Source of the DNA: Colwellia sp.
GTDB lineage: Bacteria > Pseudomonadota > Gammaproteobacteria > Enterobacterales > Alteromonadaceae
DNA length: 64,000 nt
Assembly (NCBI GenBank): GCA_002733765.1
Contig: NVWU01000022.1
Coordinates: 1 to 64,000, forward strand
Direction of reading: 5' to 3'
Below are positions 1-64,000 of the stretch, piece after piece. Both the position numbers and the translations under genes were made by a program. How positions within the stretch are numbered: the first letter of the stretch is position 1; each line of letters begins with the position of its first letter. The notes beneath the pieces were generated by a model. The model was not told where the DNA came from and made no database searches. It saw only the letters and a list, made by a program, of their open reading frames with translations.

Positions 1-356
1 GGCGTAAAGTTGGTAATGATTATCGTTTAGCCGGGCGGCTTATTCTTCTACAACAATCTACGTTGCTAACTAAAAACTTAAATGTGTTTATGTAATTGAG
101 AATAGCAAAGCTATTATAAACAACTCTAAAATCATGGGTTTATGTGCTTGTTATGGGGACTTGCACTCACTCAGCTAGAGGGCATCCCTTCTGTGGCTAT
201 ACGGCTAATAAAGCCATGTTAAATATCAAAATATTTCTAGTAATTATTCCATTAGATAAATAAATATTATTTATATTTATTTATCTTCAGGCGTCCTGAG
301 TTTATCACTCTTGAAATTTATATTTACAATAATGTAATAACAATAAAGGAAAAAAT
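1..356. other. Intergenic region upstream of the porin gene
   Basis: No gene can be supported here. One plus-strand frame is open from base 3 to a TAA at 93-95 (about 30 codons) and could be the end of a gene lying to the left of the window, but its translation is not recognisable and a stretch this short can be open by chance. The rest is AT-rich, and the last 60 bases lead into a purine-rich ribosome binding site (AAAGGA) just before the porin start. The porin promoter must lie here but no clear -35/-10 pair stands out. Confidence 0.4.
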
Positions 357-1514
357 ATGAAAAATAATATACTACCTCTTGCTATCTTAATCGCATTATC
401 GGGCGTAACATCAATACAGGCTCAAGACATTGAAGTAGGTAAAACAACGTTTGCCGTTCACGGTTATATTAAAGTCGATGCGATGTTCACCGAGTACAAT
501 GACGGTATCCCACCTATTAACGCCATTGACGACTTCTATATTCCAGCATTAATACCAACGCGTGCAGCTGGCTCAATCAATACTAGTGAGGGTGTTAAGT
601 TTAATTCTCATGCTAAGCAATCTCGTTTCAATCTCGGTAGTTCAACCGTACTTTCCAATGGTGAAAAAATCACCGGATTTATTGAGATGGATTTTGCTCC
701 TGGCGTTGATAGTTCAAATGGTGAAGCAACGACCAATCGAAGCGGTGTAGATTTACGACACGCTTTCATTTCATATGGTAAGTGGAAATTTGGTCAAACG
801 TGGACTAATGCGCTTAATGGCTCTGCCATTGCTGAAACACTCGATTTCTTTGCGCTTTCTGAAGGTATGGTTGATACCCGTCAAATGCAGGTTCGTTATA
901 CTAATGGTTCACTATCAATCTCACTTGAAAATTCAGAAACCACTGTTGGTCGTGTTCAGACTAATGACAGTAGTATTCCTGATTTAATCGTCAGATATAA
1001 CTTCAAAGGTGATTGGGGTAATGTTTCTATTGCCGGTATTGCGCGTCAGTTAAAGTACAAAAATATTGGGTTGAATATCGATTCTACAGAAAGTGCTGGT
1101 GGTATTAGTATTTCTGGTCGGATAAATGCTGCAGGTAAAGATGATATTCGTTTTACTATGACATCGGGTAAAGGCCTGGGTCGATATCTTGGATTGGCAT
1201 TGAACGCTGATGCTTATATAGATGCAAGTAACAATTTAGCAACGATTGATCAAACTGCTGGGAACATCGGCTACCGTCATTTTTGGAATGAGACAATGCG
1301 TTCTACTATAGGTTATGCAATTTATAATGCTGACGCTGATACAGGCGCTCCTACTTATAATAAAAAATCTCAAAGTATTCATGCAAACTTGCTCTTTTCG
1401 CCAATGCCGAAGCTTACATTAGGTGGTGAATATATCTACGGTAAGCTTGAGAAAAGTAATGGTAATACTGGTGATCTGAATCGTCTCCAGTTTTCTGCTA
1501 AGTACTCTTTCTAA
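357..1514 (+). CDS. Outer-membrane porin, DcaP-like / Gram-negative porin family
   Basis: This 385-residue protein begins with a typical Sec signal peptide (residues 1-22, hydrophobic core LPLAILIALSG, cleavage probably after IQA). It continues as alternating polar and hydrophobic strands rich in Gly, Ser and Asn and ends in an aromatic residue (KYSF), the usual signature for insertion by the BAM machinery. The start region (FAVHGYIKVDAMF) and overall length fit the DcaP-like porins, beta-barrels that let small anionic solutes cross the outer membrane; the coiled-coil extension of true DcaP is absent. The start is supported by AAAGGA upstream. It stands alone, with a hairpin after its stop. 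The substrate cannot be read from the sequence. Confidence 0.75.
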   Translation: MKNNILPLAILIALSGVTSIQAQDIEVGKTTFAVHGYIKVDAMFTEYNDGIPPINAIDDFYIPALIPTRAAGSINTSEGVKFNSHAKQSRFNLGSSTVLSNGEKITGFIEMDFAPGVDSSNGEATTNRSGVDLRHAFISYGKWKFGQTWTNALNGSAIAETLDFFALSEGMVDTRQMQVRYTNGSLSISLENSETTVGRVQTNDSSIPDLIVRYNFKGDWGNVSIAGIARQLKYKNIGLNIDSTESAGGISISGRINAAGKDDIRFTMTSGKGLGRYLGLALNADAYIDASNNLATIDQTAGNIGYRHFWNETMRSTIGYAIYNADADTGAPTYNKKSQSIHANLLFSPMPKLTLGGEYIYGKLEKSNGNTGDLNRLQFSAKYSF

Positions 1515-1528
1515 GAAATAAATAGACT

Positions 1529-1568
1529 ATAAACTAACGCACCCAGCATGATGAATGCGTTAGTTTAT
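1529..1568 (+). terminator. Long hairpin after the porin gene
   Basis: A perfect 13-bp inverted repeat (arms 1529-1541 and 1556-1568, 14-nt loop) starts 15 bases after the porin stop. No T-tract follows on the plus strand, so it may act as a weak or factor-assisted terminator or protect the mRNA end. The decayed minus-strand genes also run toward it, so it may serve both strands. Confidence 0.5.
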
Positions 1569-1610
1569 GACTATAATTCTCAATCTGAGATCTATTTTTC
1601 AGTTGATTAT

Positions 1611-1968
1611 CTATCGTTTTGATAACATAACTTTGGCTTGTTCGGCACGTATTGCCATACACTTACTGTATATACTCGTTACAACTCAACTTACATTAGG
1701 CAAAATTTTGCTAATTCTGTCACTTAATCTATCACTAATATCGGCTAAAGTGGCATCAAAAAGCAATTGATACTTTGTCATAATTTTAAGGCTGCTTTTA
1801 ATTCTGGTGTGGATTTGATATTTATTAGTAGTTAGTTTGATCTTCTTTGGCTGGAAAATGAACCATCTTCATTGATCACGGGTATATATTAGCGATTTTT
1901 AATGACACTATTTCACTGATGCGTAATCTTGTATGTAAGCCTTTAAAATTACCGTGTTGGGTTTTCAT
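1611..1968 (-). pseudogene. Decayed gene of unknown family behind the globin pseudogene
   Basis: An ATG at 1968 lies only 4 bases after the reconstructed globin stop, as in an operon, and opens a 30-codon frame (MKTQHGNFKGLHTRLR...) that ends in TGA. Protein-like pieces then continue in other frames. The last piece runs from 1781 to a TAG at 1611 in one frame broken by a single internal TGA (start MTKYQLLFDATLADISDRLS, end AIRAEQAKVMLSKR). The pieces together would make roughly 115 residues, largely helical and charged. I do not recognise the family. That this is a degraded gene is an inference from the operon-like spacing and frame hopping. Confidence 0.35.
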
Positions 1969-1972
1969 TAAA

Positions 1973-2333
1973 CTAAACAAAAACTATCTCAGCGGGCATA
2001 CTATAAAGAATAAAAAATATATCTTCTTGTTCATGTTGATCAATATTATTTTTGGCTAACGCATTTAATGCATCATCTAACACGGCCATAAATTCCAATG
2101 CCGAGATATTCATGCCTTTTATGTGTTGCTAGCATGTCTCTACCTTGGTAATTATTTGGCCTGCCTGTACCCGCGATAAAAAACATAGTTGCCGTATGTT
2201 TTAATTCGTCTGGCGTTATTTCCATATTTTGAAAATGTGGGGCTATAGCTGGATTGTTTAAGTGATTTTTAACAATATCATTGGCAATGCTTTTTATACC
2301 GTTAGTGGAACCAAGTTTTTCATATTGTAACAT
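1973..2333 (-). pseudogene. Truncated hemoglobin (group 1), disrupted by a one-base frameshift
   Basis: The ATG at 2333 starts an 86-codon frame (MLQYEKLGSTNGIKSIAND...) that matches the beginning of group 1 truncated hemoglobins, small heme proteins binding O2 or NO. The frame goes wrong right after THK, at the AAAA run (TTTT on the plus strand, 2117-2120). Removing one base restores a normal family ending (HKGMNISALEFMAVLDDALN, later QEDIFFILYSM) with a stop at 1973, giving about 119 residues, the usual length. The His of THK is at the place of the proximal heme ligand, so the unshifted product would lack everything after it. The defect could be a real mutation or a homopolymer sequencing error; the neighbouring decayed genes favour real decay. 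Confidence 0.75.
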
Positions 2334-2470
2334 TTTCTATTCTCCTTTAAGAAACTTAGGTTAAATTATTCTTTGTTTGTTTTTTTGTGCACTTTAAATA
2401 TGGCATTCTAATGTCATTAGTGAAGTACAGATTCTGTAGTAACTAAAATAAGAAGTTAAGGAATAGTAAA

Positions 2471-2958
2471 ATGAAAGCTTATGGCCAATTTTTCCCTCTT
2501 GTACAAGTAACATCATTTTTATGTGAACGTTGGACATTAATCATTGTTCGTAAATTCATTGCGGGGAGCACCCGCTTTAGTGAGTTGAAAAAAGGTGTGC
2601 TCACTATGTCGCTAATGCTGTTTTCAACACGTATTAATCAATTAGTTAAAGCCGGAGTTATTGTTAAACAAGGCGATAAGGGGCAAACTACCCTAGCAGG
2701 ACAAGGGTATTATTGAATTGCTTGGGGTCACCGATGCGCTAACTTATGGTGGCTTATTAGCGAGAAAGGAAAAGTAGATTTGTGCCTTAATGATCCTGAT
2801 TTTGATTAAGCGGTAAAAATAGAAAGATTAAGATACTAGGAGATCAAAAATTTGCAAATAACTTGTCTTCATGGTTATGCTCAAGTTTACTCTTTAAGCT
2901 TGGAACTTTGGATGAAATACCTCAACTAAATTGGCCCATTTCCAACGATAATAAATAA
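2471..2958 (+). pseudogene. Decayed HxlR-family transcriptional regulator with C-terminal SCP2-like domain
   Basis: The first 75 or so codons encode the winged-helix domain of HxlR-type regulators (MKAYGQFFPLVQ, CERWTLIIVRKFIAGSTRF, MSLMLFSTRINQLVKAGVI). The frame then breaks near 2700-2708 and stops at 2716. Family-like pieces continue in other frames: GIIELLGVTDALTYGGLL, then KVDLCLNDPDFD, then KIKILGDQKFANNLSSWLCS running to a TAA at 2958. The last two pieces resemble the C-terminal sterol-carrier-like domain of about 220-residue HxlR proteins, but the stretch between them is missing. At least two frameshifts and a deletion are therefore present, so this is a pseudogene rather than a sequencing slip. 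It is divergent from the broken globin gene and may once have controlled it. Confidence 0.7.
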
Positions 2959-3278
2959 TCAAAATCAACTTGTGGTTAATTTTAAGGCAAAACATACAAC
3001 TATAGCCTAAAGTCTAATGAAAATTTATCTCTGACCGTAGAACAAAAAGACCTTTTTGTGGTAATATTGCGCCAGAAAAATTTAACTTAGAGCCAGTGGG
3101 TCTAATAATTGTATCCTTAAATTGTTATAAGGGTGGATTTTTGGTCTTACTGAAATACACTGAAATTGGTGACTTTATTTTATTCTATTGATATTTATAT
3201 GTTTTATTGTATTTAATGTTAATTATATAGGTTCAGGAACTAATTTTTATACTCCCATCAAAAGTAGTGCAAGTGTTT
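2959..3278. other. Intergenic region upstream of the nqr operon
   Basis: About 320 bases with no supportable reading frame, very AT-rich toward the nqr side. It should hold the nqr promoter, but I see no convincing -35/-10 pair at standard spacing. A short inverted repeat (AAAAAGACC/TTTTTG region near 3045-3060) is too small to call. Confidence 0.4.
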
Positions 3279-4616
3279 ATGATTACAATAAAAAAAGGCT
3301 TAGATGTTCCTGTAAAAGGTGAACCACAGCAGGTAATCCATGATGGTCCGTCCATCAAAACCGTTGCAACATTAGGTGAAGAGTTTGTGGGTATGCGTCC
3401 AACCATGTTTGTTAAAGTGGGTGATCGCGTTAAAAAAGGTCAGGAGATTTTTGAAGATAAAAAAAATCCTGGCGTTAAATTCACAGCTCAAGCTGCCGGT
3501 GTTGTTAAAGAAATTAACCGTGGTGAAAAACGTGTTTTACAATCAGTCGTTATTGAAGTAGATGGCAATGATCAAATTACGTTTACCAGTTATTCAGCTA
3601 ATGAACTAGGTTCAATATCACGTGAAAAAGTGGTAAGTAATTTAGTCGAATCAGGCTTGTGGACAGCATTAAGAACTCGTCCATTTAGCAAAGTACCTGC
3701 AATTGATTCAACTACAACTGCCATTTTTGTTAGTGCTATGGATACCAATCCTCTTGCGGCTAATCCAGAAGTGATTATTAGTGAGCAAAGCGATGCGTTT
3801 AAAGATGGTTTAACCATTTTATCTCGCTTAACTGAAGGTGAAATATTTGTCAGTAAAGCGCCGGGTGCTAATATTCCTACTGTTGGTGCTGTGCAAGTAA
3901 ATGATTTTGCCGGTAAGCATCCAGCAGGTTTAGTCGGCACGCATATTCACTTCTTAAAGCCCGCTAGCGCCGACAAGTTTGTTTGGCATATTGGTTACCA
4001 AGATGTAATCGCTTTTGGTAAGCTGTTTACTTCAGGTGAAATTGATAATACTCGTGTTATCTCATTGGCAGGTCCAGTAGCTAAGAATCCTCGCTTAGTT
4101 CGTACTGTACTTGGTGCTAGTACCGCAGAATTAACTGCCGGTGAAGTAACTGATGGTGAAATACGTGTCGTTTCGGGTTCATTATTAATGGGTTCAACTG
4201 CGAATGCTGTACACGGCTATTTAGGTCGTTATCACGTACAAATATCATTGCTTCTTGAAGGTCGTGAAAAAGAGTTTATTGGTTATATGTACCCAGGACC
4301 AAATAAATTCTCAGTAACGCGTGCTTATATGTCTCATTTTTTCCCGAAAAAATTATTCAGTATGACCACCACTACTAATGGTAGTGAACGTGCCATGGTG
4401 CCAATTGGTAATTTTGAACGTGTTATGCCTTTAGATATTTTACCTACCATGTTATTGCGTGATTTAGTTGCTGGTGATACCGACACAGCACAACAACTTG
4501 GTGTTTTAGAGTTAGACGAAGAAGATTTAGCGCTTTGTACATTTGTTTGCCCAGGCAAAACAGATTACGGCGTATACCTTCGTGATTGCCTAACCACAAT
4601 CGAAAAGGAAGGTTAG
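3279..4616 (+). CDS. nqrA: Na+-translocating NADH:quinone reductase subunit A
   Basis: NqrA is the cytoplasmic-side subunit of Na+-NQR, the respiratory complex that oxidises NADH, reduces ubiquinone and pumps Na+ out; it contributes to the quinone region. The start was set at ATG 3279 because the family begins MITIKKGLD and the resulting 446 residues equal the usual length; an upstream in-frame GTG at 3267 would add four residues without a better ribosome site. The N-terminal part (ETxxGE-like segments, [16 protein letters not shown]) is biotin-carrier-like, as in the family. It is the first gene of a tight six-gene operon, two bases before nqrB. Confidence 0.97.
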
Positions 4617-4618
4617 TC

Positions 4619-5821
4619 ATGGGCGTGAAAAAGTATATTGAAGATATAGAACCGCACTTTGAAAAAGGCGGTAAACACGAGAAGTGGTTTGCACTTTATG
4701 AAGCCGTTGCTACGGGGTTATTTACTCCAGGTATGGTGAATAAAGGTAAAACTCATGTACGTGATAGTATTGATTTAAAACGTATTATGATCACTGTATG
4801 GCTAGCGGTTTTCCCTGCTATGTTTTTTGGTATGTATAATATTGGCTTTCAAGCGGTAGATGCTTTAGTGGCTGGTTATGCAATTCCGGATACATGGCAA
4901 ACAGCATTATTTGCTATGCTAGGTGGTTCTTTAACTGCCGATTCTGGTTGGTTTGATATGATGTTTTACGGCGCCATGTTCTTCCTGCCTATTTATGCTA
5001 TTACTTTTATTGTTGGTGGCTTTTGGGAAGTGCTTTTTGCTGCTGTGCGTGGCCATGAAGTCAATGAAGGTTTCTTTGTTTCTTCTATTTTGTTTGCGCT
5101 AATATTACCCGCTACTATTCCTCTATGGCAAGTGGCTATCGGTATTACTTTTGGTATTGTAATTGCGAAAGAAGTTTTTGGTGGTACAGGTAAAAACTTC
5201 TTAAACCCAGCATTAGCAGGTCGTGCGTTTTTGTTCTTTGCCTACCCTAGTCAAATCTCTGGTGACACTGTTTGGGTTGCTGCTGATGGTTTTTCTGGCG
5301 CAACAATGTTGAGTTCAGCAAGCCAAGGCTTAGTTGATTATTCAATGAGTGCTGATTGGTGGAATGCTTTTTGGGGCTTTATTCCTGGCTCTGTAGGTGA
5401 AGTATCAACTTTTGCTATTTTACTTGGTGGTGCATATATCCTTTATAAAGGTATTGCTTCGTGGCGCATCGTTTTAGGTGTGTTTGCTGGTATGGTTGCC
5501 ACTTCTTTCTTATTCAACCTAATTGGTAGTGATACTAACGCTATGTTTGCTATGCCTTGGCATTGGCACTTAGTTATTGGTGGTTTTGCCTTTGGTATGA
5601 TGTTTATGGCAACAGACCCTGTTTCAGCTTCTTTTACTAATACAGGTAAATATTGGTTTGGGGCTTTAGTTGGTATCATGGTGGTGTTAGTTCGTGTAGT
5701 TAACCCAGCATTCCCAGAAGGCATGATGTTGGCAATTTTATTTGCTAACTTGTTTGCTCCTTTGTTCGACTATTTTGTTGTACAAGGCAATATCAAACGG
5801 AGGCTTGCTCGTAATGTCTAG
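4619..5821 (+). CDS. nqrB: Na+-translocating NADH:quinone reductase subunit B
   Basis: NqrB is the large membrane subunit and carries a covalently bound FMN plus riboflavin on the Na+ path. The 400-residue product has about ten hydrophobic segments and the flavinylation motif SGAT, whose acceptor is Thr229 by my count (codon 5303-5305), matching Thr236 of the Vibrio protein. The start is ATG 4619 ([18 protein letters not shown]), which fits the family; an upstream frame overlapping nqrA is not needed. It starts 2 bases after the nqrA stop, with AAGGAAGG just upstream, and overlaps nqrC by 8 bases, so the genes are translationally coupled. Confidence 0.97.
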
Positions 5822-6584
5822 TAATAAAGAAACTTTCGGCGGAACGTTAGGTTTTGTATTTATTATTTGTTTAGTATGTGCTGCGTTGGTATCTATCTCT
5901 GCAGTTGGCTTAAAGCCATTACAACAAGCTAACAAATTACTTGATAAGCAAACTAAAATTCTTGAAGCCTCTGGCTTACTTGAAAAAGCAGGTACTGACA
6001 TCGTTGGTACTTACGCTCAGTTTGTAGAAGCTAAAATGATTGACCTGGATTCAGGCGATATTATTGAAGGCAATACTGATATGTTTGACGAACGCTCTGA
6101 TGCGCGTGATGAAAGCAAATCAATTAAACCTATCAATGATATGGCGGGTATTAGCCGACGTGCTAATCATGCGGTTATTTATTTAGTGAAAAATGATCAA
6201 GGTCAACTAGATACCATAGTACTTCCTATTGTAGGTTCAGGTTTATGGGATTTAATGTACGGTTTTATTGGTTTAGCTCCTGATTTGAACACAGTTCGTA
6301 GTGTTGTTTATTCTGATCTTAAAGAAACTCCAGGTTTAGGTGCGGAAGTACTTAATCCTAAGTGGAAAGCTTTATGGCCGGGTAAAAAAATGTATAACGA
6401 GCAAGGTGAAGCAGCTATTCAGTTGGTTAAAGGTGGCGCTAAAAAAGGTGATGTTCACGGTGTTGACGCTTTATCTGGTGCTACATTGACCAGTAATGGT
6501 GTGACTCGCACATTACGCTTTTGGTTAGGTACTGAGGGCTATGGTCCTTTCGTTACTAAATTCAAAGATGGAGGGCTTGATTAA
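5814..6584 (+). CDS. nqrC: Na+-translocating NADH:quinone reductase subunit C
   Basis: NqrC is a membrane-anchored periplasmic-facing subunit carrying the second covalent FMN. One N-terminal membrane segment (about residues 9-31) precedes a soluble domain. The flavinylation motif [12 protein letters not shown] places the acceptor at Thr224 (codon 6483-6485), against Thr225 in Vibrio. The start at ATG 5814 ([10 protein letters not shown]) is preferred over longer frames because AACGGAGG lies 11 bases upstream and family members begin this way, giving 256 residues. It overlaps the nqrB stop by 8 bases and nqrD by one. Confidence 0.97.
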
Positions 6585-7207
6585 TGTCTTCAGATAATAA
6601 AAAAGTCCTTTTTGGACCTGTTGTAGATAATAACCCTATAGCTTTACAAGTGTTGGGCGTTTGTTCTGCGTTAGCGGTAACAAGTTCAATGGCTAATGCG
6701 TTAGTTATGTCTGTTGCGGTAATGCTAGTAACCGCATTTTCTAACTTGTTTATCTCGATTATTCGTAATCAAATACCGTCAAGTGTACGTATTATCGTGC
6801 AAATGGCGATTATTGCTTCGTTAGTTATTGTGGTTGACCAAGTATTGAAAGCTTTCTCTTATCAATTATCGAAAGAGCTATCAGTTTACATTGGTTTAAT
6901 TATTACTAACTGTATTGTTATGGGGCGTGCTGAAGCTTTTGCTATGAAAGAAAAGCCAGGTGTGAGCTTTTTAGACGGTATTGGTAATGGTTTAGGTTAC
7001 GGTGCTGTACTCATGGTGGTAGCTTTCTTCCGTGAATTATTTGGTTTTGGTACTCTTTTCGGGATCGAAATTTTACAATTGACACAAAATGGCGGTTGGT
7101 ATCAAGGCAACGGCTTGTTAGTACTACCATTTAGTTCATTCTTCATTATTGGTTTAACCATCTGGGCTATTCGCCAGTGGAAACCAGAACAAGTTGAGGA
7201 AGATTAA
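6584..7207 (+). CDS. nqrD: Na+-translocating NADH:quinone reductase subunit D
   Basis: NqrD is a six-helix membrane protein that pairs with NqrE, to which it is related by an inverted-topology duplication; the two hold an iron centre between them in the membrane and form part of the Na+ path. The 207-residue product is highly hydrophobic with the family start [20 protein letters not shown] and a conserved Cys in [15 protein letters not shown] that ligates the intramembrane iron centre in known structures. Its ATG shares one base with the nqrC stop. Confidence 0.96.
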
Positions 7208-7209
7208 TC

Positions 7210-7833
7210 ATGGAACATTATTTAAGTATTTTTATTAAAACCATTTTTATTGAGAATATGGCGTTAAGCTTCTTCTTAGGTATGTGTACTTTCTTAGCGG
7301 TATCAAAGAAAGTAAGTACTGCTATTGGTCTTGGTGTTGCGGTTGTGGTGGTATTAGGTTTAGCGGTTCCTGCTAACCAAGTTATTTACCAAGCCATTCT
7401 TGCACCGGGTGCGTTAGATGGCATGATGGGTATTACCGATCCGGCTAACTCTATTGACTTAAGCTTTTTGTCATTTATTACCTTTATCGGGGTGATTGCC
7501 GCCTTAGTACAAATTTTGGAAATGATTTTAGATAAATATTTCCCTGCTTTGTATCAAGCGCTTGGTATTTTCTTACCGTTAATCACAGTTAACTGTGCCA
7601 TATTTGGTGCGGTTTCATTTATGGTTGCGAAAAACCTTACTCTTGGCGAAAGTGTTGTTTACGGCATTGGCTCAGGTGTAGGTTGGATGTTAGCAATCGT
7701 ATTGATGGCTGGTTTACGCGAAAAGATGAAATATTCTGACGTACCGGCAGGCTTAAAAGGTTTAGGTATTACGTTTATTACCGCAGGACTAATGGCTTTT
7801 GGCTTTTTGTCTTTCGGCGGTATTTCACTGTAA
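7210..7833 (+). CDS. nqrE: Na+-translocating NADH:quinone reductase subunit E
   Basis: NqrE is the partner of NqrD, with six membrane segments across 207 residues. The start ([20 protein letters not shown]) and the mid-protein [11 protein letters not shown], whose Cys is the counterpart of that in NqrD, are typical of the family. It follows nqrD after 2 bases. A 30-base gap before nqrF carries that gene's own strong ribosome binding site. Confidence 0.96.
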
Positions 7834-7863
7834 TTATTTAGATAAAAATATAAGGAAAGGTCG

Positions 7864-9087
7864 ATGGAAATTATTCTCGGCGTATCGATGTTCACAGCGA
7901 TAGTTATTGCCTTGGTATTAGTGATTTTATTTGCTAAATCTAAGTTAGTATCAAGTGGTGACGTTACGATTAGCATAAACGGTGATCCAGCAAAGGCAGT
8001 TGTTACTGCTGCTGGTGGCAAATTATTAGGTGCTCTAGCTGACCAAGGGATTTTTATTCCTTCAGCATGTGGTGGTGGTGGTACATGTGGCCAATGTCGC
8101 GTAGATGTGCATTCAGGTGGTGGAGATATTCTCCCAACTGAAGAAGGGCATATTAACAAGCGTGAAGCTAAATCAGGTTGTCGCTTAGCTTGTCAAGTTG
8201 CTGTTAAGCAAGACATGGAAATTGAAGTCGAAGATGAAATATTCGGTGTTCAACAATGGGAGTGTGAAGTTATCTCAAACGATAGCAAGGCAACTTTCAT
8301 CAAAGAACTTAAACTTCAAATTCCAAATGGTGAATCTGTACCGTTTAAAGCGGGTGGTTATATTCAAATTGAAGCACCTGCGCATCATGTTAAATACAAA
8401 GATTTTGATATTGATGAACAGTATAAAGGCGATTGGAATCATTTTGGCTTTTTTGATGTTGAATCAAAAGTTGATGAACCCACGTTACGTGCATACTCAA
8501 TGGCAAACTATCCTGAAGAGGAAGGCATTATTATGCTGAATGTGCGTATTGCTACGCCACCTCCTGGACGTTTACATTTACCTGCAGGTAAAATGTCATC
8601 ATTCATTTTTAGTCTTAAAGCAGGTGATAAAGTTACTATTTCTGGTCCATTTGGCGAGTTCTTCGCGAAAGAAACTGAGAATGAGATGGTCTTTATCGGT
8701 GGTGGTGCTGGTATGGCGCCAATGCGATCGCATATTTTTGACCAACTTAAGCGTTTGAAATCTAAGCGTAAGATGAGTTTTTGGTATGGTGCTCGTTCAA
8801 AACGTGAGATGTTTTATGAAGATGATTATAACGGCTTAGCTGCTGATAATGATAACTTCTTATGGCATGTTGCGTTATCTGATCCACAACCAGAAGATAA
8901 CTGGGAAGGCATGACAGGTTTTATTCATAATGTTCTTTTTGAAGAATATTTGAAAGACCATGAAGCACCAGAAGATTGTGAATATTACATGTGTGGTCCG
9001 CCAATGATGAATGCTGCGGTTATTCATATGTTGAAAGACCTTGGTGTAGAAGACGAGAACATAATGTTAGATGACTTTGGTGGCTAA
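7864..9087 (+). CDS. nqrF: Na+-translocating NADH:quinone reductase subunit F
   Basis: NqrF is the electron-entry subunit: it takes hydride from NADH through FAD to a 2Fe-2S cluster. The 407-residue protein shows one N-terminal membrane anchor (about 5-25), a ferredoxin domain with Cys69, Cys75, Cys78 and Cys110 ([10 protein letters not shown] plus RLAC), the FAD motif RAYSMANY and the NADH-binding GGGAGMAP segment, ending in DDFGG as expected. AAGGAAAGG precedes the start. It is the last gene of the operon; a terminator lies about 140 bases downstream, then the maturation genes apbE and nqrM. Confidence 0.97.
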
Positions 9088-9128
9088 TATTCATATCTAA
9101 GCTTGCCTAGAGGCACTACTTCATCGTT

Positions 9129-9164
9129 GGATGTACTCACCTATAGTCATAGGTTCCGTCATCC
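9129..9164. repeat. Nested palindrome, REP-like, downstream of nqrF
   Basis: An outer inverted repeat GGATG/CATCC (9129-9133 and 9160-9164) surrounds an inner perfect hairpin ACCTAT-AGTC-ATAGGT (9139-9154). The nested form and the position between a gene end and its terminator resemble repetitive extragenic palindromes. No second close copy was found in this window, so the repeat status is an inference. Confidence 0.4.
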
Positions 9165-9228
9165 GCCTTGAATTAGCACCTCTATTCAGCGCTTAAGATT
9201 AAATATACTGTTGATGGACATTTAAATT

Positions 9229-9254
9229 AAAGACGACTTAGGTCGTCTTTTTAT
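9229..9254 (+). terminator. Intrinsic terminator of the nqr operon
   Basis: A 9-bp stem AAAGACGAC/GTCGTCTTT (9229-9237 and 9242-9250) with loop TTAG is followed by a T-run reading TTTTTAT. This is a standard rho-independent terminator placed after nqrF and before apbE, which is therefore probably transcribed separately or by read-through. Confidence 0.85.
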
Positions 9255-9300
9255 GTACAGGAGGTACGGTATTTCGCGGTGTCACGGATGACAAAGAATG
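9251..9300. repeat. Post-terminator element, copy 1
   Basis: The bases right after the nqr terminator (starting TTATGTACAGGAGG) resemble, with roughly three of four bases identical over about 45, those right after the eno terminator at 47027-47076. Both begin in the T-run of the stem-loop and contain a CACGGATG/CATGGATG core. It looks like a small dispersed element tied to terminators. Confidence 0.4.
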
Positions 9301-9359
9301 ATTATTTATATAAATACATTTTATAGTGTATTTACCTAAATAATAAATTTGGAAGTAAA

Positions 9360-10391
9360 ATGATTAAAATCAAAATGATGCTAATTGTACTGTTATCTAT
9401 TAGTATCACAGCCTGTTTTCCGAGTAATAATTCAGCAAAAAAAGAGATCTTATTGCAAGGGCATACCATGGGGACAACCTATAATGTCAAGGTGGTTGCT
9501 ACGCCTGAGCATGTGGAGTCATTGAAGTTACATGACAAAATTGATGCTGTGCTTAAACAAGTTAATCAAGAGATGTCGACCTATATTCCTGATTCTGAAA
9601 TATCGATTTTTAATCAGTCTAATTCAGGCGATGTTTTTGAAATATCAAACGGCTTCGCTCGTGTGTTAAAAGAATCTATTCGCTTAGGTGAGTTAAGTAA
9701 TGGCAAGCTCGATATAACGGTAGGTCCATTAGTTAACCTCTGGGGGTTTGGTCCTGAACAACGCCCCGAACAAGTACCTAGTGATAGTATTTTAGCAAAT
9801 ACATTAGCCCGAATTGGTTTGAAAAATTTGCACTTAGTTGGAAATAAATTATCTAAAGATATCCCCAATCTTTATATCGATTTATCAACTACTGCTAAAG
9901 GCTATGGCGTTGATATGGTAGCTGAATTAATTGAAGCTAATGGCATTGTTAACTATTTAGTGGAAATTGGTGGGGAAATGCGTTTAAAGGGCTTTAAACA
10001 TACGGGTGAATTGTGGGCTATTGCTATTGAAAAGCCTATTTTAGATCCCTCTGGTGAGCAAAGAGCTGTGCACCAAGTTATTATTCCTAAAGATAATGCT
10101 GTAGCGACCTCTGGTGATTATAGAAATTACTTTGAAGCCAATGGTCAGCGTTTCTCTCATATTATTGATCCCGCAACCGGAAAACCAATACATCATAATC
10201 TTGTGTCTGTTACTGTTATTCATCCATCGTCGATGACTGCTGATGGCTTATCAACGACGTTAATGGTGATGGGGACTGAACAGGGGATGGCGTTTGCGGT
10301 AGAAAATAATCTTGCTGCTTTGTTTATTTCTAAAACAGAGCATGGCTTTAGTGAACAATTTACGGTAAAATTTAAAGAATATTTAAAGTAA
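9360..10391 (+). CDS. apbE: FAD:protein FMN transferase (ApbE family lipoprotein)
   Basis: ApbE takes FMN from FAD and attaches it to the Thr of SGAT-type motifs; in this setting the targets are NqrB Thr229 and NqrC Thr224, about 3-5 kb upstream. The 343-residue protein begins with a lipoprotein signal peptide ending in a lipobox (SITAC, Cys19), so it should be anchored on the periplasmic side of the inner membrane. Family motifs include GHTMGTTYNV near the start, DLSTTAKGYGVD, and the metal-binding end HIIDPATGKP...TADGLSTTLMVMG. It sits between nqrF and nqrM, as in vibrios, supporting a dedicated role in Na+-NQR assembly. Confidence 0.93.
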   Translation: MIKIKMMLIVLLSISITACFPSNNSAKKEILLQGHTMGTTYNVKVVATPEHVESLKLHDKIDAVLKQVNQEMSTYIPDSEISIFNQSNSGDVFEISNGFARVLKESIRLGELSNGKLDITVGPLVNLWGFGPEQRPEQVPSDSILANTLARIGLKNLHLVGNKLSKDIPNLYIDLSTTAKGYGVDMVAELIEANGIVNYLVEIGGEMRLKGFKHTGELWAIAIEKPILDPSGEQRAVHQVIIPKDNAVATSGDYRNYFEANGQRFSHIIDPATGKPIHHNLVSVTVIHPSSMTADGLSTTLMVMGTEQGMAFAVENNLAALFISKTEHGFSEQFTVKFKEYLK

Positions 10392-10546
10392 AATTTTACG
10401 TTGTGAGTGCTTAGTTTTGAAGCCTGTTGTAGGGCTGATTGTTATCGCTAAGGCTTAAAATAGCATGATTGAGCACTGGCTAATAAGTTATGTTTTTGTC
10501 GCGTAATATGACCATTTTTCGAATTAGTTAGTAGGTATAGACCATT

Positions 10547-10771
10547 ATGATGATTTTTTTAATTACTTTTGTCTTTTTTCTTGTTGTAGGCTCAGCCATG
10601 GCAGTAGGTTATATTTTTCAAAAGAAAACCCTTGCAGGGAGTTGTGGTGGTTTAGCCAGTGTCGGTATTGATAAAGAATGTAACTGTGACAATCCATGCG
10701 AAAAGCGCCAAGAGCGTGAGTCTGCATTAGAAGACAACTTTAAAAATAGAATTGATGTAGCAAACTTATAA
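10547..10771 (+). CDS. nqrM: Na+-NQR maturation protein NqrM (DUF539)
   Basis: NqrM is a small membrane protein required for assembly of Na+-NQR, thought to deliver iron to the Cys-ligated centre in NqrD/NqrE. The 74-residue product has one N-terminal membrane segment (about 3-23, then GYIFQKK) followed by four cysteines at 33, 45, 47 and 51 in GSCGG and KECNCDNPC, the family hallmark. Its place after nqrABCDEF-apbE is the standard arrangement. The C-terminal tail is shorter than in vibrios. Confidence 0.93.
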   Translation: MMIFLITFVFFLVVGSAMAVGYIFQKKTLAGSCGGLASVGIDKECNCDNPCEKRQERESALEDNFKNRIDVANL

Positions 10772-10788
10772 TCTACATTATTTAGTAC

Positions 10789-10819
10789 AGAGTTAATGGA
10801 TAGTTTTTACATTAACTCT
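10789..10819. terminator. Hairpin between convergent nqrM and dxs
   Basis: A perfect 10-bp inverted repeat AGAGTTAATG/CATTAACTCT (10789-10798 and 10810-10819) lies in the 96-base gap between the converging nqrM and dxs genes. No strong T-tract follows on either strand, so it is a possible but weak bidirectional terminator. Confidence 0.4.
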
Positions 10820-10867
10820 AATGCAATGAATTAGGGTATATCTAGTAAAAGAATGCCTTTTTTTATG

Positions 10868-12733
10868 CTAATCGCCGATAAAACTATTAACCTTAGTGAT
10901 AATCCCTGCGCTATCTAATCCTAACTCTTGGTGTACTTCTTCTTGGGTTCCATGTTTAACGAAATAATCTGGAATGCCAATATTTAGTACTTTTATCATT
11001 TTTCCTTGTGACAGAATATATTCATTCACACCAGAGCCTGCGCCACCAGCGATAGCATTATCTTCAATTGTCACCACTAACTCATGTGTGTTAATTAACA
11101 CATCGATGAGTTGATGATCTAATGGTTTAACAAAACGCATATCTATTAATGTTGCATTAAGCTCTGCTGCTGCAATTTTTGCTTCGGTTAACATGGTGCC
11201 AAAACTTAATAAGGCAATGTTTTTTCCGTTAGCAATGGTCAAACCTTTGCCAATTTTAATCGTTTCATCAATACTGGGTAGTGTTTCTCCTGTACCGCTG
11301 CCCCTTGGGTAACGTACTACTGAAGGGGTTTCCAGTTGATGACCCGTATTTAACATTAATTGACACTCACGTTCATTAGCGGGCGCCATAATCACTAGAT
11401 TGGGGATACAACGTAAAAAACTTAAATCAAATGAACCTTGATGTGTTGCCCCGTCAGCACCAACAATACCAGCCCTGTCGACTGCAAACATCACAGGAAG
11501 ATTTTGAATAGCAATATCATGAATTAATTGATCGTATCCGCGCTGTAAGAAGCTAGAGTAAATTGCTACGACGGGTTTTTGACCGCCTATAGCAAGTCCT
11601 GCAGCATAGGTAACAGCATGCTGTTCAGCGATTGCTACATCGTAATATTGATCGGGAAATCGTTGGCTAAACTCTACCATGCCAGAACCTTCTCGCATGG
11701 CGGGTGTTATAGCGACTAATTTTTTATCGACTTCTGCCGTTTTGCATAACCAATCACCAAAGATTTGTGAATAGGTAGGTAAAGTAGGTTTAGCTTTAGG
11801 TAAACTATCATTATTGGGATTAAATTTAGGCACCGCATGATATTTAATTGGATCTTGCTCAGCAGCATAATAGCCTTTACCTTTTTTAGTCGCAATATGT
11901 AGTAATTGCGGGCCTTTAAGGTTGCGCATGTTTTTGATGGTCTCAACCAAACCATTCACGTCATGGCCATCAATTGGGCCAATATAATTAAAACCTAGCT
12001 CTTCAAAAAAGGTACTAGGAACTACCATGCCTTTTAGGTGTTCTTCTGCGCGACTGGCTAATTCTTTTATTGGAGGGATGTTTTTTAGTAAACGCTTGCT
12101 ACCCTCGCGGATACCAGTATAGAAACTCCCAGATAACATTTTTGCTAAATGATTATTTAAAGCACCAACATTTTCTGAAATTGACATTTCATTATCGTTT
12201 AGTACAACCAACATATCTTTTTTAATATCACCAGCATGATTTAAGGCTTCAAATGCCATGCCAGCAGTCATGGCACCATCACCAATTACTGCGACTGTTT
12301 TCCTATTTTTGTTTTCTTTTTCAGCGGCTACAGCTAAGCCTAACGCAGCTGAAATTGAGGTACTTGAATGACCAACGCTTAAGGTATCGTATTCACTCTC
12401 TTCTCGCCATGGAAAAGGGTGTAAGCCATCTTTTTGTCTAATAGTATGCAGTTCGTCTCTACGGCCAGTTAAAATTTTATGAGGGTAAGCTTGATGACCG
12501 ACATCCCAAATAAGGTGGTCAAATGGCGTGTTATATACGTAATGTAGCGCAACAGTTAGCTCAATTGTGCCTAATCCTGAAGCGAAATGGCCGCTACTCT
12601 TACTAACTGAATTTAATAAATAGCTACGTAATTCATTGCTAATACGTGATAATTTATCTTGGGATATATTCCGCAAATCTTTCGGTGAATTGATTTGAGC
12701 AAGTAATGGATAATCAGCTAGGTTTGTGGTCAT
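10868..12733 (-). CDS. dxs: 1-deoxy-D-xylulose-5-phosphate synthase
   Basis: DXS condenses pyruvate and glyceraldehyde-3-phosphate with thiamine diphosphate to make DXP, the first step of the MEP isoprenoid route and a precursor of thiamine and pyridoxal phosphate. The 621 residues match the usual length. Visible are the thiamine-binding [18 protein letters not shown] with NDNEMSIS, the GPIDGHD segment, the central transketolase part with [12 protein letters not shown], and [15 protein letters not shown]. It is the last gene of xseB-ispA-dxs. ispD and ispF, later steps of the same pathway, lie at 48254-49527 in this window. Confidence 0.97.
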
Positions 12734-12783
12734 AGTTGCTCTATATATGTTTTATTTTAGCTTTAATGGATAAACGGTAGCGT

Positions 12784-13674
12784 TTAATGGTTACGTTTAA
12801 CAATAAAAGTAGCAAATTCAGCTAAGGATTGCGTATTGTAAGGCAAACCAGTCAAAGCTTGAAGTGCTTGTTGAAATAAGTTTTCAGCTTTTTGTTGCGC
12901 ACCTTGTAAACCGAGCAGAGCAGGGTAGGTACTCTTATTTGCAGCAAGGTCAGAGCCACTTGGTTTTCCTAGCTGTTCTTGGGTTGATGTTATGTCAATA
13001 ATATCATCTTGAACTTGATAGGCTAAACCAATTAGTTGGGCATATTTTTTTAATGCTTCTTTATCTTTTTCAGTGGTTTGGGGGGCACATTCCGCTGCCA
13101 TTAATACCGATGCCTCTAGTAAAGCACCGGTTTTCAATGAGTGTAATTTTTCTAGTTTTTCTACATCTATTTGCTGGTTGGTTGCTGCTAAATCAAGTGC
13201 TTGGCCGCCACACATTCCCTGATAGCCTGATGCAGAAACTAATTGTTGTATTAATTTTATTTGTTTTGACTGAATGGCTTTAGAAAAAGGATGATTTGCT
13301 AATATATCAAATGCCAAAGTTTGTAAGCTATCACCGGCAAGAATGGCGGTGGCTTCATCAAATGCTTTATGACAGGTCGGTTGGCCGCGTCTTAAATCAT
13401 CGTCATCCATGGCGGGTAGATCATCATGTAATAAAGAATAAGCATGTATGCACTCTAATGCACCGGCAATGCCGTCGATATCATCTAAGTTAGCACCTAA
13501 GGCCTCACCCGTAATGTATGCTAGGTAAGGGCGCATGCGTTTGCCTCCAATTAACAAACCATAACGCATGGCTTGATGGAGTTTGTCATCATTAATAGGT
13601 AATTCGTCGAGCTGCAGTGTTAAAAAATTATTAATGCGATTTTGAAAGATATCATGGTTGCCTAGTTCGCTCAC
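12784..13674 (-). CDS. ispA: (2E,6E)-farnesyl diphosphate synthase
   Basis: IspA elongates dimethylallyl and geranyl diphosphate with isopentenyl diphosphate to farnesyl diphosphate, feeding ubiquinone and undecaprenyl phosphate synthesis. The 296-residue product has both aspartate-rich metal-binding motifs, DDLPAMDDDD with the usual two-residue insert and DDIID, plus GGKRMRP. The start codon is GTG at 13674 and shares GTGA with the xseB stop, a translational-coupling overlap of 4 bases. The order xseB-ispA-dxs is the common enterobacterial one. Confidence 0.96.
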   Translation of the reverse strand: MSELGNHDIFQNRINNFLTLQLDELPINDDKLHQAMRYGLLIGGKRMRPYLAYITGEALGANLDDIDGIAGALECIHAYSLLHDDLPAMDDDDLRRGQPTCHKAFDEATAILAGDSLQTLAFDILANHPFSKAIQSKQIKLIQQLVSASGYQGMCGGQALDLAATNQQIDVEKLEKLHSLKTGALLEASVLMAAECAPQTTEKDKEALKKYAQLIGLAYQVQDDIIDITSTQEQLGKPSGSDLAANKSTYPALLGLQGAQQKAENLFQQALQALTGLPYNTQSLAEFATFIVKRNH

Positions 13675-13937
13675 AAGTGCTCACCTGAGGGGGTATCTTC
13701 GATTGATAACTCAAAGTTAGACAGTTGCTGTTTACCATTTTTTTCCAGTAAAATTTTTACTTTTTGTTCAGCGGCTTGTAGTTTGCTTTGACTTATTTGG
13801 CTTAAGCTTAAACCGCGCTCAAATAATGTCATTGATTCTTCTAAGCTTAATTCACCTTGTTCTAAATTATGCACTATGGTGTCTAACTCATACAAAGACT
13901 CTTCAAAAGTGAGGTTTTCTAGTTTTTTCTTTGCCAT
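13671..13937 (-). CDS. xseB: Exodeoxyribonuclease VII small subunit
   Basis: XseB is the small helical subunit that coats the XseA catalytic subunit of exonuclease VII, which degrades single-stranded DNA to oligonucleotides. I chose ATG 13937 (MAKKKLENLTFEESLYELD), giving 88 residues, because the family begins at this point; the frame extends to 13979 but those 14 residues are not family-like. The pattern FEESLYELDTIVHNLEQGEL-SLEESMTLFERG is diagnostic. It heads the operon with ispA and dxs. xseA is not in the window. Confidence 0.94.
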   Translation of the reverse strand: MAKKKLENLTFEESLYELDTIVHNLEQGELSLEESMTLFERGLSLSQISQSKLQAAEQKVKILLEKNGKQQLSNFELSIEDTPSGEHL

Positions 13938-14173
13938 GATATTTACTCTGAGCAGGCTGCTGATAAAGTCTAGGCGCAAACTTACCTTAGCTAGGGGCTT
14001 GGGTCAAATAAACCTAACAATAAATATTTGGCTATAACGTTAAGTTATTGACCTTTCTGGCGATAACATTGATATTGATTAAGTATTCTCATGATAACCA
14101 TTAGCGAATATTATGCGCTTGATGTACTATTATTTGATTAATGCTTGAAAGTATTTTGTTTTAGGGGATTTTT

Positions 14174-14941
14174 GTGGATTTAGCAACGTTAATTGGAATA
14201 TTAGGTGCAGTAGGCCTGCTAGTTATGGCTATGTTACTAGCTGGCGATATCATGATGTTTGTTGATGCTCAATCAGCAATAATTGTGTTTGGTGGCTCAA
14301 TTTTTGTTGTGTTATCAAATTATAATATGGGGCAGTTTTTTGGTATCGGAAAAATTATCGGCAAAGCTTTTATCTTCAAACTAGAAAAGCCAGAAGAATT
14401 AATTGAAAAAGCGGTAGATATGGCTGATGCAGCACGTAAAGGTGGTTTTCTTGCGTTAGAAGAAGCAGAAATCACTAATGCCTTTATGCAAAAAGGTGTT
14501 GATATGTTAGTTGATGGGCATGATGCCGATGTAGTGCGTGCTACCTTGCAAAAAGATATTGATCTCACTACAGAGCGCCATGCAACGGGTGCCAAAATGT
14601 TGATGGCGTTAGCAGATGTTGCTCCGGCGATGGGAATGATTGGTACGTTAATTGGGTTAGTTGCGATGTTGTCCAATATGGATGATCCTAAATCTATTGG
14701 CCCTGCAATGGCGGTAGCGTTATTAACAACACTATACGGTGCTTTTTTAGCGAATGTTATTGCTATTCCAATTGCGGCAAAACTAGAATTACGTTTAGCT
14801 GAAGAAAAAATGAATCAAGAATTAGTGCTTGATGCGGTACTAGGCATTCAAGATGGTCAAAACCCACGTGTTATTGAAGGTTTATTGAAAAACTATCTTG
14901 CTGAAGGTAAACGCCAAATTGGTACTACTGATGATGAGTAG
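14174..14941 (+). CDS. pomA: Flagellar motor stator protein, Na+-type (PomA/MotA family)
   Basis: PomA is the four-helix stator subunit that, with PomB, conducts ions and pushes the flagellar rotor. The 255-residue protein begins MDLATLIGILGAVGLL, has membrane segments near 5-25, 30-50, 145-170 and 180-205, and a cytoplasmic loop with the charged residues that touch FliG (KPEELIEKAVDMADAARKGG). Pro-containing APAMGMIGTLIGLV and IGPAMAVALLTTLYGA are typical. The start is GTG 14174 behind TAGGGGA. Similarity to the Vibrio type, the pomB partner and the Na+-NQR in the same window suggest sodium drive, which is an inference. pomB follows after 26 bases. Confidence 0.93.
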   Translation: MDLATLIGILGAVGLLVMAMLLAGDIMMFVDAQSAIIVFGGSIFVVLSNYNMGQFFGIGKIIGKAFIFKLEKPEELIEKAVDMADAARKGGFLALEEAEITNAFMQKGVDMLVDGHDADVVRATLQKDIDLTTERHATGAKMLMALADVAPAMGMIGTLIGLVAMLSNMDDPKSIGPAMAVALLTTLYGAFLANVIAIPIAAKLELRLAEEKMNQELVLDAVLGIQDGQNPRVIEGLLKNYLAEGKRQIGTTDDE

Positions 14942-14967
14942 CAACGTATTTATGCATAGGAGGATGT

Positions 14968-15906
14968 ATGGCTGAAGAGTGTAAATGTCCACCACCGGGG
15001 CTACCAGCATGGATGGGAACTTTCGCCGATCTTATGTCATTATTGATGTGTTTCTTTGTATTACTTTTATCTTTTTCTGAAATGGATGTGTTGAAATTTA
15101 AGCAAATTGCTGGTTCGATGAAATTTGCTTTTGGTGTACAAAATAAAATTGAAGTAAAAGATATCCCTAAAGGAACCAGTATTATTGCTCAAGAGTTCCG
15201 CCCAGGTAAACCAGAGCCTACTCCGATTGAAGTTATCCAACAGCAAACCATGGAAATGACTCAGCAAATGCTAGAGTTTCAAGCAGGTGATGAAACGTCT
15301 GCCGGTGGTCGTCAAGAGCAAAGGGGAGCAGAGCGTGGAGGTCAATCTCAAAATACTGAAGATGCCTTATCTGCTCAAGCAATGCAGCAAGCTCAAGACG
15401 AACTAGCACGAGCGGCTCAAGAGCAAGTCAATGATCTTGTGAAGAAGATAGCAGAGCAGTTAGAACAGCAAATTCAAGATGGTGCGGTAGAGCTAGAGTC
15501 TCTAGGACAACAAATTACTATTCGTATTAGAGAAAATGGCTCTTTTCCTTCGGGATCTGCATTTTTACAGCCAAAGTTTAGACCTATTATTAGACAAATT
15601 GGTGAGCTATTAAATACTATCCCTGGTGAAATTATGATTTCAGGTAATACTGATAATCGGGGGGTAGATTCCGAGTTATTTAGTTCTAACTGGGACCTGT
15701 CGAGTAAACGTGCGGTGGCAATTGCTCATGAGATCATTAAAGTGCCTAACTTTGATCAAACGCGTTTAGTGGTTGCAGGTCATGCTGATACTCGACCATT
15801 AGTACCTAATACCAATGCGTTAAACCGTCGTCGTAATCGTCGAGTGGAAATTATGATTAATCAGGGTAAAGCGAAAAAAAGCGAACCTATTCAAGTAATA
15901 CAATAA
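14968..15906 (+). CDS. pomB: Flagellar motor stator protein, Na+-type (PomB/MotB family)
   Basis: PomB is the ion-channel and peptidoglycan-anchor half of the stator. The 312 residues contain a single N-terminal membrane segment (MCFFVLLLSF) preceded by FADLMSLL, in which Asp21 is the ion-carrying residue. A Gln/Glu/Ala-rich linker spans about residues 85-175. A C-terminal OmpA-like domain follows, with SGNTDNRG, SSKRAVAIAHEI, VAGHADTRP and NRRRNRRVEIM. AGGAGG lies directly before the ATG. It forms an operon with pomA; no other flagellar genes are in the window. Confidence 0.94.
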   Translation: MAEECKCPPPGLPAWMGTFADLMSLLMCFFVLLLSFSEMDVLKFKQIAGSMKFAFGVQNKIEVKDIPKGTSIIAQEFRPGKPEPTPIEVIQQQTMEMTQQMLEFQAGDETSAGGRQEQRGAERGGQSQNTEDALSAQAMQQAQDELARAAQEQVNDLVKKIAEQLEQQIQDGAVELESLGQQITIRIRENGSFPSGSAFLQPKFRPIIRQIGELLNTIPGEIMISGNTDNRGVDSELFSSNWDLSSKRAVAIAHEIIKVPNFDQTRLVVAGHADTRPLVPNTNALNRRRNRRVEIMINQGKAKKSEPIQVIQ

Positions 15907-16010
15907 GGTGTAGTTTGTTTGCAACTACCGTAAGTAAGCTTATTGTGGTAGTTGTTTTAAATGAATAATCATTTAAACAATATATGTCTTGATCACTATT
16001 CATTCAAATA

Positions 16011-16074
16011 TCCTGAAACCCGTATCTTTAAGTGGAGCGGGTATAGGTATGTATCTTGAAAGCATTTGAGTATA
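16011..16074. repeat. Degenerate MITE-end fragments upstream of thiI
   Basis: Read on the minus strand, 16011-16045 begins TATACCCGCTCCACTT and ends GTTTCAGGA, matching the left end of the element at 40348-40521 with about seven differences in 36 bases. A second, weaker end-like stretch (GTATCTTGAAAGC...GTATA) lies at 16050-16074. Together they look like eroded ends of one element whose middle has been lost. Confidence 0.5.
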
Positions 16075-16119
16075 TAATGCGCGGCAATTATTTACTGTTC
16101 TTATTTAGGTCACTTGTTG

Positions 16120-17574
16120 ATGAAATTTATCGTAAAGCTGCAAGCTGAAATCACTATTAAATCTCGCCCGGTTCGTAAACGTTTTACTAAAATTTTAGAA
16201 TCGAATATCAAAAATGTATTACGTCGTGTTGATGAACAAGTTACTACACGTATGAACTGGGATAATATTGAAGTTAACACTAAAGATAACTCGCCTGAAA
16301 ATCGCGAACGTTTAGTTGAAGCACTAAAGTGTATTCCTGGCGTGCCTATCTTTTTAGAAGTACAGCAAACTGAGTTTGTTGATGTTCATGATATTTATGA
16401 AAAAACCTTAGCCGTTCATGCTAAAACAATTGAAAATAAAACTTTTTGCGTACGAGCTAAACGTACTGGTAATCATGATTTTAATTCGCTAAAAGTGGAA
16501 CAATATGTAGGTGGTGGTTTAAATCAAGCAGTAGAAAGCGCGAAGGTTAAACTAAAAAACCCTGATGTTACAGTACGTCTTGAAATAAAAAATAAAGACT
16601 TATTCATTGTTACGCAGCGCCATCAAGGATTAGGCGGCTTCCCAATAGCGACTCAAGAAGATGTATTGTCGCTTATGTCGGGTGGTTTCGACTCTGGTGT
16701 TTCAAGTTACCAAATGATCAAGAAAGGTGCACGTACTCATTATTGCTTCTTTAACTTAGGTGGTTCAGCTCATGAAGTGGGTGTTAAGCAAATAAGCTAT
16801 TATTTGTGGAACAAATTTGGAGCCTCACATAAAGTAAAATTCTTTACTGTAGACTTTGAGCCAGTTGTGGGTGAAATTTTAGAGAATATTGAAAATAGCC
16901 ATATGGGGGTTGTACTCAAACGAATGATGATTCGTGCCGCCACAAAAATAGCGGAACGAGGCAAGATTCAAGCACTTGTTACGGGTGAAAGTTTAGGCCA
17001 AGTTTCAAGCCAAACCTTAACGAACTTGAACGTTATCAATCGTGTTACTGATACGCTAATTCTACGCCCATTAGGCGCTTACGATAAGCAAGATATTATT
17101 GATATTGCTCGTAAAATAGGCACGGAAGAATTTTCTAAAACTATTCCTGAGTATTGTGGTGTTATTTCGAAAAAACCCACGGTGAAGGCGGTACTATCCA
17201 AGGTAGAGGAAGAGGAAGGGAATTTTAATTTCGATATTTTAGACAAGGTTGTGAGCGAGACTCGAGTATATGATATTCGCGATATTGGTAAAAAGACTGA
17301 AGAAGAAATTCGTGCGGTAGACCTGATTGAAAACATCCCAGAAAATGCGGTAATTCTTGATATTCGTTCACCTGAAGAGACAGATGACAAGCCGCTTGAA
17401 CTTGATGATGTTGAGGTTAGACAAATTCCATTCTACAAATTATCAACACAGTTTGGTGATCTTGATATGAGTAAAGACTACTTACTTTATTGTGATCATG
17501 GCGTAATGAGTAAATTACAAGCCTTATACCTCATTGATAACGGTTATAAAAACGTTAAGGTTTATCGTCCTTAA
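16120..17574 (+). CDS. thiI: tRNA 4-thiouridine synthase / thiamine sulfur-transfer protein
   Basis: ThiI adenylates uridine 8 of tRNA and installs sulfur to give 4-thiouridine; it also supplies sulfur for the thiamine thiazole. The 484 residues carry a THUMP domain (about 60-165), the PP-loop [11 protein letters not shown], and a C-terminal rhodanese domain whose catalytic Cys458 (LLYCDHGVM) receives persulfide; Cys346 (PEYCGVI) is the partner that forms the disulfide in the E. coli enzyme. The rhodanese extension shows it is the bifunctional type. I use ATG 16120; two in-frame TTG codons just upstream are not family-like. Confidence 0.97.
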
Positions 17575-17596
17575 ATAAGTAGCGATACCCTACGTA

Positions 17597-17629
17597 ACAA
17601 CAAGTTGAATAAGCTATTCAACTTGTTGT
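17597..17629. terminator. 15-bp perfect hairpin between convergent thiI and panE
   Basis: Arms 17597-17611 and 17615-17629 are perfectly complementary (ACAACAAGTTGAATA) around the 3-nt loop AGC. The right arm encodes the last codons of the minus-strand reductase, so coding sequence and terminator overlap. No T-run follows on either strand. It probably serves as a bidirectional end for both genes. Confidence 0.6.
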
Positions 17630-18522
17630 CGAACAGCTTGCCATAGCTTAGTGTTTTCAGGTGTGGCAATACCGTGTTTTATACCTAGTCTATGTATATA
17701 GCCATTAATGTAATTAATTTCTGTTGGTTTATGTGCTAATACATCGCAACGCATTGATGAACTGTTTTTCGCGGTTGCCGTGGCGACTTGTTGTACTGTT
17801 CTTATCAACACGGCTACATTCAAATGAATACCTTCACTTTTAGCGACTGACACTAGCTCAGTTAAAATGTCTTCTATTTGCATCGTAAACATATCATTAT
17901 TAATCTGGCCATTACTAATGTCATGTAATGCTGTTATTGGGTTTATCACACAATTAACTGCTAATTTTAGCCATTGTTTTTCAATAATATTTTTATGAAG
18001 TTTTACACTGGGTAATGCTTTGTTTAATACATAAGTTAAGGCTTGTTGCTCTGTTGTTTTTACGTTTCCTGAGACCAAACCAATATCTGTTATTCCAATA
18101 CCTGTATGGGTAACGCTTAATGATGTTTTGCGAAGGCAGCCATGGGTAGTCAATAAAGCATATATATTATGTTGATTGATAATTATTTTAGATACTTCAG
18201 TTAACGTGCCCATGCCATTATGGGCAAGAATAATGCTAATATTTTTTTTTAAGTGCTGTGCTATTGTTTCTAAGGTCGCGCATATTTGAAACGATTTCAC
18301 ACAAAGTAAAATAACATCAGCATTTCGAATTTGCTCATCATAGGCATAGTTAATTTTCCCTTGATAAAGTATGCCGTGGTTGTCAGTAAAGTGATAATCA
18401 GTGTTAGCGAGGTTGTGCTGAGTCGATGCTAATAGGGATAAATTAGTGGCTGCGGTTGATATCGCTAGATGGTGATACCAGAGTAATCCCATAGCGCCTT
18501 GGCCAACAATAATGATGTTCAT
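17614..18522 (-). CDS. panE: 2-dehydropantoate 2-reductase (ketopantoate reductase) family protein
   Basis: Ketopantoate reductase makes pantoate from 2-dehydropantoate with NADPH in pantothenate and CoA synthesis. The 302 residues start with a Rossmann nucleotide loop (IIVGQGAMGLLW), continue with VILLCVKSFQ, and carry AHNGMGT and the C-terminal helical domain with the catalytic Lys in EKQWLKLAVNCVINP. The NCVINPITAL stretch is characteristic. Sequence alone does not fully separate true PanE from related reductases of other 2-keto acids. It overlaps the upstream VanZ-like gene by one base and ends inside a hairpin shared with thiI. Confidence 0.85.
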   Translation of the reverse strand: MNIIIVGQGAMGLLWYHHLAISTAATNLSLLASTQHNLANTDYHFTDNHGILYQGKINYAYDEQIRNADVILLCVKSFQICATLETIAQHLKKNISIILAHNGMGTLTEVSKIIINQHNIYALLTTHGCLRKTSLSVTHTGIGITDIGLVSGNVKTTEQQALTYVLNKALPSVKLHKNIIEKQWLKLAVNCVINPITALHDISNGQINNDMFTMQIEDILTELVSVAKSEGIHLNVAVLIRTVQQVATATAKNSSSMRCDVLAHKPTEINYINGYIHRLGIKHGIATPENTKLWQAVRQQVE

Positions 18523-18941
18523 TAATCGGACCTTACAAATGTTGATGTTGTTGGCATTTTTTTATTTAATTTTTTAATGCAAACTTTATGATAAGCCAAG
18601 TAAAGTAATTTCAACAGTATAAATAAACTAATGCCAGTAACATCAGCAAAAAAATCACTAAATTCACCATTACGAAAGCCTAAATAGTATTGCCCTAATT
18701 CACTTAGCGCCCCATAAAAACTGATAGTCATAAATGTTTCTATTAATGTTAGTTTTATCAGTGAATGTATCAGCCAAGCTAAAATAAAAAAGCCAATAAA
18801 GTGTCCTATAATATCTATTGGCGGAGCACGAAATACTACTTTTTTTAGCTCAGTAGGGAGTAAGAACTCACTGACAAAAAGTAATAATATTGTGGCGCTA
18901 ATAATAAGGATAAAAAAAGTTAAATGATGTCGTATTTTCAC
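18522..18941 (-). CDS. VanZ-like membrane protein
   Basis: This 139-residue protein has four hydrophobic segments and the VanZ-family signature in which a helix ending SELGQYYLGFRNG leads into FSDFFADVTG (E..Q, R..., D...G pattern). VanZ relatives are small membrane proteins; in glycopeptide operons one gives low teicoplanin resistance, but most, like this, have no known role. The only usable start in frame is GTG at 18941, with no strong ribosome binding site. Its stop overlaps the start of the reductase gene, so the two are co-transcribed; nothing in the context explains the pairing. Confidence 0.7.
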   Translation of the reverse strand: MKIRHHLTFFILIISATILLLFVSEFLLPTELKKVVFRAPPIDIIGHFIGFFILAWLIHSLIKLTLIETFMTISFYGALSELGQYYLGFRNGEFSDFFADVTGISLFILLKLLYLAYHKVCIKKLNKKMPTTSTFVRSD

Positions 18942-19074
18942 AAATAAAAAGAGATAAATAATTATGGTTAGATATTATCATGCTAATGTTGTTTGGGTAT
19001 AATACCATTAGTTATATTAAATGTAATTCCTACCTCAGCGCTGTGTCAGAGGTTCAATAACAAGAGAAATGATC

Positions 19075-19557
19075 ATGCCATCAATGGATATAGTGTCAGA
19101 AATAAATTTAGAAGAAGTACTTAATGCCGTAGATAATGCGAATCGTGAATTATCTACTCGCTTTGATTTTCGAGGTGTTGAAGCAAGTTTCGAATGGAAA
19201 AAACCTAATGTAACGTTGAAAGCTGAAGGTGATTTTCAATTAAAGCAACTTAGTGACATGCTACGTAGTCAATTAACTAAGCGTCAAGTTGATGCTAAGG
19301 CGATGACGTTAGGGGCAGCTTCTGCTAGTGGTAAAAATTGGAGTCAACAGGTTACTTTTAAAGAAGGTATTGAGCAAGATGTAGCGAAAAAAGTAGTTAA
19401 GCTGATTAAAACTGAAAAGTTAAAAGTACAAGCGGCTATTCAAGGTGAACAGGTGCGGGTTACAGGTAAAAAACGTGATGATTTACAAGCGGTTATGAGT
19501 TTAGTGCGAAATGCTGAATTAGAGCAGTCTTTTCAGTTCACAAATTTCAAAGATTAA
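19075..19557 (+). CDS. yajQ: YajQ family cyclic di-GMP-binding protein
   Basis: YajQ proteins are small two-domain proteins that bind cyclic di-GMP (shown for the Xanthomonas and Pseudomonas members) and other nucleotides. The 160-residue product matches along its full length: [55 protein letters not shown], and an FQFTNFKD end. I use ATG 19075 because the family begins MPS and AAGAGA is correctly spaced for it; an ATG two codons upstream is too close to that site. It is a single-gene unit ending in a hairpin region shared with slyD. Confidence 0.93.
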
Positions 19558-19570
19558 TATTGATATAATG

Positions 19571-19622
19571 GCGAGTTGCGAAGGGCAACTACAGGAAGTA
19601 GGTAACTGCTCAACTCGCTGTT
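19571..19622 (+). terminator. Hairpin after yajQ with competing inner fold
   Basis: GCGAGTTG (19571-19578) pairs with CAACTCGC (19611-19618), followed by TGTTTTG, as in a terminator. The left arm can instead pair locally: AGTTGC (19574-19579) with GCAACT (19585-19590) around a short loop. It lies between convergent yajQ and slyD. Confidence 0.5.
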
Positions 19623-19637
19623 TTGTTAATCGTTAAC

Positions 19638-20180
19638 TTATTTGTGTGAGTTTACATCACCACAGTCTTCATTTTCAGATTTTTCATGCTGATGAACGCC
19701 ACCACAAGATTCGCCTTCTGCGTGAATATGACCATGAGCAAGCTCTTCTGTTGTTGCTTCACGTACTTCTAAAATCTCAACATCAAAACTTAGATCAAGA
19801 CCCGAAAGAGGGTGGTTACCGTCAACGGTAACTTCTTTATCATTAACATCAATAACAATGACGGTTTGCTCACCCTCATCGGTTGAGGCGCGTAATTGTG
19901 TGCCGACGGCTAATTCTTCAACGCCTTGTAATAATTCTTTGGGTACGGTTTGCACATATTCGTCATGGCGTTCACCGTAGGCTTCTTTACACGCAACAGC
20001 GACTTCAAACTTATCGCCTGCTTGATGATCAATCAAGGCACCTTCTAAACCAGGAATTAAATAGCCAGTGCCTTGGATAATAGTCATAGGTTTATGATCA
20101 TAGGAGCTGTCGATTAATGTGCCTTCACTGTCTGATACGGCGTAGTGCATTATGACTACAGAGTTATTGCTAATTTTCAT
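19638..20180 (-). CDS. slyD: FKBP-type peptidyl-prolyl isomerase SlyD
   Basis: SlyD is a cytoplasmic prolyl isomerase and chaperone that also binds nickel and helps hydrogenase maturation. The 180 residues show the FKBP fold (VIMHYAVSDSEGTLIDSS, GTGYLIPGLEGALI), the inserted chaperone flap (roughly 70-125, with ACKEAYGERHDEY), and a return to FKBP at HPLSGLDLSFDVEI. The last 40 residues are rich in His, Cys and Glu (HGHIHAEGESCGGVHQHE), consistent with metal binding though shorter than the E. coli tail. Confidence 0.94.
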   Translation of the reverse strand: MKISNNSVVIMHYAVSDSEGTLIDSSYDHKPMTIIQGTGYLIPGLEGALIDHQAGDKFEVAVACKEAYGERHDEYVQTVPKELLQGVEELAVGTQLRASTDEGEQTVIVIDVNDKEVTVDGNHPLSGLDLSFDVEILEVREATTEELAHGHIHAEGESCGGVHQHEKSENEDCGDVNSHK

Positions 20181-20209
20181 TGATATTCCTAACTATATTT
20201 TAATGGTTT

Positions 20210-21187
20210 TTATTCTGTAACTAAAGAATAAGGCAATGCTTGAATTATTATTTTCGATTCAGGCTGTGATTTTATTCTTAATGCAGTGCTATCATCTAGC
20301 TCGCTACTTAGTACGGCTTGAAGATAACAATGTCCATTATCTGCTTGGTAAGTGGCTAAAATGTCTCCAGCTTTACGCCAGTTTTCACCTAATTGCTTTT
20401 CTATTACATCATCACTTTCTAATGGCTGAGTTAACTGTGTTTTTAATGAATACAATGCTCGTTTGTTTTTTCCTAAATATTGCATTCTTGCTACAGTTTC
20501 TTGACCTAAGTAGCAGCCTTTAGTAAAGCTAATACCATTAATTGCTTGTAAATTAATCATTTGTGGTATGTATTCACCACTAGATACATCTGATAATTGC
20601 GGGAAACCTTCATTGATTTCTAGCAAGCTCCATAGAGTTGAATGGTAAATAGGTTGATTTAACGTGCTTATTATATTTTCTAGCATTGGACTTTCATCAA
20701 TTAATAAGTAGCGCGCTTGTTTACCAGCAATATAAACTAAAGTTGTGGTATTTGATTGCACAACAGGCGTTAAGCTATCAGGGGCTTGGTTGAAGTGCTT
20801 TTGTAAAATATTTGTTGCTTGTTCACCGACTAAAGCAAAAAAACTTAATTCATCTTTTGCTGTTATATCTACTTTAGCAAAAACACCAAACTTTTTAAGT
20901 TCGCTAATCGAGCCACCAAGACTTGCTTTCGGTTGAATTAATAAGTGGGCTGAATTGCGGTTAATTAATCGAAATACGCTAAATACTTTACCTTTAGCGT
21001 TACAGTGAGCACCGATGAGTAAATTGTCATCATTGCTGCTGTTTACATCACAAGTAACTTGACCTTGTAAGTAGTTAGTTTGTTCTTCTCCTTTTAAAGA
21101 GATCGCACTGTAGTTATCTAGTGAGACGAGGAAAGTGCTGGGTAATTCCTCAAGGGAGGGGGTGTTGGTTTCAGTTGTCATTGACAT
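20210..21187 (-). CDS. ygfZ: tRNA-modifying protein YgfZ (folate-binding)
   Basis: YgfZ is a folate-dependent protein related to GcvT that supports assembly or repair of certain iron-sulfur enzymes such as MiaB. The 325 residues show the invariant motif KGCYLGQE, with the essential Cys at 225 if translation begins at 21187. A second ATG two codons later is equally possible; no clear ribosome binding site decides. It is divergent from sdhE-ygfX, the common gammaproteobacterial neighbourhood. Confidence 0.93.
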   Translation of the reverse strand: MSMTTETNTPSLEELPSTFLVSLDNYSAISLKGEEQTNYLQGQVTCDVNSSNDDNLLIGAHCNAKGKVFSVFRLINRNSAHLLIQPKASLGGSISELKKFGVFAKVDITAKDELSFFALVGEQATNILQKHFNQAPDSLTPVVQSNTTTLVYIAGKQARYLLIDESPMLENIISTLNQPIYHSTLWSLLEINEGFPQLSDVSSGEYIPQMINLQAINGISFTKGCYLGQETVARMQYLGKNKRALYSLKTQLTQPLESDDVIEKQLGENWRKAGDILATYQADNGHCYLQAVLSSELDDSTALRIKSQPESKIIIQALPYSLVTE

Positions 21188-21348
21188 AAGATAAAGCTAT
21201 ACAGTGGTTGGTAATAGATAAATGTGGTCGAATAGTGAAAATTTCAAGCGCTCATTAAAATTATCAGGTAAATAGTAGTAAATTAGTTGGCGAGTAAACT
21301 AGTGTTATTGCTACAATAGAACTAACTTTAGTGAATGAGGATAAAAAA

Positions 21349-21615
21349 ATGTCAGTAGCGGTAAACTTCCCACAGGTAAACAAGGCTAGACTTAAATGGG
21401 CATGTCGCCGTGGAATGTTAGAGCTTGATGTGCTTTTTATTCCTTTTGTGGATGAAGCTTATGATGATTTAACTGCAGAACAGCAAAGAGTTTTTGAGCG
21501 GTTATTAACAGAGCAAGATCCTGACTTATTTGCTTGGTTTATGGGACATAACATTTGTGAAGATCAGGAACTCAACTCTATGGTGCAATTTATACTCAAC
21601 CGCGTCAAAGTCTAA
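21349..21615 (+). CDS. sdhE: FAD assembly factor SdhE
   Basis: SdhE helps attach FAD covalently to the SdhA subunit of succinate dehydrogenase (and FrdA). The 88-residue helical protein contains the essential surface motif RRGMLELD near the start and [11 protein letters not shown] later. I chose ATG 21349 because GAGGA lies 8 bases upstream; an in-frame GTG at 21331 would add six residues. ygfX overlaps or abuts its end. The sdhE-ygfX pair was also named cptBA as a proposed toxin-antitoxin pair; the flavinylation role is the better supported one for SdhE. Confidence 0.93.
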   Translation: MSVAVNFPQVNKARLKWACRRGMLELDVLFIPFVDEAYDDLTAEQQRVFERLLTEQDPDLFAWFMGHNICEDQELNSMVQFILNRVKV

Positions 21616-22096
21616 TATTTGTATTAAGCAGTCTCGTTATCGCCATTTATTATTATTAAGTGGTGTTGTTTTTTTTAACTTACTACTGATTAGTTATCTA
21701 ACGTATGCCTATCATTTTGTGTTAGTTATAGTGGTGTTAACCCTTACTCTACTGAGTGTTTTGATTGCTAAACAAGGTAAGGAGCAACTAGTCACACTGC
21801 AGATGATACTTGATGAGCACGGTATTTGTTCATTTAAGCATATGCTTGGAAATACGGTGAATAGTACTGTCGATAGCAAAGAGCAGTTTCAATTATTAGC
21901 AAGTAGCCGGTATAGTTTTTTCGGCTGCTGGTTGCATATAGTACCTTTATCTAGTTTGTCTTCATCTTATCTTTTGCCTAATGTAATAAGTAAAAGGCGG
22001 AAAAAAGCGTGGTTATTTATTTATCGCGACAGTTTAAGCGCAGAAGATTTTTCTCGACTGTCGCAGGTTATTAGAAACGTACCAAAACTTGCTTAA
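21530..22096 (+). CDS. ygfX: YgfX-like small membrane protein (start uncertain)
   Basis: Family similarity begins near 21611: a short polar start (KQSRYRH), two adjacent membrane segments ([20 protein letters not shown] and [17 protein letters not shown]), then a soluble part ending [18 protein letters not shown], all YgfX-like. YgfX is encoded next to SdhE and has been called the toxin CptA, acting on cytoskeletal proteins in E. coli. There is no ATG in frame near the expected start. The candidates are TTG 21530 and GTG 21557, both inside sdhE, or a rare ATT at 21617. The coordinates give the longest form; the real protein is probably 160-180 residues. It ends 4 bases inside convergent nadB. 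Confidence 0.75.
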
Positions 22097-23691
22097 TTGT
22101 TCGGATCTAAAATAGTTGGTTTGGTTTCTGCCAGTTGTTCAGGATAATCCAAGGTGTAGTGTAAACCTCGACTTTCTTTTCTATTCATTGCACAGCGAAT
22201 AATTAGTTCAGCAACTTGTACCAAGTTTCTTAACTCAAGTAGATTATTACTTACTCTGAAATTTTGATAATAATCTTGAATTTCTTGCTGTAAAAGTTCA
22301 ACCCTATGTAAAGCTCGCTCAAGTCTTTTAGTGGTTCTCACAATGCCAACGTAATCCCACATAAACAGACGTAATTCATGCCAATTATGTTGAATAACAA
22401 CTTCTTCGTCAGAATTTGTCACTCTACTTTCATCCCAACGAGGTAAGTTTATAAAACGATTGTTTGGTTTTAAGGTTTCACTAATGTCTAATGCGGCAGC
22501 GCGTGCAAAGACCAAGCATTCAAGTAATGAATTACTCGCTAAACGATTGGCACCATGTAATCCGGTATATGACATTTCCCCAATGGCATAAAGTTGATGT
22601 ACATCGGTTTTTCCCTGCTGATCTATCATAACTCCGCCGCAAGTATAATGAGCTGCAGGTACAACAGGTATTGGTTGTTTGGTCATATCAATGCCAAAAT
22701 CTTTAGTGCGCTGGTAGATAGTAGGGAAGTGCTGTTTGATAAAATCACTGGGTTTATGGCTAATATCCAGATACATACAATCAACACCTAAGCGCTTCAT
22801 TTCAAAATCGATGGCGCGAGCAACAATGTCACGCGGTGCTAATTCAGCACGATGATCAAAGGCGGGCATAAAACGGCTTCCATCAGGGCGTCTTAGCTTT
22901 GCCCCTTCGCCTCGCAACGCTTCAGTTAAAAGAAAAGTCCCTGCATCGGGGTGAAAGAGGCAAGTTGGGTGAAACTGATTAAATTCCATATTGGCAACGC
23001 GACAACCTGCGCGCCATGCCATCGCTATGCCATCGCCACTAGAAACATCAGGATTGGAGGTGTATTGATAAACTTTACTGGCTCCTCCTGTTGCTAAAAT
23101 AGTTTTTTGTGCATAAATACTTTCAACTTTTTCGCTATTTCGATTCCAAATATAAGCGCCAATACATTGTTTGTTTTTCCCCTTTTCTTCGTGTGATTCG
23201 CAGATGAGATCAATAGCATTGTATCGTTCAAATACTCTGATGCGAGAGTGCTGTCTAACACGGTCAGCTAATGTGGTTTGTATTACTTTGCCTGTGGCAT
23301 CTGCAGAGTGAAGAATGCGGCGATGGCTATGACCACCTTCACGTGTGAGGTGATATCTTTCGCCTTGTTCACTTTTTTCTTTATCAAAGGTAACCCCTTG
23401 CTCAATTAACCAATCAAGACAAGCTCTGGCATTTTCGGCGGTATATTGCACCATTTTTTCATCACATAAACCCGCACCGGCAACCATAGTGTCGGCTACA
23501 TGAGAGGCAATACTATCATTTTCATCGAAAACAGCCGCTATTCCTCCCTGTGCATAAAAAGTCGAGCCTTCGTTAAGTGGTCCTTTACTTAAAATAACAA
23601 CGTCAGCATTTTTTGCTAAATGTAAGGCGAGTGTTAACCCTGCCGCGCCGCTGCCAATAATTAACACATCACAATTGTTTTGTTGATTCAT
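22093..23691 (-). CDS. nadB: L-aspartate oxidase
   Basis: NadB oxidises L-aspartate to iminoaspartate with FAD, the first step of NAD synthesis from aspartate. The 532 residues match the family, with the N-terminal FAD loop [30 protein letters not shown], the substrate-site [10 protein letters not shown] and [15 protein letters not shown], and AAHYTCGGV. The gene is divergent from rpoE across a 223-base gap, the same arrangement as in E. coli, and its 3' end overlaps ygfX by 4 bases on the opposite strand. Confidence 0.96.
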
Positions 23692-23801
23692 ATATAAAGG
23701 ATTATCAGGTATTATAATGTGATATTACCGTTTATTGGCACTTGGGAACAGGGTTAACAAGCTCAAATTAGTCTTAATTTTAAAAAAAGTAAAATAAAAA
23801 A

Positions 23802-23828
23802 GAACTTTTTCTAAAATCAGTAGTCTTA
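23802..23828 (+). promoter_or_regulatory. Candidate sigma-E promoter of rpoE
   Basis: GAACTT (23802-23807) and TCTTA (23824-23828) are separated by 16 bases, close to the known sigma-E pattern (GGAACTT, 16 bases, TCTGA-like). The site is 87 bases before the rpoE ATG and would give the self-activation known for rpoE operons elsewhere. It is a pattern match only. Confidence 0.5.
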
Positions 23829-23914
23829 ATTGATGCGTTTGTTATGAGCCGAATGTGCAAAGTGAATTTTTACCCTGAAAATAGATTGGGGTATCGTTAG
23901 GAGAAAGGGCTCAA

Positions 23915-24496
23915 ATGAGCGAACAGAACGTCGACCAAGTATTGGTTGAACGGGTGCAGCAAGGTGATAAAAATGCCTTCAACCTATTAGTAACAAAATA
24001 TCAACATAAAGTGGCTAATTTAGTGTCGCGTTATACAAGTAATCAAAGTGACGTGCCTGATATAGTGCAGGAAGCTTTTATTAAAGCTTATCGAGCATTA
24101 CCTAATTTTAGAGGAGAAAGTGCATTTTATACTTGGTTGTACCGTATTGCGGTAAATAGTGCTAAAAATCATAATGTAGCGCTAGGACGTAAACCACCTA
24201 GTACTGATGTTGAGATTGAAGATGCAGAATTTTATGATGGTGGAGGTGCATTAAGAGAAAATGCGTCACCTGAAAAAGTATTACTCACGGAAGAAATTAA
24301 AAAAGTTATTTTTGATGCCATAAAGCAATTACCTGATGATTTACGTATTGCGATTAACTTTCGAGAAATTGAGGGTTTAAGCTATGAAGAAATAGCTTCT
24401 ATCATGGAGTGCCCTGTTGGCACAGTGCGTTCGCGTATTTTTAGAGCACGTGATGCTATTGATAAAAAAATAACTCCTTTGTTAGAAGCAAATTAG
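23915..24496 (+). CDS. rpoE: RNA polymerase sigma factor RpoE (sigma-E, extracytoplasmic stress)
   Basis: Sigma-E directs transcription of envelope-stress genes when misfolded outer-membrane proteins build up. The 193 residues contain region 2 (AFNLLVTKYQHKVANLVSRY, DVPDIVQEAFIKAYRALPNF, YTWLYRIAVNSAKNH) and region 4 (DDLRIAINFREIEGLSYEEI, GTVRSRIFRARDAID), both typical of group 4 factors and close to E. coli RpoE. AGGAG precedes the ATG. It leads the operon with rseA, rseB and rseC, whose first two products keep it inactive at the membrane without stress. Confidence 0.97.
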   Translation: MSEQNVDQVLVERVQQGDKNAFNLLVTKYQHKVANLVSRYTSNQSDVPDIVQEAFIKAYRALPNFRGESAFYTWLYRIAVNSAKNHNVALGRKPPSTDVEIEDAEFYDGGGALRENASPEKVLLTEEIKKVIFDAIKQLPDDLRIAINFREIEGLSYEEIASIMECPVGTVRSRIFRARDAIDKKITPLLEAN

Positions 24497-24526
24497 TTTG
24501 AGAAATTAATTATTTAAGGTAAAAGT

Positions 24527-25177
24527 ATGAGTGAAAGTAAGTTTGAGACAATCTCATCATTAGTTGATAATTATCGAGTTACTGATCATGAGTCAGAACA
24601 AGCTATTGATGATATGCTCAAGGATGAACACTTATCAACAACATGGCGACATTATCAGTTAATTGGTGATGTTATTCGTGATGAGATATCACCCGGATTA
24701 CAATTAGATTTATCAACAAAAATTGCTGATGCACTGCAAGGTGAACCTACTATTCTTGCTCCTAATCGTGTTGTTGATAAAGTATCACCTAACACCTTTA
24801 AAGCAAAAATCATTCAGTTAGTTAAACCCTTTGGTCAATTAGCAATAGCTGCTTCAGCGGCGGGATTGATGATTGTTGGGGTACAACAAAATACAGCCGA
24901 TAACAATGAAATTATTACGCCAAATCAAATTGTACAGACTAAACCTTTAGCTGGTTTTGCCAATCCGGTTAGTTTCAATTACCAACAGCCAGTGAAAACT
25001 CAAAAACAAGCCGTGCATGACCAAAGAATTGAACAGCAACGTCGTTTTCAAGCGTTACTATCTGATCATCAACAGCAAGTTAAGCTCAGTGCAGCAAAAA
25101 TAAATGAAAACTCAAATACTAAATTAGAATCTGATAATTCATTAGGTAATCAATCAGATAAGAAAATAATTAATTAA
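24527..25177 (+). CDS. rseA: Anti-sigma-E factor RseA
   Basis: RseA is the single-pass membrane protein whose cytoplasmic domain binds sigma-E and whose periplasmic part binds RseB; stress triggers cleavage by DegS and RseP. The 216 residues show the N-terminal anti-sigma domain (ETISSLVDNYR, then WRHYQLIGDVIRDE), one membrane segment around 103-120 (LAIAASAAGLMIVGVQ) and a Gln-rich periplasmic tail. It starts 30 bases after rpoE. A long stem-loop separates it from rseB. Confidence 0.93.
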   Translation: MSESKFETISSLVDNYRVTDHESEQAIDDMLKDEHLSTTWRHYQLIGDVIRDEISPGLQLDLSTKIADALQGEPTILAPNRVVDKVSPNTFKAKIIQLVKPFGQLAIAASAAGLMIVGVQQNTADNNEIITPNQIVQTKPLAGFANPVSFNYQQPVKTQKQAVHDQRIEQQRRFQALLSDHQQQVKLSAAKINENSNTKLESDNSLGNQSDKKIIN

Positions 25178-25201
25178 CTCATTGATACAATCATTGACGG
25201 C

Positions 25202-25244
25202 GTCATAAAAAAGTGAATAATAAGTTTATTTACTTTTTTATGAC
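25202..25244 (+). promoter_or_regulatory. 19-bp stem-loop between rseA and rseB
   Basis: Arms 25202-25220 and 25226-25244 pair over 19 bases with one G-T wobble around the loop TAAGT. The right arm contains a run of six T. It lies in the 88-base gap between rseA and rseB and ends 21 bases before the rseB ATG. It could be a partial terminator lowering rseB-rseC relative to rpoE-rseA, or an mRNA processing or stability element. Confidence 0.6.
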
Positions 25245-25265
25245 ACCCATAATTCTTGAGAAAAC

Positions 25266-26297
25266 ATGAAGTTCTTACTTTTTAAATCACCTCTTATACA
25301 TTGTTTTTTAATTTTTTCTTTTAGTGTTTTTACTAGTTTTTCAGCCTTGTCAGCTACTGCTGAAAGCGATAACGATAGTAATATAGCTAAGCTTTCCTTC
25401 GAACGACTTTCGAGCGCTCTACGTGAACTAAACTTTAGTACTTCATTTGTCGTGGTTAAAAATAACCAAGCAGAACCCTATCATTGGTTGCATGGTATTG
25501 CGAAAAGCACGACAAGTAATAATCAAGTTGAGCTTGAAATATTAGCCTTACTCAATGGACCTCGTCGTGATATTTTACGTATTGATAATACCGTGAGTTA
25601 TATTGAACCTGAATATGCCCCTTATTCGATAACGTCTTCTCATATCAGTGGACCCATTCCTGCTGTGTTTGGTCAAGACATTAGTGTACTCGAAAATAAT
25701 TATCACTTTGTCTCTGTTGGGAGAAGCCGCGTATTAGGCAGAATTGCTCAGTTGATTCGTATTGTACCCAAAGGCACTCATCGTTTCGGTTATTGGGTAT
25801 GGTTAGATCAACAAAGTGGTCTACTATTAAAGTTAGCAATTATTACGCGTAAAGGGCAATTACTTGAGCAAACACAATTTACTCATTTAGAAATTACTGA
25901 TGATTTGTCTGAGCACTTGAAACAATTACAACTAACTGATTTACCTAAAGTCATTGATATTACGGCTAAACAAGAAGAAACCGAATTGGCTTGGCAAGTT
26001 AGTTGGTTGCCGGATGGTTTCAAACAAATCAAATCTAATAGACACCGAATTAACACGAGTAAACAAGCGGTAGAGTTTATGTTATTCAATGACGGCTTAG
26101 TTGATGTATCTGTTTATGTTAATCCTAGTAAGGATAAGCAAAGAGTTATAGAGTTTGCTTATGACGGTGCAACCTTGGTATTAAACCAAATAATTAACAA
26201 TGTAGAAGTGAGTGTTGTCGGTAAAATTCCAGCGGCAACGGCTAAAAAAATTGCTAATTCGGTTCGTTTTATTCGTGATGTGGAACACCTTAACTAG
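25266..26297 (+). CDS. rseB: Sigma-E regulatory protein RseB
   Basis: RseB is a periplasmic protein that binds RseA and shields it from DegS/RseP cleavage; in E. coli it responds to lipopolysaccharide. The 343 residues begin with a Sec signal (LIHCFLIFSFSVFTSFSALSA, cleavage after about 30) followed by a LolA-like lipid-sensing domain (SFERLSSALRELNFSTSFVV, AKSTTSNNQVELEILALLNG) and a smaller C-terminal domain starting near WQVSWLPDGFK. Its place after rseA is standard, but an unusual long hairpin lies between them. Confidence 0.94.
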   Translation: MKFLLFKSPLIHCFLIFSFSVFTSFSALSATAESDNDSNIAKLSFERLSSALRELNFSTSFVVVKNNQAEPYHWLHGIAKSTTSNNQVELEILALLNGPRRDILRIDNTVSYIEPEYAPYSITSSHISGPIPAVFGQDISVLENNYHFVSVGRSRVLGRIAQLIRIVPKGTHRFGYWVWLDQQSGLLLKLAIITRKGQLLEQTQFTHLEITDDLSEHLKQLQLTDLPKVIDITAKQEETELAWQVSWLPDGFKQIKSNRHRINTSKQAVEFMLFNDGLVDVSVYVNPSKDKQRVIEFAYDGATLVLNQIINNVEVSVVGKIPAATAKKIANSVRFIRDVEHLN

Positions 26298-26345
26298 GTC
26301 AGTTGTTAAAATGTGGGTTATTACAATGTTTATTATTGAAATATA

Positions 26346-26837
26346 ATGGAAGAGTTAGCTGAAGTTATTGCTATTGAAAATGGAATCATTAGTGTGGTTA
26401 GTCAAATAAAGTCTAGCTGCAATAGTTGTTCTCAAGTTTCAACATGTGCAAGTGGCCAAATAGCTAAAGCTATTCCTCATAAGAAATTATCATTTACTTT
26501 GTCAGCATCGGCGTTATTAAATAGGCAACTCGTTCAGGTTGGGGATTGTGTCGTACTAACGTTACCTGAAATTGACGTATTGCAAAGCGCTTGGCAAGTT
26601 TACATACTTCCGATTATTGGGCTTTTATCTTTTTCAGCGCTCGGCCAGTGGTTAAAAATACAAGGTATGTTAAGTCATGAATTATTGGCACTCGGTGTTG
26701 GTCTTGTCGGTGGCTATTTAGGCTATCGTTTAGCAAAGTACTTACAAAGTAATCCAGAGCATCAGGAAAAGTTGCAGCCTAAAATATTACGTGTAATACC
26801 TAAGCCACTTGTTGTTGATGTTAAACAGATTGACTAA
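26346..26837 (+). CDS. rseC: Sigma-E positive regulator RseC/MucC family protein
   Basis: RseC is a small inner-membrane protein in sigma-E operons, with proposed links to SoxR reduction and thiamine synthesis in enterobacteria. The 163 residues have an N-terminal Cys-rich motif (SSCNSCSQVSTCASG), two membrane segments (VYILPIIGLLSFSALGQWL and LLALGVGLVGGYLGYRLA) and a short cytoplasmic tail. It is the last gene of the operon and is followed 89 bases later by lepA. Confidence 0.92.
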   Translation: MEELAEVIAIENGIISVVSQIKSSCNSCSQVSTCASGQIAKAIPHKKLSFTLSASALLNRQLVQVGDCVVLTLPEIDVLQSAWQVYILPIIGLLSFSALGQWLKIQGMLSHELLALGVGLVGGYLGYRLAKYLQSNPEHQEKLQPKILRVIPKPLVVDVKQID

Positions 26838-26926
26838 AATTCTGAACAAAAGATAGCCCCAGCGCGCTAAATTCGTTAAAATCACGCCACTCTTGAATTT
26901 ATAGCTTTTTACCTGAACTTCCCTTT

Positions 26927-28717
26927 ATGAAAAATATTCGAAATTTCTCCATTATTGCCCACATTGATCATGGTAAATCAACACTCTCTGATCGCCTAAT
27001 CCAGCATTGCGGAGGCTTGCAGGAACGTGAAATGGAAGCGCAAGTTCTTGATTCAATGGATATTGAACGGGAACGCGGTATTACCATCAAAGCACAAAGT
27101 GTTACTTTGGACTATAAAGCAAAAGATGGTGAAATATATCAGCTTAACTTTATCGATACCCCAGGTCATGTTGACTTTTCCTATGAGGTTTCTCGTTCTC
27201 TTGCCTCTTGTGAAGGAGCTTTATTGGTTGTTGATGCAGGACAGGGGGTTGAAGCTCAAACGGTTGCTAATTGTTATACCGCAATTGAAATGGATTTAGA
27301 AGTGATCCCAATCCTTAATAAAATTGATTTACCGCAAGCGGATCCTGATCGAGTTTGTGAAGAAATAGAGCATATTATTGGCATTGATGCCACAGATGCA
27401 GTGACTTGCTCGGCAAAAACTGGGCTTGGTATCGAAGATGTTTTGGAAACCATTGTAGCAAATATCCCTGCGCCTGAAGGAAGTTACGATGCGCCACTAC
27501 AAGCACTTATTGTTGATTCATGGTTTGACAATTATCAAGGTGTTGTTTCATTAGTTCGTATCATGAATGGTGAAGTGAAAAAAGGCGATAAAATGTTGGT
27601 GATGTCTACAGGGCAAGTTCATCAAATAGATAAAGTGGGTATTTTTACTCCCAAACAAACAGACACAGGTATTTTACGTGCTGGTGAAGTTGGTTACATT
27701 ATAGCGGGAATTAAAGAGATTCACGGTGCACCAGTTGGCGATACGATAACAATAAGTAAGAAAGAAACAGATAAAGCATTGGCTGGTTTTCAAAAAGCGC
27801 AACCACAAGTGTATGCGGGTATTTTTCCTATTAGTTCAGATGATTATGAAAATTTTCGTGATGCGTTAAATAAATTAAGTTTAAATGATGCTTCTTTATT
27901 TTTTGAACCAGAAAACTCTTCTGCTTTAGGTTTTGGTTTCCGCATAGGTTTCCTTGGCATGTTGCATATGGAAATCATACAAGAGCGTTTAGCGCGTGAA
28001 TATGATTTAGATTTAATCACCACAGCGCCAACAGTAAATTATGAAATAGCCTGTACTAATGGTGATTTATTATCAATCGATAACCCTGCTGATTTACCTG
28101 CGGTTAATAACATTGATGAAATTCGTGAGCCTATTGTACAAGCCAATATCTTGGTGCCACAAGAATATTTAGGTAACGTAATTACCTTATGTATTGAAAA
28201 GCGTGGCGTGCAAAAAGACCTGATTTATCATGGTAACCAAGTTGCGGTTACGTATGAGCTACCGATGGCTGAAGTGGTTATGGATTTTTTTGATAAACTA
28301 AAATCTACAAGCCGCGGCTATGCTTCACTGGATTATCATTTTATCCGTTTTGAGCCAGCTGACATGGTACGTGTTGATGTCATGATTAACGGTGATCGAG
28401 TCGACGCGTTAGCGATGATTACTCATAGAGCAAATTCTGCACCTCGTGGTCGATTGTTAGTTGATAAACTTAAAGAACTGATCCATCGCCAAATGTTTGA
28501 TATTGCTATTCAAGCCGCTATTGGCAATAACGTTATCGCTCGAACTACAGTGAAACAACTGCGTAAAAACGTTACTGCGAAATGTTACGGTGGTGATATT
28601 AGCCGGAAGAAAAAATTACTACAGAAGCAAAAAGATGGTAAAAAGCGTATGAAGCAAGTAGGTAATGTTGAAGTACCTCAAGAAGCGTTTTTAGCTGTAC
28701 TTAAGCTAGATAATTAA
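26927..28717 (+). CDS. lepA: Elongation factor 4 (LepA)
   Basis: LepA/EF4 is a ribosome-associated GTPase that acts during initiation or when ribosomes stall. The 596 residues show all G motifs: AHIDHGKST (G1), [10 protein letters not shown] (G2), DTPGHVDF (G3), NKIDLP (G4) and SAKTG (G5). EF-G-like domains follow, and then the LepA-specific C-terminal domain ([20 protein letters not shown]) ends the protein. The order lepA-lepB-rnc-era is conserved across gammaproteobacteria. Confidence 0.97.
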
Positions 28718-28772
28718 AAGTACTATTCATAGTCGTCATCTTCATTATGTATTTACCTATACGGATGTATTT

Positions 28773-28804
28773 ATTTAGCTTTGCTCTAAATAGCAAAGCT
28801 AAAT
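28773..28804 (+). terminator. 13-bp hairpin between lepA and lepB
   Basis: Arms 28773-28785 and 28792-28804 (ATTTAGCTTTGCT) are perfectly complementary around a 6-base loop. No clean T-run follows, so termination may be partial. The 211-base lepA-lepB gap contains it and lepB may have its own promoter after it. Confidence 0.5.
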
Positions 28805-28928
28805 TGAATATTAATGCATAATATTCGTACAAGAACTTACAGAATGACGTCTCCTTCATGGTTAATTGAATAGATGCTATCAACATAACCATTTTACTTA
28901 TTTTTAGAATGTTACTTAAAGGAACCCT

Positions 28929-29861
28929 ATGGCAGTTTATTTTTCAATCATTTTAGTGGCAATTACTGTGTTAACAGGCATTGTGTGGTTTGCTGATAAG
29001 TTTTATTTAGCGCCGCAACGAAAGCTTAAAGCTATTGCTGCTCAAACGGTAGCCAAAGAGCAAAGTGGTGTTGAATTAACGTCAGAAACCATGACAACTT
29101 TGATGGCGCCGTCAGTACTAGTTGATACCTCCGTGCAAGTATTTCCTGTTATTGCTTTTGTACTGATTTTACGTTCATTCTTATATGAACCGTTTCAAAT
29201 ACCTTCAGGCTCTATGATGCCCACCTTACTTGATGGTGATTTTATTTTAGTTAATAAATTTAACTATGGTTTAAAAGATCCCGTAGCTCGTAATAAGTTT
29301 TTTGATGTTGGCTTGCCTGAACGAGGTGATGCAGTGGTATTTAAATACCCTCGTGATCCTCGTATTGACTATATTAAGCGAGTGATTGGTTTACCAGGTG
29401 ATCGTATTATTTACCGTAATAAATCACTCTATATTAAAGCCGCATGTAAAAGCTCAGATGAAAAGTGTCCTGAATTTGTACAAGTAATAAATAGCTTTAC
29501 TCATAAATATCAAGGACCAAATGCAGAAAAAGGTCTGAATCAATTTGAAGCAGTGATGTTAAATAAAACACATAATATTTTAAATGATCAATATAGCATG
29601 CCAAGAACGAATCATTACTTTCAACAAGCGGGCACTGCGCCAGATGAATTTTTAGTTCCAGCAGGTCATTATTTTGTTATGGGAGATAATAGAGATAACT
29701 CTTTAGATGGTCGTTTTTGGGGCTTTGTACCTGAGAAAAACTTAGTCGGTCAAGCCGTCGCTATTTGGATGAGTTTTGATTTTGACCGTGATGAAGGTAG
29801 CTTTATCCCAAGTTGGATTCCAACAAATATTCGTTTTGAACGTATCGGTGCAATTAATTAA
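28929..29861 (+). CDS. lepB: Signal peptidase I
   Basis: LepB removes signal peptides from exported proteins at the outer face of the inner membrane. The 310 residues show two N-terminal membrane segments (about 3-22 and 69-85), the catalytic Ser95 in PSGSMMPTL, the general base Lys150 in [12 protein letters not shown], and the conserved [14 protein letters not shown] near the end. Length is similar to the E. coli enzyme. Its TAA overlaps the rnc ATG by one base. Confidence 0.97.
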
Positions 29862-30625
29862 TGTCGTACCATTTTAAAGAAACTAAGAATCAAGCAATAG
29901 CTAAACTATCTAAAAAAATTGGTTATACTTTTAATAACTCAGGTTTACTGATTCAAGCATTAACGCATCGTAGCGCTAAAGGCGAGCATAATGAACGATT
30001 AGAGTTTTTAGGTGATTCTATTTTAGGTTTTGTTATTGCCGAAGTACTTTTTGAGCAATTTCCTAAGCATGATGAAGGTGATTTAACACGTATGCGTTCT
30101 AGCTTAGTTAAAGGAGTTACTTTAGCCGAGATTGGTCGTGATTTTAATTTGGGTGAATACCTTATTTTAGGGCCTGGTGAATTAAAAAGTGGAGGTCACA
30201 GACGTGAATCAATTCTAGAAGATGCGATTGAAGCGATTATTGGCGCTGTTTATTTAGATTCAGACATTATTCGCTGTAAGGCTTTGATTTTATCCTGGTT
30301 TGCCCAACGTTTAAGTGAAATTAAACCGGGAAATGAACAAAAAGATCCAAAAACTCGTTTACAAGAATACTTACAAGGAAGAAAAATAGCATTACCTGTT
30401 TATGATGTTATCGATACCAGTGGTCAGTCACATAACCAACAATTTGTTGTACGCTGTTTAACTGAGGTGATAGATAAAGAAGTGGTTGCTAAAGGTACCA
30501 GTAGACGAAAGGCTGAACAAGCTGCCGCTCAGCAAGTACTCGTGCTGTTAGAATCGACAAAAGTAAAGCAGACAGCAACTAAATTGAAACAGATTCAAAC
30601 CAAAGAAAGTAAAAAGGCCAAATAG
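29861..30625 (+). CDS. rnc: Ribonuclease III
   Basis: RNase III cuts double-stranded RNA in rRNA precursors and some mRNAs. The 254 residues have the signature [15 protein letters not shown], metal-binding Glu/Asp in [16 protein letters not shown], and a C-terminal double-stranded RNA-binding domain ([11 protein letters not shown]..., [15 protein letters not shown]). A Lys/Thr-rich tail of about 25 residues extends past the E. coli end. It is translationally coupled to lepB and followed after 3 bases by era. Confidence 0.97.
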
Positions 30626-30628
30626 CAT

Positions 30629-31549
30629 ATGACTAACTCGATCTCTCCACCTACCCATGCCGGCTTAATTGCCATTGTTGGTCGACCTAACGTTGGAAAA
30701 TCTACTTTACTTAATGCGCTGCTTGGGCAAAAAATTAGTATAACTTCACGTAAGCCTCAAACCACTCGTCATCGTATTTTAGGTATTTTAACCGAAGGGC
30801 ATCAACAAGCCATTTTGGTTGATACTCCTGGTTTACATTCAGAAGAAAAACGTGCGATTAATCGGTTGATGAATCGTGCAGCGAGTAGCTCAATTGCTGA
30901 AGTAGAGTTAGTCTTGTTTTTAGTTGAAGGTACCCATTGGACACCGAATGATGAGTTGGTGTTAAATAAAATTAAAAACAGTGGCTCTTCTTGTATTTTA
31001 GTTGTTAATAAAACAGACAATATTAGCGAAAAAGATGATTTGTTACCACATTTACAAAAATTAGGTGCTATGCATGATTTTAATGACATAGTGCCTATTT
31101 CTGCTAGTAAGGGGCACGGTGTTGATACTATTCGTAAACTTTGTTTAGCCTCTTTACCTGAAGGCGACTTTTGGTTTCCTGAAGATCATATAACAGATCG
31201 TTCTAGTCGCTTTATGGCTTCAGAAATTATTCGTGAAAAATTGATCCGCTTTACTGGAGATGAATTACCTTATTCTACTACGGTAGAAATTGAACAATTT
31301 AAAATGGATAAAAAAGGCATTATCCATATAAATGCGTTAATTTTAGTCGAACGTGATAGTCAAAAACGTATGGTGATTGGTAATAAAGGTGAACGTTTGA
31401 AAACTATAGGCCAAGAAGCTAGGCGTGATATGGAAAGCTTGTTTGAGAGCCAGGTGTTTTTAGAAACTTGGGTTAAAGTTAAATCAGGCTGGGCTGATGA
31501 TGAGCGTGCCCTGAGAAGTTTGGGTTACGGCGATGACTATTCAGGTTAA
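30629..31549 (+). CDS. era: GTPase Era
   Basis: Era is an essential GTPase that binds the 3' end of 16S rRNA and checks small-subunit maturation. The 306 residues contain GRPNVGKST (G1), [11 protein letters not shown] (G3), NKTD (G4), and the C-terminal KH domain with [17 protein letters not shown]. The rnc-era-recO order is the usual one. Confidence 0.97.
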
Positions 31550-31628
31550 ATAAGTCTACATTTTTAGTGTGTAATAACTTATTTTTAAATGCAATTTACT
31601 CGTGCTCTGTTAATAATTAGGTAATGAG

Positions 31629-32372
31629 ATGGTTGAACAAAAAGCTTTTGTTTTACATGTTCGCCCGTATCAAGAGAATCAACAATTAGTTGAGTTATTA
31701 ACGGAGCACGAGGGTAAAGTTTCTGCACTTGTTTATGTTGGCCAATCTAAACGGTCAATAAAAAAAGCATTGCTACAGCCATTTTTACCGTTAAATATAA
31801 CCTTTAAAGCAAATAATAAACAACATACCAGCTTAAGAATGCTTACCCGCGTTGAGGCACATTCAAAATCATACGTATTGATTAAAAATAGTCTTTATAG
31901 TGCTTTTTATCTTAATGAACTACTCGTACGTTTGTTAACGGATGATATTATTTGCGAAATGCTGTTTTACCAATATCAATCGACTATTGCTGCACTCTCG
32001 CAGGGCTTAGCAATTGCTCCGCACTTAAGAATATTTGAGCTCGCCTTGTTAGATGAATTAGGGCTATCACTAGATTTTACTCCAGTATTTGAAGAAAATA
32101 ATGAACATGTTGCTGGTTTTTACTATGTAGTTGAACAAGGCTTTATCCCCGCTTATCATTACGCGATAAAAAATATCACGACACCTTGGTTTAATACTTT
32201 ACATTTACAAGCAATTGCAAAACAGAATTACGATAGAAGCAAACCTGAATTGGCAGAGGTGGAGCAAACATTTAAACTGTTAATGCGACAAATTTTTCAC
32301 CACCTACTTGAAGGTAAACCACTTAATAGTCGTAAGTTATTTGTCATGAAAAAATACAATACAGAGTTGTAA
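31629..32372 (+). CDS. recO: DNA repair protein RecO
   Basis: RecO, with RecR, loads RecA on single-stranded DNA coated with SSB. The 247 residues begin with the OB-fold domain (KAFVLHVRPYQENQQLVELL, GKVSALVYVGQSKR), followed by the helical domain with YLNELLVRLL and FELALLDELGLSLDF. It lacks the four-Cys zinc site of many RecO proteins, as the enterobacterial protein does. It sits in its usual place between era and pdxJ. Confidence 0.95.
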   Translation: MVEQKAFVLHVRPYQENQQLVELLTEHEGKVSALVYVGQSKRSIKKALLQPFLPLNITFKANNKQHTSLRMLTRVEAHSKSYVLIKNSLYSAFYLNELLVRLLTDDIICEMLFYQYQSTIAALSQGLAIAPHLRIFELALLDELGLSLDFTPVFEENNEHVAGFYYVVEQGFIPAYHYAIKNITTPWFNTLHLQAIAKQNYDRSKPELAEVEQTFKLLMRQIFHHLLEGKPLNSRKLFVMKKYNTEL

Positions 32373-32398
32373 TACCAATTCATTATTATATTTGGTAT
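32372..32398 (+). terminator. Small hairpin after recO
   Basis: ATACCAA (32372-32378) and TTGGTAT (32392-32398) form a 7-bp stem that starts on the last base of the recO stop. There is no T-run after it, so only a weak terminator call is possible. Confidence 0.3.
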
Positions 32399-32451
32399 AA
32401 ATAGCCACGGTGAGCTAGGAAACAGCTAAAAATTAAATTAAGAGAATTAAA

Positions 32452-33183
32452 ATGAAAGAGTTACTTTTAGGTATCAATGTTGATCATATAGCGACACTAC
32501 GCGAAGCCAGAGGCACTAATTATCCCGATCCAGTTTATGCGGCAAGTGTCGCAGAGCATGCAGGTGCGGATGGCATTACTGTGCATTTACGTGAAGATAG
32601 ACGCCATATTCAAGACCGAGATATTCATGTATTAAAGCAGACATTACACACCCGCATGAATTTTGAGATGGCCGTAACCGATGAGATGGTCAGTATTGCT
32701 TGCGAAATTAAACCTGCTTTTTGTTGTTTGGTGCCAGAGAAGCGAGAAGAGTTAACCACCGAAGGTGGTTTAGATGTTATTGGTCAATTGACTAAAGTAA
32801 CCGATGCAGTAGAAAAACTAGCCGCTGTTGGCATTGAAGTAAGTTTATTTATTGATGCGGATAAAGCGCAAATAGATGCGGCATTAGCGAGTAAAGCACC
32901 TTATATTGAAATTCACACGGGGCATTATGCTGATGCTGACTCTGAGGTGGCACAACAAGTTGAATTAGTACGTTTAATTGAAGGAATTAAATATGCTCAT
33001 AGTCTTGGTTTAAAAGTGAATGCTGGACATGGCTTAAACTATTTTAATGTTAAACCGATTGCAGCCATTGAAGAAATTATTGAGTTAAATATTGGCCATG
33101 CTATTATTGCTCGTGCGGTGATTGATGGTTTAGACAAAGCCGTGCGTGATATGAAAAAGCTGATGTTAGAAGCGAGAACTTAA
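32452..33183 (+). CDS. pdxJ: Pyridoxine 5'-phosphate synthase
   Basis: PdxJ condenses DXP with 3-amino-2-oxopropyl phosphate to form pyridoxine 5'-phosphate, the ring-closing step of vitamin B6 synthesis; the DXP comes from Dxs, also encoded in this window. The 243 residues form a TIM barrel with [52 protein letters not shown] and [15 protein letters not shown], all family signatures. In many relatives acpS follows directly; here it does not. Confidence 0.97.
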
Positions 33184-33336
33184 CGATAGTCATTTAAAAA
33201 CGGAATTTACTTTATTTTTTGTACTATACTTAATATTGGATGCTTGCGGTGTTTGAGTGTTTTTTTTATCTCTAGTTTAGTTTGGCTTTAGTTTGACTAT
33301 AGTACCTATGTAAAGTATATGAATGAGGAGTTATTC

Positions 33337-33585
33337 ATGCAAGCACAAATTAAGCCTATTTTAGAGAGGCGTCAAACACCACCTGAGGATTCTACTTGGT
33401 GGAAAAAATTAACATTAGCGCAAAAATTTTCTGCCAGTAGTTTAGGTAAGTTTGGCTATGAATTGATTTTTGTTCGTAAGGAGAAAGGGCAAAATATAGC
33501 TGTATTGACTTGTGACTCAGGCCTTGCGGTTATCACTGAAGATGGTGATATTAATACCTCCCCCGATATACATATTCGTAATTAA
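33337..33585 (+). CDS. Small protein of unknown function
   Basis: This 82-residue product is not recognised. It begins MQAQIKPILERRQTPPEDST, has a WWKKLTLAQKF segment, then a likely small beta-sheet part (YELIFVRKEKGQNIAVLTCD, GLAVITEDGDI). No signal or membrane segment is seen. The start is placed at ATG 33337 because GAGGAG lies just upstream; an in-frame ATG at 33319 lies before that site. The strong ribosome site, good frame and separate placement between pdxJ and barA make it a real gene. It occupies the place where acpS is often found but does not look like AcpS. Confidence 0.65.
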   Translation: MQAQIKPILERRQTPPEDSTWWKKLTLAQKFSASSLGKFGYELIFVRKEKGQNIAVLTCDSGLAVITEDGDINTSPDIHIRN

Positions 33586-33706
33586 TAACTGCGCCGAGTC
33601 ATGTGTAGCCTAGTCACTCCAGCAAATACTGCTCAACAAACAGCTGCAAAAATAATATTGAAAGATCAACAGACCCTAATATGTATTTTGAATAGTAATA
33701 AAAATA

Positions 33707-33753
33707 TATACCTATACCACTTCAATATGCAGAATTCAGCGAGAATTAAGAGG
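33707..33753. repeat. MITE-end fragment at the 3' end of barA
   Basis: This stretch (starting TATACCTATACCACTTCAA) matches, with about seven or eight differences in 48 bases, the reverse complement of the right end of the element at 40348-40521. The match runs into barA far enough to include its stop codon (33746-33748), so the present barA end may derive from the repeat. The other end and the middle are not found nearby. Confidence 0.6.
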
Positions 33754-36553
33754 TTGTATTATTTTTCTCTAGTTCAGCTATCTCTAGTTCAGCTAATAAC
33801 TTAGGTGCTGCTATTGCTACTTGCTCTATTTGTTCAAAGAACTCTAAAAATTCAGGCTCTAAATTCTCTAGGGTAATACCACTTTTAAGTTGAGTTTCGA
33901 GTTCTTGGCAAATAGTCGTTAAATTTGGTACGCCAGTATAGCAACAGGCACCATTGAGTTTATGTATCAAGCTTTTTAATTGCTCAGTGTCTTGATTTAT
34001 TAAAGCGTTACTAATATTTTTATGGCTTTCAGCTAAGCTATCTACTAGGCCTGTTAACATTGCTATTGCTAAATTTTCTTTACCACCCGTGCGGTGTAAT
34101 GCTAATGACCAATCCATAACTACAGAGGCTTTATTTGCTATTGCCTGTGGGTGTTGTATTGTTTTGGTAGCAATGGACAAATGCTGTTTGGTGGAATTGA
34201 TAAAGTGATTAACATCACAGTATTCATAAATGATATGATTCAGCATAGTTTCATCAATAGGCTTAGTCATATAAGCATTAAACCCTTGTTGTTGCATTTT
34301 TTCTTTCTCGCCACTTAAGGCGTGAGCAGTAACCGCTATAACGGGAGTTTTGCTGTTACATATGTCGTTTTTAATTGCTTTTAGTGTACTTATGCCATCC
34401 ATTATTGGCATTTGAATATCCATAAAAATCAAGTCAAACTTTTCATCTTTACATAACTCAAATGCTTTCATTCCGTTTTCGGCAAGCACAACGTCACTCA
34501 CTTGCTCAAGGAGTAAAGCATTAATTAATTTTAAGTTTGCTTCGTTGTCATCAACCGCTAATACTTTGATGGGGAGTATTTTTTTACTTGGAGGTAATAA
34601 GTTACCTTGGTCAGCTAACAAGGCAGTATAAAGTTTATAAGCAGTAATTGGCTTACTTAAGCAACTCAACGCACCGCTAGCCAGTAAAGCATCTTGTAAA
34701 CTAGGTGAATTACTATTAATCGCCAAATGAATATTGCTGATTTGTGGTTTCACTTGCGTTATTATTTTTTTCAAACCACTTAATGCAGTCGAGTTTCTAT
34801 CATGGCCTATCAGCGCATAATCAAAAACTTTTTTAGTTTGTTTTGAGTTTTCAAGTGCTTCAGTTAATTGGCTAATACTTTCAACTTGGGTAATCTGCAT
34901 TTTCCAATTGAGTAAAATATCATAAGTAGCGGCTCTACTGTGTAAATGAGGCTCATAATATAAAATAGTTTTATTGGCTAGACGAAGCGTGTCGAGCTCG
35001 TTGCTAAGTGGCAATGTAGTGACACCACACTCGAATTTAAACCAAAAAGTTGAACCATTATTCTCTCGTGAGCTAAAACCTACATCTCCTTTCATTTCGT
35101 AAGCCAGTCGTTGGCAAATAACTAAGCCTAAACCTGTTCCTCCATGTAATCGAGTTATGCTTTGATCTGCTTGGGAAAACGCTTTAAAAATGGCTTTTTG
35201 TTGCTCGCTATTCATACCAATACCAGTATCAGCTACGGTTATTTTTATTGCGGCCAGTTTTGCACTAATCGTTTTAAAAGTAACATCAATCATTACCGAA
35301 CCCTGTTGAGTAAATTTTATTGCGTTACTGACTAGGTTACTCATAATTTGTTTAATACGCATGGCATCACCTAACAAAGAGTCAGGTATGGAGTTACTAA
35401 TTTTTATTGATAATTCAATATTTTTTTTATGTGCACTTGGGGCAATAAGTACAAGGGTATCTTCCACTGCTTCACGCAGTGAAAAAGGGATACTTTCTAT
35501 TACCATTTTTCCCGCATCAAGTTTGGAAAAATCGAGAATGTCATTGATAATGGTAAGTAAGTTATTTGCCGATCTATCAATAGTTTGCAAGTAATCACGT
35601 TGAGAATCACTGAGTGGCGTTTTAAGAACCTGCCGGGTAAAACCAATAACTCCATTTAATGGTGTACGTAATTCATGGCTCATATTGGCTAAAAATTCAG
35701 ATTTAATCTTGCTGACTTCTTGGGCTTTTTTCTTCGCAATACTCAATTCCACATTTTGGATTTCAAATTGCTCTAAACTTTCACGTAGATCAACCGTCGC
35801 TTGATCAATATTGCCTTGCATTTCATTTTGGTAATTCCCCAATGATTGTGCCATAGCATTGATACCATTTTTTAAAAAATTCAATTCGCCTACTAATTGC
35901 CCACTTACCCTGCTTTCAAGTTTACCTTCACGAATGCGGTCGATGGCTTGCACCATAGAATTGACTGGCTTAGCAACATGTCGGATAAGTTTTAAGGCAA
36001 AGATAGTACTGAGTAATGAGGCAAGGAAAGCCATGGTAAAGGCAATAATATATTGGCTTTGTTGTTTAAATTTTATTCTACTCTTGTCTATTTGTATCGC
36101 AATGTAGCCCAGAGTATATGGGATAGCATTTGTTTTGCGTTCATCTAGTATAGGGCTACGGAAAATAATGAAATCTTGTGTATGTTCACTTTGGGTATAG
36201 GCAGGAATTTCATGGCCAGCCTTTAATCGCATTAGGTTCGTGTCGCTATAGTAAGCACTGGTAACAAAAATTTGATTGTCTAGGGTGAATACAGCAATAC
36301 TTTTGACAATGCCGGATTGACTTCGATGAGTCGCACTAATAATTCGGCGTAGTTCTTCGCGGTTATTATTCATAAGCGACGCTTTACCGCTAATAGCTAA
36401 GGGCTCAATAATACTTTGGGCTCTTAAATTTAGGAATTCATCCAGCTCACTACTGCGGTTATAGGAGAAATAGCCAGCAAGAGCAAAGCCAATTAAGGCT
36501 GTTGGCACAATAGTAAGTAATATAACCCAATTTTTGAGGCTTATTTTATGCAT
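33746..36553 (-). CDS. barA: Hybrid sensor histidine kinase BarA
   Basis: BarA is the tripartite sensor that phosphorylates UvrY/GacA and so controls carbon-storage (Csr) small RNAs; in E. coli it senses short-chain acids. The 935 residues contain membrane segments near 10-30 and 165-190, a periplasmic part between them, a HAMP linker, the HisKA motif ANMSHELRTPLNG (His at about 293), an ATPase domain (SNLVSNAIKF, TGIGM, GGTGLGLVI), a degraded first receiver-like region, a receiver domain (IFMDIQMPIMDG) and a C-terminal HPt domain (IHKLNGACCYTG). It is divergent from rlmD as in E. coli. Its last codons carry a 15-bp duplication and its stop falls in a repeat fragment. Confidence 0.93.
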   Translation of the reverse strand: MHKISLKNWVILLTIVPTALIGFALAGYFSYNRSSELDEFLNLRAQSIIEPLAISGKASLMNNNREELRRIISATHRSQSGIVKSIAVFTLDNQIFVTSAYYSDTNLMRLKAGHEIPAYTQSEHTQDFIIFRSPILDERKTNAIPYTLGYIAIQIDKSRIKFKQQSQYIIAFTMAFLASLLSTIFALKLIRHVAKPVNSMVQAIDRIREGKLESRVSGQLVGELNFLKNGINAMAQSLGNYQNEMQGNIDQATVDLRESLEQFEIQNVELSIAKKKAQEVSKIKSEFLANMSHELRTPLNGVIGFTRQVLKTPLSDSQRDYLQTIDRSANNLLTIINDILDFSKLDAGKMVIESIPFSLREAVEDTLVLIAPSAHKKNIELSIKISNSIPDSLLGDAMRIKQIMSNLVSNAIKFTQQGSVMIDVTFKTISAKLAAIKITVADTGIGMNSEQQKAIFKAFSQADQSITRLHGGTGLGLVICQRLAYEMKGDVGFSSRENNGSTFWFKFECGVTTLPLSNELDTLRLANKTILYYEPHLHSRAATYDILLNWKMQITQVESISQLTEALENSKQTKKVFDYALIGHDRNSTALSGLKKIITQVKPQISNIHLAINSNSPSLQDALLASGALSCLSKPITAYKLYTALLADQGNLLPPSKKILPIKVLAVDDNEANLKLINALLLEQVSDVVLAENGMKAFELCKDEKFDLIFMDIQMPIMDGISTLKAIKNDICNSKTPVIAVTAHALSGEKEKMQQQGFNAYMTKPIDETMLNHIIYEYCDVNHFINSTKQHLSIATKTIQHPQAIANKASVVMDWSLALHRTGGKENLAIAMLTGLVDSLAESHKNISNALINQDTEQLKSLIHKLNGACCYTGVPNLTTICQELETQLKSGITLENLEPEFLEFFEQIEQVAIAAPKLLAELEIAELEKNNTTS
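33766..33795. repeat. 15-bp tandem duplication inside the end of barA
   Basis: TCTCTAGTTCAGCTA is repeated twice without a difference (33766-33780 and 33781-33795). It encodes the repeated Ala-Glu-Leu-Glu of the BarA tail (AELEIAELEK) and keeps the frame. Confidence 0.85.
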
Positions 36554-36669
36554 TTTTCCATCGTATTTAATAGAGTAATTAGTGTAAAATGATCATATTG
36601 ATAATTACTATGATGGCATAATGCTAAGGTAAATAAAACTTTTCTTGGCAAGGACTCTGGATACAATTA

Positions 36670-38061
36670 ATGGCAAACTTTTTTAAAGAAAATACAAAAA
36701 AGCAAGTTAACAAGCAATCAAAGCAAACAAATATTATTACTATTGATAAATTAGATCTTAATGGTTGTGGTGTCGGGCGATACCAGCAGAAACCAATTTT
36801 TGTTACGGGTAGTTTACCAAGTGAATCGGTTGAAATTCGTATCACAGAACAAAAAAATAAGTATGTTTTAGCAAAGTTACTTAAGGTTAATAAAGCGAGC
36901 GAACATAGAGTTGCGGCACAATGTCAGCACTTTAGCCTTTGCGGTGGTTGTGATTTACAACATCTTGATTATGCAGAGCAACTCTTATTTAAACAAAAAA
37001 AAATTGTTGAATTACTCTCTCGTAGTGGTATTTCAAGTGAATTGATCAATGAATTACCTTGGCAAAAACCAATTAAGAGCAACGAATTGCACTATCGTCG
37101 TAAAGCGAGGATAGGAGTGCAATTTGATAAAAATTCACATGCGATTATTGGTTTTAGGCAAAAAGCGACTAATCAACTTGTTGCGGTGAAATCATGCCCT
37201 GTATTGGTAAAGCCTGCATGTGATATTTTTCCATTATTAAAAACACTGCTAGCTAAGCTAACTGTCAAAAAAGCGATTGGCCATATTGAGGTTATATCAG
37301 CTGATGTTGTTAATGATAAAACCAATAAGCTTACTTTAGTAGTTCGTCAAATTAGACCGATAAATGCGCATGATCGTCAGCTTTGGCAAGAGTATGCAGA
37401 AAAAAATGACTGGAATGTGCGCTTTTTGGAAAGTAAAAGAGGGCAGAAAGATAATGAGGAACAAAGAAACATTGCAGGTAGTGAGCTAAGCTCTGGTGAA
37501 TTAAGCTATCAGTTACTTGATGATATACATATTCATTTTTCTAACACTGATTTTATTCAGATCAATCAAACAGTGAACTTAGCTATGATAAAGCAAGCGC
37601 TTGATTGGTTAATGCTAGAGCCAAATGATCAGGTATTAGATTTATTTTGTGGTTTAGGAAATTTTAGTTTACCACTAGCAAAAAAAGTAGCCAAGGTAGT
37701 GGGCGTTGAAGGTGTTCAAACCATGGTAGATAAAGCACTCGCTAATGCAAAAAGCAATAAAATTAATAACTGTCAATTTTATCAAGCTGACTTAAATAGC
37801 CAGTGGTTATCAAGTGGCTGGGCAAAAAATAACTTTACTAAAGTGTTACTAGATCCCGCTAGAGGCGGAGCAGAGCAAGCGGTCGAACAAGTTGCACAAT
37901 TAAATATAGCGACAATTTTATATGTAAGTTGTGATCCGACAACCTTAGCAAGTGATAGTAAAATATTGCTAGATAAAGGTTACACAATTGTCAAAATTGG
38001 CTTAATTGATATGTTTTCTCAAACAAAGCATGTTGAGACTATGGTACTGTTTCAACGTTAA
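36670..38061 (+). CDS. rlmD: 23S rRNA (uracil1939-C5)-methyltransferase
   Basis: RlmD methylates U1939 of 23S rRNA with SAM. The 463 residues show an N-terminal TRAM domain (about 18-75), the iron-sulfur cysteines in CQHFSLCGGC, the SAM-binding VLDLFCGLGNFSLPLAKK, LLDPARGGAEQ and the catalytic Cys in YVSCDPTTLASD. Its place between barA and relA matches E. coli. Confidence 0.96.
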   Translation: MANFFKENTKKQVNKQSKQTNIITIDKLDLNGCGVGRYQQKPIFVTGSLPSESVEIRITEQKNKYVLAKLLKVNKASEHRVAAQCQHFSLCGGCDLQHLDYAEQLLFKQKKIVELLSRSGISSELINELPWQKPIKSNELHYRRKARIGVQFDKNSHAIIGFRQKATNQLVAVKSCPVLVKPACDIFPLLKTLLAKLTVKKAIGHIEVISADVVNDKTNKLTLVVRQIRPINAHDRQLWQEYAEKNDWNVRFLESKRGQKDNEEQRNIAGSELSSGELSYQLLDDIHIHFSNTDFIQINQTVNLAMIKQALDWLMLEPNDQVLDLFCGLGNFSLPLAKKVAKVVGVEGVQTMVDKALANAKSNKINNCQFYQADLNSQWLSSGWAKNNFTKVLLDPARGGAEQAVEQVAQLNIATILYVSCDPTTLASDSKILLDKGYTIVKIGLIDMFSQTKHVETMVLFQR

Positions 38062-38103
38062 AAATCAGTTAGCGATAGTTTCACCTTAAATAAAGGAATA
38101 CCC

Positions 38104-40332
38104 ATGGTTTCGGTGCGTAAATCTCATCAGGTAGTTAGTGTAGATTTCCAACATTGGTTGGCAGAACAAGCGTTACCTGTGAGTAAGCAACAAGCACTAG
38201 AATTAGTGTGGAAAAATGTTGGTGCGTATTATAAACAACAGGACAAGCATCTATTAAAAGCGATGGAAATGGTAGAAATCTTATCAAGTTTAAATTTAGA
38301 TAAAGATTCTTTAATCACAGCATTTTTAATACCATTATTAGAAACCAACCTGATTTCAAAAAGTTTTGTTGATGAACACTGTAATAAAGAAGTCATAATG
38401 CTCTGCCAAGGGGTAGAGAAAATGGCAGCAATTAAAGGCTTAGGACAACCAATCGCTAATCGTTCAGCTACCCCTTCAGCAGCACTCTCTTCTAATAAAG
38501 TGGATAATATTCGCCGTATGCTGCTTGCTATGGTGGATGATGTGCGCGCTGTCGTTATTAAGCTCGCCGAACGTTTATGTGATTTACGAGAACAAAAAAA
38601 TACCGATGAAGAAAGTCGTGTATTAGCGGCGAAAGAAAGTGCAAATATTTATGCTCCTTTAGCAAACCGTTTAGGTATAGGGCAGTTAAAGTGGGAATTA
38701 GAAGATATTTCTTTTCGTTATTTACATCCGGAAGTCTATAAAAAAATTGCCAAGCTATTAGATGAAACACGTCTTGAACGTGAACGCTATATGACTAACT
38801 TCGTTGGTAATTTAAATGAGCAGCTAAAAATCCTACATATTAATGGGAGTGTTGACGGGCGTCCTAAGCATATTTATAGTATTTGGAAGAAAATGCAACA
38901 AAAGTCATTAGACTTTGACCAACTTTTTGATGTGCGAGCGGTACGTATTGTTGTCGAAAAAGTACAAGATTGCTATTCAGCTTTAGGCATAGTGCATACT
39001 CAGTGGCACCATTTAGCCAAAGAATTTTCTGATTATGTGGCAACACCGAAATCAAATGGTTACCAATCTATTCATACTGTTGTACTTGGACCAGAGGGTA
39101 AATCAATTGAAATACAAATTAGAACCGAGCAAATGCACGATGATGCTGAGCTAGGTGTCGCTGCCCACTGGCGTTATAAAGAAGGTACGCTGGGTGGTAA
39201 AAACAGCAGTAAAGTAAATAGCTTTGATGAAAAGATAGGTTGGTTGAGAAAAATCCTTCAGTGGCAAGATGATGTTAGTGAAAGTGGTGAATTACTAGAT
39301 GAGCTTCGTAGCCAAGTATTTGAAGATAGAATTTATGTTTTTACCCCAAGTGGCGATGTTATTGATTTACCTATGGGGGCAACACCGTTAGATTTCGCCT
39401 ATTATATTCATTCAAATGTAGGGCATTGCTGCATTGGTGCTAAAGTTTTTGGAAAAATAGTTCCTTTTACTTACCGGCTAAAAACAGGCGATCAAGTTGA
39501 AATTTTAACGAGTAAAAAAGCTAACCCAAGTCGTGATTGGCTTAACCCTAATTTAAATTATATTTATTCTTCTCGTGCACGTGCAAAAGTTCAACACTTT
39601 TTTAAGCTACAAGATAGGGATAAACACCTTGCTCAAGGCAAAGATTTACTTGATGTCGAGTTGGCAAAGTTAATTTACTTTAGTGTCAATCAAAGTCAGC
39701 TAAAAGAGGCGGCAATTCATTTTAATGTTAAAACAATTGACGACTTGTATGCTGCCATTGGCTCTGGTAATACGCGTTTACAGCAAGTTATTAATTACTT
39801 TAATGACAAATTTAAACCCGTTGTTGAGATTGATCCACAAAGTCTGGTGAGAGAATCTCAAGCGAGTAAAAAGCTCGTCAGTGATAACAATGGCATTACT
39901 GTTTCAGGGGTGGGTAATTTACTTACCCATATGGCAAAATGTTGCTCTCCAGTACCGGGTGATGCTATTTCAGGGTTTATTACTCAGGGTCGTGGTATTT
40001 CTGTTCACCGTCAAGACTGTGAACAATTAGCTAATGCGCTAGTTCAACAAGGCGAGCGTTTTGTTGAAGTACAATGGGGGCTTGATGAACATCAAAGTTA
40101 TCAAGTTAGTGCGAAAATAATTGCCAGTGATCGACAAGGTCTATTTCGTGATATTTCCACCATCATTGCCAATGAAAAGGTTAGCATTATCGGTATTGAA
40201 AGTCATAGTGATAGTGCTAAACAAACCATGAGTATGATCATTAATATGGAAGTTACCAATAGTGAGCTATTGGTTAGAGTAATAGATAAAATACGTCAAT
40301 TAGATGATGTGATTGATGTGAAAAGAGTTTAA
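38104..40332 (+). CDS. relA: GTP pyrophosphokinase RelA
   Basis: RelA makes (p)ppGpp from ATP and GTP/GDP on ribosomes with uncharged tRNA in the A site. The 742 residues begin with an inactive HD-type domain, since the catalytic HD pair of SpoT is not seen. They continue with the synthetase domain (FDVRAVRIVVEKVQDCYSAL, TPKSNGYQSIHTVV, EIQIRTEQMHDDAELGVAAHW), a TGS domain (VFTPSGDVIDLPMGATPLDF), a zinc-finger-like segment with MAKCCSPVPGD, and a C-terminal ACT domain. AAAGGA lies before the ATG. A MITE-like element follows before mazG. Confidence 0.96.
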   Translation: MVSVRKSHQVVSVDFQHWLAEQALPVSKQQALELVWKNVGAYYKQQDKHLLKAMEMVEILSSLNLDKDSLITAFLIPLLETNLISKSFVDEHCNKEVIMLCQGVEKMAAIKGLGQPIANRSATPSAALSSNKVDNIRRMLLAMVDDVRAVVIKLAERLCDLREQKNTDEESRVLAAKESANIYAPLANRLGIGQLKWELEDISFRYLHPEVYKKIAKLLDETRLERERYMTNFVGNLNEQLKILHINGSVDGRPKHIYSIWKKMQQKSLDFDQLFDVRAVRIVVEKVQDCYSALGIVHTQWHHLAKEFSDYVATPKSNGYQSIHTVVLGPEGKSIEIQIRTEQMHDDAELGVAAHWRYKEGTLGGKNSSKVNSFDEKIGWLRKILQWQDDVSESGELLDELRSQVFEDRIYVFTPSGDVIDLPMGATPLDFAYYIHSNVGHCCIGAKVFGKIVPFTYRLKTGDQVEILTSKKANPSRDWLNPNLNYIYSSRARAKVQHFFKLQDRDKHLAQGKDLLDVELAKLIYFSVNQSQLKEAAIHFNVKTIDDLYAAIGSGNTRLQQVINYFNDKFKPVVEIDPQSLVRESQASKKLVSDNNGITVSGVGNLLTHMAKCCSPVPGDAISGFITQGRGISVHRQDCEQLANALVQQGERFVEVQWGLDEHQSYQVSAKIIASDRQGLFRDISTIIANEKVSIIGIESHSDSAKQTMSMIINMEVTNSELLVRVIDKIRQLDDVIDVKRV

Positions 40333-40347
40333 TGATGAACTACATAT

Positions 40348-40521
40348 TATACCCACACTACTTCAAGATGCGAGTTTCAGGACTACAGAGAAACTCTTGA
40401 TCAAGGCGCATATGCCGTGTTATTGATTTTGACAATAGAATAACTATTCTCTTCAATCAATGCCTTGCCTATAAGCCTTTTAATTTTGCTGGATTCTGCA
40501 TCTTGAAGTGGCATGGGTATA
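40348..40521. mobile_element. MITE-like element between relA and mazG
   Basis: The 174-bp stretch is bounded by imperfect inverted repeats of about 25 bases: the left end starts TATACCCACACTACTTCAAG and the right end, read on the minus strand, starts TATACCCATGCCACTTCAAG. It has no coding potential of its own. TA bases flank both ends, as expected of a TA target duplication, though this cannot be proven here. Related end fragments occur at 16011-16074, 33707-33753 and 42751-42780. It separates relA from mazG and probably forms a long RNA hairpin when transcribed. Confidence 0.75.
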
Positions 40522-40545
40522 TAACAATTAAGAGAAATGTAATAA

Positions 40546-41355
40546 ATGTTAGATAGTAAAGCTTCAATAGATAAATTACGCTGGATTATGACGCAATTAC
40601 GAGATCCAGAAACAGGCTGTCCTTGGGATGTAAAGCAAGACTTCTCTTCAATTACTGCCCATACCATTGAAGAAGCTTATGAGGTAGTTGATGCAATAGA
40701 ACAACAGGATTTTGTTGAACTCAATAAAGAGTTAGGTGATTTGTTATTTCAAGTGATTTTTTATAGCCAGCTTGGTCAAGAACAGCAATTGTTTAATTTT
40801 GACAGTGTTGTAGCTTCAATTTGTGAAAAGCTTATTCGTCGTCATCCTCATGTTTTTAGTGATGCTGATTTAAGTACTGATATGCAAATAAAAGCCAATT
40901 GGGAAAATGAGAAAGCCAAAGAACGCCAAATTAAGAATAAACAGGAAGATATTAGCATTCTTGCTGATATCCCTAAAAATTTACCCGCTTTATCACAAGC
41001 GGCAAAAATTCAGAAACGTTGTTCACATGTTGGTTTTGATTGGCATGAGATTAACGATGTATTTGCTAAAGTCGAAGAAGAAGTGCTTGAGGTTAAAGGC
41101 GAATTAGCAGCGAAAGAGATTAATCAAGTTGCTTTAGGTGAAGAACTCGGTGATTTAATGTTTGCTGTGGTCAATTTATGTCGTCACGCAAAGCAAGATC
41201 CTGAAACCTTGTTGCGCCAAGCAAATCAAAAGTTCACGAAACGCTTTCATGGTGTAGAGGCCCAAGTTAGCGCGTCAGGTAACGATTTTTCAAAACATAA
41301 CCTTGAACAATTAGAGCAATATTGGCAACAAATTAAAAAACAAGAGAAAAATTAA
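40546..41355 (+). CDS. mazG: Nucleoside triphosphate pyrophosphohydrolase MazG
   Basis: MazG hydrolyses NTPs and dNTPs to monophosphates and clears abnormal nucleotides; in E. coli it also modulates ppGpp-dependent death. The 269 residues have two MazG domains, the first with RDPETGCPWD and EEAYEVVDAIE...ELGDLLFQVIFYSQ, the second with KVEEEVLEVKGEL and EELGDLMFAVVNLCRH, each supplying metal-binding Glu/Asp. relA-mazG order is conserved. Its stop overlaps the following methyltransferase ATG by one base. Confidence 0.95.
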   Translation: MLDSKASIDKLRWIMTQLRDPETGCPWDVKQDFSSITAHTIEEAYEVVDAIEQQDFVELNKELGDLLFQVIFYSQLGQEQQLFNFDSVVASICEKLIRRHPHVFSDADLSTDMQIKANWENEKAKERQIKNKQEDISILADIPKNLPALSQAAKIQKRCSHVGFDWHEINDVFAKVEEEVLEVKGELAAKEINQVALGEELGDLMFAVVNLCRHAKQDPETLLRQANQKFTKRFHGVEAQVSASGNDFSKHNLEQLEQYWQQIKKQEKN

Positions 41356-41993
41356 TGGCAAAAATTTCATTATCAAACATTGCTTTAGGTAAAGATTTGT
41401 TAGCAAAAAACAATCATGTGACTATTGGCTTAACAAACCCTAAAACCCCTAGTAACGTCGGCGGAGTTATGCGTGCAGCGGGCTGCTATAGTGTTGACCA
41501 AGTACTTTATACGGGTCATCGATATACGCATGCAGCAAAGTTTATTGGTTCGAAAAATAATACCGACACTCAAAAGTTGAGTGAGGAAATTCCACTTGTT
41601 GCGATAGACGACTTTTTACAGTTAAAGCACTCAAGCATAGAGCAGCAACTGGAAAATATGCCTGAATCAACTAAAATTATTTGTGTAGATTTAGTCGAAG
41701 GGGCCACACCGTTGCCTCTTTTTCAGCACCCGGATCAAGCCTTGTATATTTTTGGACCAGAAGACGGCACTATCGGGCAAGCTGTAATTGATCAAGCTGA
41801 TGATGTGGTTTATGTGCCGACTGTTGGTTGTATGAATTTGGCTGCCTCAGTAAATGTGTTACTTTATGACCGATTGGCTAAGTCACTGGTAAAGCAAGAT
41901 AAGCTAGAGACAGATAATACGCTTATTCGAAAAAGTAGAGATACCAACAACCAAGCTAAAGTTAAGGTTAAAATTAAAGTGTCACAGGAATAA
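41355..41993 (+). CDS. TrmH/SpoU-family RNA 2'-O-methyltransferase
   Basis: The 212 residues carry the SPOUT knot signature of SAM-dependent RNA methyltransferases: VTIGLTNPKTPSNVGGVMRA at the start, IFGPEDGTIG in the middle and VYVPTVGCMNLAASVNVLLY near the end, forming the three conserved motifs. It is shorter than SpoU/RlmB and lacks their N-terminal substrate-binding domain. The RNA target cannot be assigned; the tRNA group is likelier from size. It is coupled to mazG by a one-base overlap. The Lys-rich tail (KVKVKIKV) is unusual. Confidence 0.85.
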   Translation: MAKISLSNIALGKDLLAKNNHVTIGLTNPKTPSNVGGVMRAAGCYSVDQVLYTGHRYTHAAKFIGSKNNTDTQKLSEEIPLVAIDDFLQLKHSSIEQQLENMPESTKIICVDLVEGATPLPLFQHPDQALYIFGPEDGTIGQAVIDQADDVVYVPTVGCMNLAASVNVLLYDRLAKSLVKQDKLETDNTLIRKSRDTNNQAKVKVKIKVSQE

Positions 41994-41998
41994 CTGTA

Positions 41999-42433
41999 AT
42001 GGACAAAATTACTATCGAAAAGCCAGAGGTAACGTTAACGCAATGTTCGGTTTCACTGCAAGGGCAAAGTAAAACTAAAACGTTTTTCTTAAAAGTTATG
42101 GGGCTGCTCTTTGTTGGTTTAGCTATTTTAGGTGTTATTTTGCCCATATTGCCAACGACACCTTTTCTGCTTGTTGCTGCCGCTTGTTTTGCTAAATCGT
42201 CACCCTCTTTGGAGAAAAAGTTACTGGCGAATAAAACGTTTGGCCCATTAATTCATGAATGGCAACAACATCGTTGTATTCCTCGTAAAGCGAAACGAGT
42301 CGCTTTACTCACCATTATTCTCTCTGTTGTTTGGTCGGCGTATTTATTGAAAAACGTTATGCTAACCGCATTGGTTGTTGCACTTGTTATCGGGCCTTTT
42401 ATATTTTTATGGCGTTTACCGATAAGTAAATAA
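41999..42433 (+). CDS. YbaN/DUF454 family inner-membrane protein
   Basis: This 144-residue protein has the DUF454 pattern: a membrane segment (LLFVGLAILGVILPILPTTP) leading into FLLVAAACFAKSSPSLEKKL, then GPLIHEWQQHRCIPRKAKR, and two closing membrane segments. No activity is established for the family. It starts 5 bases after the methyltransferase gene, so it is the last gene of mazG's operon. Confidence 0.82.
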   Translation: MDKITIEKPEVTLTQCSVSLQGQSKTKTFFLKVMGLLFVGLAILGVILPILPTTPFLLVAAACFAKSSPSLEKKLLANKTFGPLIHEWQQHRCIPRKAKRVALLTIILSVVWSAYLLKNVMLTALVVALVIGPFIFLWRLPISK

Positions 42434-42689
42434 TTTTTAAAGGTTCAATGTGGCCATTTCATAGTCCTAAGATTTACTTTTGCATAGCCAAGTAGGAAAA
42501 AACCTGATGCAACAATTAAATTCTTCTATTAATACTACATAATATAATGGAGTAACTATTGCTCCAATACCTTAAGTTGTCGTAATGCTTCCCATGATAA
42601 ATATAGTTGAAATGGTAGTGATTAAAATATCTATACCTGTACTAATCAATATGTTGAGGGGCTTAATATTACTTTATACGGCGCTAAAT

Positions 42690-42727
42690 AATCCAAGCAT
42701 AGAGTGACTATGCTTGGATTTTTATTT
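42690..42727 (+). terminator. Strong intrinsic terminator
   Basis: A perfect 13-bp stem AATCCAAGCATAG/CTATGCTTGGATT (42690-42702 and 42708-42720) with a 5-base loop is followed by TTTTATTTT. It is well formed for the plus strand but lies 257 bases after the DUF454 gene, further than usual, so it may belong to an unseen transcript or end long read-through. Confidence 0.85.
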
Positions 42728-42750
42728 TGCCTAAAGTTACTTTGAACTTG

Positions 42751-42780
42751 CCTGAAACTCGAATTTTGAGGTGACTTGTA
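42751..42780. repeat. MITE-end fragment
   Basis: Read on the minus strand, the inner part (TCAAAATTCGAGTTTCAGG) matches the left end of the element at 40348 (TCAAGATGCGAGTTTCAGG) with two differences; the outer part is poorly kept. It lies 30 bases after the strong terminator. Confidence 0.45.
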
Positions 42781-42888
42781 TCGCTATGCTTCTTTGCGTT
42801 AACTAATTTGAGCCAAAGCGAAAGCCTTGGCTCGGGGATATTGATTCGAGTCTAGTGTATTTCAGAGGAGGCAGCGGCAATTTTATAG

Positions 42889-43500
42889 TTAAAGAGCTAA
42901 AGCTTTACTTACTAAAGCAGCTAAATGTTGAGGTAACGGCAGCGTTAATGCGATTTCATGGCCTCGCTCAGACATTTTATTCCACGTTAGTTTTACGATA
43001 CGAATAATTTTTTCTTCATTATCTACAGCGGTATATTTAGCGGCAAAGTCATCAAAATAATGCTCAAGAAAAACTAAACAAGCAACATCTTCTAAAGTTT
43101 GGCTATCATCATTTTGTTTTGCATTGCCTTGGCGAATTAAATCTTTACGAATTATTGCGGCTGTTTGTTCGGCTTGTTCAGTGCTATAGCCACATTCAAG
43201 CATAATAGATGCAGTCAGCTCACCATGAAATTTCCCTAAATTAATGCGCCATTGATAATAGCCAGCCTTACCTTCTTTAAACTCACTACGTTTTAAGTGC
43301 CAACGTTTAATATGCTGTGCGCGAACAGCTATTTTTAATAATTCACTGGCATCAAGCCAATGCTCAGCTAAACATTGAGACATGCGTTGACCATATAATA
43401 GTTCTTTTGGGTGTTCTATTCCCTCTACCAAAGTGGTATTGGTGTCAGTTTGGTTGATATTATCTATGGCGGATAAAACTTTTTTTAGTGGTGTAGTCAT
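42889..43500 (-). CDS. DUF4202 family protein
   Basis: The 203-residue product matches the DUF4202 family: GIEHPKELLYGQRMSQCLAE, ELLKIAVRAQHIKRWHLKRS, YYQWRINLGKFHGE, then LEDVACLVFLEHYFDDFAAK and KLTWNKMSERGHEIAL. The AQHI, FH and ED residues resemble metal-binding positions of HD-type phosphohydrolases, but no activity is known; that reading is an inference. I use ATG 43500 (MTTPLKKVLSAIDN), as family members begin here; an upstream start at 43554 adds 18 unlike residues. It is divergent from pyrG. Confidence 0.82.
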   Translation of the reverse strand: MTTPLKKVLSAIDNINQTDTNTTLVEGIEHPKELLYGQRMSQCLAEHWLDASELLKIAVRAQHIKRWHLKRSEFKEGKAGYYQWRINLGKFHGELTASIMLECGYSTEQAEQTAAIIRKDLIRQGNAKQNDDSQTLEDVACLVFLEHYFDDFAAKYTAVDNEEKIIRIVKLTWNKMSERGHEIALTLPLPQHLAALVSKALAL

Positions 43501-43710
43501 GTGTATTGTTAAGTCATGAATTAGATTATTATCATAACCATTTATCACCAACAAAAAAATGCTTATTTTTAACGTTCAATGGCGTGTTGTTATTGTTGTT
43601 AGTCTCGCTTTTACGTATAATGTTTTCCCGTCCTGCTTTATTTACATTTGTGTTGCCTTTTATTCATTTTTTAGTGCTTTTTGACTAAAAAACAAGGTAG
43701 CTATTGATAA

Positions 43711-45402
<1,692 letters not shown>

Positions 45403-45418
45403 CTCAATCGCAATTATA

Positions 45419-45444
45419 AACCGTAGCCATGTGCTACGGTTTTT
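45419..45444 (+). terminator. Intrinsic terminator of pyrG
   Basis: A 9-bp stem AACCGTAGC/GCTACGGTT (45419-45427 and 45433-45441) with loop CATGT is followed by TTTG. It sits 17 bases after the pyrG stop, so eno downstream probably relies on its own promoter or read-through. Confidence 0.85.
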
Positions 45445-45450
45445 GTTTAA

Positions 45451-46800
<1,350 letters not shown>

Positions 46801-46997
46801 CCACTCAATTTTTTGCTATTTACTTCAATAGTCACGTAGCTTGTACTCACAAATTTGAACAACCAAAGGTTGGCTCATTGGGCGTAGGACAGGACGTTCG
46901 AAGTAATGACTAAAGTCAACTCAGTGCAAGTGCCTTGTTCTTGAACTAATTAGCTTTAAGTCTAGCGGTTATATCAGTATATATTTAAAAACAAGTT

Positions 46998-47027
46998 AAA
47001 CCGAGCTTTTATCAGCTCGGTTTTTTT
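46998..47027 (+). terminator. Intrinsic terminator of eno
   Basis: A 10-bp stem AAACCGAGCT/AGCTCGGTTT (46998-47007 and 47014-47023) with a 6-base loop runs into TTTTTTT. It lies about 200 bases after the eno stop, a long 3' untranslated stretch. Confidence 0.88.
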
Positions 47028-47076
47028 ATGTTCAGGATGAACCGCATATCGTGGAGCCATGGATGGAAAAACGTGT
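47027..47076. repeat. Post-terminator element, copy 2
   Basis: The bases starting TTATGTTCAGGATGA right after the eno terminator resemble those after the nqr terminator (9251-9300), about three of four bases identical over 45. The placement relative to the stem-loop is the same in both. Confidence 0.4.
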
Positions 47077-47152
47077 ATAGGAAATTTTATCTTTTCGTCA
47101 TAATCGAGTATGCTAAAAGACTAATAAGTAAGTTGTTGATTTTTAACACCTC

Positions 47153-47824
47153 ATGACACAATCATCTTTTTGGCAAACCAATAAGCAAAACAATGATTTT
47201 GCAGAGTTATGTAATGCGCTTTATGAGCGAGAAGTACACTTGCTTGCGAATACTGAAATGACCAGTATTCAATATATGCAAGGGCGTTTAAAAAGTTTGC
47301 CTTATTACATTAATAAAACTGCTAATTTAATGACACAGGTAAATGAGCAAGGACACTCACCGCTTACCTTGGATATTCAAAATGCGACATGGTCAGCTAA
47401 ACAGGCGAGTAAACTGTCAGTGTTATCACAAAGCGAAGAAGATGTTTTATCATGGTATACGCGCTTAATTAGCCAAACTAATAAAGCATCATTAGGCTTA
47501 GTTGTACCGATACTAAAAGCCGATCATATTGTTTTAGATAGTATTGATCGTATTGATGCCGAAAAAAAACGTATTCGTACTAATGTTTCAGGTTGGTTTT
47601 CGTTAATAGAGACTAATGTTGATCACTCTTTGTCTTTATTAAAACCGACCAAAAAAGTAATGCTTTCTGCCTGTGCCGGACATCGATGGCAAGACCGAAT
47701 GAAAGCTATTAAATTAAGACCTGTCATTCCAAGTTTGCGAGAATTATTAATTTCTTGTGCTATTGATTGGCAAAATTTCAAGCAACCTTTGGCTGTAAAT
47801 CCATTACCGTTTAAAGCACTCTAA
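47153..47824 (+). CDS. Protein of unknown function upstream of ftsB
   Basis: I do not recognise this 223-residue protein. It has no signal peptide or membrane segment and looks mainly helical. Notable stretches are LYEREVHLLANTEMTSIQYM near the start, HIVLDSIDRIDAEKKRIRTN in the middle and a short aromatic and Pro-containing end (WQNFKQPLAVNPLPFKAL). A long clean frame, sensible composition and placement between eno and ftsB on the same strand support a real gene. It was compared mentally with PriC and other small replication proteins and does not fit them. Confidence 0.65.
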   Translation: MTQSSFWQTNKQNNDFAELCNALYEREVHLLANTEMTSIQYMQGRLKSLPYYINKTANLMTQVNEQGHSPLTLDIQNATWSAKQASKLSVLSQSEEDVLSWYTRLISQTNKASLGLVVPILKADHIVLDSIDRIDAEKKRIRTNVSGWFSLIETNVDHSLSLLKPTKKVMLSACAGHRWQDRMKAIKLRPVIPSLRELLISCAIDWQNFKQPLAVNPLPFKAL

Positions 47825-47936
47825 AACAGGCACTTTGATTGGTAACAGTGATATAACTCATATAAACATTTACACTTTGTTTAAGCCTTATATAATGGTG
47901 ATATTATATAAGGATTTTGTCTTTTTCTAGGTAACC

Positions 47937-48233
47937 ATGCGAGCATTTACGCTACTTTTACTGATTATTTTTGGTTTATTGCAATACCGACTTTGGTTTG
48001 GTAAAAACAGTGTGCCTGATTATTTAGCCTTACAAGAAGATGTTACTCGTCAGCAACAAGTTAATGAAAAGTTAAAACAGCGTAATAAATTACTTTATGC
48101 TGATACCGACGACCTAAAGTTAGGCATGGAAGCGATTGAAGAGCGTGCGCGTAATGAACTAGGTATGATCAAAGAAAATGAAACCTTTTTTCGTATTATT
48201 CCGAGTAAAAATCAAATAAGCCAAGAACCATAG
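47937..48233 (+). CDS. ftsB: Cell division protein FtsB
   Basis: FtsB is a bitopic divisome protein that pairs with FtsL through a coiled coil and joins FtsQ. The 98 residues have a short cytoplasmic start, one membrane segment ([16 protein letters not shown]), a periplasmic coiled coil (about 28-75, [20 protein letters not shown]) and the family end [19 protein letters not shown]. It is 20 bases before ispD, the standard order. Confidence 0.95.
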
Positions 48234-48253
48234 AGCAAAGGAGCTCGGTAGTC

Positions 48254-49042
48254 GTGATTAAGCAAACTCAAGAGGCTCATAATTTTGTGGTCATTGTTCC
48301 TGCTGCGGGCGTAGGTAAACGCATGCTTGCGTCATGTCCTAAGCAGTACCTAGAAATCAATAAGCAGAGTATTTTAACCCATACAATTAACCGTTTATTA
48401 AGCCACCCTAAAATTACCAAGGTTATTATTGTACTGAATGACGAGGATGAGTATTTTGCTCAAACCGAATTAGCAGAGAATACAAATATTGTTAGGATTT
48501 CAGGAGGCAAAGAACGAGTAGACTCGGTTTTAAATGGATTATGTGCTATCGATATTGAAAAATATCCTTGGGTTTTGGTGCATGATGCGGCTCGCCCTTG
48601 CGTCACTCATCATGATATAGATACACTAATTGAACAATGTATTACTAATAATTGCGGTGGTTTATTAGCAGCACAGGTGGTCGATACGATGAAGCAGAAT
48701 AGTATCAACCACTCAAATACTGTTGCTAGTACTATCGAACGAAGTAACCTATGGCATGCTTTTACTCCACAAATGTATAAAACAGTAGAGCTAAAACAAG
48801 CTATTAAGCAAGCTCTGGAACAAAACGTTAATATTACCGATGAATCTTCAGCGATTGAATTAGCGGGTTTACCGAGCTTACTTGTTTTAGGGCGTCGCGA
48901 TAATATCAAAATAACGCGACCTGAAGATTTAGCCTTGGCGACTTTTTACTTAAAACAACAAGAATTAGAGCAACAAAAGCTATATCAAGAGAAGTTAAAC
49001 CAACACATTGAGAACAACAAACAGGATAAAATATGCGAATAG
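48254..49042 (+). CDS. ispD: 2-C-methyl-D-erythritol 4-phosphate cytidylyltransferase
   Basis: IspD couples MEP to CTP, giving CDP-methylerythritol, the third step of the MEP route. The 262 residues contain the nucleotide-binding [31 protein letters not shown] and TDESSAIE, and a Gln/Glu-rich tail of about 25 residues beyond the usual end. The start codon is GTG (48254) behind AAAGGAG at a spacing of about ten. It overlaps ispF by 10 bases. Confidence 0.96.
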
Positions 49043-49527
49043 GACACGGGTTTGATGTGCATAAATTTGGTGGGCATGGGCCGCTTATTTTAGCTGGTGT
49101 TGCCGTGCCATACGAGCAAGGTTTTATTGCTCATTCTGATGGTGATGTCGCCATTCATGCGCTTTGTGATGCTATTCTTGGTGCACTTTGTTTAGGTGAT
49201 ATAGGTAATCACTTCCCCGATACTGATGATGAATATAAAAACATCTCAAGCCGAATTTTATTACGTCATGTGGTTAGCTTGATGACAGATAAAGGTTATC
49301 AAATTGGCAATGGTGATATAACCATAGTGGCGCAAGCACCGAAAATGTCACCACACTTAGCGGCAATGCGTACTTGTTTAAGTGAAGATTTACTGTGTGA
49401 TGTAGATCAGATTAATGTTAAAGCAACGACAACAGAGCAGTTAGGTTACACCGGGAGAAAAGAAGGTATTGCTGTACATTGCGTGGTGTTATTAACGGTT
49501 AAAATCCAAGAGTTTCCACCTATGTAA
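49033..49527 (+). CDS. ispF: 2-C-methyl-D-erythritol 2,4-cyclodiphosphate synthase
   Basis: IspF cyclises CDP-ME 2-phosphate to MEcPP with loss of CMP. The 164 residues include the zinc ligands of GFDVHKF and [20 protein letters not shown], the [12 protein letters not shown] loop, and [19 protein letters not shown]. It starts inside the ispD end (10-base overlap). A slightly long C-terminal tail follows the usual end. Confidence 0.97.
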
Positions 49528-49584
49528 GAGTTGAAGAGTATTTAGTTTGACTTTCAACTTAATAAAATCAATTAGAGAAGAATA

Positions 49585-50646
49585 ATGTTACCAGAACTTA
49601 CTTATTTACATGGGAAACCACAATCATCAGGGCTACTACGTAGTCAAAAAAGTGATTTTAAAGTATTTGAACAATTACCCTTTTCACCAATTGGTGAGGG
49701 AGAGCATTTATTTATTTATATCAGAAAAACAGGCGCGAATACTGTTTTTGTCGCTAGAGAGCTTGCTAAGTATTTCAAAGTGAAAGAACAGCTAGTGTCT
49801 TATGCAGGCTTAAAAGATCGCTTTGCCATAACGGAACAATGGTTTGGTGTGCATGTACCAGGTAAGCAGGTTTATGACTTACAAGATCTAACTATCGAAG
49901 GTGTTGAAGTACTTGAATACGCTAGACATAATAAAAAATTACGTACAGGTGCCTTAACAGGTAATCGTTTTGAATTGATTTTACGTAATGTTACTCACCT
50001 TAAAGCTCTACAAGAAAGATGGAATAAAATAGTAGAACAAGGTGTGCCTAACTATTTTGGCGAGCAACGCTTTGGTATCGATGGTGGTAATATTGATAAA
50101 GCCCTTGCACTATTTTCAGGTACTAAAGTTAAAGATAAGAAGAAACGTGGCATGTATTTATCGGCGGCAAGATCGCAGATCTTTAATGATATTATCAGCC
50201 AGCGTATTGTGCAAAATGTTTTTGCTAAAGTACAGCAAGGTGATGTATTAATGCTTGCGGGTACACAATCAGTTTTTCATCTTGATGAAGTAGATGACAC
50301 CATTATACAGCGCTTCATTGATAAAGATGTTGATATTACCGCGACTATGTGGGGAGCAGGCGAGTTAATGACCAGCGATAACCCGCAAGCTATAGAGCAA
50401 TGTATTGGTGAAAAACATCATGAGTTTGCTCAAGGTTTACCACGTTTTGGTTTAAAACAAGAGCGTCGTCGTATTCGTTTAATCGTACAAGAAGCTAACA
50501 TTGAAGTATTAGAAAATGAGCAAAAAAATGATAATACATTATCATCAGTAAAGGTTTGCTTTACATTACCTGCAGGCTCTTATGCAACCACGGTATTGCG
50601 AGAGTTGATTGATTATCAAGATGGAACTCAAAGAGTTCAATGTTAG
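49585..50646 (+). CDS. truD: tRNA pseudouridine(13) synthase TruD
   Basis: TruD converts U13 of certain tRNAs to pseudouridine. The 353 residues carry the catalytic Asp in YAGLKDRFAITEQ, the FGEQRFGIDGGN motif, RSQIFNDIISQR and the inserted TRUD domain between. It is in the usual place between ispF and surE. Confidence 0.96.
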   Translation: MLPELTYLHGKPQSSGLLRSQKSDFKVFEQLPFSPIGEGEHLFIYIRKTGANTVFVARELAKYFKVKEQLVSYAGLKDRFAITEQWFGVHVPGKQVYDLQDLTIEGVEVLEYARHNKKLRTGALTGNRFELILRNVTHLKALQERWNKIVEQGVPNYFGEQRFGIDGGNIDKALALFSGTKVKDKKKRGMYLSAARSQIFNDIISQRIVQNVFAKVQQGDVLMLAGTQSVFHLDEVDDTIIQRFIDKDVDITATMWGAGELMTSDNPQAIEQCIGEKHHEFAQGLPRFGLKQERRRIRLIVQEANIEVLENEQKNDNTLSSVKVCFTLPAGSYATTVLRELIDYQDGTQRVQC

Positions 50647-50655
50647 GGAACTGAA

Positions 50656-51408
50656 ATGAAATTATTATTAAGTAATGATGATGGAGTGCATGCTTTAGGT
50701 ATTAGAGTGCTTTACCAAGAGTTGGCTAAGCACTTTAACGTTACTGTTGTTGCTCCGGATCGAAATTGCAGTGGTGCCAGTAACTCGCTTACGTTACTTA
50801 ATCCATTGCGAGCTCAAACATTAGAGAATGGTTTTATTTCAGTTAATGGTACACCTACCGACGCTGTGCATTTAGGCGTTAGTCAGTTAATGTCTTCAGC
50901 GCCTGATATAGTAGTTGCCGGCATTAACAAGGGTCCTAATTTAGGTGATGACACTTTATATTCAGGTACTGTTGCCGCGGCTACAGAAGGACGGCATATG
51001 GGGATACCTGCAATTGCTATCTCACTGCTTGGTAAGCATGAACAGTATTATCAAACAGCAGCCGTTATTACCGCCAAAATAATACAACGCATTCAACATC
51101 ATCCCCTAGCGGAAGAGCAAATTCTCAACATTAATGTTCCCGATGTTCCTTTATCTGAAATTAAAGGTATAAAAGTTACTCGTTTAGGTCACCGTCATAA
51201 GGCTGAAATGATGAAAAAAATGCAAGATCCTTGGCAACGAGATATTTATTGGTATGGCCGTTTAGGTGAAGAGTTAGACGGCGGTGAAGGCACAGACTTT
51301 CATGCGGTGGCTAATAATTATGTTTCAGTAACGCCATTAACGGTTGATATGACAGCACACAATAGCATCGATAGTATGACAAAATGGATTAGTGAAGTAA
51401 CGTTATGA
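50656..51408 (+). CDS. surE: 5'/3'-nucleotidase SurE
   Basis: SurE is a metal-dependent phosphatase on nucleoside monophosphates and short polyphosphate. The 250 residues begin with the metal-binding [13 protein letters not shown], followed by [47 protein letters not shown] and a typical end. It overlaps pcm by 4 bases (ATGA). Confidence 0.97.
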
Positions 51409-52076
51409 TAAGTAAGACCATAAAAAGTCGAGTGAGTGGTAAGTCAAAGCGCAGTGGTGAACTGCTTGCACAAAAACTACACGCAGAGGGCATAACCAAT
51501 CCGCAGGTATTACAAGCGATAGCGAATTCACCTAGGCATATTTTTATTCCTGAAATATTAGCACACAAAGCTTACGACAATACCGCTTTACCGATAGGGC
51601 AGGGGCAAACCATTTCACAGCCCTATATTGTTGCTAAAATGTCAGAGTTATTACTTGGAAAAGAAGGTGATAGATCAAGCAGTATTCTTGAAATTGGGAC
51701 GGGTTCAGGTTATCAAACCTCCATTTTAGCGCAAATTACCGATAAGGTTTACTCCGTTGAGCGTATTAAAGCTTTGCAGTTTCAAGCAAAACGCTGTTTG
51801 CGCGCTATGGATCTACACAATATATCAATGAAACATGGCGATGGTTGGCAAGGGTGGGCAAGTAAAGCGCCATTTGATGCCATTATTGTTACTGCGGGTG
51901 CTGCAAGCGTGCCACAGGCACTATTAGAACAGCTTGTTGATGGTGGGCGTCTAGTGATTCCTGTGGGTGAGCAAACACAAATTTTAAAAATAATTACTCG
52001 TAAAGGTGATAGTTATAGCGAGCAACAAGTAGAAGCAGTGCGTTTTGTACCATTAGTACCTGGAGATTTATTATAA
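51405..52076 (+). CDS. pcm: Protein-L-isoaspartate O-methyltransferase
   Basis: Pcm methylates isoaspartyl residues to start their repair with SAM. The 223 residues show [16 protein letters not shown], the SAM-binding [31 protein letters not shown] and [10 protein letters not shown]. surE-pcm overlap is conserved in the group; the next gene overlaps by one base. Confidence 0.96.
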
Positions 52077-52654
52077 TGAAGTTGTTTTCTGCTATTTATG
52101 ATTGGACGTTAAAATGGGCTGAACATAAATTTGCGCCTAGCATACTGGCACTATTAACGTTTGCTGAATCGGTATTTTTTCCTATCCCACCAGACGTATT
52201 ACTTGCACCGATGGTTTTAGCTAAGCCTGAAAAAGCATGGCGGCTTGCTAGTTTAACGACAGTGTCTTCAATTCTTGGTGGCACCGTTGGTTATATATTA
52301 GGTTACCTAATGTTTGAACCTTGGATACAACCATTAATTACTGAATTTGGTTACCAACATCGTTTTGATACCGCGATGAATTGGTTTAGCCAATGGGGAG
52401 TATGGGTAGTATTTATTGCTGGTTTTTCACCAATACCTTATAAACTCTTTACGGTGAGTGCTGGTTTTTTACAGATGGCTTTTTTACCTTTTCTCTTCGC
52501 TTCAGCAATTGGGCGCGGCATGCGGTTTTTCCTTGTTGCCGGACTTATTCAGTGGGGTGGTAGCGCCATGGAAAAAAGCTTACGTAAATGGGTTGATGTT
52601 TTGGGATGGGGATTAGTTGCCTTGATTATCATTGCTTATTTTATTTTACGCTAA
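52076..52654 (+). CDS. YqaA-type DedA-like (VTT domain) membrane protein
   Basis: The 192-residue membrane protein has a VTT/SNARE-associated-like domain seen in DedA proteins, which take part in lipid-carrier recycling and membrane homeostasis. Features are AESVFFPIPPDVLLAPMVLA, the GGTVGYILGYLMF re-entrant segment, GFSPIPYKLFTVSAGFLQM and AIGRGMRFFLVAGL, then a C-terminal membrane helix. The form is the YqaA subgroup. It stands between pcm and nlpD, as in several Alteromonadales, and overlaps pcm by one base. Confidence 0.85.
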   Translation: MKLFSAIYDWTLKWAEHKFAPSILALLTFAESVFFPIPPDVLLAPMVLAKPEKAWRLASLTTVSSILGGTVGYILGYLMFEPWIQPLITEFGYQHRFDTAMNWFSQWGVWVVFIAGFSPIPYKLFTVSAGFLQMAFLPFLFASAIGRGMRFFLVAGLIQWGGSAMEKSLRKWVDVLGWGLVALIIIAYFILR

Positions 52655-52675
52655 TCAGGTTTATCTTTATTCTCT

Positions 52676-53596
52676 ATGGTAATTAAGCACATTAATGACA
52701 TTAGCCTTTATATTAATAGCCGTTTTAATCAAAGTGCTATTAATCATATTCTATTATTTGTAAAAGTGCTCTGTTGTGTTTTTATTTCAATCAATCTTGT
52801 CGCTTGTTCATCTAGAGACAAGCCAGCCCCTGTTGTTACCGTTTATGGCAGTACACCGTTAAAAAATAGCATTAAAAGCAGTATTAATACTAATGAATAC
52901 ACGGTACGTTCAGGAGAAACGTTATATTCCATTGCTTGGCGAGCAAACTCAGACGTACGCCAAATAGCTAAACTGAATAAAATTCAGCCTCCTTATAATA
53001 TTTATTCAGGACAAAAATTATTTTTAGTCTCTAAAAATAAAGGAAAAAGTGCGAAAGCTAGCCCTAGTAAGCACTTGAGCAAAAAGCAGACTAAAAGCTC
53101 TAATGTGACCAGCCCTAAAGTGGTGAAAAATACTATTGCATCTTCTAAAAAGCAAGCGTATGGTGAAAATGTAAGCAAAAATAAAACAGGTCGAAGTAAT
53201 TTACCAAAGAAAAATTTTTCACAAAAAATTAGTCATTGGCAATGGCCAGTAAAAGGTAAAATTATTGCGAAATTTTCTTCTAAAGTACAAGGTAATAAAG
53301 GGATAGATATCGCAGGACGCCGAGGCACTAATATTAGAGCTGCGGCTAATGGTAAAGTGGTTTACGCAGGTAGTGCGTTGAGAGGATATGGTAAGTTAAT
53401 TATAATAAAACATAATGATGATTATCTTAGTGCTTATGCTCATAATGATAAAATTTTAGTAAAAGAACAGCAACAGATTAGATCTGGTGATGTTATTGCA
53501 AAAATGGGTAATACCGACGCGCAAAGAGTTATGCTTCACTTTGAAGTTCGTTTTCGTGGTAAATCAGTTGACCCTTTAAAATACCTACCAAAATAG
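52676..53596 (+). CDS. nlpD: NlpD-type lipoprotein, amidase activator
   Basis: NlpD activates the amidase AmiC at the septum to split daughter cells. The 306 residues have a long N-terminal part ending in a lipobox (INLVAC, Cys44), a LysM domain (EYTVRSGETLYSIAWRANSD, near 75-118), a Ser/Lys-rich linker and a C-terminal LytM (M23) domain. Catalytic positions are altered as in known NlpD (GNKGIDI lacks the first His; MLHFEVR lacks the first His of HxH), so it should regulate rather than cut. The signal region before the lipobox is longer than usual; an internal start is possible. rpoS follows after 120 bases, and rpoS promoters often lie within nlpD. Confidence 0.92.
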   Translation: MVIKHINDISLYINSRFNQSAINHILLFVKVLCCVFISINLVACSSRDKPAPVVTVYGSTPLKNSIKSSINTNEYTVRSGETLYSIAWRANSDVRQIAKLNKIQPPYNIYSGQKLFLVSKNKGKSAKASPSKHLSKKQTKSSNVTSPKVVKNTIASSKKQAYGENVSKNKTGRSNLPKKNFSQKISHWQWPVKGKIIAKFSSKVQGNKGIDIAGRRGTNIRAAANGKVVYAGSALRGYGKLIIIKHNDDYLSAYAHNDKILVKEQQQIRSGDVIAKMGNTDAQRVMLHFEVRFRGKSVDPLKYLPK

Positions 53597-53716
53597 TAAG
53601 GGTACTTTGCGTTAACGTCAATAGAAAGTTTAAATAATATCAACTAACAATAAAAACTGGAGTACGTGTGAATAGTTAATCAATTAAGACAACTTTGCTA
53701 CTTAAGGGAGAACAGT

Positions 53717-54610
53717 ATGGTAAAACAAGAAAAAAAAACTACAGTACTGAAAAGTAAAGAAGAGGTATCGTCAAGTTTAGATGCTACTCAAATTTATTTA
53801 AGTGAAATTGGTTTTTCACCATTACTAAGCGCAGAAGAAGAAGTTTACTTTTCACGTTTGGCTTTAAAAGGAGATGAAGCTTCACGAAAACGCATGATTG
53901 TCAGTAATTTACGTTTAGTGGTTAAAATTGCTAGACGATACAATAATCGTGGTTTACCTTTACTTGATTTAATTGAAGAGGGTAACTTAGGTTTAATCCG
54001 TGCAGTAGAAAAGTTCGATCCTGAACGAGGCTTTCGCTTTTCAACCTATGCTACTTGGTGGATCCGCCAAACTATTGAACGAGCGATAATGAATCAAACT
54101 CGTACCATTCGCTTACCTATTCATGTCGTCAAAGAATTAAATATTTATTTACGTACCTCACGTGAACTTGTCCAGAAACTCGACCATGAACCCACCGCAG
54201 AAGATATTGCCAGTTCGTTAGACCGACCGGTTGCTGACGTAAATAAAATGCTGCGCTTAAATGAGCGTATTACCTCAGTTGATACCCCTTTTGCGGGTGA
54301 TTCAGATAAAGCGTTACTTGATGTTATCTCAGATGAAAAAAGTGATGGTCCTGAAGGTGATTTACAGTCAGAAGACATGAGTAATAACATTGTAAATTGG
54401 CTTAATGAATTAAATTCGAAACAAAGAGAAGTCTTAGCGAGGCGTTTTGGCTTAATGGGCTATGAAGCGGCAACACTTGAAGATGTCGGCCGTGAAATTG
54501 GATTAACCCGTGAACGTGTTCGTCAAATTCAAGTAGAAGCATTGAAACGACTTCGTGATATTTTAAGTCAACAAAACTTATCAATAGAGACTATATTTGA
54601 AATTTCATAA
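53717..54610 (+). CDS. rpoS: RNA polymerase sigma factor RpoS
   Basis: RpoS directs general stress and stationary-phase transcription. The 297 residues contain region 1.2 ([20 protein letters not shown]), region 2 ([60 protein letters not shown]), region 3 and region 4 ([38 protein letters not shown]). It is about 30 residues shorter than E. coli RpoS, lacking most of the N-terminal segment before region 1.2. The nlpD-rpoS/mutS setting makes the assignment firm. Confidence 0.96.
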
Positions 54611-54667
54611 ATAAAAATTAGTTTGTGTTTATAGCGATAAAAATATTACGGCAGAAAGTGTAAGCCA

Positions 54668-54700
54668 AAGGCTGTAAAGTTTAACTTTACAGCCTTCTTT
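54668..54700. terminator. Bidirectional terminator between rpoS and mutS
   Basis: A perfect 13-bp stem (AAGGCTGTAAAGT, arms 54668-54680 and 54684-54696) with loop TTA lies between convergent rpoS and mutS, followed on the plus strand by TTCTTTC. It probably ends both transcripts. Confidence 0.8.
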
Positions 54701-54716
54701 CATTATTATTTGTAAC

Positions 54717-57296
54717 TTAAAGCTTTGCTTTCAATTCAAATAATAAATCTAGTGCTTGTTTTGGTGTTATATCATTAACCTCAATATTGCGTAAAGACTC
54801 AAGTGCGGGATGATCGTCGGCAACTAAAGTTAACTGCTCAAAGCTTGATGATTGTTCAGGTAAAATTGATGGCGCTTGCTTACTTTCTAACTCAGCCAAA
54901 CGTTGTTTAGCTCGACTAATGACGGTTTTAGGAACACCTGCTAATTGTGCAACTTGCAAACCAAAACTTTTACTGGCCGCACCTTCTTGAATCGCATGCA
55001 TAAAAATAATGTTATCGTTATGTTCCATCGCATCTAAATGCACGTTAGCGAGCGTTGTTATTTGATCAGCAAGTAACGTTAATTCAAAATAGTGAGTAGC
55101 AAATAAGGTAAATGCTTGTGTTTTTAACGCTAACATTTCTGCACAAGCCCACGCTAATGATAAGCCATCGTATGTACTCGTACCACGACCTATCTCATCT
55201 AATAATACTAAACTTCTATCGGTAGCATTGTGTAATATATTGGCCGTTTCAGTCATTTCTACCATAAACGTTGAACGACCACTGGCTAGATCATCAGAAG
55301 CGCCAATACGCGTAAATATACGATCTACTAGGCCAATTCTTGCTGCATCAGCAGGTACATAACAGCCAATGTGAGCAAGCAATACTATCAAGGCTGTTTG
55401 CCGCATATAGGTTGATTTACCCCCCATATTTGGACCCGTTATGATCAACATTTTCCGTTGCTCTGTTAATACAACAGGGTTAGCAATAAAAGCATCACTG
55501 GTCATCTGTTCAACAACAACATGTCGTCCTGCCTCAATATTAATCCCTGCTTCTTTTAATAAAACAGGTTTTACATAATTTAAGGTTTGTGCTCGCTCAG
55601 CAAAATTAGTTAATACATCAAGTTCAGCAATGGCTTGACTTAATGTTTGTAATTGGCCTAGTTCAGGTAATATTTTGTCAAATAGCTCTTGATAGAGGCG
55701 TTTCTCTAGCGCCAAAAATTTACTTTGTGCGCTAAGTACTTTGTGCTCGTGTTCTTTTAATTCTTCGGTGATAAAACGTTCATTATTTTTTAATGTTTGA
55801 CGACGGATATAATCATCTGGCACATTGGCTGCAGCGGTGCGACTCATTTCAATGAAAAAACCATGTACTTTATTATAGCCAACTTTTAACGAATGAATTC
55901 CAGTACGCTCTTTCTCCCTTTGTTCTAACTGTGCTAAAAACTCAGTAGCCCCATCACTTAAATCGCGTAATATATCTAGCTCGTGATGATACCCAGGCGC
56001 AATAACGCCACCATCACGAATTAGTACCGGAGGGTTTTCAATAATAGCTTGTTCTAGCAAGCTTTGGATAATAGGAATTGGCTGAATGAGTTTAGCCAAG
56101 GTATTTATGTAGCCAGACGATGCAGGGGAGATGCAACTTTGTAGTAAAGGTAATTGCTGTAGGGCGTAGCGTAAACGAGCAAAATCTCGTGGTCGTGCAG
56201 AGCGCAAGGCAATGCGAGAAACAATACGTTCTATATCGCCCAAGCCTTTAAGAATTGGCTGAATATCATAGTGTAAATCCGTTGCTAATACCTGCTCAAT
56301 GGCACTTTGTCTATTGTTTAGTGTTGTTAAGTCGCGTAATGGGAAATGTAACCAGCGTTTTAGTAAGCGTGAGCCCATAGGCGTTGACGATTTATCTAAA
56401 ATAGCCGCTAAGGTGTTGTCTGTTCCACCTTGTAAGTTTTGTGTTAATTCTAAGTTGCGTCGAGTGGCCGCGTCTAGTACAACACCTGAGTTAGCTGACT
56501 CACTAATTATTGCGCGAATATGCGGTAAGGCGGTACGTTGGGTGTCTTTTACATATTGAAATAAACAACCTGCGGCGGATAAACCCAATTGTTTATCATC
56601 AACGCCAAAGCCAGTTAACTCTTTTGTGCCAAATTGTTTATTCAGTAATGAAATGGCGGTTTCGAGATCAAACTCCCACTCTGGGCGGCGGCGAAGACCT
56701 TTATATGAGTTGACTAATTCCATATTGGTTAAGGTTTCAGGATAGAGTAACTCGGCAGGTGTGAGACGCTGCAATTCTGCTTGTAATTGCTCACTTGTTT
56801 GTGGCTCTGTTATGACAAAACGACCACTCGCCATATCTAAATAGGCTAAACCGAAATCAGCATCAGAAGGTTTTTTTGATTTAGCATGATTCTCAACAAT
56901 AGCCACAATTAAATTATCTTGCCTGTCAGTTAATAGTGCTTCATCACTTAATGTACCAGGGGTGATTACGCGAACAACTTTACGCTCTACAGGACCTTTA
57001 CTAGTTGCGGGATCGCCAATTTGCTCACAGATAGCAACAGATTCACCTAACTGTACCAATTTAGCTAAATAATTTTCAACGGCATGATAAGGGACCCCTG
57101 CCATAGGAATAGCATTACCGCCAGTTTTTCCTCTCGCGGTTAATGAGATATCTAATAAATCAGAAGCTTTTCTTGCGTCATCAAAAAATAACTCGTAAAA
57201 ATCGCCCATTCGATAGAAAATCAAAATATTGGGAAACTCTGCCTTAATGGTTAAATACTGACGCATCATAGGGGTATGTGAAGAAAGATTTTGCAT
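54717..57296 (-). CDS. mutS: DNA mismatch repair protein MutS
   Basis: MutS recognises mismatches and, with ATP, recruits MutL. The 859 residues show the mismatch-wedge Phe33-x-Glu35 in MGDFYELFF, the clamp and lever domains, the Walker [12 protein letters not shown] (about residue 618), Walker [17 protein letters not shown] and the C-terminal dimer part. Length is close to the E. coli protein. It converges on rpoS. Confidence 0.97.
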
Positions 57297-57365
57297 GATT
57301 TTATTACACTTTTTCGTTCTGTATAGCCACTTGTATGGCTGTTTGTGTGATTGTTGTAATCTAGT

Positions 57366-57393
57366 GGAATAAACTGAAATTTCAATTTATTCC
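57366..57393. promoter_or_regulatory. 28-bp near-perfect palindrome upstream of mutS
   Basis: Bases 57366-57393 pair with themselves in 13 of 14 positions, with no loop (arm GGAATAAACTGAAA). The centre is 84 bases before the mutS ATG. A continuous palindrome suggests a dimeric-protein operator or a cruciform site; an RNA hairpin is less likely without a loop. No known operator is matched. Confidence 0.4.
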
Positions 57394-57411
57394 ATGTAAT
57401 CCGACCAATAA

Positions 57412-57455
57412 GTGTAGGTTTTTTAGTGTATATTTTGTCTATTAAAAACCTACAC
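57412..57455 (-). terminator. Inverted repeat after the regulator gene
   Basis: GTGTAGGTTTTT (57412-57423) and AAAAACCTACAC (57444-57455) form a 12-bp stem with a 20-base loop, 158 bases after the GntR-type gene's stop on the minus strand. It could end the catabolic transcript, but the large loop and missing T-run leave it uncertain. Confidence 0.35.
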
Positions 57456-57612
57456 CAGATCTGCTAGTTTATTAGGGTCTGTTGACCTTTCAAGTTCATA
57501 ATTTGTCCATTTACATTGGTAGCCATATCATGGAGCATGCTAAAATTACAACTATTGATAATAGCTGTAATTTGTTTTCTTTTTTAACTATGTTTTATAG
57601 TTATTATCAAAT

Positions 57613-58389
57613 TTAATCATTCGCTATAATATCAACAATTCTATCCCTACAAAGCATCACATGTTCAAGCATAAGGTTTTTAGCTCTGTCTGATTCACCT
57701 GCTATTATTGCTTTTAATAATCGTTCATGATGAATTTGTGACTCCCATATATGTGCAGGAATACCATCTAACTTTCTCGATACATTATTATTTTTGTTTA
57801 AAACTTCTGCTTTAAAGCCTTCTCTTAAAATAGGAGAAACTAGAGTAAAAGAAATAACTTTTAACAAATATCTATTTTCTGTGGCGCGTATCAATGCTCG
57901 ATGAAAATTGAAATTCAGATTATACCAAGTTGTTTCAACTTCTTCTGACCAGAAATTTTCTTTTAAAACATCTCTTCCTGCTTTTAGTTGATCCTTTACA
58001 TATTCCTCTATTTCAGGATCTAGACCTCTTTCAGCCAAAATTCGAGCGGCTAAGGCTTCTATACTCGCTCGAACCTCTATTGCATCAAGCGTATCCTGCA
58101 TACCAAATTCCCGAGCAGTGTAGCCGCAATTATGTGAATAATCGACTACGCCCTCTGATTCTAATACCGCTAATGCATTTCTTATAGGCGTTCGAGAAAC
58201 ACCTAACTTATCTGCTAAAGCGGCAGCGCGTAAGCTACTACCAGCTTCAACTTCTTCAGTTAAAATTAAGTCACGTAAGCTCGATAACACAGTTTTTGAT
58301 TGTGATAAGTTTTCATCTTTCAATAACTTTTGCTTTGAACTTTTTAGTAAAGATGATTTTAAAGTTTTTTTTATTTTATTTTGTAGCAT
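57613..58389 (-). CDS. GntR-family regulator with FCD ligand domain
   Basis: The 258 residues begin with a Lys/Ser-rich extension (about 1-30), then a GntR winged-helix (SLRDLILTEEVEAGSSLRAA, ADKLGVSRTPIRNALAVLES, GVVDYSHNCGYTAREF) and an all-helical FCD domain (LDAIEVRASIEALAARILAE, NFNFHRALIRATENRYLLKV, HHERLLKAIIAGESDRAKNL), whose Asp/His positions often bind a metal and a carboxylate ligand. FCD regulators usually repress genes for organic-acid catabolism until the substrate binds. Its place at the end of the AtuA/DUF4387/transporter genes points to these as targets. The ligand is not known. Confidence 0.85.
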   Translation of the reverse strand: MLQNKIKKTLKSSLLKSSKQKLLKDENLSQSKTVLSSLRDLILTEEVEAGSSLRAAALADKLGVSRTPIRNALAVLESEGVVDYSHNCGYTAREFGMQDTLDAIEVRASIEALAARILAERGLDPEIEEYVKDQLKAGRDVLKENFWSEEVETTWYNLNFNFHRALIRATENRYLLKVISFTLVSPILREGFKAEVLNKNNNVSRKLDGIPAHIWESQIHHERLLKAIIAGESDRAKNLMLEHVMLCRDRIVDIIAND

Positions 58390-58476
58390 TCTCTCGACTC
58401 AGCAAGCTAAATTTTATAGCGAAGAACATTTCTAGGTTTATAATAAAGCAATATAAAAGTCGATTAAACCTATTAT

Positions 58477-59784
58477 TTAAACTAATACTTTAAATAAGTA
58501 GCCAGCTAACATTAATACTATTCCTCCACCAATACGTGAAGAAATTTGCGCATAAGGAAATAACTCCATACGTTTTGATGCACCTAATACTTCTAAATCA
58601 CCAGAGCCACCTCGATTTGCCATACATAAACCTGCAGAAATTGCAGCTTCAATGGGGTAACATTTGAAAAGTTTTGCACTTAATCCTGTTCCTAAGGCAG
58701 CGCCAAAAACAATAAAGAATGCGATAGTAATGTTGGTTAAATTAAAAGTATCTATTAGTGTGTTTAAGTCTGTTTTTAAACCGATAGCGACAAGGACTAG
58801 AATTAAGAAAACTTTCATTCCCCATTCACTAAATGCTTGCATAGATTGTTTTATTTCAATGGAAAGTATATCTAAAGCATTGAATGCCATAAAAATAATG
58901 ACTGCCCAAGCAAACAGGTGAATAGCAGGAATAATTGAATACAATAACGCACAAAGTAATAGAATACTGGTAACAAAGAACAATGAGCCTTGGGTATTTA
59001 ATTTTGAATTTTCAATAACTGGTTCATCCCCCAATTCCGGTTCATTTGGTGTATTTAATAGTTTGCCATTGCCAGTTAATGATGGGTATATCTTGCCTAG
59101 TTTATTTAATGATGCTGCAATCAATATAGCAATCATGTTACCAAGCGTTAAAATGGAGATGGCAAAACTATAATAAACGCTCTCATCTTTGCCGGTAACG
59201 TCAGCATAAATTTCAGCCATAGGAATAGCACCAGCACCATTACCGCCTCCCATAATAGGTAAAACATACATGGTAATTATTTCACCTGGTGGAATGCCAA
59301 AAAAGTATCCAGCAGTTACACCAAGTGCCATTGCAAAGGCGATACCTGCGATAATAATGGGTACATATAATACAAGAGATGTAATCAATACCTTACGTGG
59401 TACAGATAGAACACTGGCGCCAACTAATGCAACTAATAAAAGATACAACAGCTTATTATCTATAACGGCTGCTTTTAAAAAGTCAGCTTCTTCGATAGAT
59501 ATAATATTTATATGTACCAAAACAGCAGAGCCAATAAATGCCATTATTAAGCCGCCGCCAACATACTCACGCCAAATAGGTAATTTTTCACCAATAGCGT
59601 AGAAGAAAAATCCTATTGCCCACATAAAAGCAAAAGCACCGATAATGCCCATTGCTTCGAGTTTTCCCATTTTCCAAAAAATAATAATAAGTACAGACAT
59701 TAAGCTATAAAAAAATAAGGGTAATCCATTTACTTCATAACTTATAAATTTTTGGACGGTGTTTTTTATTGAATTAATTGACAT
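58477..59784 (-). CDS. 2-hydroxycarboxylate transporter family (2HCT) symporter
   Basis: The 435-residue membrane protein has about 11 hydrophobic segments and both re-entrant-loop signatures of the 2HCT family, LPIMGGGNGAGAIPM in the first half and ANRGGSGDLEVL in the second. Members such as CitS, CimH and MaeN move citrate, malate or other 2-hydroxy acids with Na+ or H+. This predicts a hydroxy di- or tricarboxylate substrate; Na+ coupling would fit the Na+-NQR. It is the third gene of the AtuA operon (2 bases after DUF4387). Confidence 0.85.
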   Translation of the reverse strand: MSINSIKNTVQKFISYEVNGLPLFFYSLMSVLIIIFWKMGKLEAMGIIGAFAFMWAIGFFFYAIGEKLPIWREYVGGGLIMAFIGSAVLVHINIISIEEADFLKAAVIDNKLLYLLLVALVGASVLSVPRKVLITSLVLYVPIIIAGIAFAMALGVTAGYFFGIPPGEIITMYVLPIMGGGNGAGAIPMAEIYADVTGKDESVYYSFAISILTLGNMIAILIAASLNKLGKIYPSLTGNGKLLNTPNEPELGDEPVIENSKLNTQGSLFFVTSILLLCALLYSIIPAIHLFAWAVIIFMAFNALDILSIEIKQSMQAFSEWGMKVFLILVLVAIGLKTDLNTLIDTFNLTNITIAFFIVFGAALGTGLSAKLFKCYPIEAAISAGLCMANRGGSGDLEVLGASKRMELFPYAQISSRIGGGIVLMLAGYLFKVLV

Positions 59785-59785
59785 A

Positions 59786-60121
59786 TTATCCTTCCATTTC
59801 TAGTGTTAATTTTTGCAATGGCACATGTTGTTGTGCTGAATGCATATCAATTTCACCAAAACTAGCATGAGGTACAGTTCGAGGCATATTAAACTTAATG
59901 GCATTAGCGGCATCAAAATAAATAACATCGAGTATCTTTTCTTTATCTACACAAAATAAATCAGCAAGAATCACTGCATTTATGGCGTTATTTTTTTTAA
60001 TTTCATCATAAATATTTTTATTTTTAAATAAAATATCAAACGTTATTTCGAATGGAGAGGCATTTTTACTACGTATAATGCTTGTTAAATCCATTAAATT
60101 TACACTTTTCAATTGGGTCAT
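59786..60121 (-). CDS. DUF4387 family protein
   Basis: The 111-residue protein is a DUF4387 member, as shown by LTSIIRSKNASPFEITFDIL, the central NNAINAVILADLFCVDKEKI, and DAANAIKFNMPRTVPHASFG before a short tail. DUF4387 genes are typically next to, or fused with, AtuA/DUF1446 genes, so it is likely a small subunit or partner of the preceding protein. No reaction is established. It lies 9 bases after the AtuA-like gene and 1 base before the transporter, so the three are co-transcribed. Confidence 0.8.
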   Translation of the reverse strand: MTQLKSVNLMDLTSIIRSKNASPFEITFDILFKNKNIYDEIKKNNAINAVILADLFCVDKEKILDVIYFDAANAIKFNMPRTVPHASFGEIDMHSAQQHVPLQKLTLEMEG

Positions 60122-60130
60122 TTTATTGCT

Positions 60131-61480
60131 TTATCCAAACTGATGATAATTAATAGGGAAATACTGACAAGGATCATCCACTGTCATTAAATGATAAATA
60201 TTAAACTCATATGTCTCACCTAATGGTATTTCTAATGGGGAAAAAATAAGACCACAATTGCCAGAAGTAGCAATTCGGCCTTTATATGGAGCATGTAATA
60301 ACGCTATTCTCGCCTTAGAGCATACTTGAGTGGCGATGTCTTGAGTTTCAGCTAACACTTCTATAACTACGCATACTTCTTTAGCTACAGTTAAATCTGT
60401 TTCTAATGACCCTAATACGCCATCACGCCCGTAAACATGAAAGAGCAGCTTAAATTTGTCTTTTAAATGTGGAAAGTTTTGTAATGCATAACCCTTTGCC
60501 ATAACTTCAATTTCATCGAGAGCAGAAATAACATTAGGATCACGTACCCCTGCAATAGTGGTTGATCGATAACCAACTAATTTTGCTCCTTCTAGTTTAA
60601 TGGTATAGGGAGTAGGGTTAAATTGACTGCCTGAAACCTTTACTCTTCTTTCATCTATTTGTTCAAATTTACAAGTTGATAAGTCTAAAGTTCCTCCTGG
60701 GCCAGGTAGTAGATATGGATGAGACTTTTCATACATAGTATGTGCGGCAATAGATGTTTCTGTACAAATTGATTGTTCACTTAGAGGTTCTAGTGTGAAA
60801 TGGTCTTGGCTGATTGTTCCCAACATTACTTGACATGAAGGCTGAGCACAGAGTCCTCCACACTCTAAAATTTTCCCCATATGCCAGCTTAATGCCGGAT
60901 CAAAACCTTTATTTATACAAAAAGCGGCAAGTGGGGCAGGATCATAAGCACGACCAGCAATAATAACATCAACGTTATTTTTAATTGCTTCAACAAAAGG
61001 CTCCATTCCCATTTGAGCAACTACAGTTGTTGCATTGTTTATTTCTAATAGCGTTAATGCAGGTACAGATCTACCACAGGCGCTTATTTTTCCATCAATA
61101 AGTTTATCTTTTATTATTTCTTTTGGTATATCCGCATAAATGCTAGCAGAAGAAAGTGAATAACCTTGTTGTTCACATATTTCTTTTACCATTACTTGAA
61201 TTTTATCGACTTGAATATTTGAACCTGCACCACCAGCAGAGCTGATATAAAGTGGAATTTTATGTTCGTGTACAGCTTTGAGTAAAATTAATAATTCAGC
61301 TCTGTAAGATCCTTCAGGGCAAGTCATACTGCCGTTACCAATTTTTATTGGACCACTGTCAACAGAGCCAGAATCTATAATAATTACATCAGGATTACGT
61401 GCTATACCCTTGTTGAAATCTTCAACAGGAAAGCCATAACCCAGCATTCCTGTAGGTGTTAATACTTTTATTTTATTCAT
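60131..61480 (-). CDS. AtuA / DUF1446 family protein
   Basis: The 449 residues belong to the acyclic terpene utilisation AtuA (DUF1446) family. Markers are KVLTPTGMLGYGFPVEDFNK at the start, PDVIIIDSGSVDSGP, YISSAGGAGSNIQVDKI, IIAGRAYDPAPLAAF, HMGKILECGGLCAQPSC, and STTIAGVRDPNVISALDEIE. In pseudomonads AtuA is encoded with citronellol catabolism genes but its reaction is unknown; members with about 580 residues also carry a C-terminal domain that this one lacks. Here it pairs with DUF4387 and a hydroxycarboxylate transporter, and no CoA ligase or carboxylase genes are nearby, so a terpene role is not supported. Organic-acid metabolism is an inference. It is 21 bases downstream of the duplicated terminator. 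Confidence 0.82.
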   Translation of the reverse strand: MNKIKVLTPTGMLGYGFPVEDFNKGIARNPDVIIIDSGSVDSGPIKIGNGSMTCPEGSYRAELLILLKAVHEHKIPLYISSAGGAGSNIQVDKIQVMVKEICEQQGYSLSSASIYADIPKEIIKDKLIDGKISACGRSVPALTLLEINNATTVVAQMGMEPFVEAIKNNVDVIIAGRAYDPAPLAAFCINKGFDPALSWHMGKILECGGLCAQPSCQVMLGTISQDHFTLEPLSEQSICTETSIAAHTMYEKSHPYLLPGPGGTLDLSTCKFEQIDERRVKVSGSQFNPTPYTIKLEGAKLVGYRSTTIAGVRDPNVISALDEIEVMAKGYALQNFPHLKDKFKLLFHVYGRDGVLGSLETDLTVAKEVCVVIEVLAETQDIATQVCSKARIALLHAPYKGRIATSGNCGLIFSPLEIPLGETYEFNIYHLMTVDDPCQYFPINYHQFG

Positions 61481-61504
61481 TTAAATTTTCTTAACGGTAT
61501 ATTG

Positions 61505-61536
61505 AAAAAATCGTATAGGGAAAATCCCCTATACGA
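61505..61536 (-). terminator. Second (downstream) terminator copy
   Basis: On the minus strand TCGTATAGGG pairs with CCCTATACGA (arms 61527-61536 and 61511-61520) around a 6-base loop, followed by six T. It is a standard intrinsic terminator lying 24 bases before the AtuA-type start, so any transcript from the receptor promoter must pass it. Confidence 0.85.
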
Positions 61537-61578
61537 GGTGCATTACTTTTAACTATGCGAAAGTTTAAAACCTCCTTG

Positions 61579-61610
61579 AAAAAATCGTATAGGGAAAATC
61601 CCCTATACGA
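61579..61610 (-). terminator. First terminator copy, after the TonB receptor gene
   Basis: Same stem and six-T tail as the other copy (arms 61601-61610 and 61585-61594), starting 28 bases after the receptor stop. Confidence 0.88.
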
Positions 61611-61638
61611 GGTGCATTACTTTTAACTATGCGAAAGT

Positions 61639-63996
61639 TTAAAACCTCCAATTGGCTGTAACGCCAATAGTGCGTGGTTGTCCAAAGGTAACGTGAGAGC
61701 TATTACCAAATTTTACATAGTGAGTTTCAAACTCTTCATCAGTAATGTTTTTAGCCCAAATAGAAAGTTGCCAATTATCTAGTTCATATAAAATACGAGC
61801 ATCTAATAGGCCATAAGCTTTAATGATTTCAGGAGATTCATTAGAATTATCTTCAAAGCGATCATCATTCCATGCGTAATCACTTTCTAAAGAAAGTAAA
61901 CCATTGTTATTGAATGGGTTTTCAATGTCATAGGCAATATTTAGCACAAAAGAATGTTCAGGTGTACGGCTTAATCTATTGCCGCTATAGTCATTTTCAC
62001 CATCTATAAAGTCAGTAAAAATAGCATCTAAATAGGTATATTTTAGACCAAGTGATAACTCATCAATAGGTAAAACCATTACCTCAAGCTCTAATCCTTT
62101 TATTTCAGCTTCACCTGCATTTTTAGTAAAAACTACTGTACCTTCAACTTGTCTTACTTGTAAGTCTTCTTGGATCATAAAAAAAATAGAGGAATTTAGT
62201 CTCATACTACCATCGAGTAATTCAGATTTAAGACCTAGTTCAAAATTTATAATATGCTCAGGATCAAAACTTTCTACAGCTTCTTCTGCAGTTAACGCAC
62301 CATCTTGAAAACCACCAGCTTTATATCCTGTTGATACAGTAGCGTAACCAAACAAATCAGGCTCAAATTGAGCGTCTAAGGTTAACTTCCATGTAAATGC
62401 ATCCCAATCATCAATTGCATTAACTTGCTCATAGCCATTTGGGGTTCCTTTTGCGGCTAACTGTAAGCCCATGAAAGAATCTAATGAATCTACAGAAAAG
62501 TCTTTTTCATCAACGCTATATCTACCACCAGCGGTTAAGGTATAAATATCTGATAATGGATAACTTAATTCGCCAAAAATAGCATAACTTTCATTAATCG
62601 CAATTTGATGGAATGACTGTTTTGCTGCAGGAGTTGCTAAGGTATCGGAACTGTCACAACCTGAAGCTACGCCCGCACCATAAGCGGCGGCATATGCTGC
62701 AGGAAAACCAAAGCCTTGCGCTATCAATGCTGGTAATCCGGCGGCATATGCACCTGATGGAATTGCTCCAACTGAAGTCAAAATGCCATCGACTGCACAT
62801 AAGCCACTAAACAAACCTGTTACAGCATTTTGGTTTATATCTGATTTTTCATAGTAACCACCAACTTGCCAGAAGAGATCATTTTCTGAATTACCTGAAA
62901 TACGAATTTCTAAAGAGTTAGTTTCAGTTTCTTCATCTCCGCCACGTTGTAGTTGGAGAGGGTCACCAACACTATTGCCCGACATGGCAAAATCTAATAA
63001 ATTTGTACCATCAAAGTCTTCATTAAAAACGTAATCTAATTCTTTGTGATTGGCAGTAATATTTATATCTACTAATTCCGTAGACCATTTTGCTGTTGCA
63101 GTGACGCTAAATATGTCTCGCTTTTCAAAACCATCAATTTCACCTGATGTGATACGATTGTCATTATCAGGATCGGTTGATAAGCCCGTAATGTCACTAT
63201 CATATAAGTTTCTTGCTGAACCTCCGTTATCTTCATTAACAACATTAAAAGATAATCCTAGGTCTAAATCATCGGTTGCTTTAAGTAAAAAATGAGCGCG
63301 GCCGGATAACCGGTCTTCAGACATTAATTGATTACTGGTATTGATATTCTCAGCAAAGCCATCATTTTGACTAGCGCTGATAACAAAACGAGAAAATAGC
63401 TTATCTTCAATTAAGGGTATATTTACCATGCCATTGGTATTTAAAATACCATCACTACCTACAGTTGCTTGTAATTTTGCATCAAAATACCTATCAGCCT
63501 TATTAGTAATAACATGTATTAAGCCGCCAACAACATTCTTTCCCCAAAGTGTTCCTTGTGGTCCTTTTAAAATTTCGATGCGTTGTAGGTCAAAGTAATC
63601 GAAAGAAAGAAAAGCAGGGCGAGACATGTATATATTATCAACATACACAGCGGTTGACTGATCGCCACCTGCACCAGTATCTGCCGAACCAACTCCTCGG
63701 ATAAATGGGCGTGGTTGAGAACTAGGAAAAGCATCTAATGATAATCCTGGAGTCAGATTTGCAATGTTTTGAACACTTTCAATTCTACTTTTCTCTATCT
63801 GGTCACCTGAAAGCACATCTATAGTTAGTGGAGTACTTTGTGAATATTGCTCACGTTTTTGTGCTGTTACTACTATTTTCTCTATAGCTGTAGCACTCTT
63901 TTTGTCTTCTATAACTTCTTCAGCTAAAGCCGGTTGTACTACTAATGCAATGGCTATTGATAACGCTGATAAGTTGAATTTATTATATTTTTCCAT
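61639..63996 (-). CDS. TonB-dependent outer-membrane receptor
   Basis: The 785 residues start with a signal peptide (SALSIAIALVVQPALA, cleavage after about 25), a TonB box (EKIVVTAQKREQ), a plug domain (SVQNIANLTPGLSLDAFPSS, RPFIRGVGSADTGAGGDQST, RIEILKGPQGTLWGKNVVGG) and a 22-strand barrel ending in Phe (GVTANWRF). It imports a scarce or large solute with energy from TonB; the plug type is common among receptors for non-siderophore substrates in Alteromonadales. An Ala/Gly-rich insert around residues 398-450 is bounded by Cys400 and Cys447, probably an extracellular loop with a disulfide. It lies directly upstream of the AtuA operon, but two terminators intervene. The gene is complete; its promoter is outside the window. 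Confidence 0.9.
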   Translation of the reverse strand: MEKYNKFNLSALSIAIALVVQPALAEEVIEDKKSATAIEKIVVTAQKREQYSQSTPLTIDVLSGDQIEKSRIESVQNIANLTPGLSLDAFPSSQPRPFIRGVGSADTGAGGDQSTAVYVDNIYMSRPAFLSFDYFDLQRIEILKGPQGTLWGKNVVGGLIHVITNKADRYFDAKLQATVGSDGILNTNGMVNIPLIEDKLFSRFVISASQNDGFAENINTSNQLMSEDRLSGRAHFLLKATDDLDLGLSFNVVNEDNGGSARNLYDSDITGLSTDPDNDNRITSGEIDGFEKRDIFSVTATAKWSTELVDINITANHKELDYVFNEDFDGTNLLDFAMSGNSVGDPLQLQRGGDEETETNSLEIRISGNSENDLFWQVGGYYEKSDINQNAVTGLFSGLCAVDGILTSVGAIPSGAYAAGLPALIAQGFGFPAAYAAAYGAGVASGCDSSDTLATPAAKQSFHQIAINESYAIFGELSYPLSDIYTLTAGGRYSVDEKDFSVDSLDSFMGLQLAAKGTPNGYEQVNAIDDWDAFTWKLTLDAQFEPDLFGYATVSTGYKAGGFQDGALTAEEAVESFDPEHIINFELGLKSELLDGSMRLNSSIFFMIQEDLQVRQVEGTVVFTKNAGEAEIKGLELEVMVLPIDELSLGLKYTYLDAIFTDFIDGENDYSGNRLSRTPEHSFVLNIAYDIENPFNNNGLLSLESDYAWNDDRFEDNSNESPEIIKAYGLLDARILYELDNWQLSIWAKNITDEEFETHYVKFGNSSHVTFGQPRTIGVTANWRF

Positions 63997-64000
63997 TTGC

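Follow-up and report, generated by a model that had tools for sequence, protein, structure and literature searches.

A candidate 2-hydroxy-dicarboxylate uptake and cleavage module with a citramalate lyase-like gene pair in Colwellia

INTRODUCTION

Which compound is taken up and processed by the products of five minus-strand genes that lie in a row at the end of a 64,000-nucleotide stretch of Colwellia sp. DNA (contig NVWU01000022.1, positions 1 to 64,000; here called the window)? An initial annotation, made from the letters and their translated open reading frames, proposed a cluster for the uptake and catabolism of a hydroxy acid, with an AtuA/DUF1446-DUF4387 gene pair of unknown activity at its center. 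Here we investigate the relatives of these proteins, the neighborhoods in which they occur, and the DNA beyond the window edge.

RESULTS

All five genes were found on the minus strand as open reading frames with Pfam domains matching the families first named. They encode a TonB-dependent receptor with plug and barrel domains (61639 to 63996; 785 amino acids [aa]; PF07715, E = 2.3e-17; PF00593, E = 5.9e-41), an AtuA/DUF1446 protein homologous to CmlA (60131 to 61480; 449 aa; PF07287, E = 1.9e-23), a DUF4387 protein homologous to CmlB (59786 to 60121; 111 aa; PF14330, E = 3.3e-33), a CitS-like symporter of the 2HCT family (58477 to 59784; 435 aa; PF03390, E = 4.3e-118), and a GntR-family regulator with an FCD ligand domain (57613 to 58389; 258 aa; PF00392 and PF07729). 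The middle three genes are as closely spaced as first described, with 9 bases between the AtuA and DUF4387 genes and 1 base between the DUF4387 and 2HCT genes; 87 bases separate the 2HCT gene from the regulator, and 158 bases separate the receptor gene from cmlA. This last gap holds two identical tandem copies of a 74-bp element (61502 to 61649, minus strand). The repeat starts inside the last bases of the receptor gene, and every copy carries an intrinsic-terminator-like hairpin in which TTTTTT follows a stem of 11 pairs. Because this duplicated element lies between them, the receptor gene and the AtuA-DUF4387 pair may not be fully joined on a single transcript, and the proposed cotranscription of all five genes is doubtful. 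At a related locus (L025), where a receptor 85% identical to that of the window occupies the same place, the 74-bp element is present as a single copy rather than two.

The window ends 4 bases past the start codon of the receptor gene and truncates the locus; the contig extends to position 70902. Past the edge lies a divergent plus-strand operon of five genes, which encode a D-tartrate-dehydratase-like (TarD-like) protein, a ketopantoate-reductase-like (KPR-like) protein, an MmgE/PrpD protein, a second 2HCT carrier, and an AEC-type transporter. The statement that no dehydrogenase is present therefore holds within the window only, since one reductase-family and two dehydratase-family genes stand just past its edge. 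Together the two operons make up a ten-gene module that spans about 57594 to 70499 of the contig. In the Colwellia MAG DT_18, all ten genes aligned as a single block at about 84% DNA identity and the flanks of the block do not match; the block is apparently a movable module.

The AtuA/DUF1446 and DUF4387 proteins do have named relatives. They match citramalate lyase subunit A (9ERQ chain A; E = 2.3e-112) and subunit B (9ERQ chain B; E = 2e-21), respectively, an assignment that we take solely from the PDB names and titles of 9ERQ and 9EVF. A predicted model of the AtuA protein (pLDDT, 89.6) matched 9EVF_A (E = 3.1e-57) and superposed on subunit A of 9EVF with a TM score of 0.94 and an rmsd of 2.3 at 42% identity, indicating the same fold. 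The title of 9EVF reads "Citramalate lyase - ADP - pyruvate complex." That the two proteins form one complex, as had been suggested, is supported by the presence of both chains in the same PDB entries and by the position of CmlB next to CmlA in 41 of 43 related loci. Judged by homology, the window pair is a putative C-C lyase that would cleave citramalate or a near relative to pyruvate and acetate. No CitDEF-type subunits of classical citramalate/citrate lyase are encoded among the ten genes, and a literature search that reached few subscription journals found no paper on the activity of an AtuA-DUF4387 (CmlAB) pair.

Citronellol (Atu) catabolism genes encode geranyl-CoA carboxylase, a CoA ligase, and an acyl-CoA dehydrogenase. 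The Pfam name AtuA would suit a cluster for the breakdown of such terpenes (citronellol or geraniol), but the carboxylase, CoA ligase, and acyl-CoA dehydrogenase families are absent among the ten genes and 9ERQ/9EVF offers a far more specific match. We rejected terpene catabolism as extremely improbable, in agreement with the first view that this locus differs from the citronellol route.

Further inspection of CmlA revealed how far it has diverged. The comparison used 142 core positions, defined as those invariant in 14 rows from methylaspartate operons together with 9ERQ. The window CmlA keeps 98 of these 142 residues, in a core whose rows are mostly close relatives of one another, and it has changes at R61-D62, which is almost invariant, at H90, and within the loop of residues 215-217. 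The counts elsewhere were 92 to 96 for Tct-linked betaproteobacterial rows, 105 for alphaproteobacterial rows, 106 for locus L017, and 130 to 135 for loci L032, L033, L034, L037, and L048. By this alignment, the window CmlA is no better in core residues than subfamilies that stand with other transporters. A quick tree, which carries a long-branch warning, places it outside the methylaspartate clade and on a long branch. Both window subunits are homologous to CmlAB of 9ERQ/9EVF and subunit A shares its fold, whereas CmlA is about 42% identical, 44 of the 142 core positions are changed, and methylaspartate genes are absent beside the pair.

The neighborhoods of related pairs were then compared with the window. 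In 14 of the 43 loci, glmS-mutL-glmE-MAL genes precede the pair, and a class I fumarase (mesaconase-type) match is present in 13. The same two genes occur in the methylaspartate pathway operon of glutamate fermentation (glmS-mutL-glmE-mal-DUF1446-DUF4387 plus mesaconase). For this pathway in E. coli, PMC4682846 left open what becomes of citramalate and noted that a DUF1446 gene adjoins mal. In contrast to that operon, the window block is without glutamate mutase, ammonia-lyase, and class I fumarase and has genes for a TonB receptor, 2HCT, TarD-like, KPR-like, and PrpD proteins. We found no glmS, glmE, MAL, or mesaconase gene among the ten, nor a class I fumarase able to make citramalate. Four plasmid records were examined among 55 with a relative. 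Three carry the pair with a fumarate hydratase gene (Klebsiella, Neorhizobium, and E. coli, the last within a methylaspartate cluster), and the fourth, from Variovorax, carries it with TctC and without fumarase. Since TctC-type genes also occur in 12 of the 43 loci, the substrates of the pair probably vary. The operon of Klebsiella plasmid pHNLC3 (AtuA-DUF4387-dehydrogenases-fumarate hydratase) resembles the window in placing the pair beside enzymes of the C5/C4-acid type, but it has fumarate hydratase and dehydrogenases and, in the annotated stretch, neither 2HCT nor receptor.

A wide association of the pair with 2HCT transporters and FCD regulators was not found in these surveys. Among the 43 loci from genome contigs, a 2HCT match lies near the pair in one (L025) and a match to the window GntR/FCD protein in four; among eight loci from other genomes, there was one of each (2HCT at L017, an FCD-type match at L024). 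The combination of receptor, 2HCT, and pair does recur at L017, in another genus of the same family, in the order receptor-2HCT-CmlA-CmlB-LysR, but that receptor is unrelated to the window receptor (no BLAST match over 50 bits). The search for receptors elsewhere used the window receptor as the query and misses unrelated ones; that of L017 was missed and found by Pfam. A receptor at L020 is 29% identical to that of the window. L020 also carries TRAP genes. A PrpD subgroup common to the window and L020 was considered and discarded (about 25% identity).

The 2HCT protein clearly belongs to its family (PF03390, 395 bits against a cutoff of 26.2) and matches the CitS structure 5A1S (E = 6.1e-92). 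Five citrate-coordinating CitS residues were used for comparison (PMC4718727); the window protein keeps those aligned to Asn186, Arg402, Ser405, and Arg428, and Lys replaces Tyr348. Its likeness to CitS-type symporters consists of family membership and four of five coordinating side chains, but it scores 411.6 bits against the NCBIfam CitS equivalog cutoff of 600 bits.

The TarD-like protein of the divergent operon, a member of the enolase superfamily, matches 4KEM (E = 1.3e-195) and, over its full length, 2DW7 (E = 2.5e-178). In alignment it keeps the KMK, DAN, YEE, GEN, and PHGGH segments, which have roles in D-tartrate dehydratase, and it is a homolog of that enzyme with the same predicted activity. 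2DW6/2DW7 is Bll6730, the D-tartrate dehydratase of Bradyrhizobium. Here, in contrast, the TarD-like gene lies opposite cmlAB, and its operon partners include genes for KPR-like, PrpD, and 2HCT proteins. Strong TarD matches occur in 36 other genomes, and the loci of 20 of these were compared. No CmlAB match was near TarD in any of the 20, so the tartrate-type enzyme is no general partner of CmlAB, and a PrpD-like match was near TarD in 2.

These data bear on the alternative that the pair is a CmlAB-type C-C lyase for a tartrate-, malate-, or citrate-type acid, the 2HCT and TarD-like proteins indicating the real substrate class. The substitutions at family-conserved positions of CmlA, the 4KEM and 2DW7 matches of the divergent enolase-superfamily gene, the CitS-like carriers, and the other transporters beside other subfamilies of the pair all fit such a substrate. 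Yet the survey gives TarD no general link to CmlAB, and citramalate lyase is the one relative of the pair with both a structure and a name. We regard this alternative as possible but considerably less probable than cleavage of citramalate or a near relative.

The ten genes could also encode a single undescribed route whose substrate is beta-methylmalate or a methyl-branched tartrate. In this scheme, 2-methyltartrate would be dehydrated to 3-methyl-oxaloacetate by the TarD-like enzyme, the KPR-like enzyme would reduce this to 3-methylmalate, the PrpD-like enzyme would yield mesaconate or citraconate (a step likened to PrpD dehydration chemistry on 2-methylcitrate), hydration would give citramalate, and CmlAB would release pyruvate and acetate, with uptake by the TonB receptor and two 2HCT carriers. 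In PMC12290011, an MmgE/PrpD protein is reported as a methylsuccinate isomerase, with no activity detected on citramalate isomers or mesaconate, which bears on mesaconate hydration by PrpD as a candidate step. We consider this complete route unlikely.

We also noted a palindrome, ATTGnATnCAAT, that is repeated between the two operons both in the window genome and in Colwellia MAG DT_18. The candidate sites lie at contig positions 64059 to 64286, just beyond the window. The palindrome was picked after being seen in the intergenic region, and its clustering there is no unbiased test; genome-wide, the ATTGnATnCAAT pattern has 7 sites, compared with 5 for the reversed pattern. The GntR/FCD protein is a candidate regulator of both divergent operons. 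Two unrelated uptake routes lying back to back, a citramalate operon on the minus strand and a tartrate operon on the plus strand with the regulator alone in common, would account for a 2HCT carrier on each strand, for TarD relatives without CmlAB in all 20 loci, and for CmlAB without TarD in 42 of 43. Against such independence stand the occurrence of both arms in one block in the window genome and DT_18 and the palindromes in the intergenic region common to both operons, and we give it only a slim chance.

DISCUSSION

Taken together, these analyses favor, with a probability of roughly 0.58, the view that the ten genes form a movable unit under FCD control that serves to take up and split a 2-hydroxy-dicarboxylate, citramalate or something close to it, with pyruvate and acetate as the products; hydroxy-acid uptake and catabolism remains the likeliest reading of the cluster. 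This small acid, for which citramalate or a closely related compound is the best candidate, would enter via the TonB receptor, possibly in chelated or esterified form, and the 2HCT symporter would carry it over the inner membrane. The AtuA-DUF4387 complex, of the CmlAB type, would then release pyruvate from it, together with acetate or activated acetate. Because ADP and pyruvate both appear in the title of 9EVF, the cleavage may involve an adenine nucleotide. Enzymes and carriers of the divergent operon may feed related C4/C5 hydroxy acids into the CmlAB route, and the FCD protein would sense the acid and act at the repeated ATTGnATnCAAT palindromes. Of this picture, the genes present, their homology to 9ERQ/9EVF, the conservation of the block, and the repetition of the palindrome are seen in the sequence itself, and the substrate, the direction, what the receptor and the divergent enzymes do, and the regulation are inferred.

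The relatives of the pair have a name, and the gene set around it looks new. This gives the AtuA/DUF1446 and DUF4387 families, so far labeled as of unknown function, a testable candidate activity, that of a lyase acting outside the methylaspartate pathway, and it makes CmlAB a candidate for the citramalate-cleaving step left open in PMC4682846. The module delimited here is compact and apparently movable, and growth tests could reveal its substrate.

Gene layout of the block

ORF and family searches bore out the five minus-strand genes of the initial annotation (TonB receptor, AtuA/DUF1446, DUF4387, 2HCT carrier and GntR/FCD regulator), both in their families and in their spacings. The middle three, which encode AtuA (60131-61480), DUF4387 (59786-60121) and the 2HCT carrier, are separated by 9 and 1 bases; the 2HCT gene lies 87 bases from the regulator gene, and the AtuA gene lies 158 bases from the receptor gene. 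Two identical 74-bp units stand in tandem between the receptor and AtuA genes (61502-61649); each contains a terminator-like hairpin followed by a T run. L025, the related locus of Colwellia MAG DT_18, has a single unit.

The window is C41:1-64000 of a 4.05-Mb genome, and contig C41 extends to 70902. Past the edge runs a divergent operon comprising an enolase-superfamily (TarD-like) gene (C41:64394-65572), a ketopantoate-reductase-family gene, an MmgE/PrpD gene that is the sole match to its family found in the genome, a second 2HCT gene and an AEC-type (Mem_trans) transporter gene. The lack of a dehydrogenase gene in the initial annotation was an artefact of the window edge, because this operon, with its ketopantoate-reductase-family gene, continues on the contig beyond 64000. 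The enolase-superfamily gene aligns along its full length with 4KEM (E = 1.3e-195) and with 2DW7 (E = 2.5e-178). 2DW7 is a D-tartrate dehydratase.

Identity and divergence of the AtuA-DUF4387 pair

Judged by sequence, AtuA-DUF4387 is an enzyme family that now bears a name, citramalate lyase (CmlAB). The window AtuA (CmlA) matches chain A of PDB entries 9ERQ/9EVF (E = 2.3e-112), named "Acyclic terpene utilization AtuA family protein | Citramalate lyase, subunit A (cmlA)", and the DUF4387 protein (CmlB) matches chain B (E = 2e-21), named "DUF4387 domain-containing protein | Citramalate lyase, subunit B (cmlB)". A structure model of AtuA (mean pLDDT, 89.6; input alignment of 35 sequences) had a single PDB match at E <= 0.001, 9EVF_A (TM 0.94, 42% identity). 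The title of 9EVF is "Citramalate lyase - ADP - pyruvate complex", and the assignment of both entries is taken from PDB names and titles alone. Literature searches returned no paper on the activity of a CmlA/CmlB-type pair. The reaction type, citramalate-lyase-type cleavage, likely carries over to the window pair, whose exact substrate may be citramalate or another acid.

In a quick CmlA tree of 53 rows, which carries a long-branch warning, window CmlA and L025 group together on a separate long branch within a 47-row group that includes the methylaspartate rows and 9ERQ. The second AtuA of the same genome, on contig C16, falls in a separate 6-row group. Across 142 reference columns, invariant in 14 methylaspartate-operon rows and 9ERQ, the window protein keeps 98, L025 96, L017 106, L020 81 and the C16 copy 71. 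The deltaproteobacterial loci L032, L033, L034, L037 and L048 keep 130 to 135, the alphaproteobacterial L052, L054 and L058-L061 keep 105, the Tct-linked betaproteobacterial L045, L049, L051, L053, L056, L057, L066 and L067 keep 92 to 95, and the betaproteobacterial L047 and L065 keep 96 and 94, respectively. Among other positions, window CmlA departs at R61 and D62, both nearly invariant. The C16 pair (L004:2542-8598) has its own FCD regulator, with an FAD-dependent oxidoreductase and a thiamine-diphosphate enzyme alongside, and probably acts on a different substrate from the C41 pair.

Genome context of CmlAB relatives

A single scan of genome contigs with the window protein gave 43 CmlA relatives, some at loci cut by contig ends; neighboring families were checked on representatives. 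CmlB is present at all 43 loci and adjoins CmlA in 41. In the remaining two, L047 and L065 (each from a betaproteobacterial MAG), CmlA and CmlB are set apart by glutamate-mutase-like genes of the S and E types and no methylaspartate ammonia-lyase was detected, an arrangement that perhaps represents a different mutase-lyase pathway. Matches to glmS, mutL, glmE and MAL together occur at 14/43 loci, class I fumarase alpha at 13/43 and TctC-type proteins at 12/43. A conserved protein of ~300 to 320 aa, possibly an accessory protein, directly follows cmlB in methylaspartate-type operons (L026:11675-12580, L042:11704-12648 and relatives); it has matches in 16/43 loci, and the four members scanned had no Pfam match over the cut-off. 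In genome G613 (L018:8251-9936), the AtuA gene is split in two next to a DUF4387 gene that looks intact, possibly a decaying copy.

Four of the 55 plasmid records with a relative were examined. That of E. coli reads methylaspartate mutase, ammonia-lyase, DUF1446, DUF4387, symporter, fumarase. PMC4682846, which describes the methylaspartate pathway, notes a DUF1446 gene adjoining mal and calls it unclear what becomes of (S)-citramalate in E. coli; a citramalate lyase would fit at that step. On the Klebsiella and Neorhizobium plasmids the pair lies beside dehydrogenases and fumarate hydratase, and in the Variovorax record its neighbors are TctC and an RraA-family gene, without fumarase. The Klebsiella plasmid, pHNLC3 (L119), in which these genes form a row, is typed as conjugative and bears IS elements as well as a resistance gene.

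Transport

The window 2HCT protein matches CitS (5A1S; E = 6.1e-92). Asn186, Tyr348, Arg402, Ser405 and Arg428 of CitS coordinate citrate, according to PMC4718727; in a pairwise alignment the window protein keeps Asn186, Arg402, Ser405 and Arg428 and has Lys at Tyr348. It scores under the CitS equivalog cut-off, and citrate itself is therefore not implied as the substrate. L017, from another genus of the family, reads TonB receptor, 2HCT, CmlA, CmlB, LysR; L020, from the same class, reads TonB receptor, CmlA, CmlB, PrpD, LysR, with a TRAP transporter set on either side. A receptor is thus a recurrent CmlAB neighbor in three lineages of the class. It is not one and the same receptor: that of L020 is 29% identical to the window receptor, and that of L017 had no match to it above 50 bits.

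Regulation

Two copies of the palindrome ATTGAATTCAAT lie in the intergenic region between the divergent operons. The pattern ATTGnATnCAAT has seven sites in the genome, of which three lie within C41:64059-64286 and one falls in the gene for the window 2HCT carrier. Allowing one mismatch, all four sites in L003, the stretch holding this region, lie within it (expectation, 1.1 over 9.9 kb; 7/200 shuffles reach 4), the pattern having been picked from the region itself. At L025, 4/5 sites lie in the counterpart region (expectation, 1.9 over 15 kb; 10/200 shuffles reach 5), again with the pattern picked from the C41 region. The FCD protein would bind these candidate sites.

Possible mobility and overall reading

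DUF4387 was found in 2/295 family genomes and 8/369 class genomes, and the TarD-like gene in 1/295 family genomes, the window's own, and 37/398 phylum genomes (own genome included in each count). The nearest relative of the ten-gene block is that of Colwellia MAG DT_18, which aligns in pieces to contig positions 57594-70499 at 83.5 to 85% DNA identity. Its AEC gene reads as two ORFs, which may reflect a true disruption or a fault in the assembly. In the window, mutS begins ~300 bases from the block. Because the L025 block aligns while its flanks (1,047 and 1,153 bases) match neither the window nor L003, we infer from these alignments that the ten genes form a unit occurring at different genomic places.

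The block is apparently a movable two-operon hydroxy-acid module, with CmlAB its probable cleaving enzyme; literature searches returned no description of CmlAB in such a module. A methyltartrate or beta-methylmalate route linking both operons, proposed from the chemistry alone, seems to us quite unlikely.
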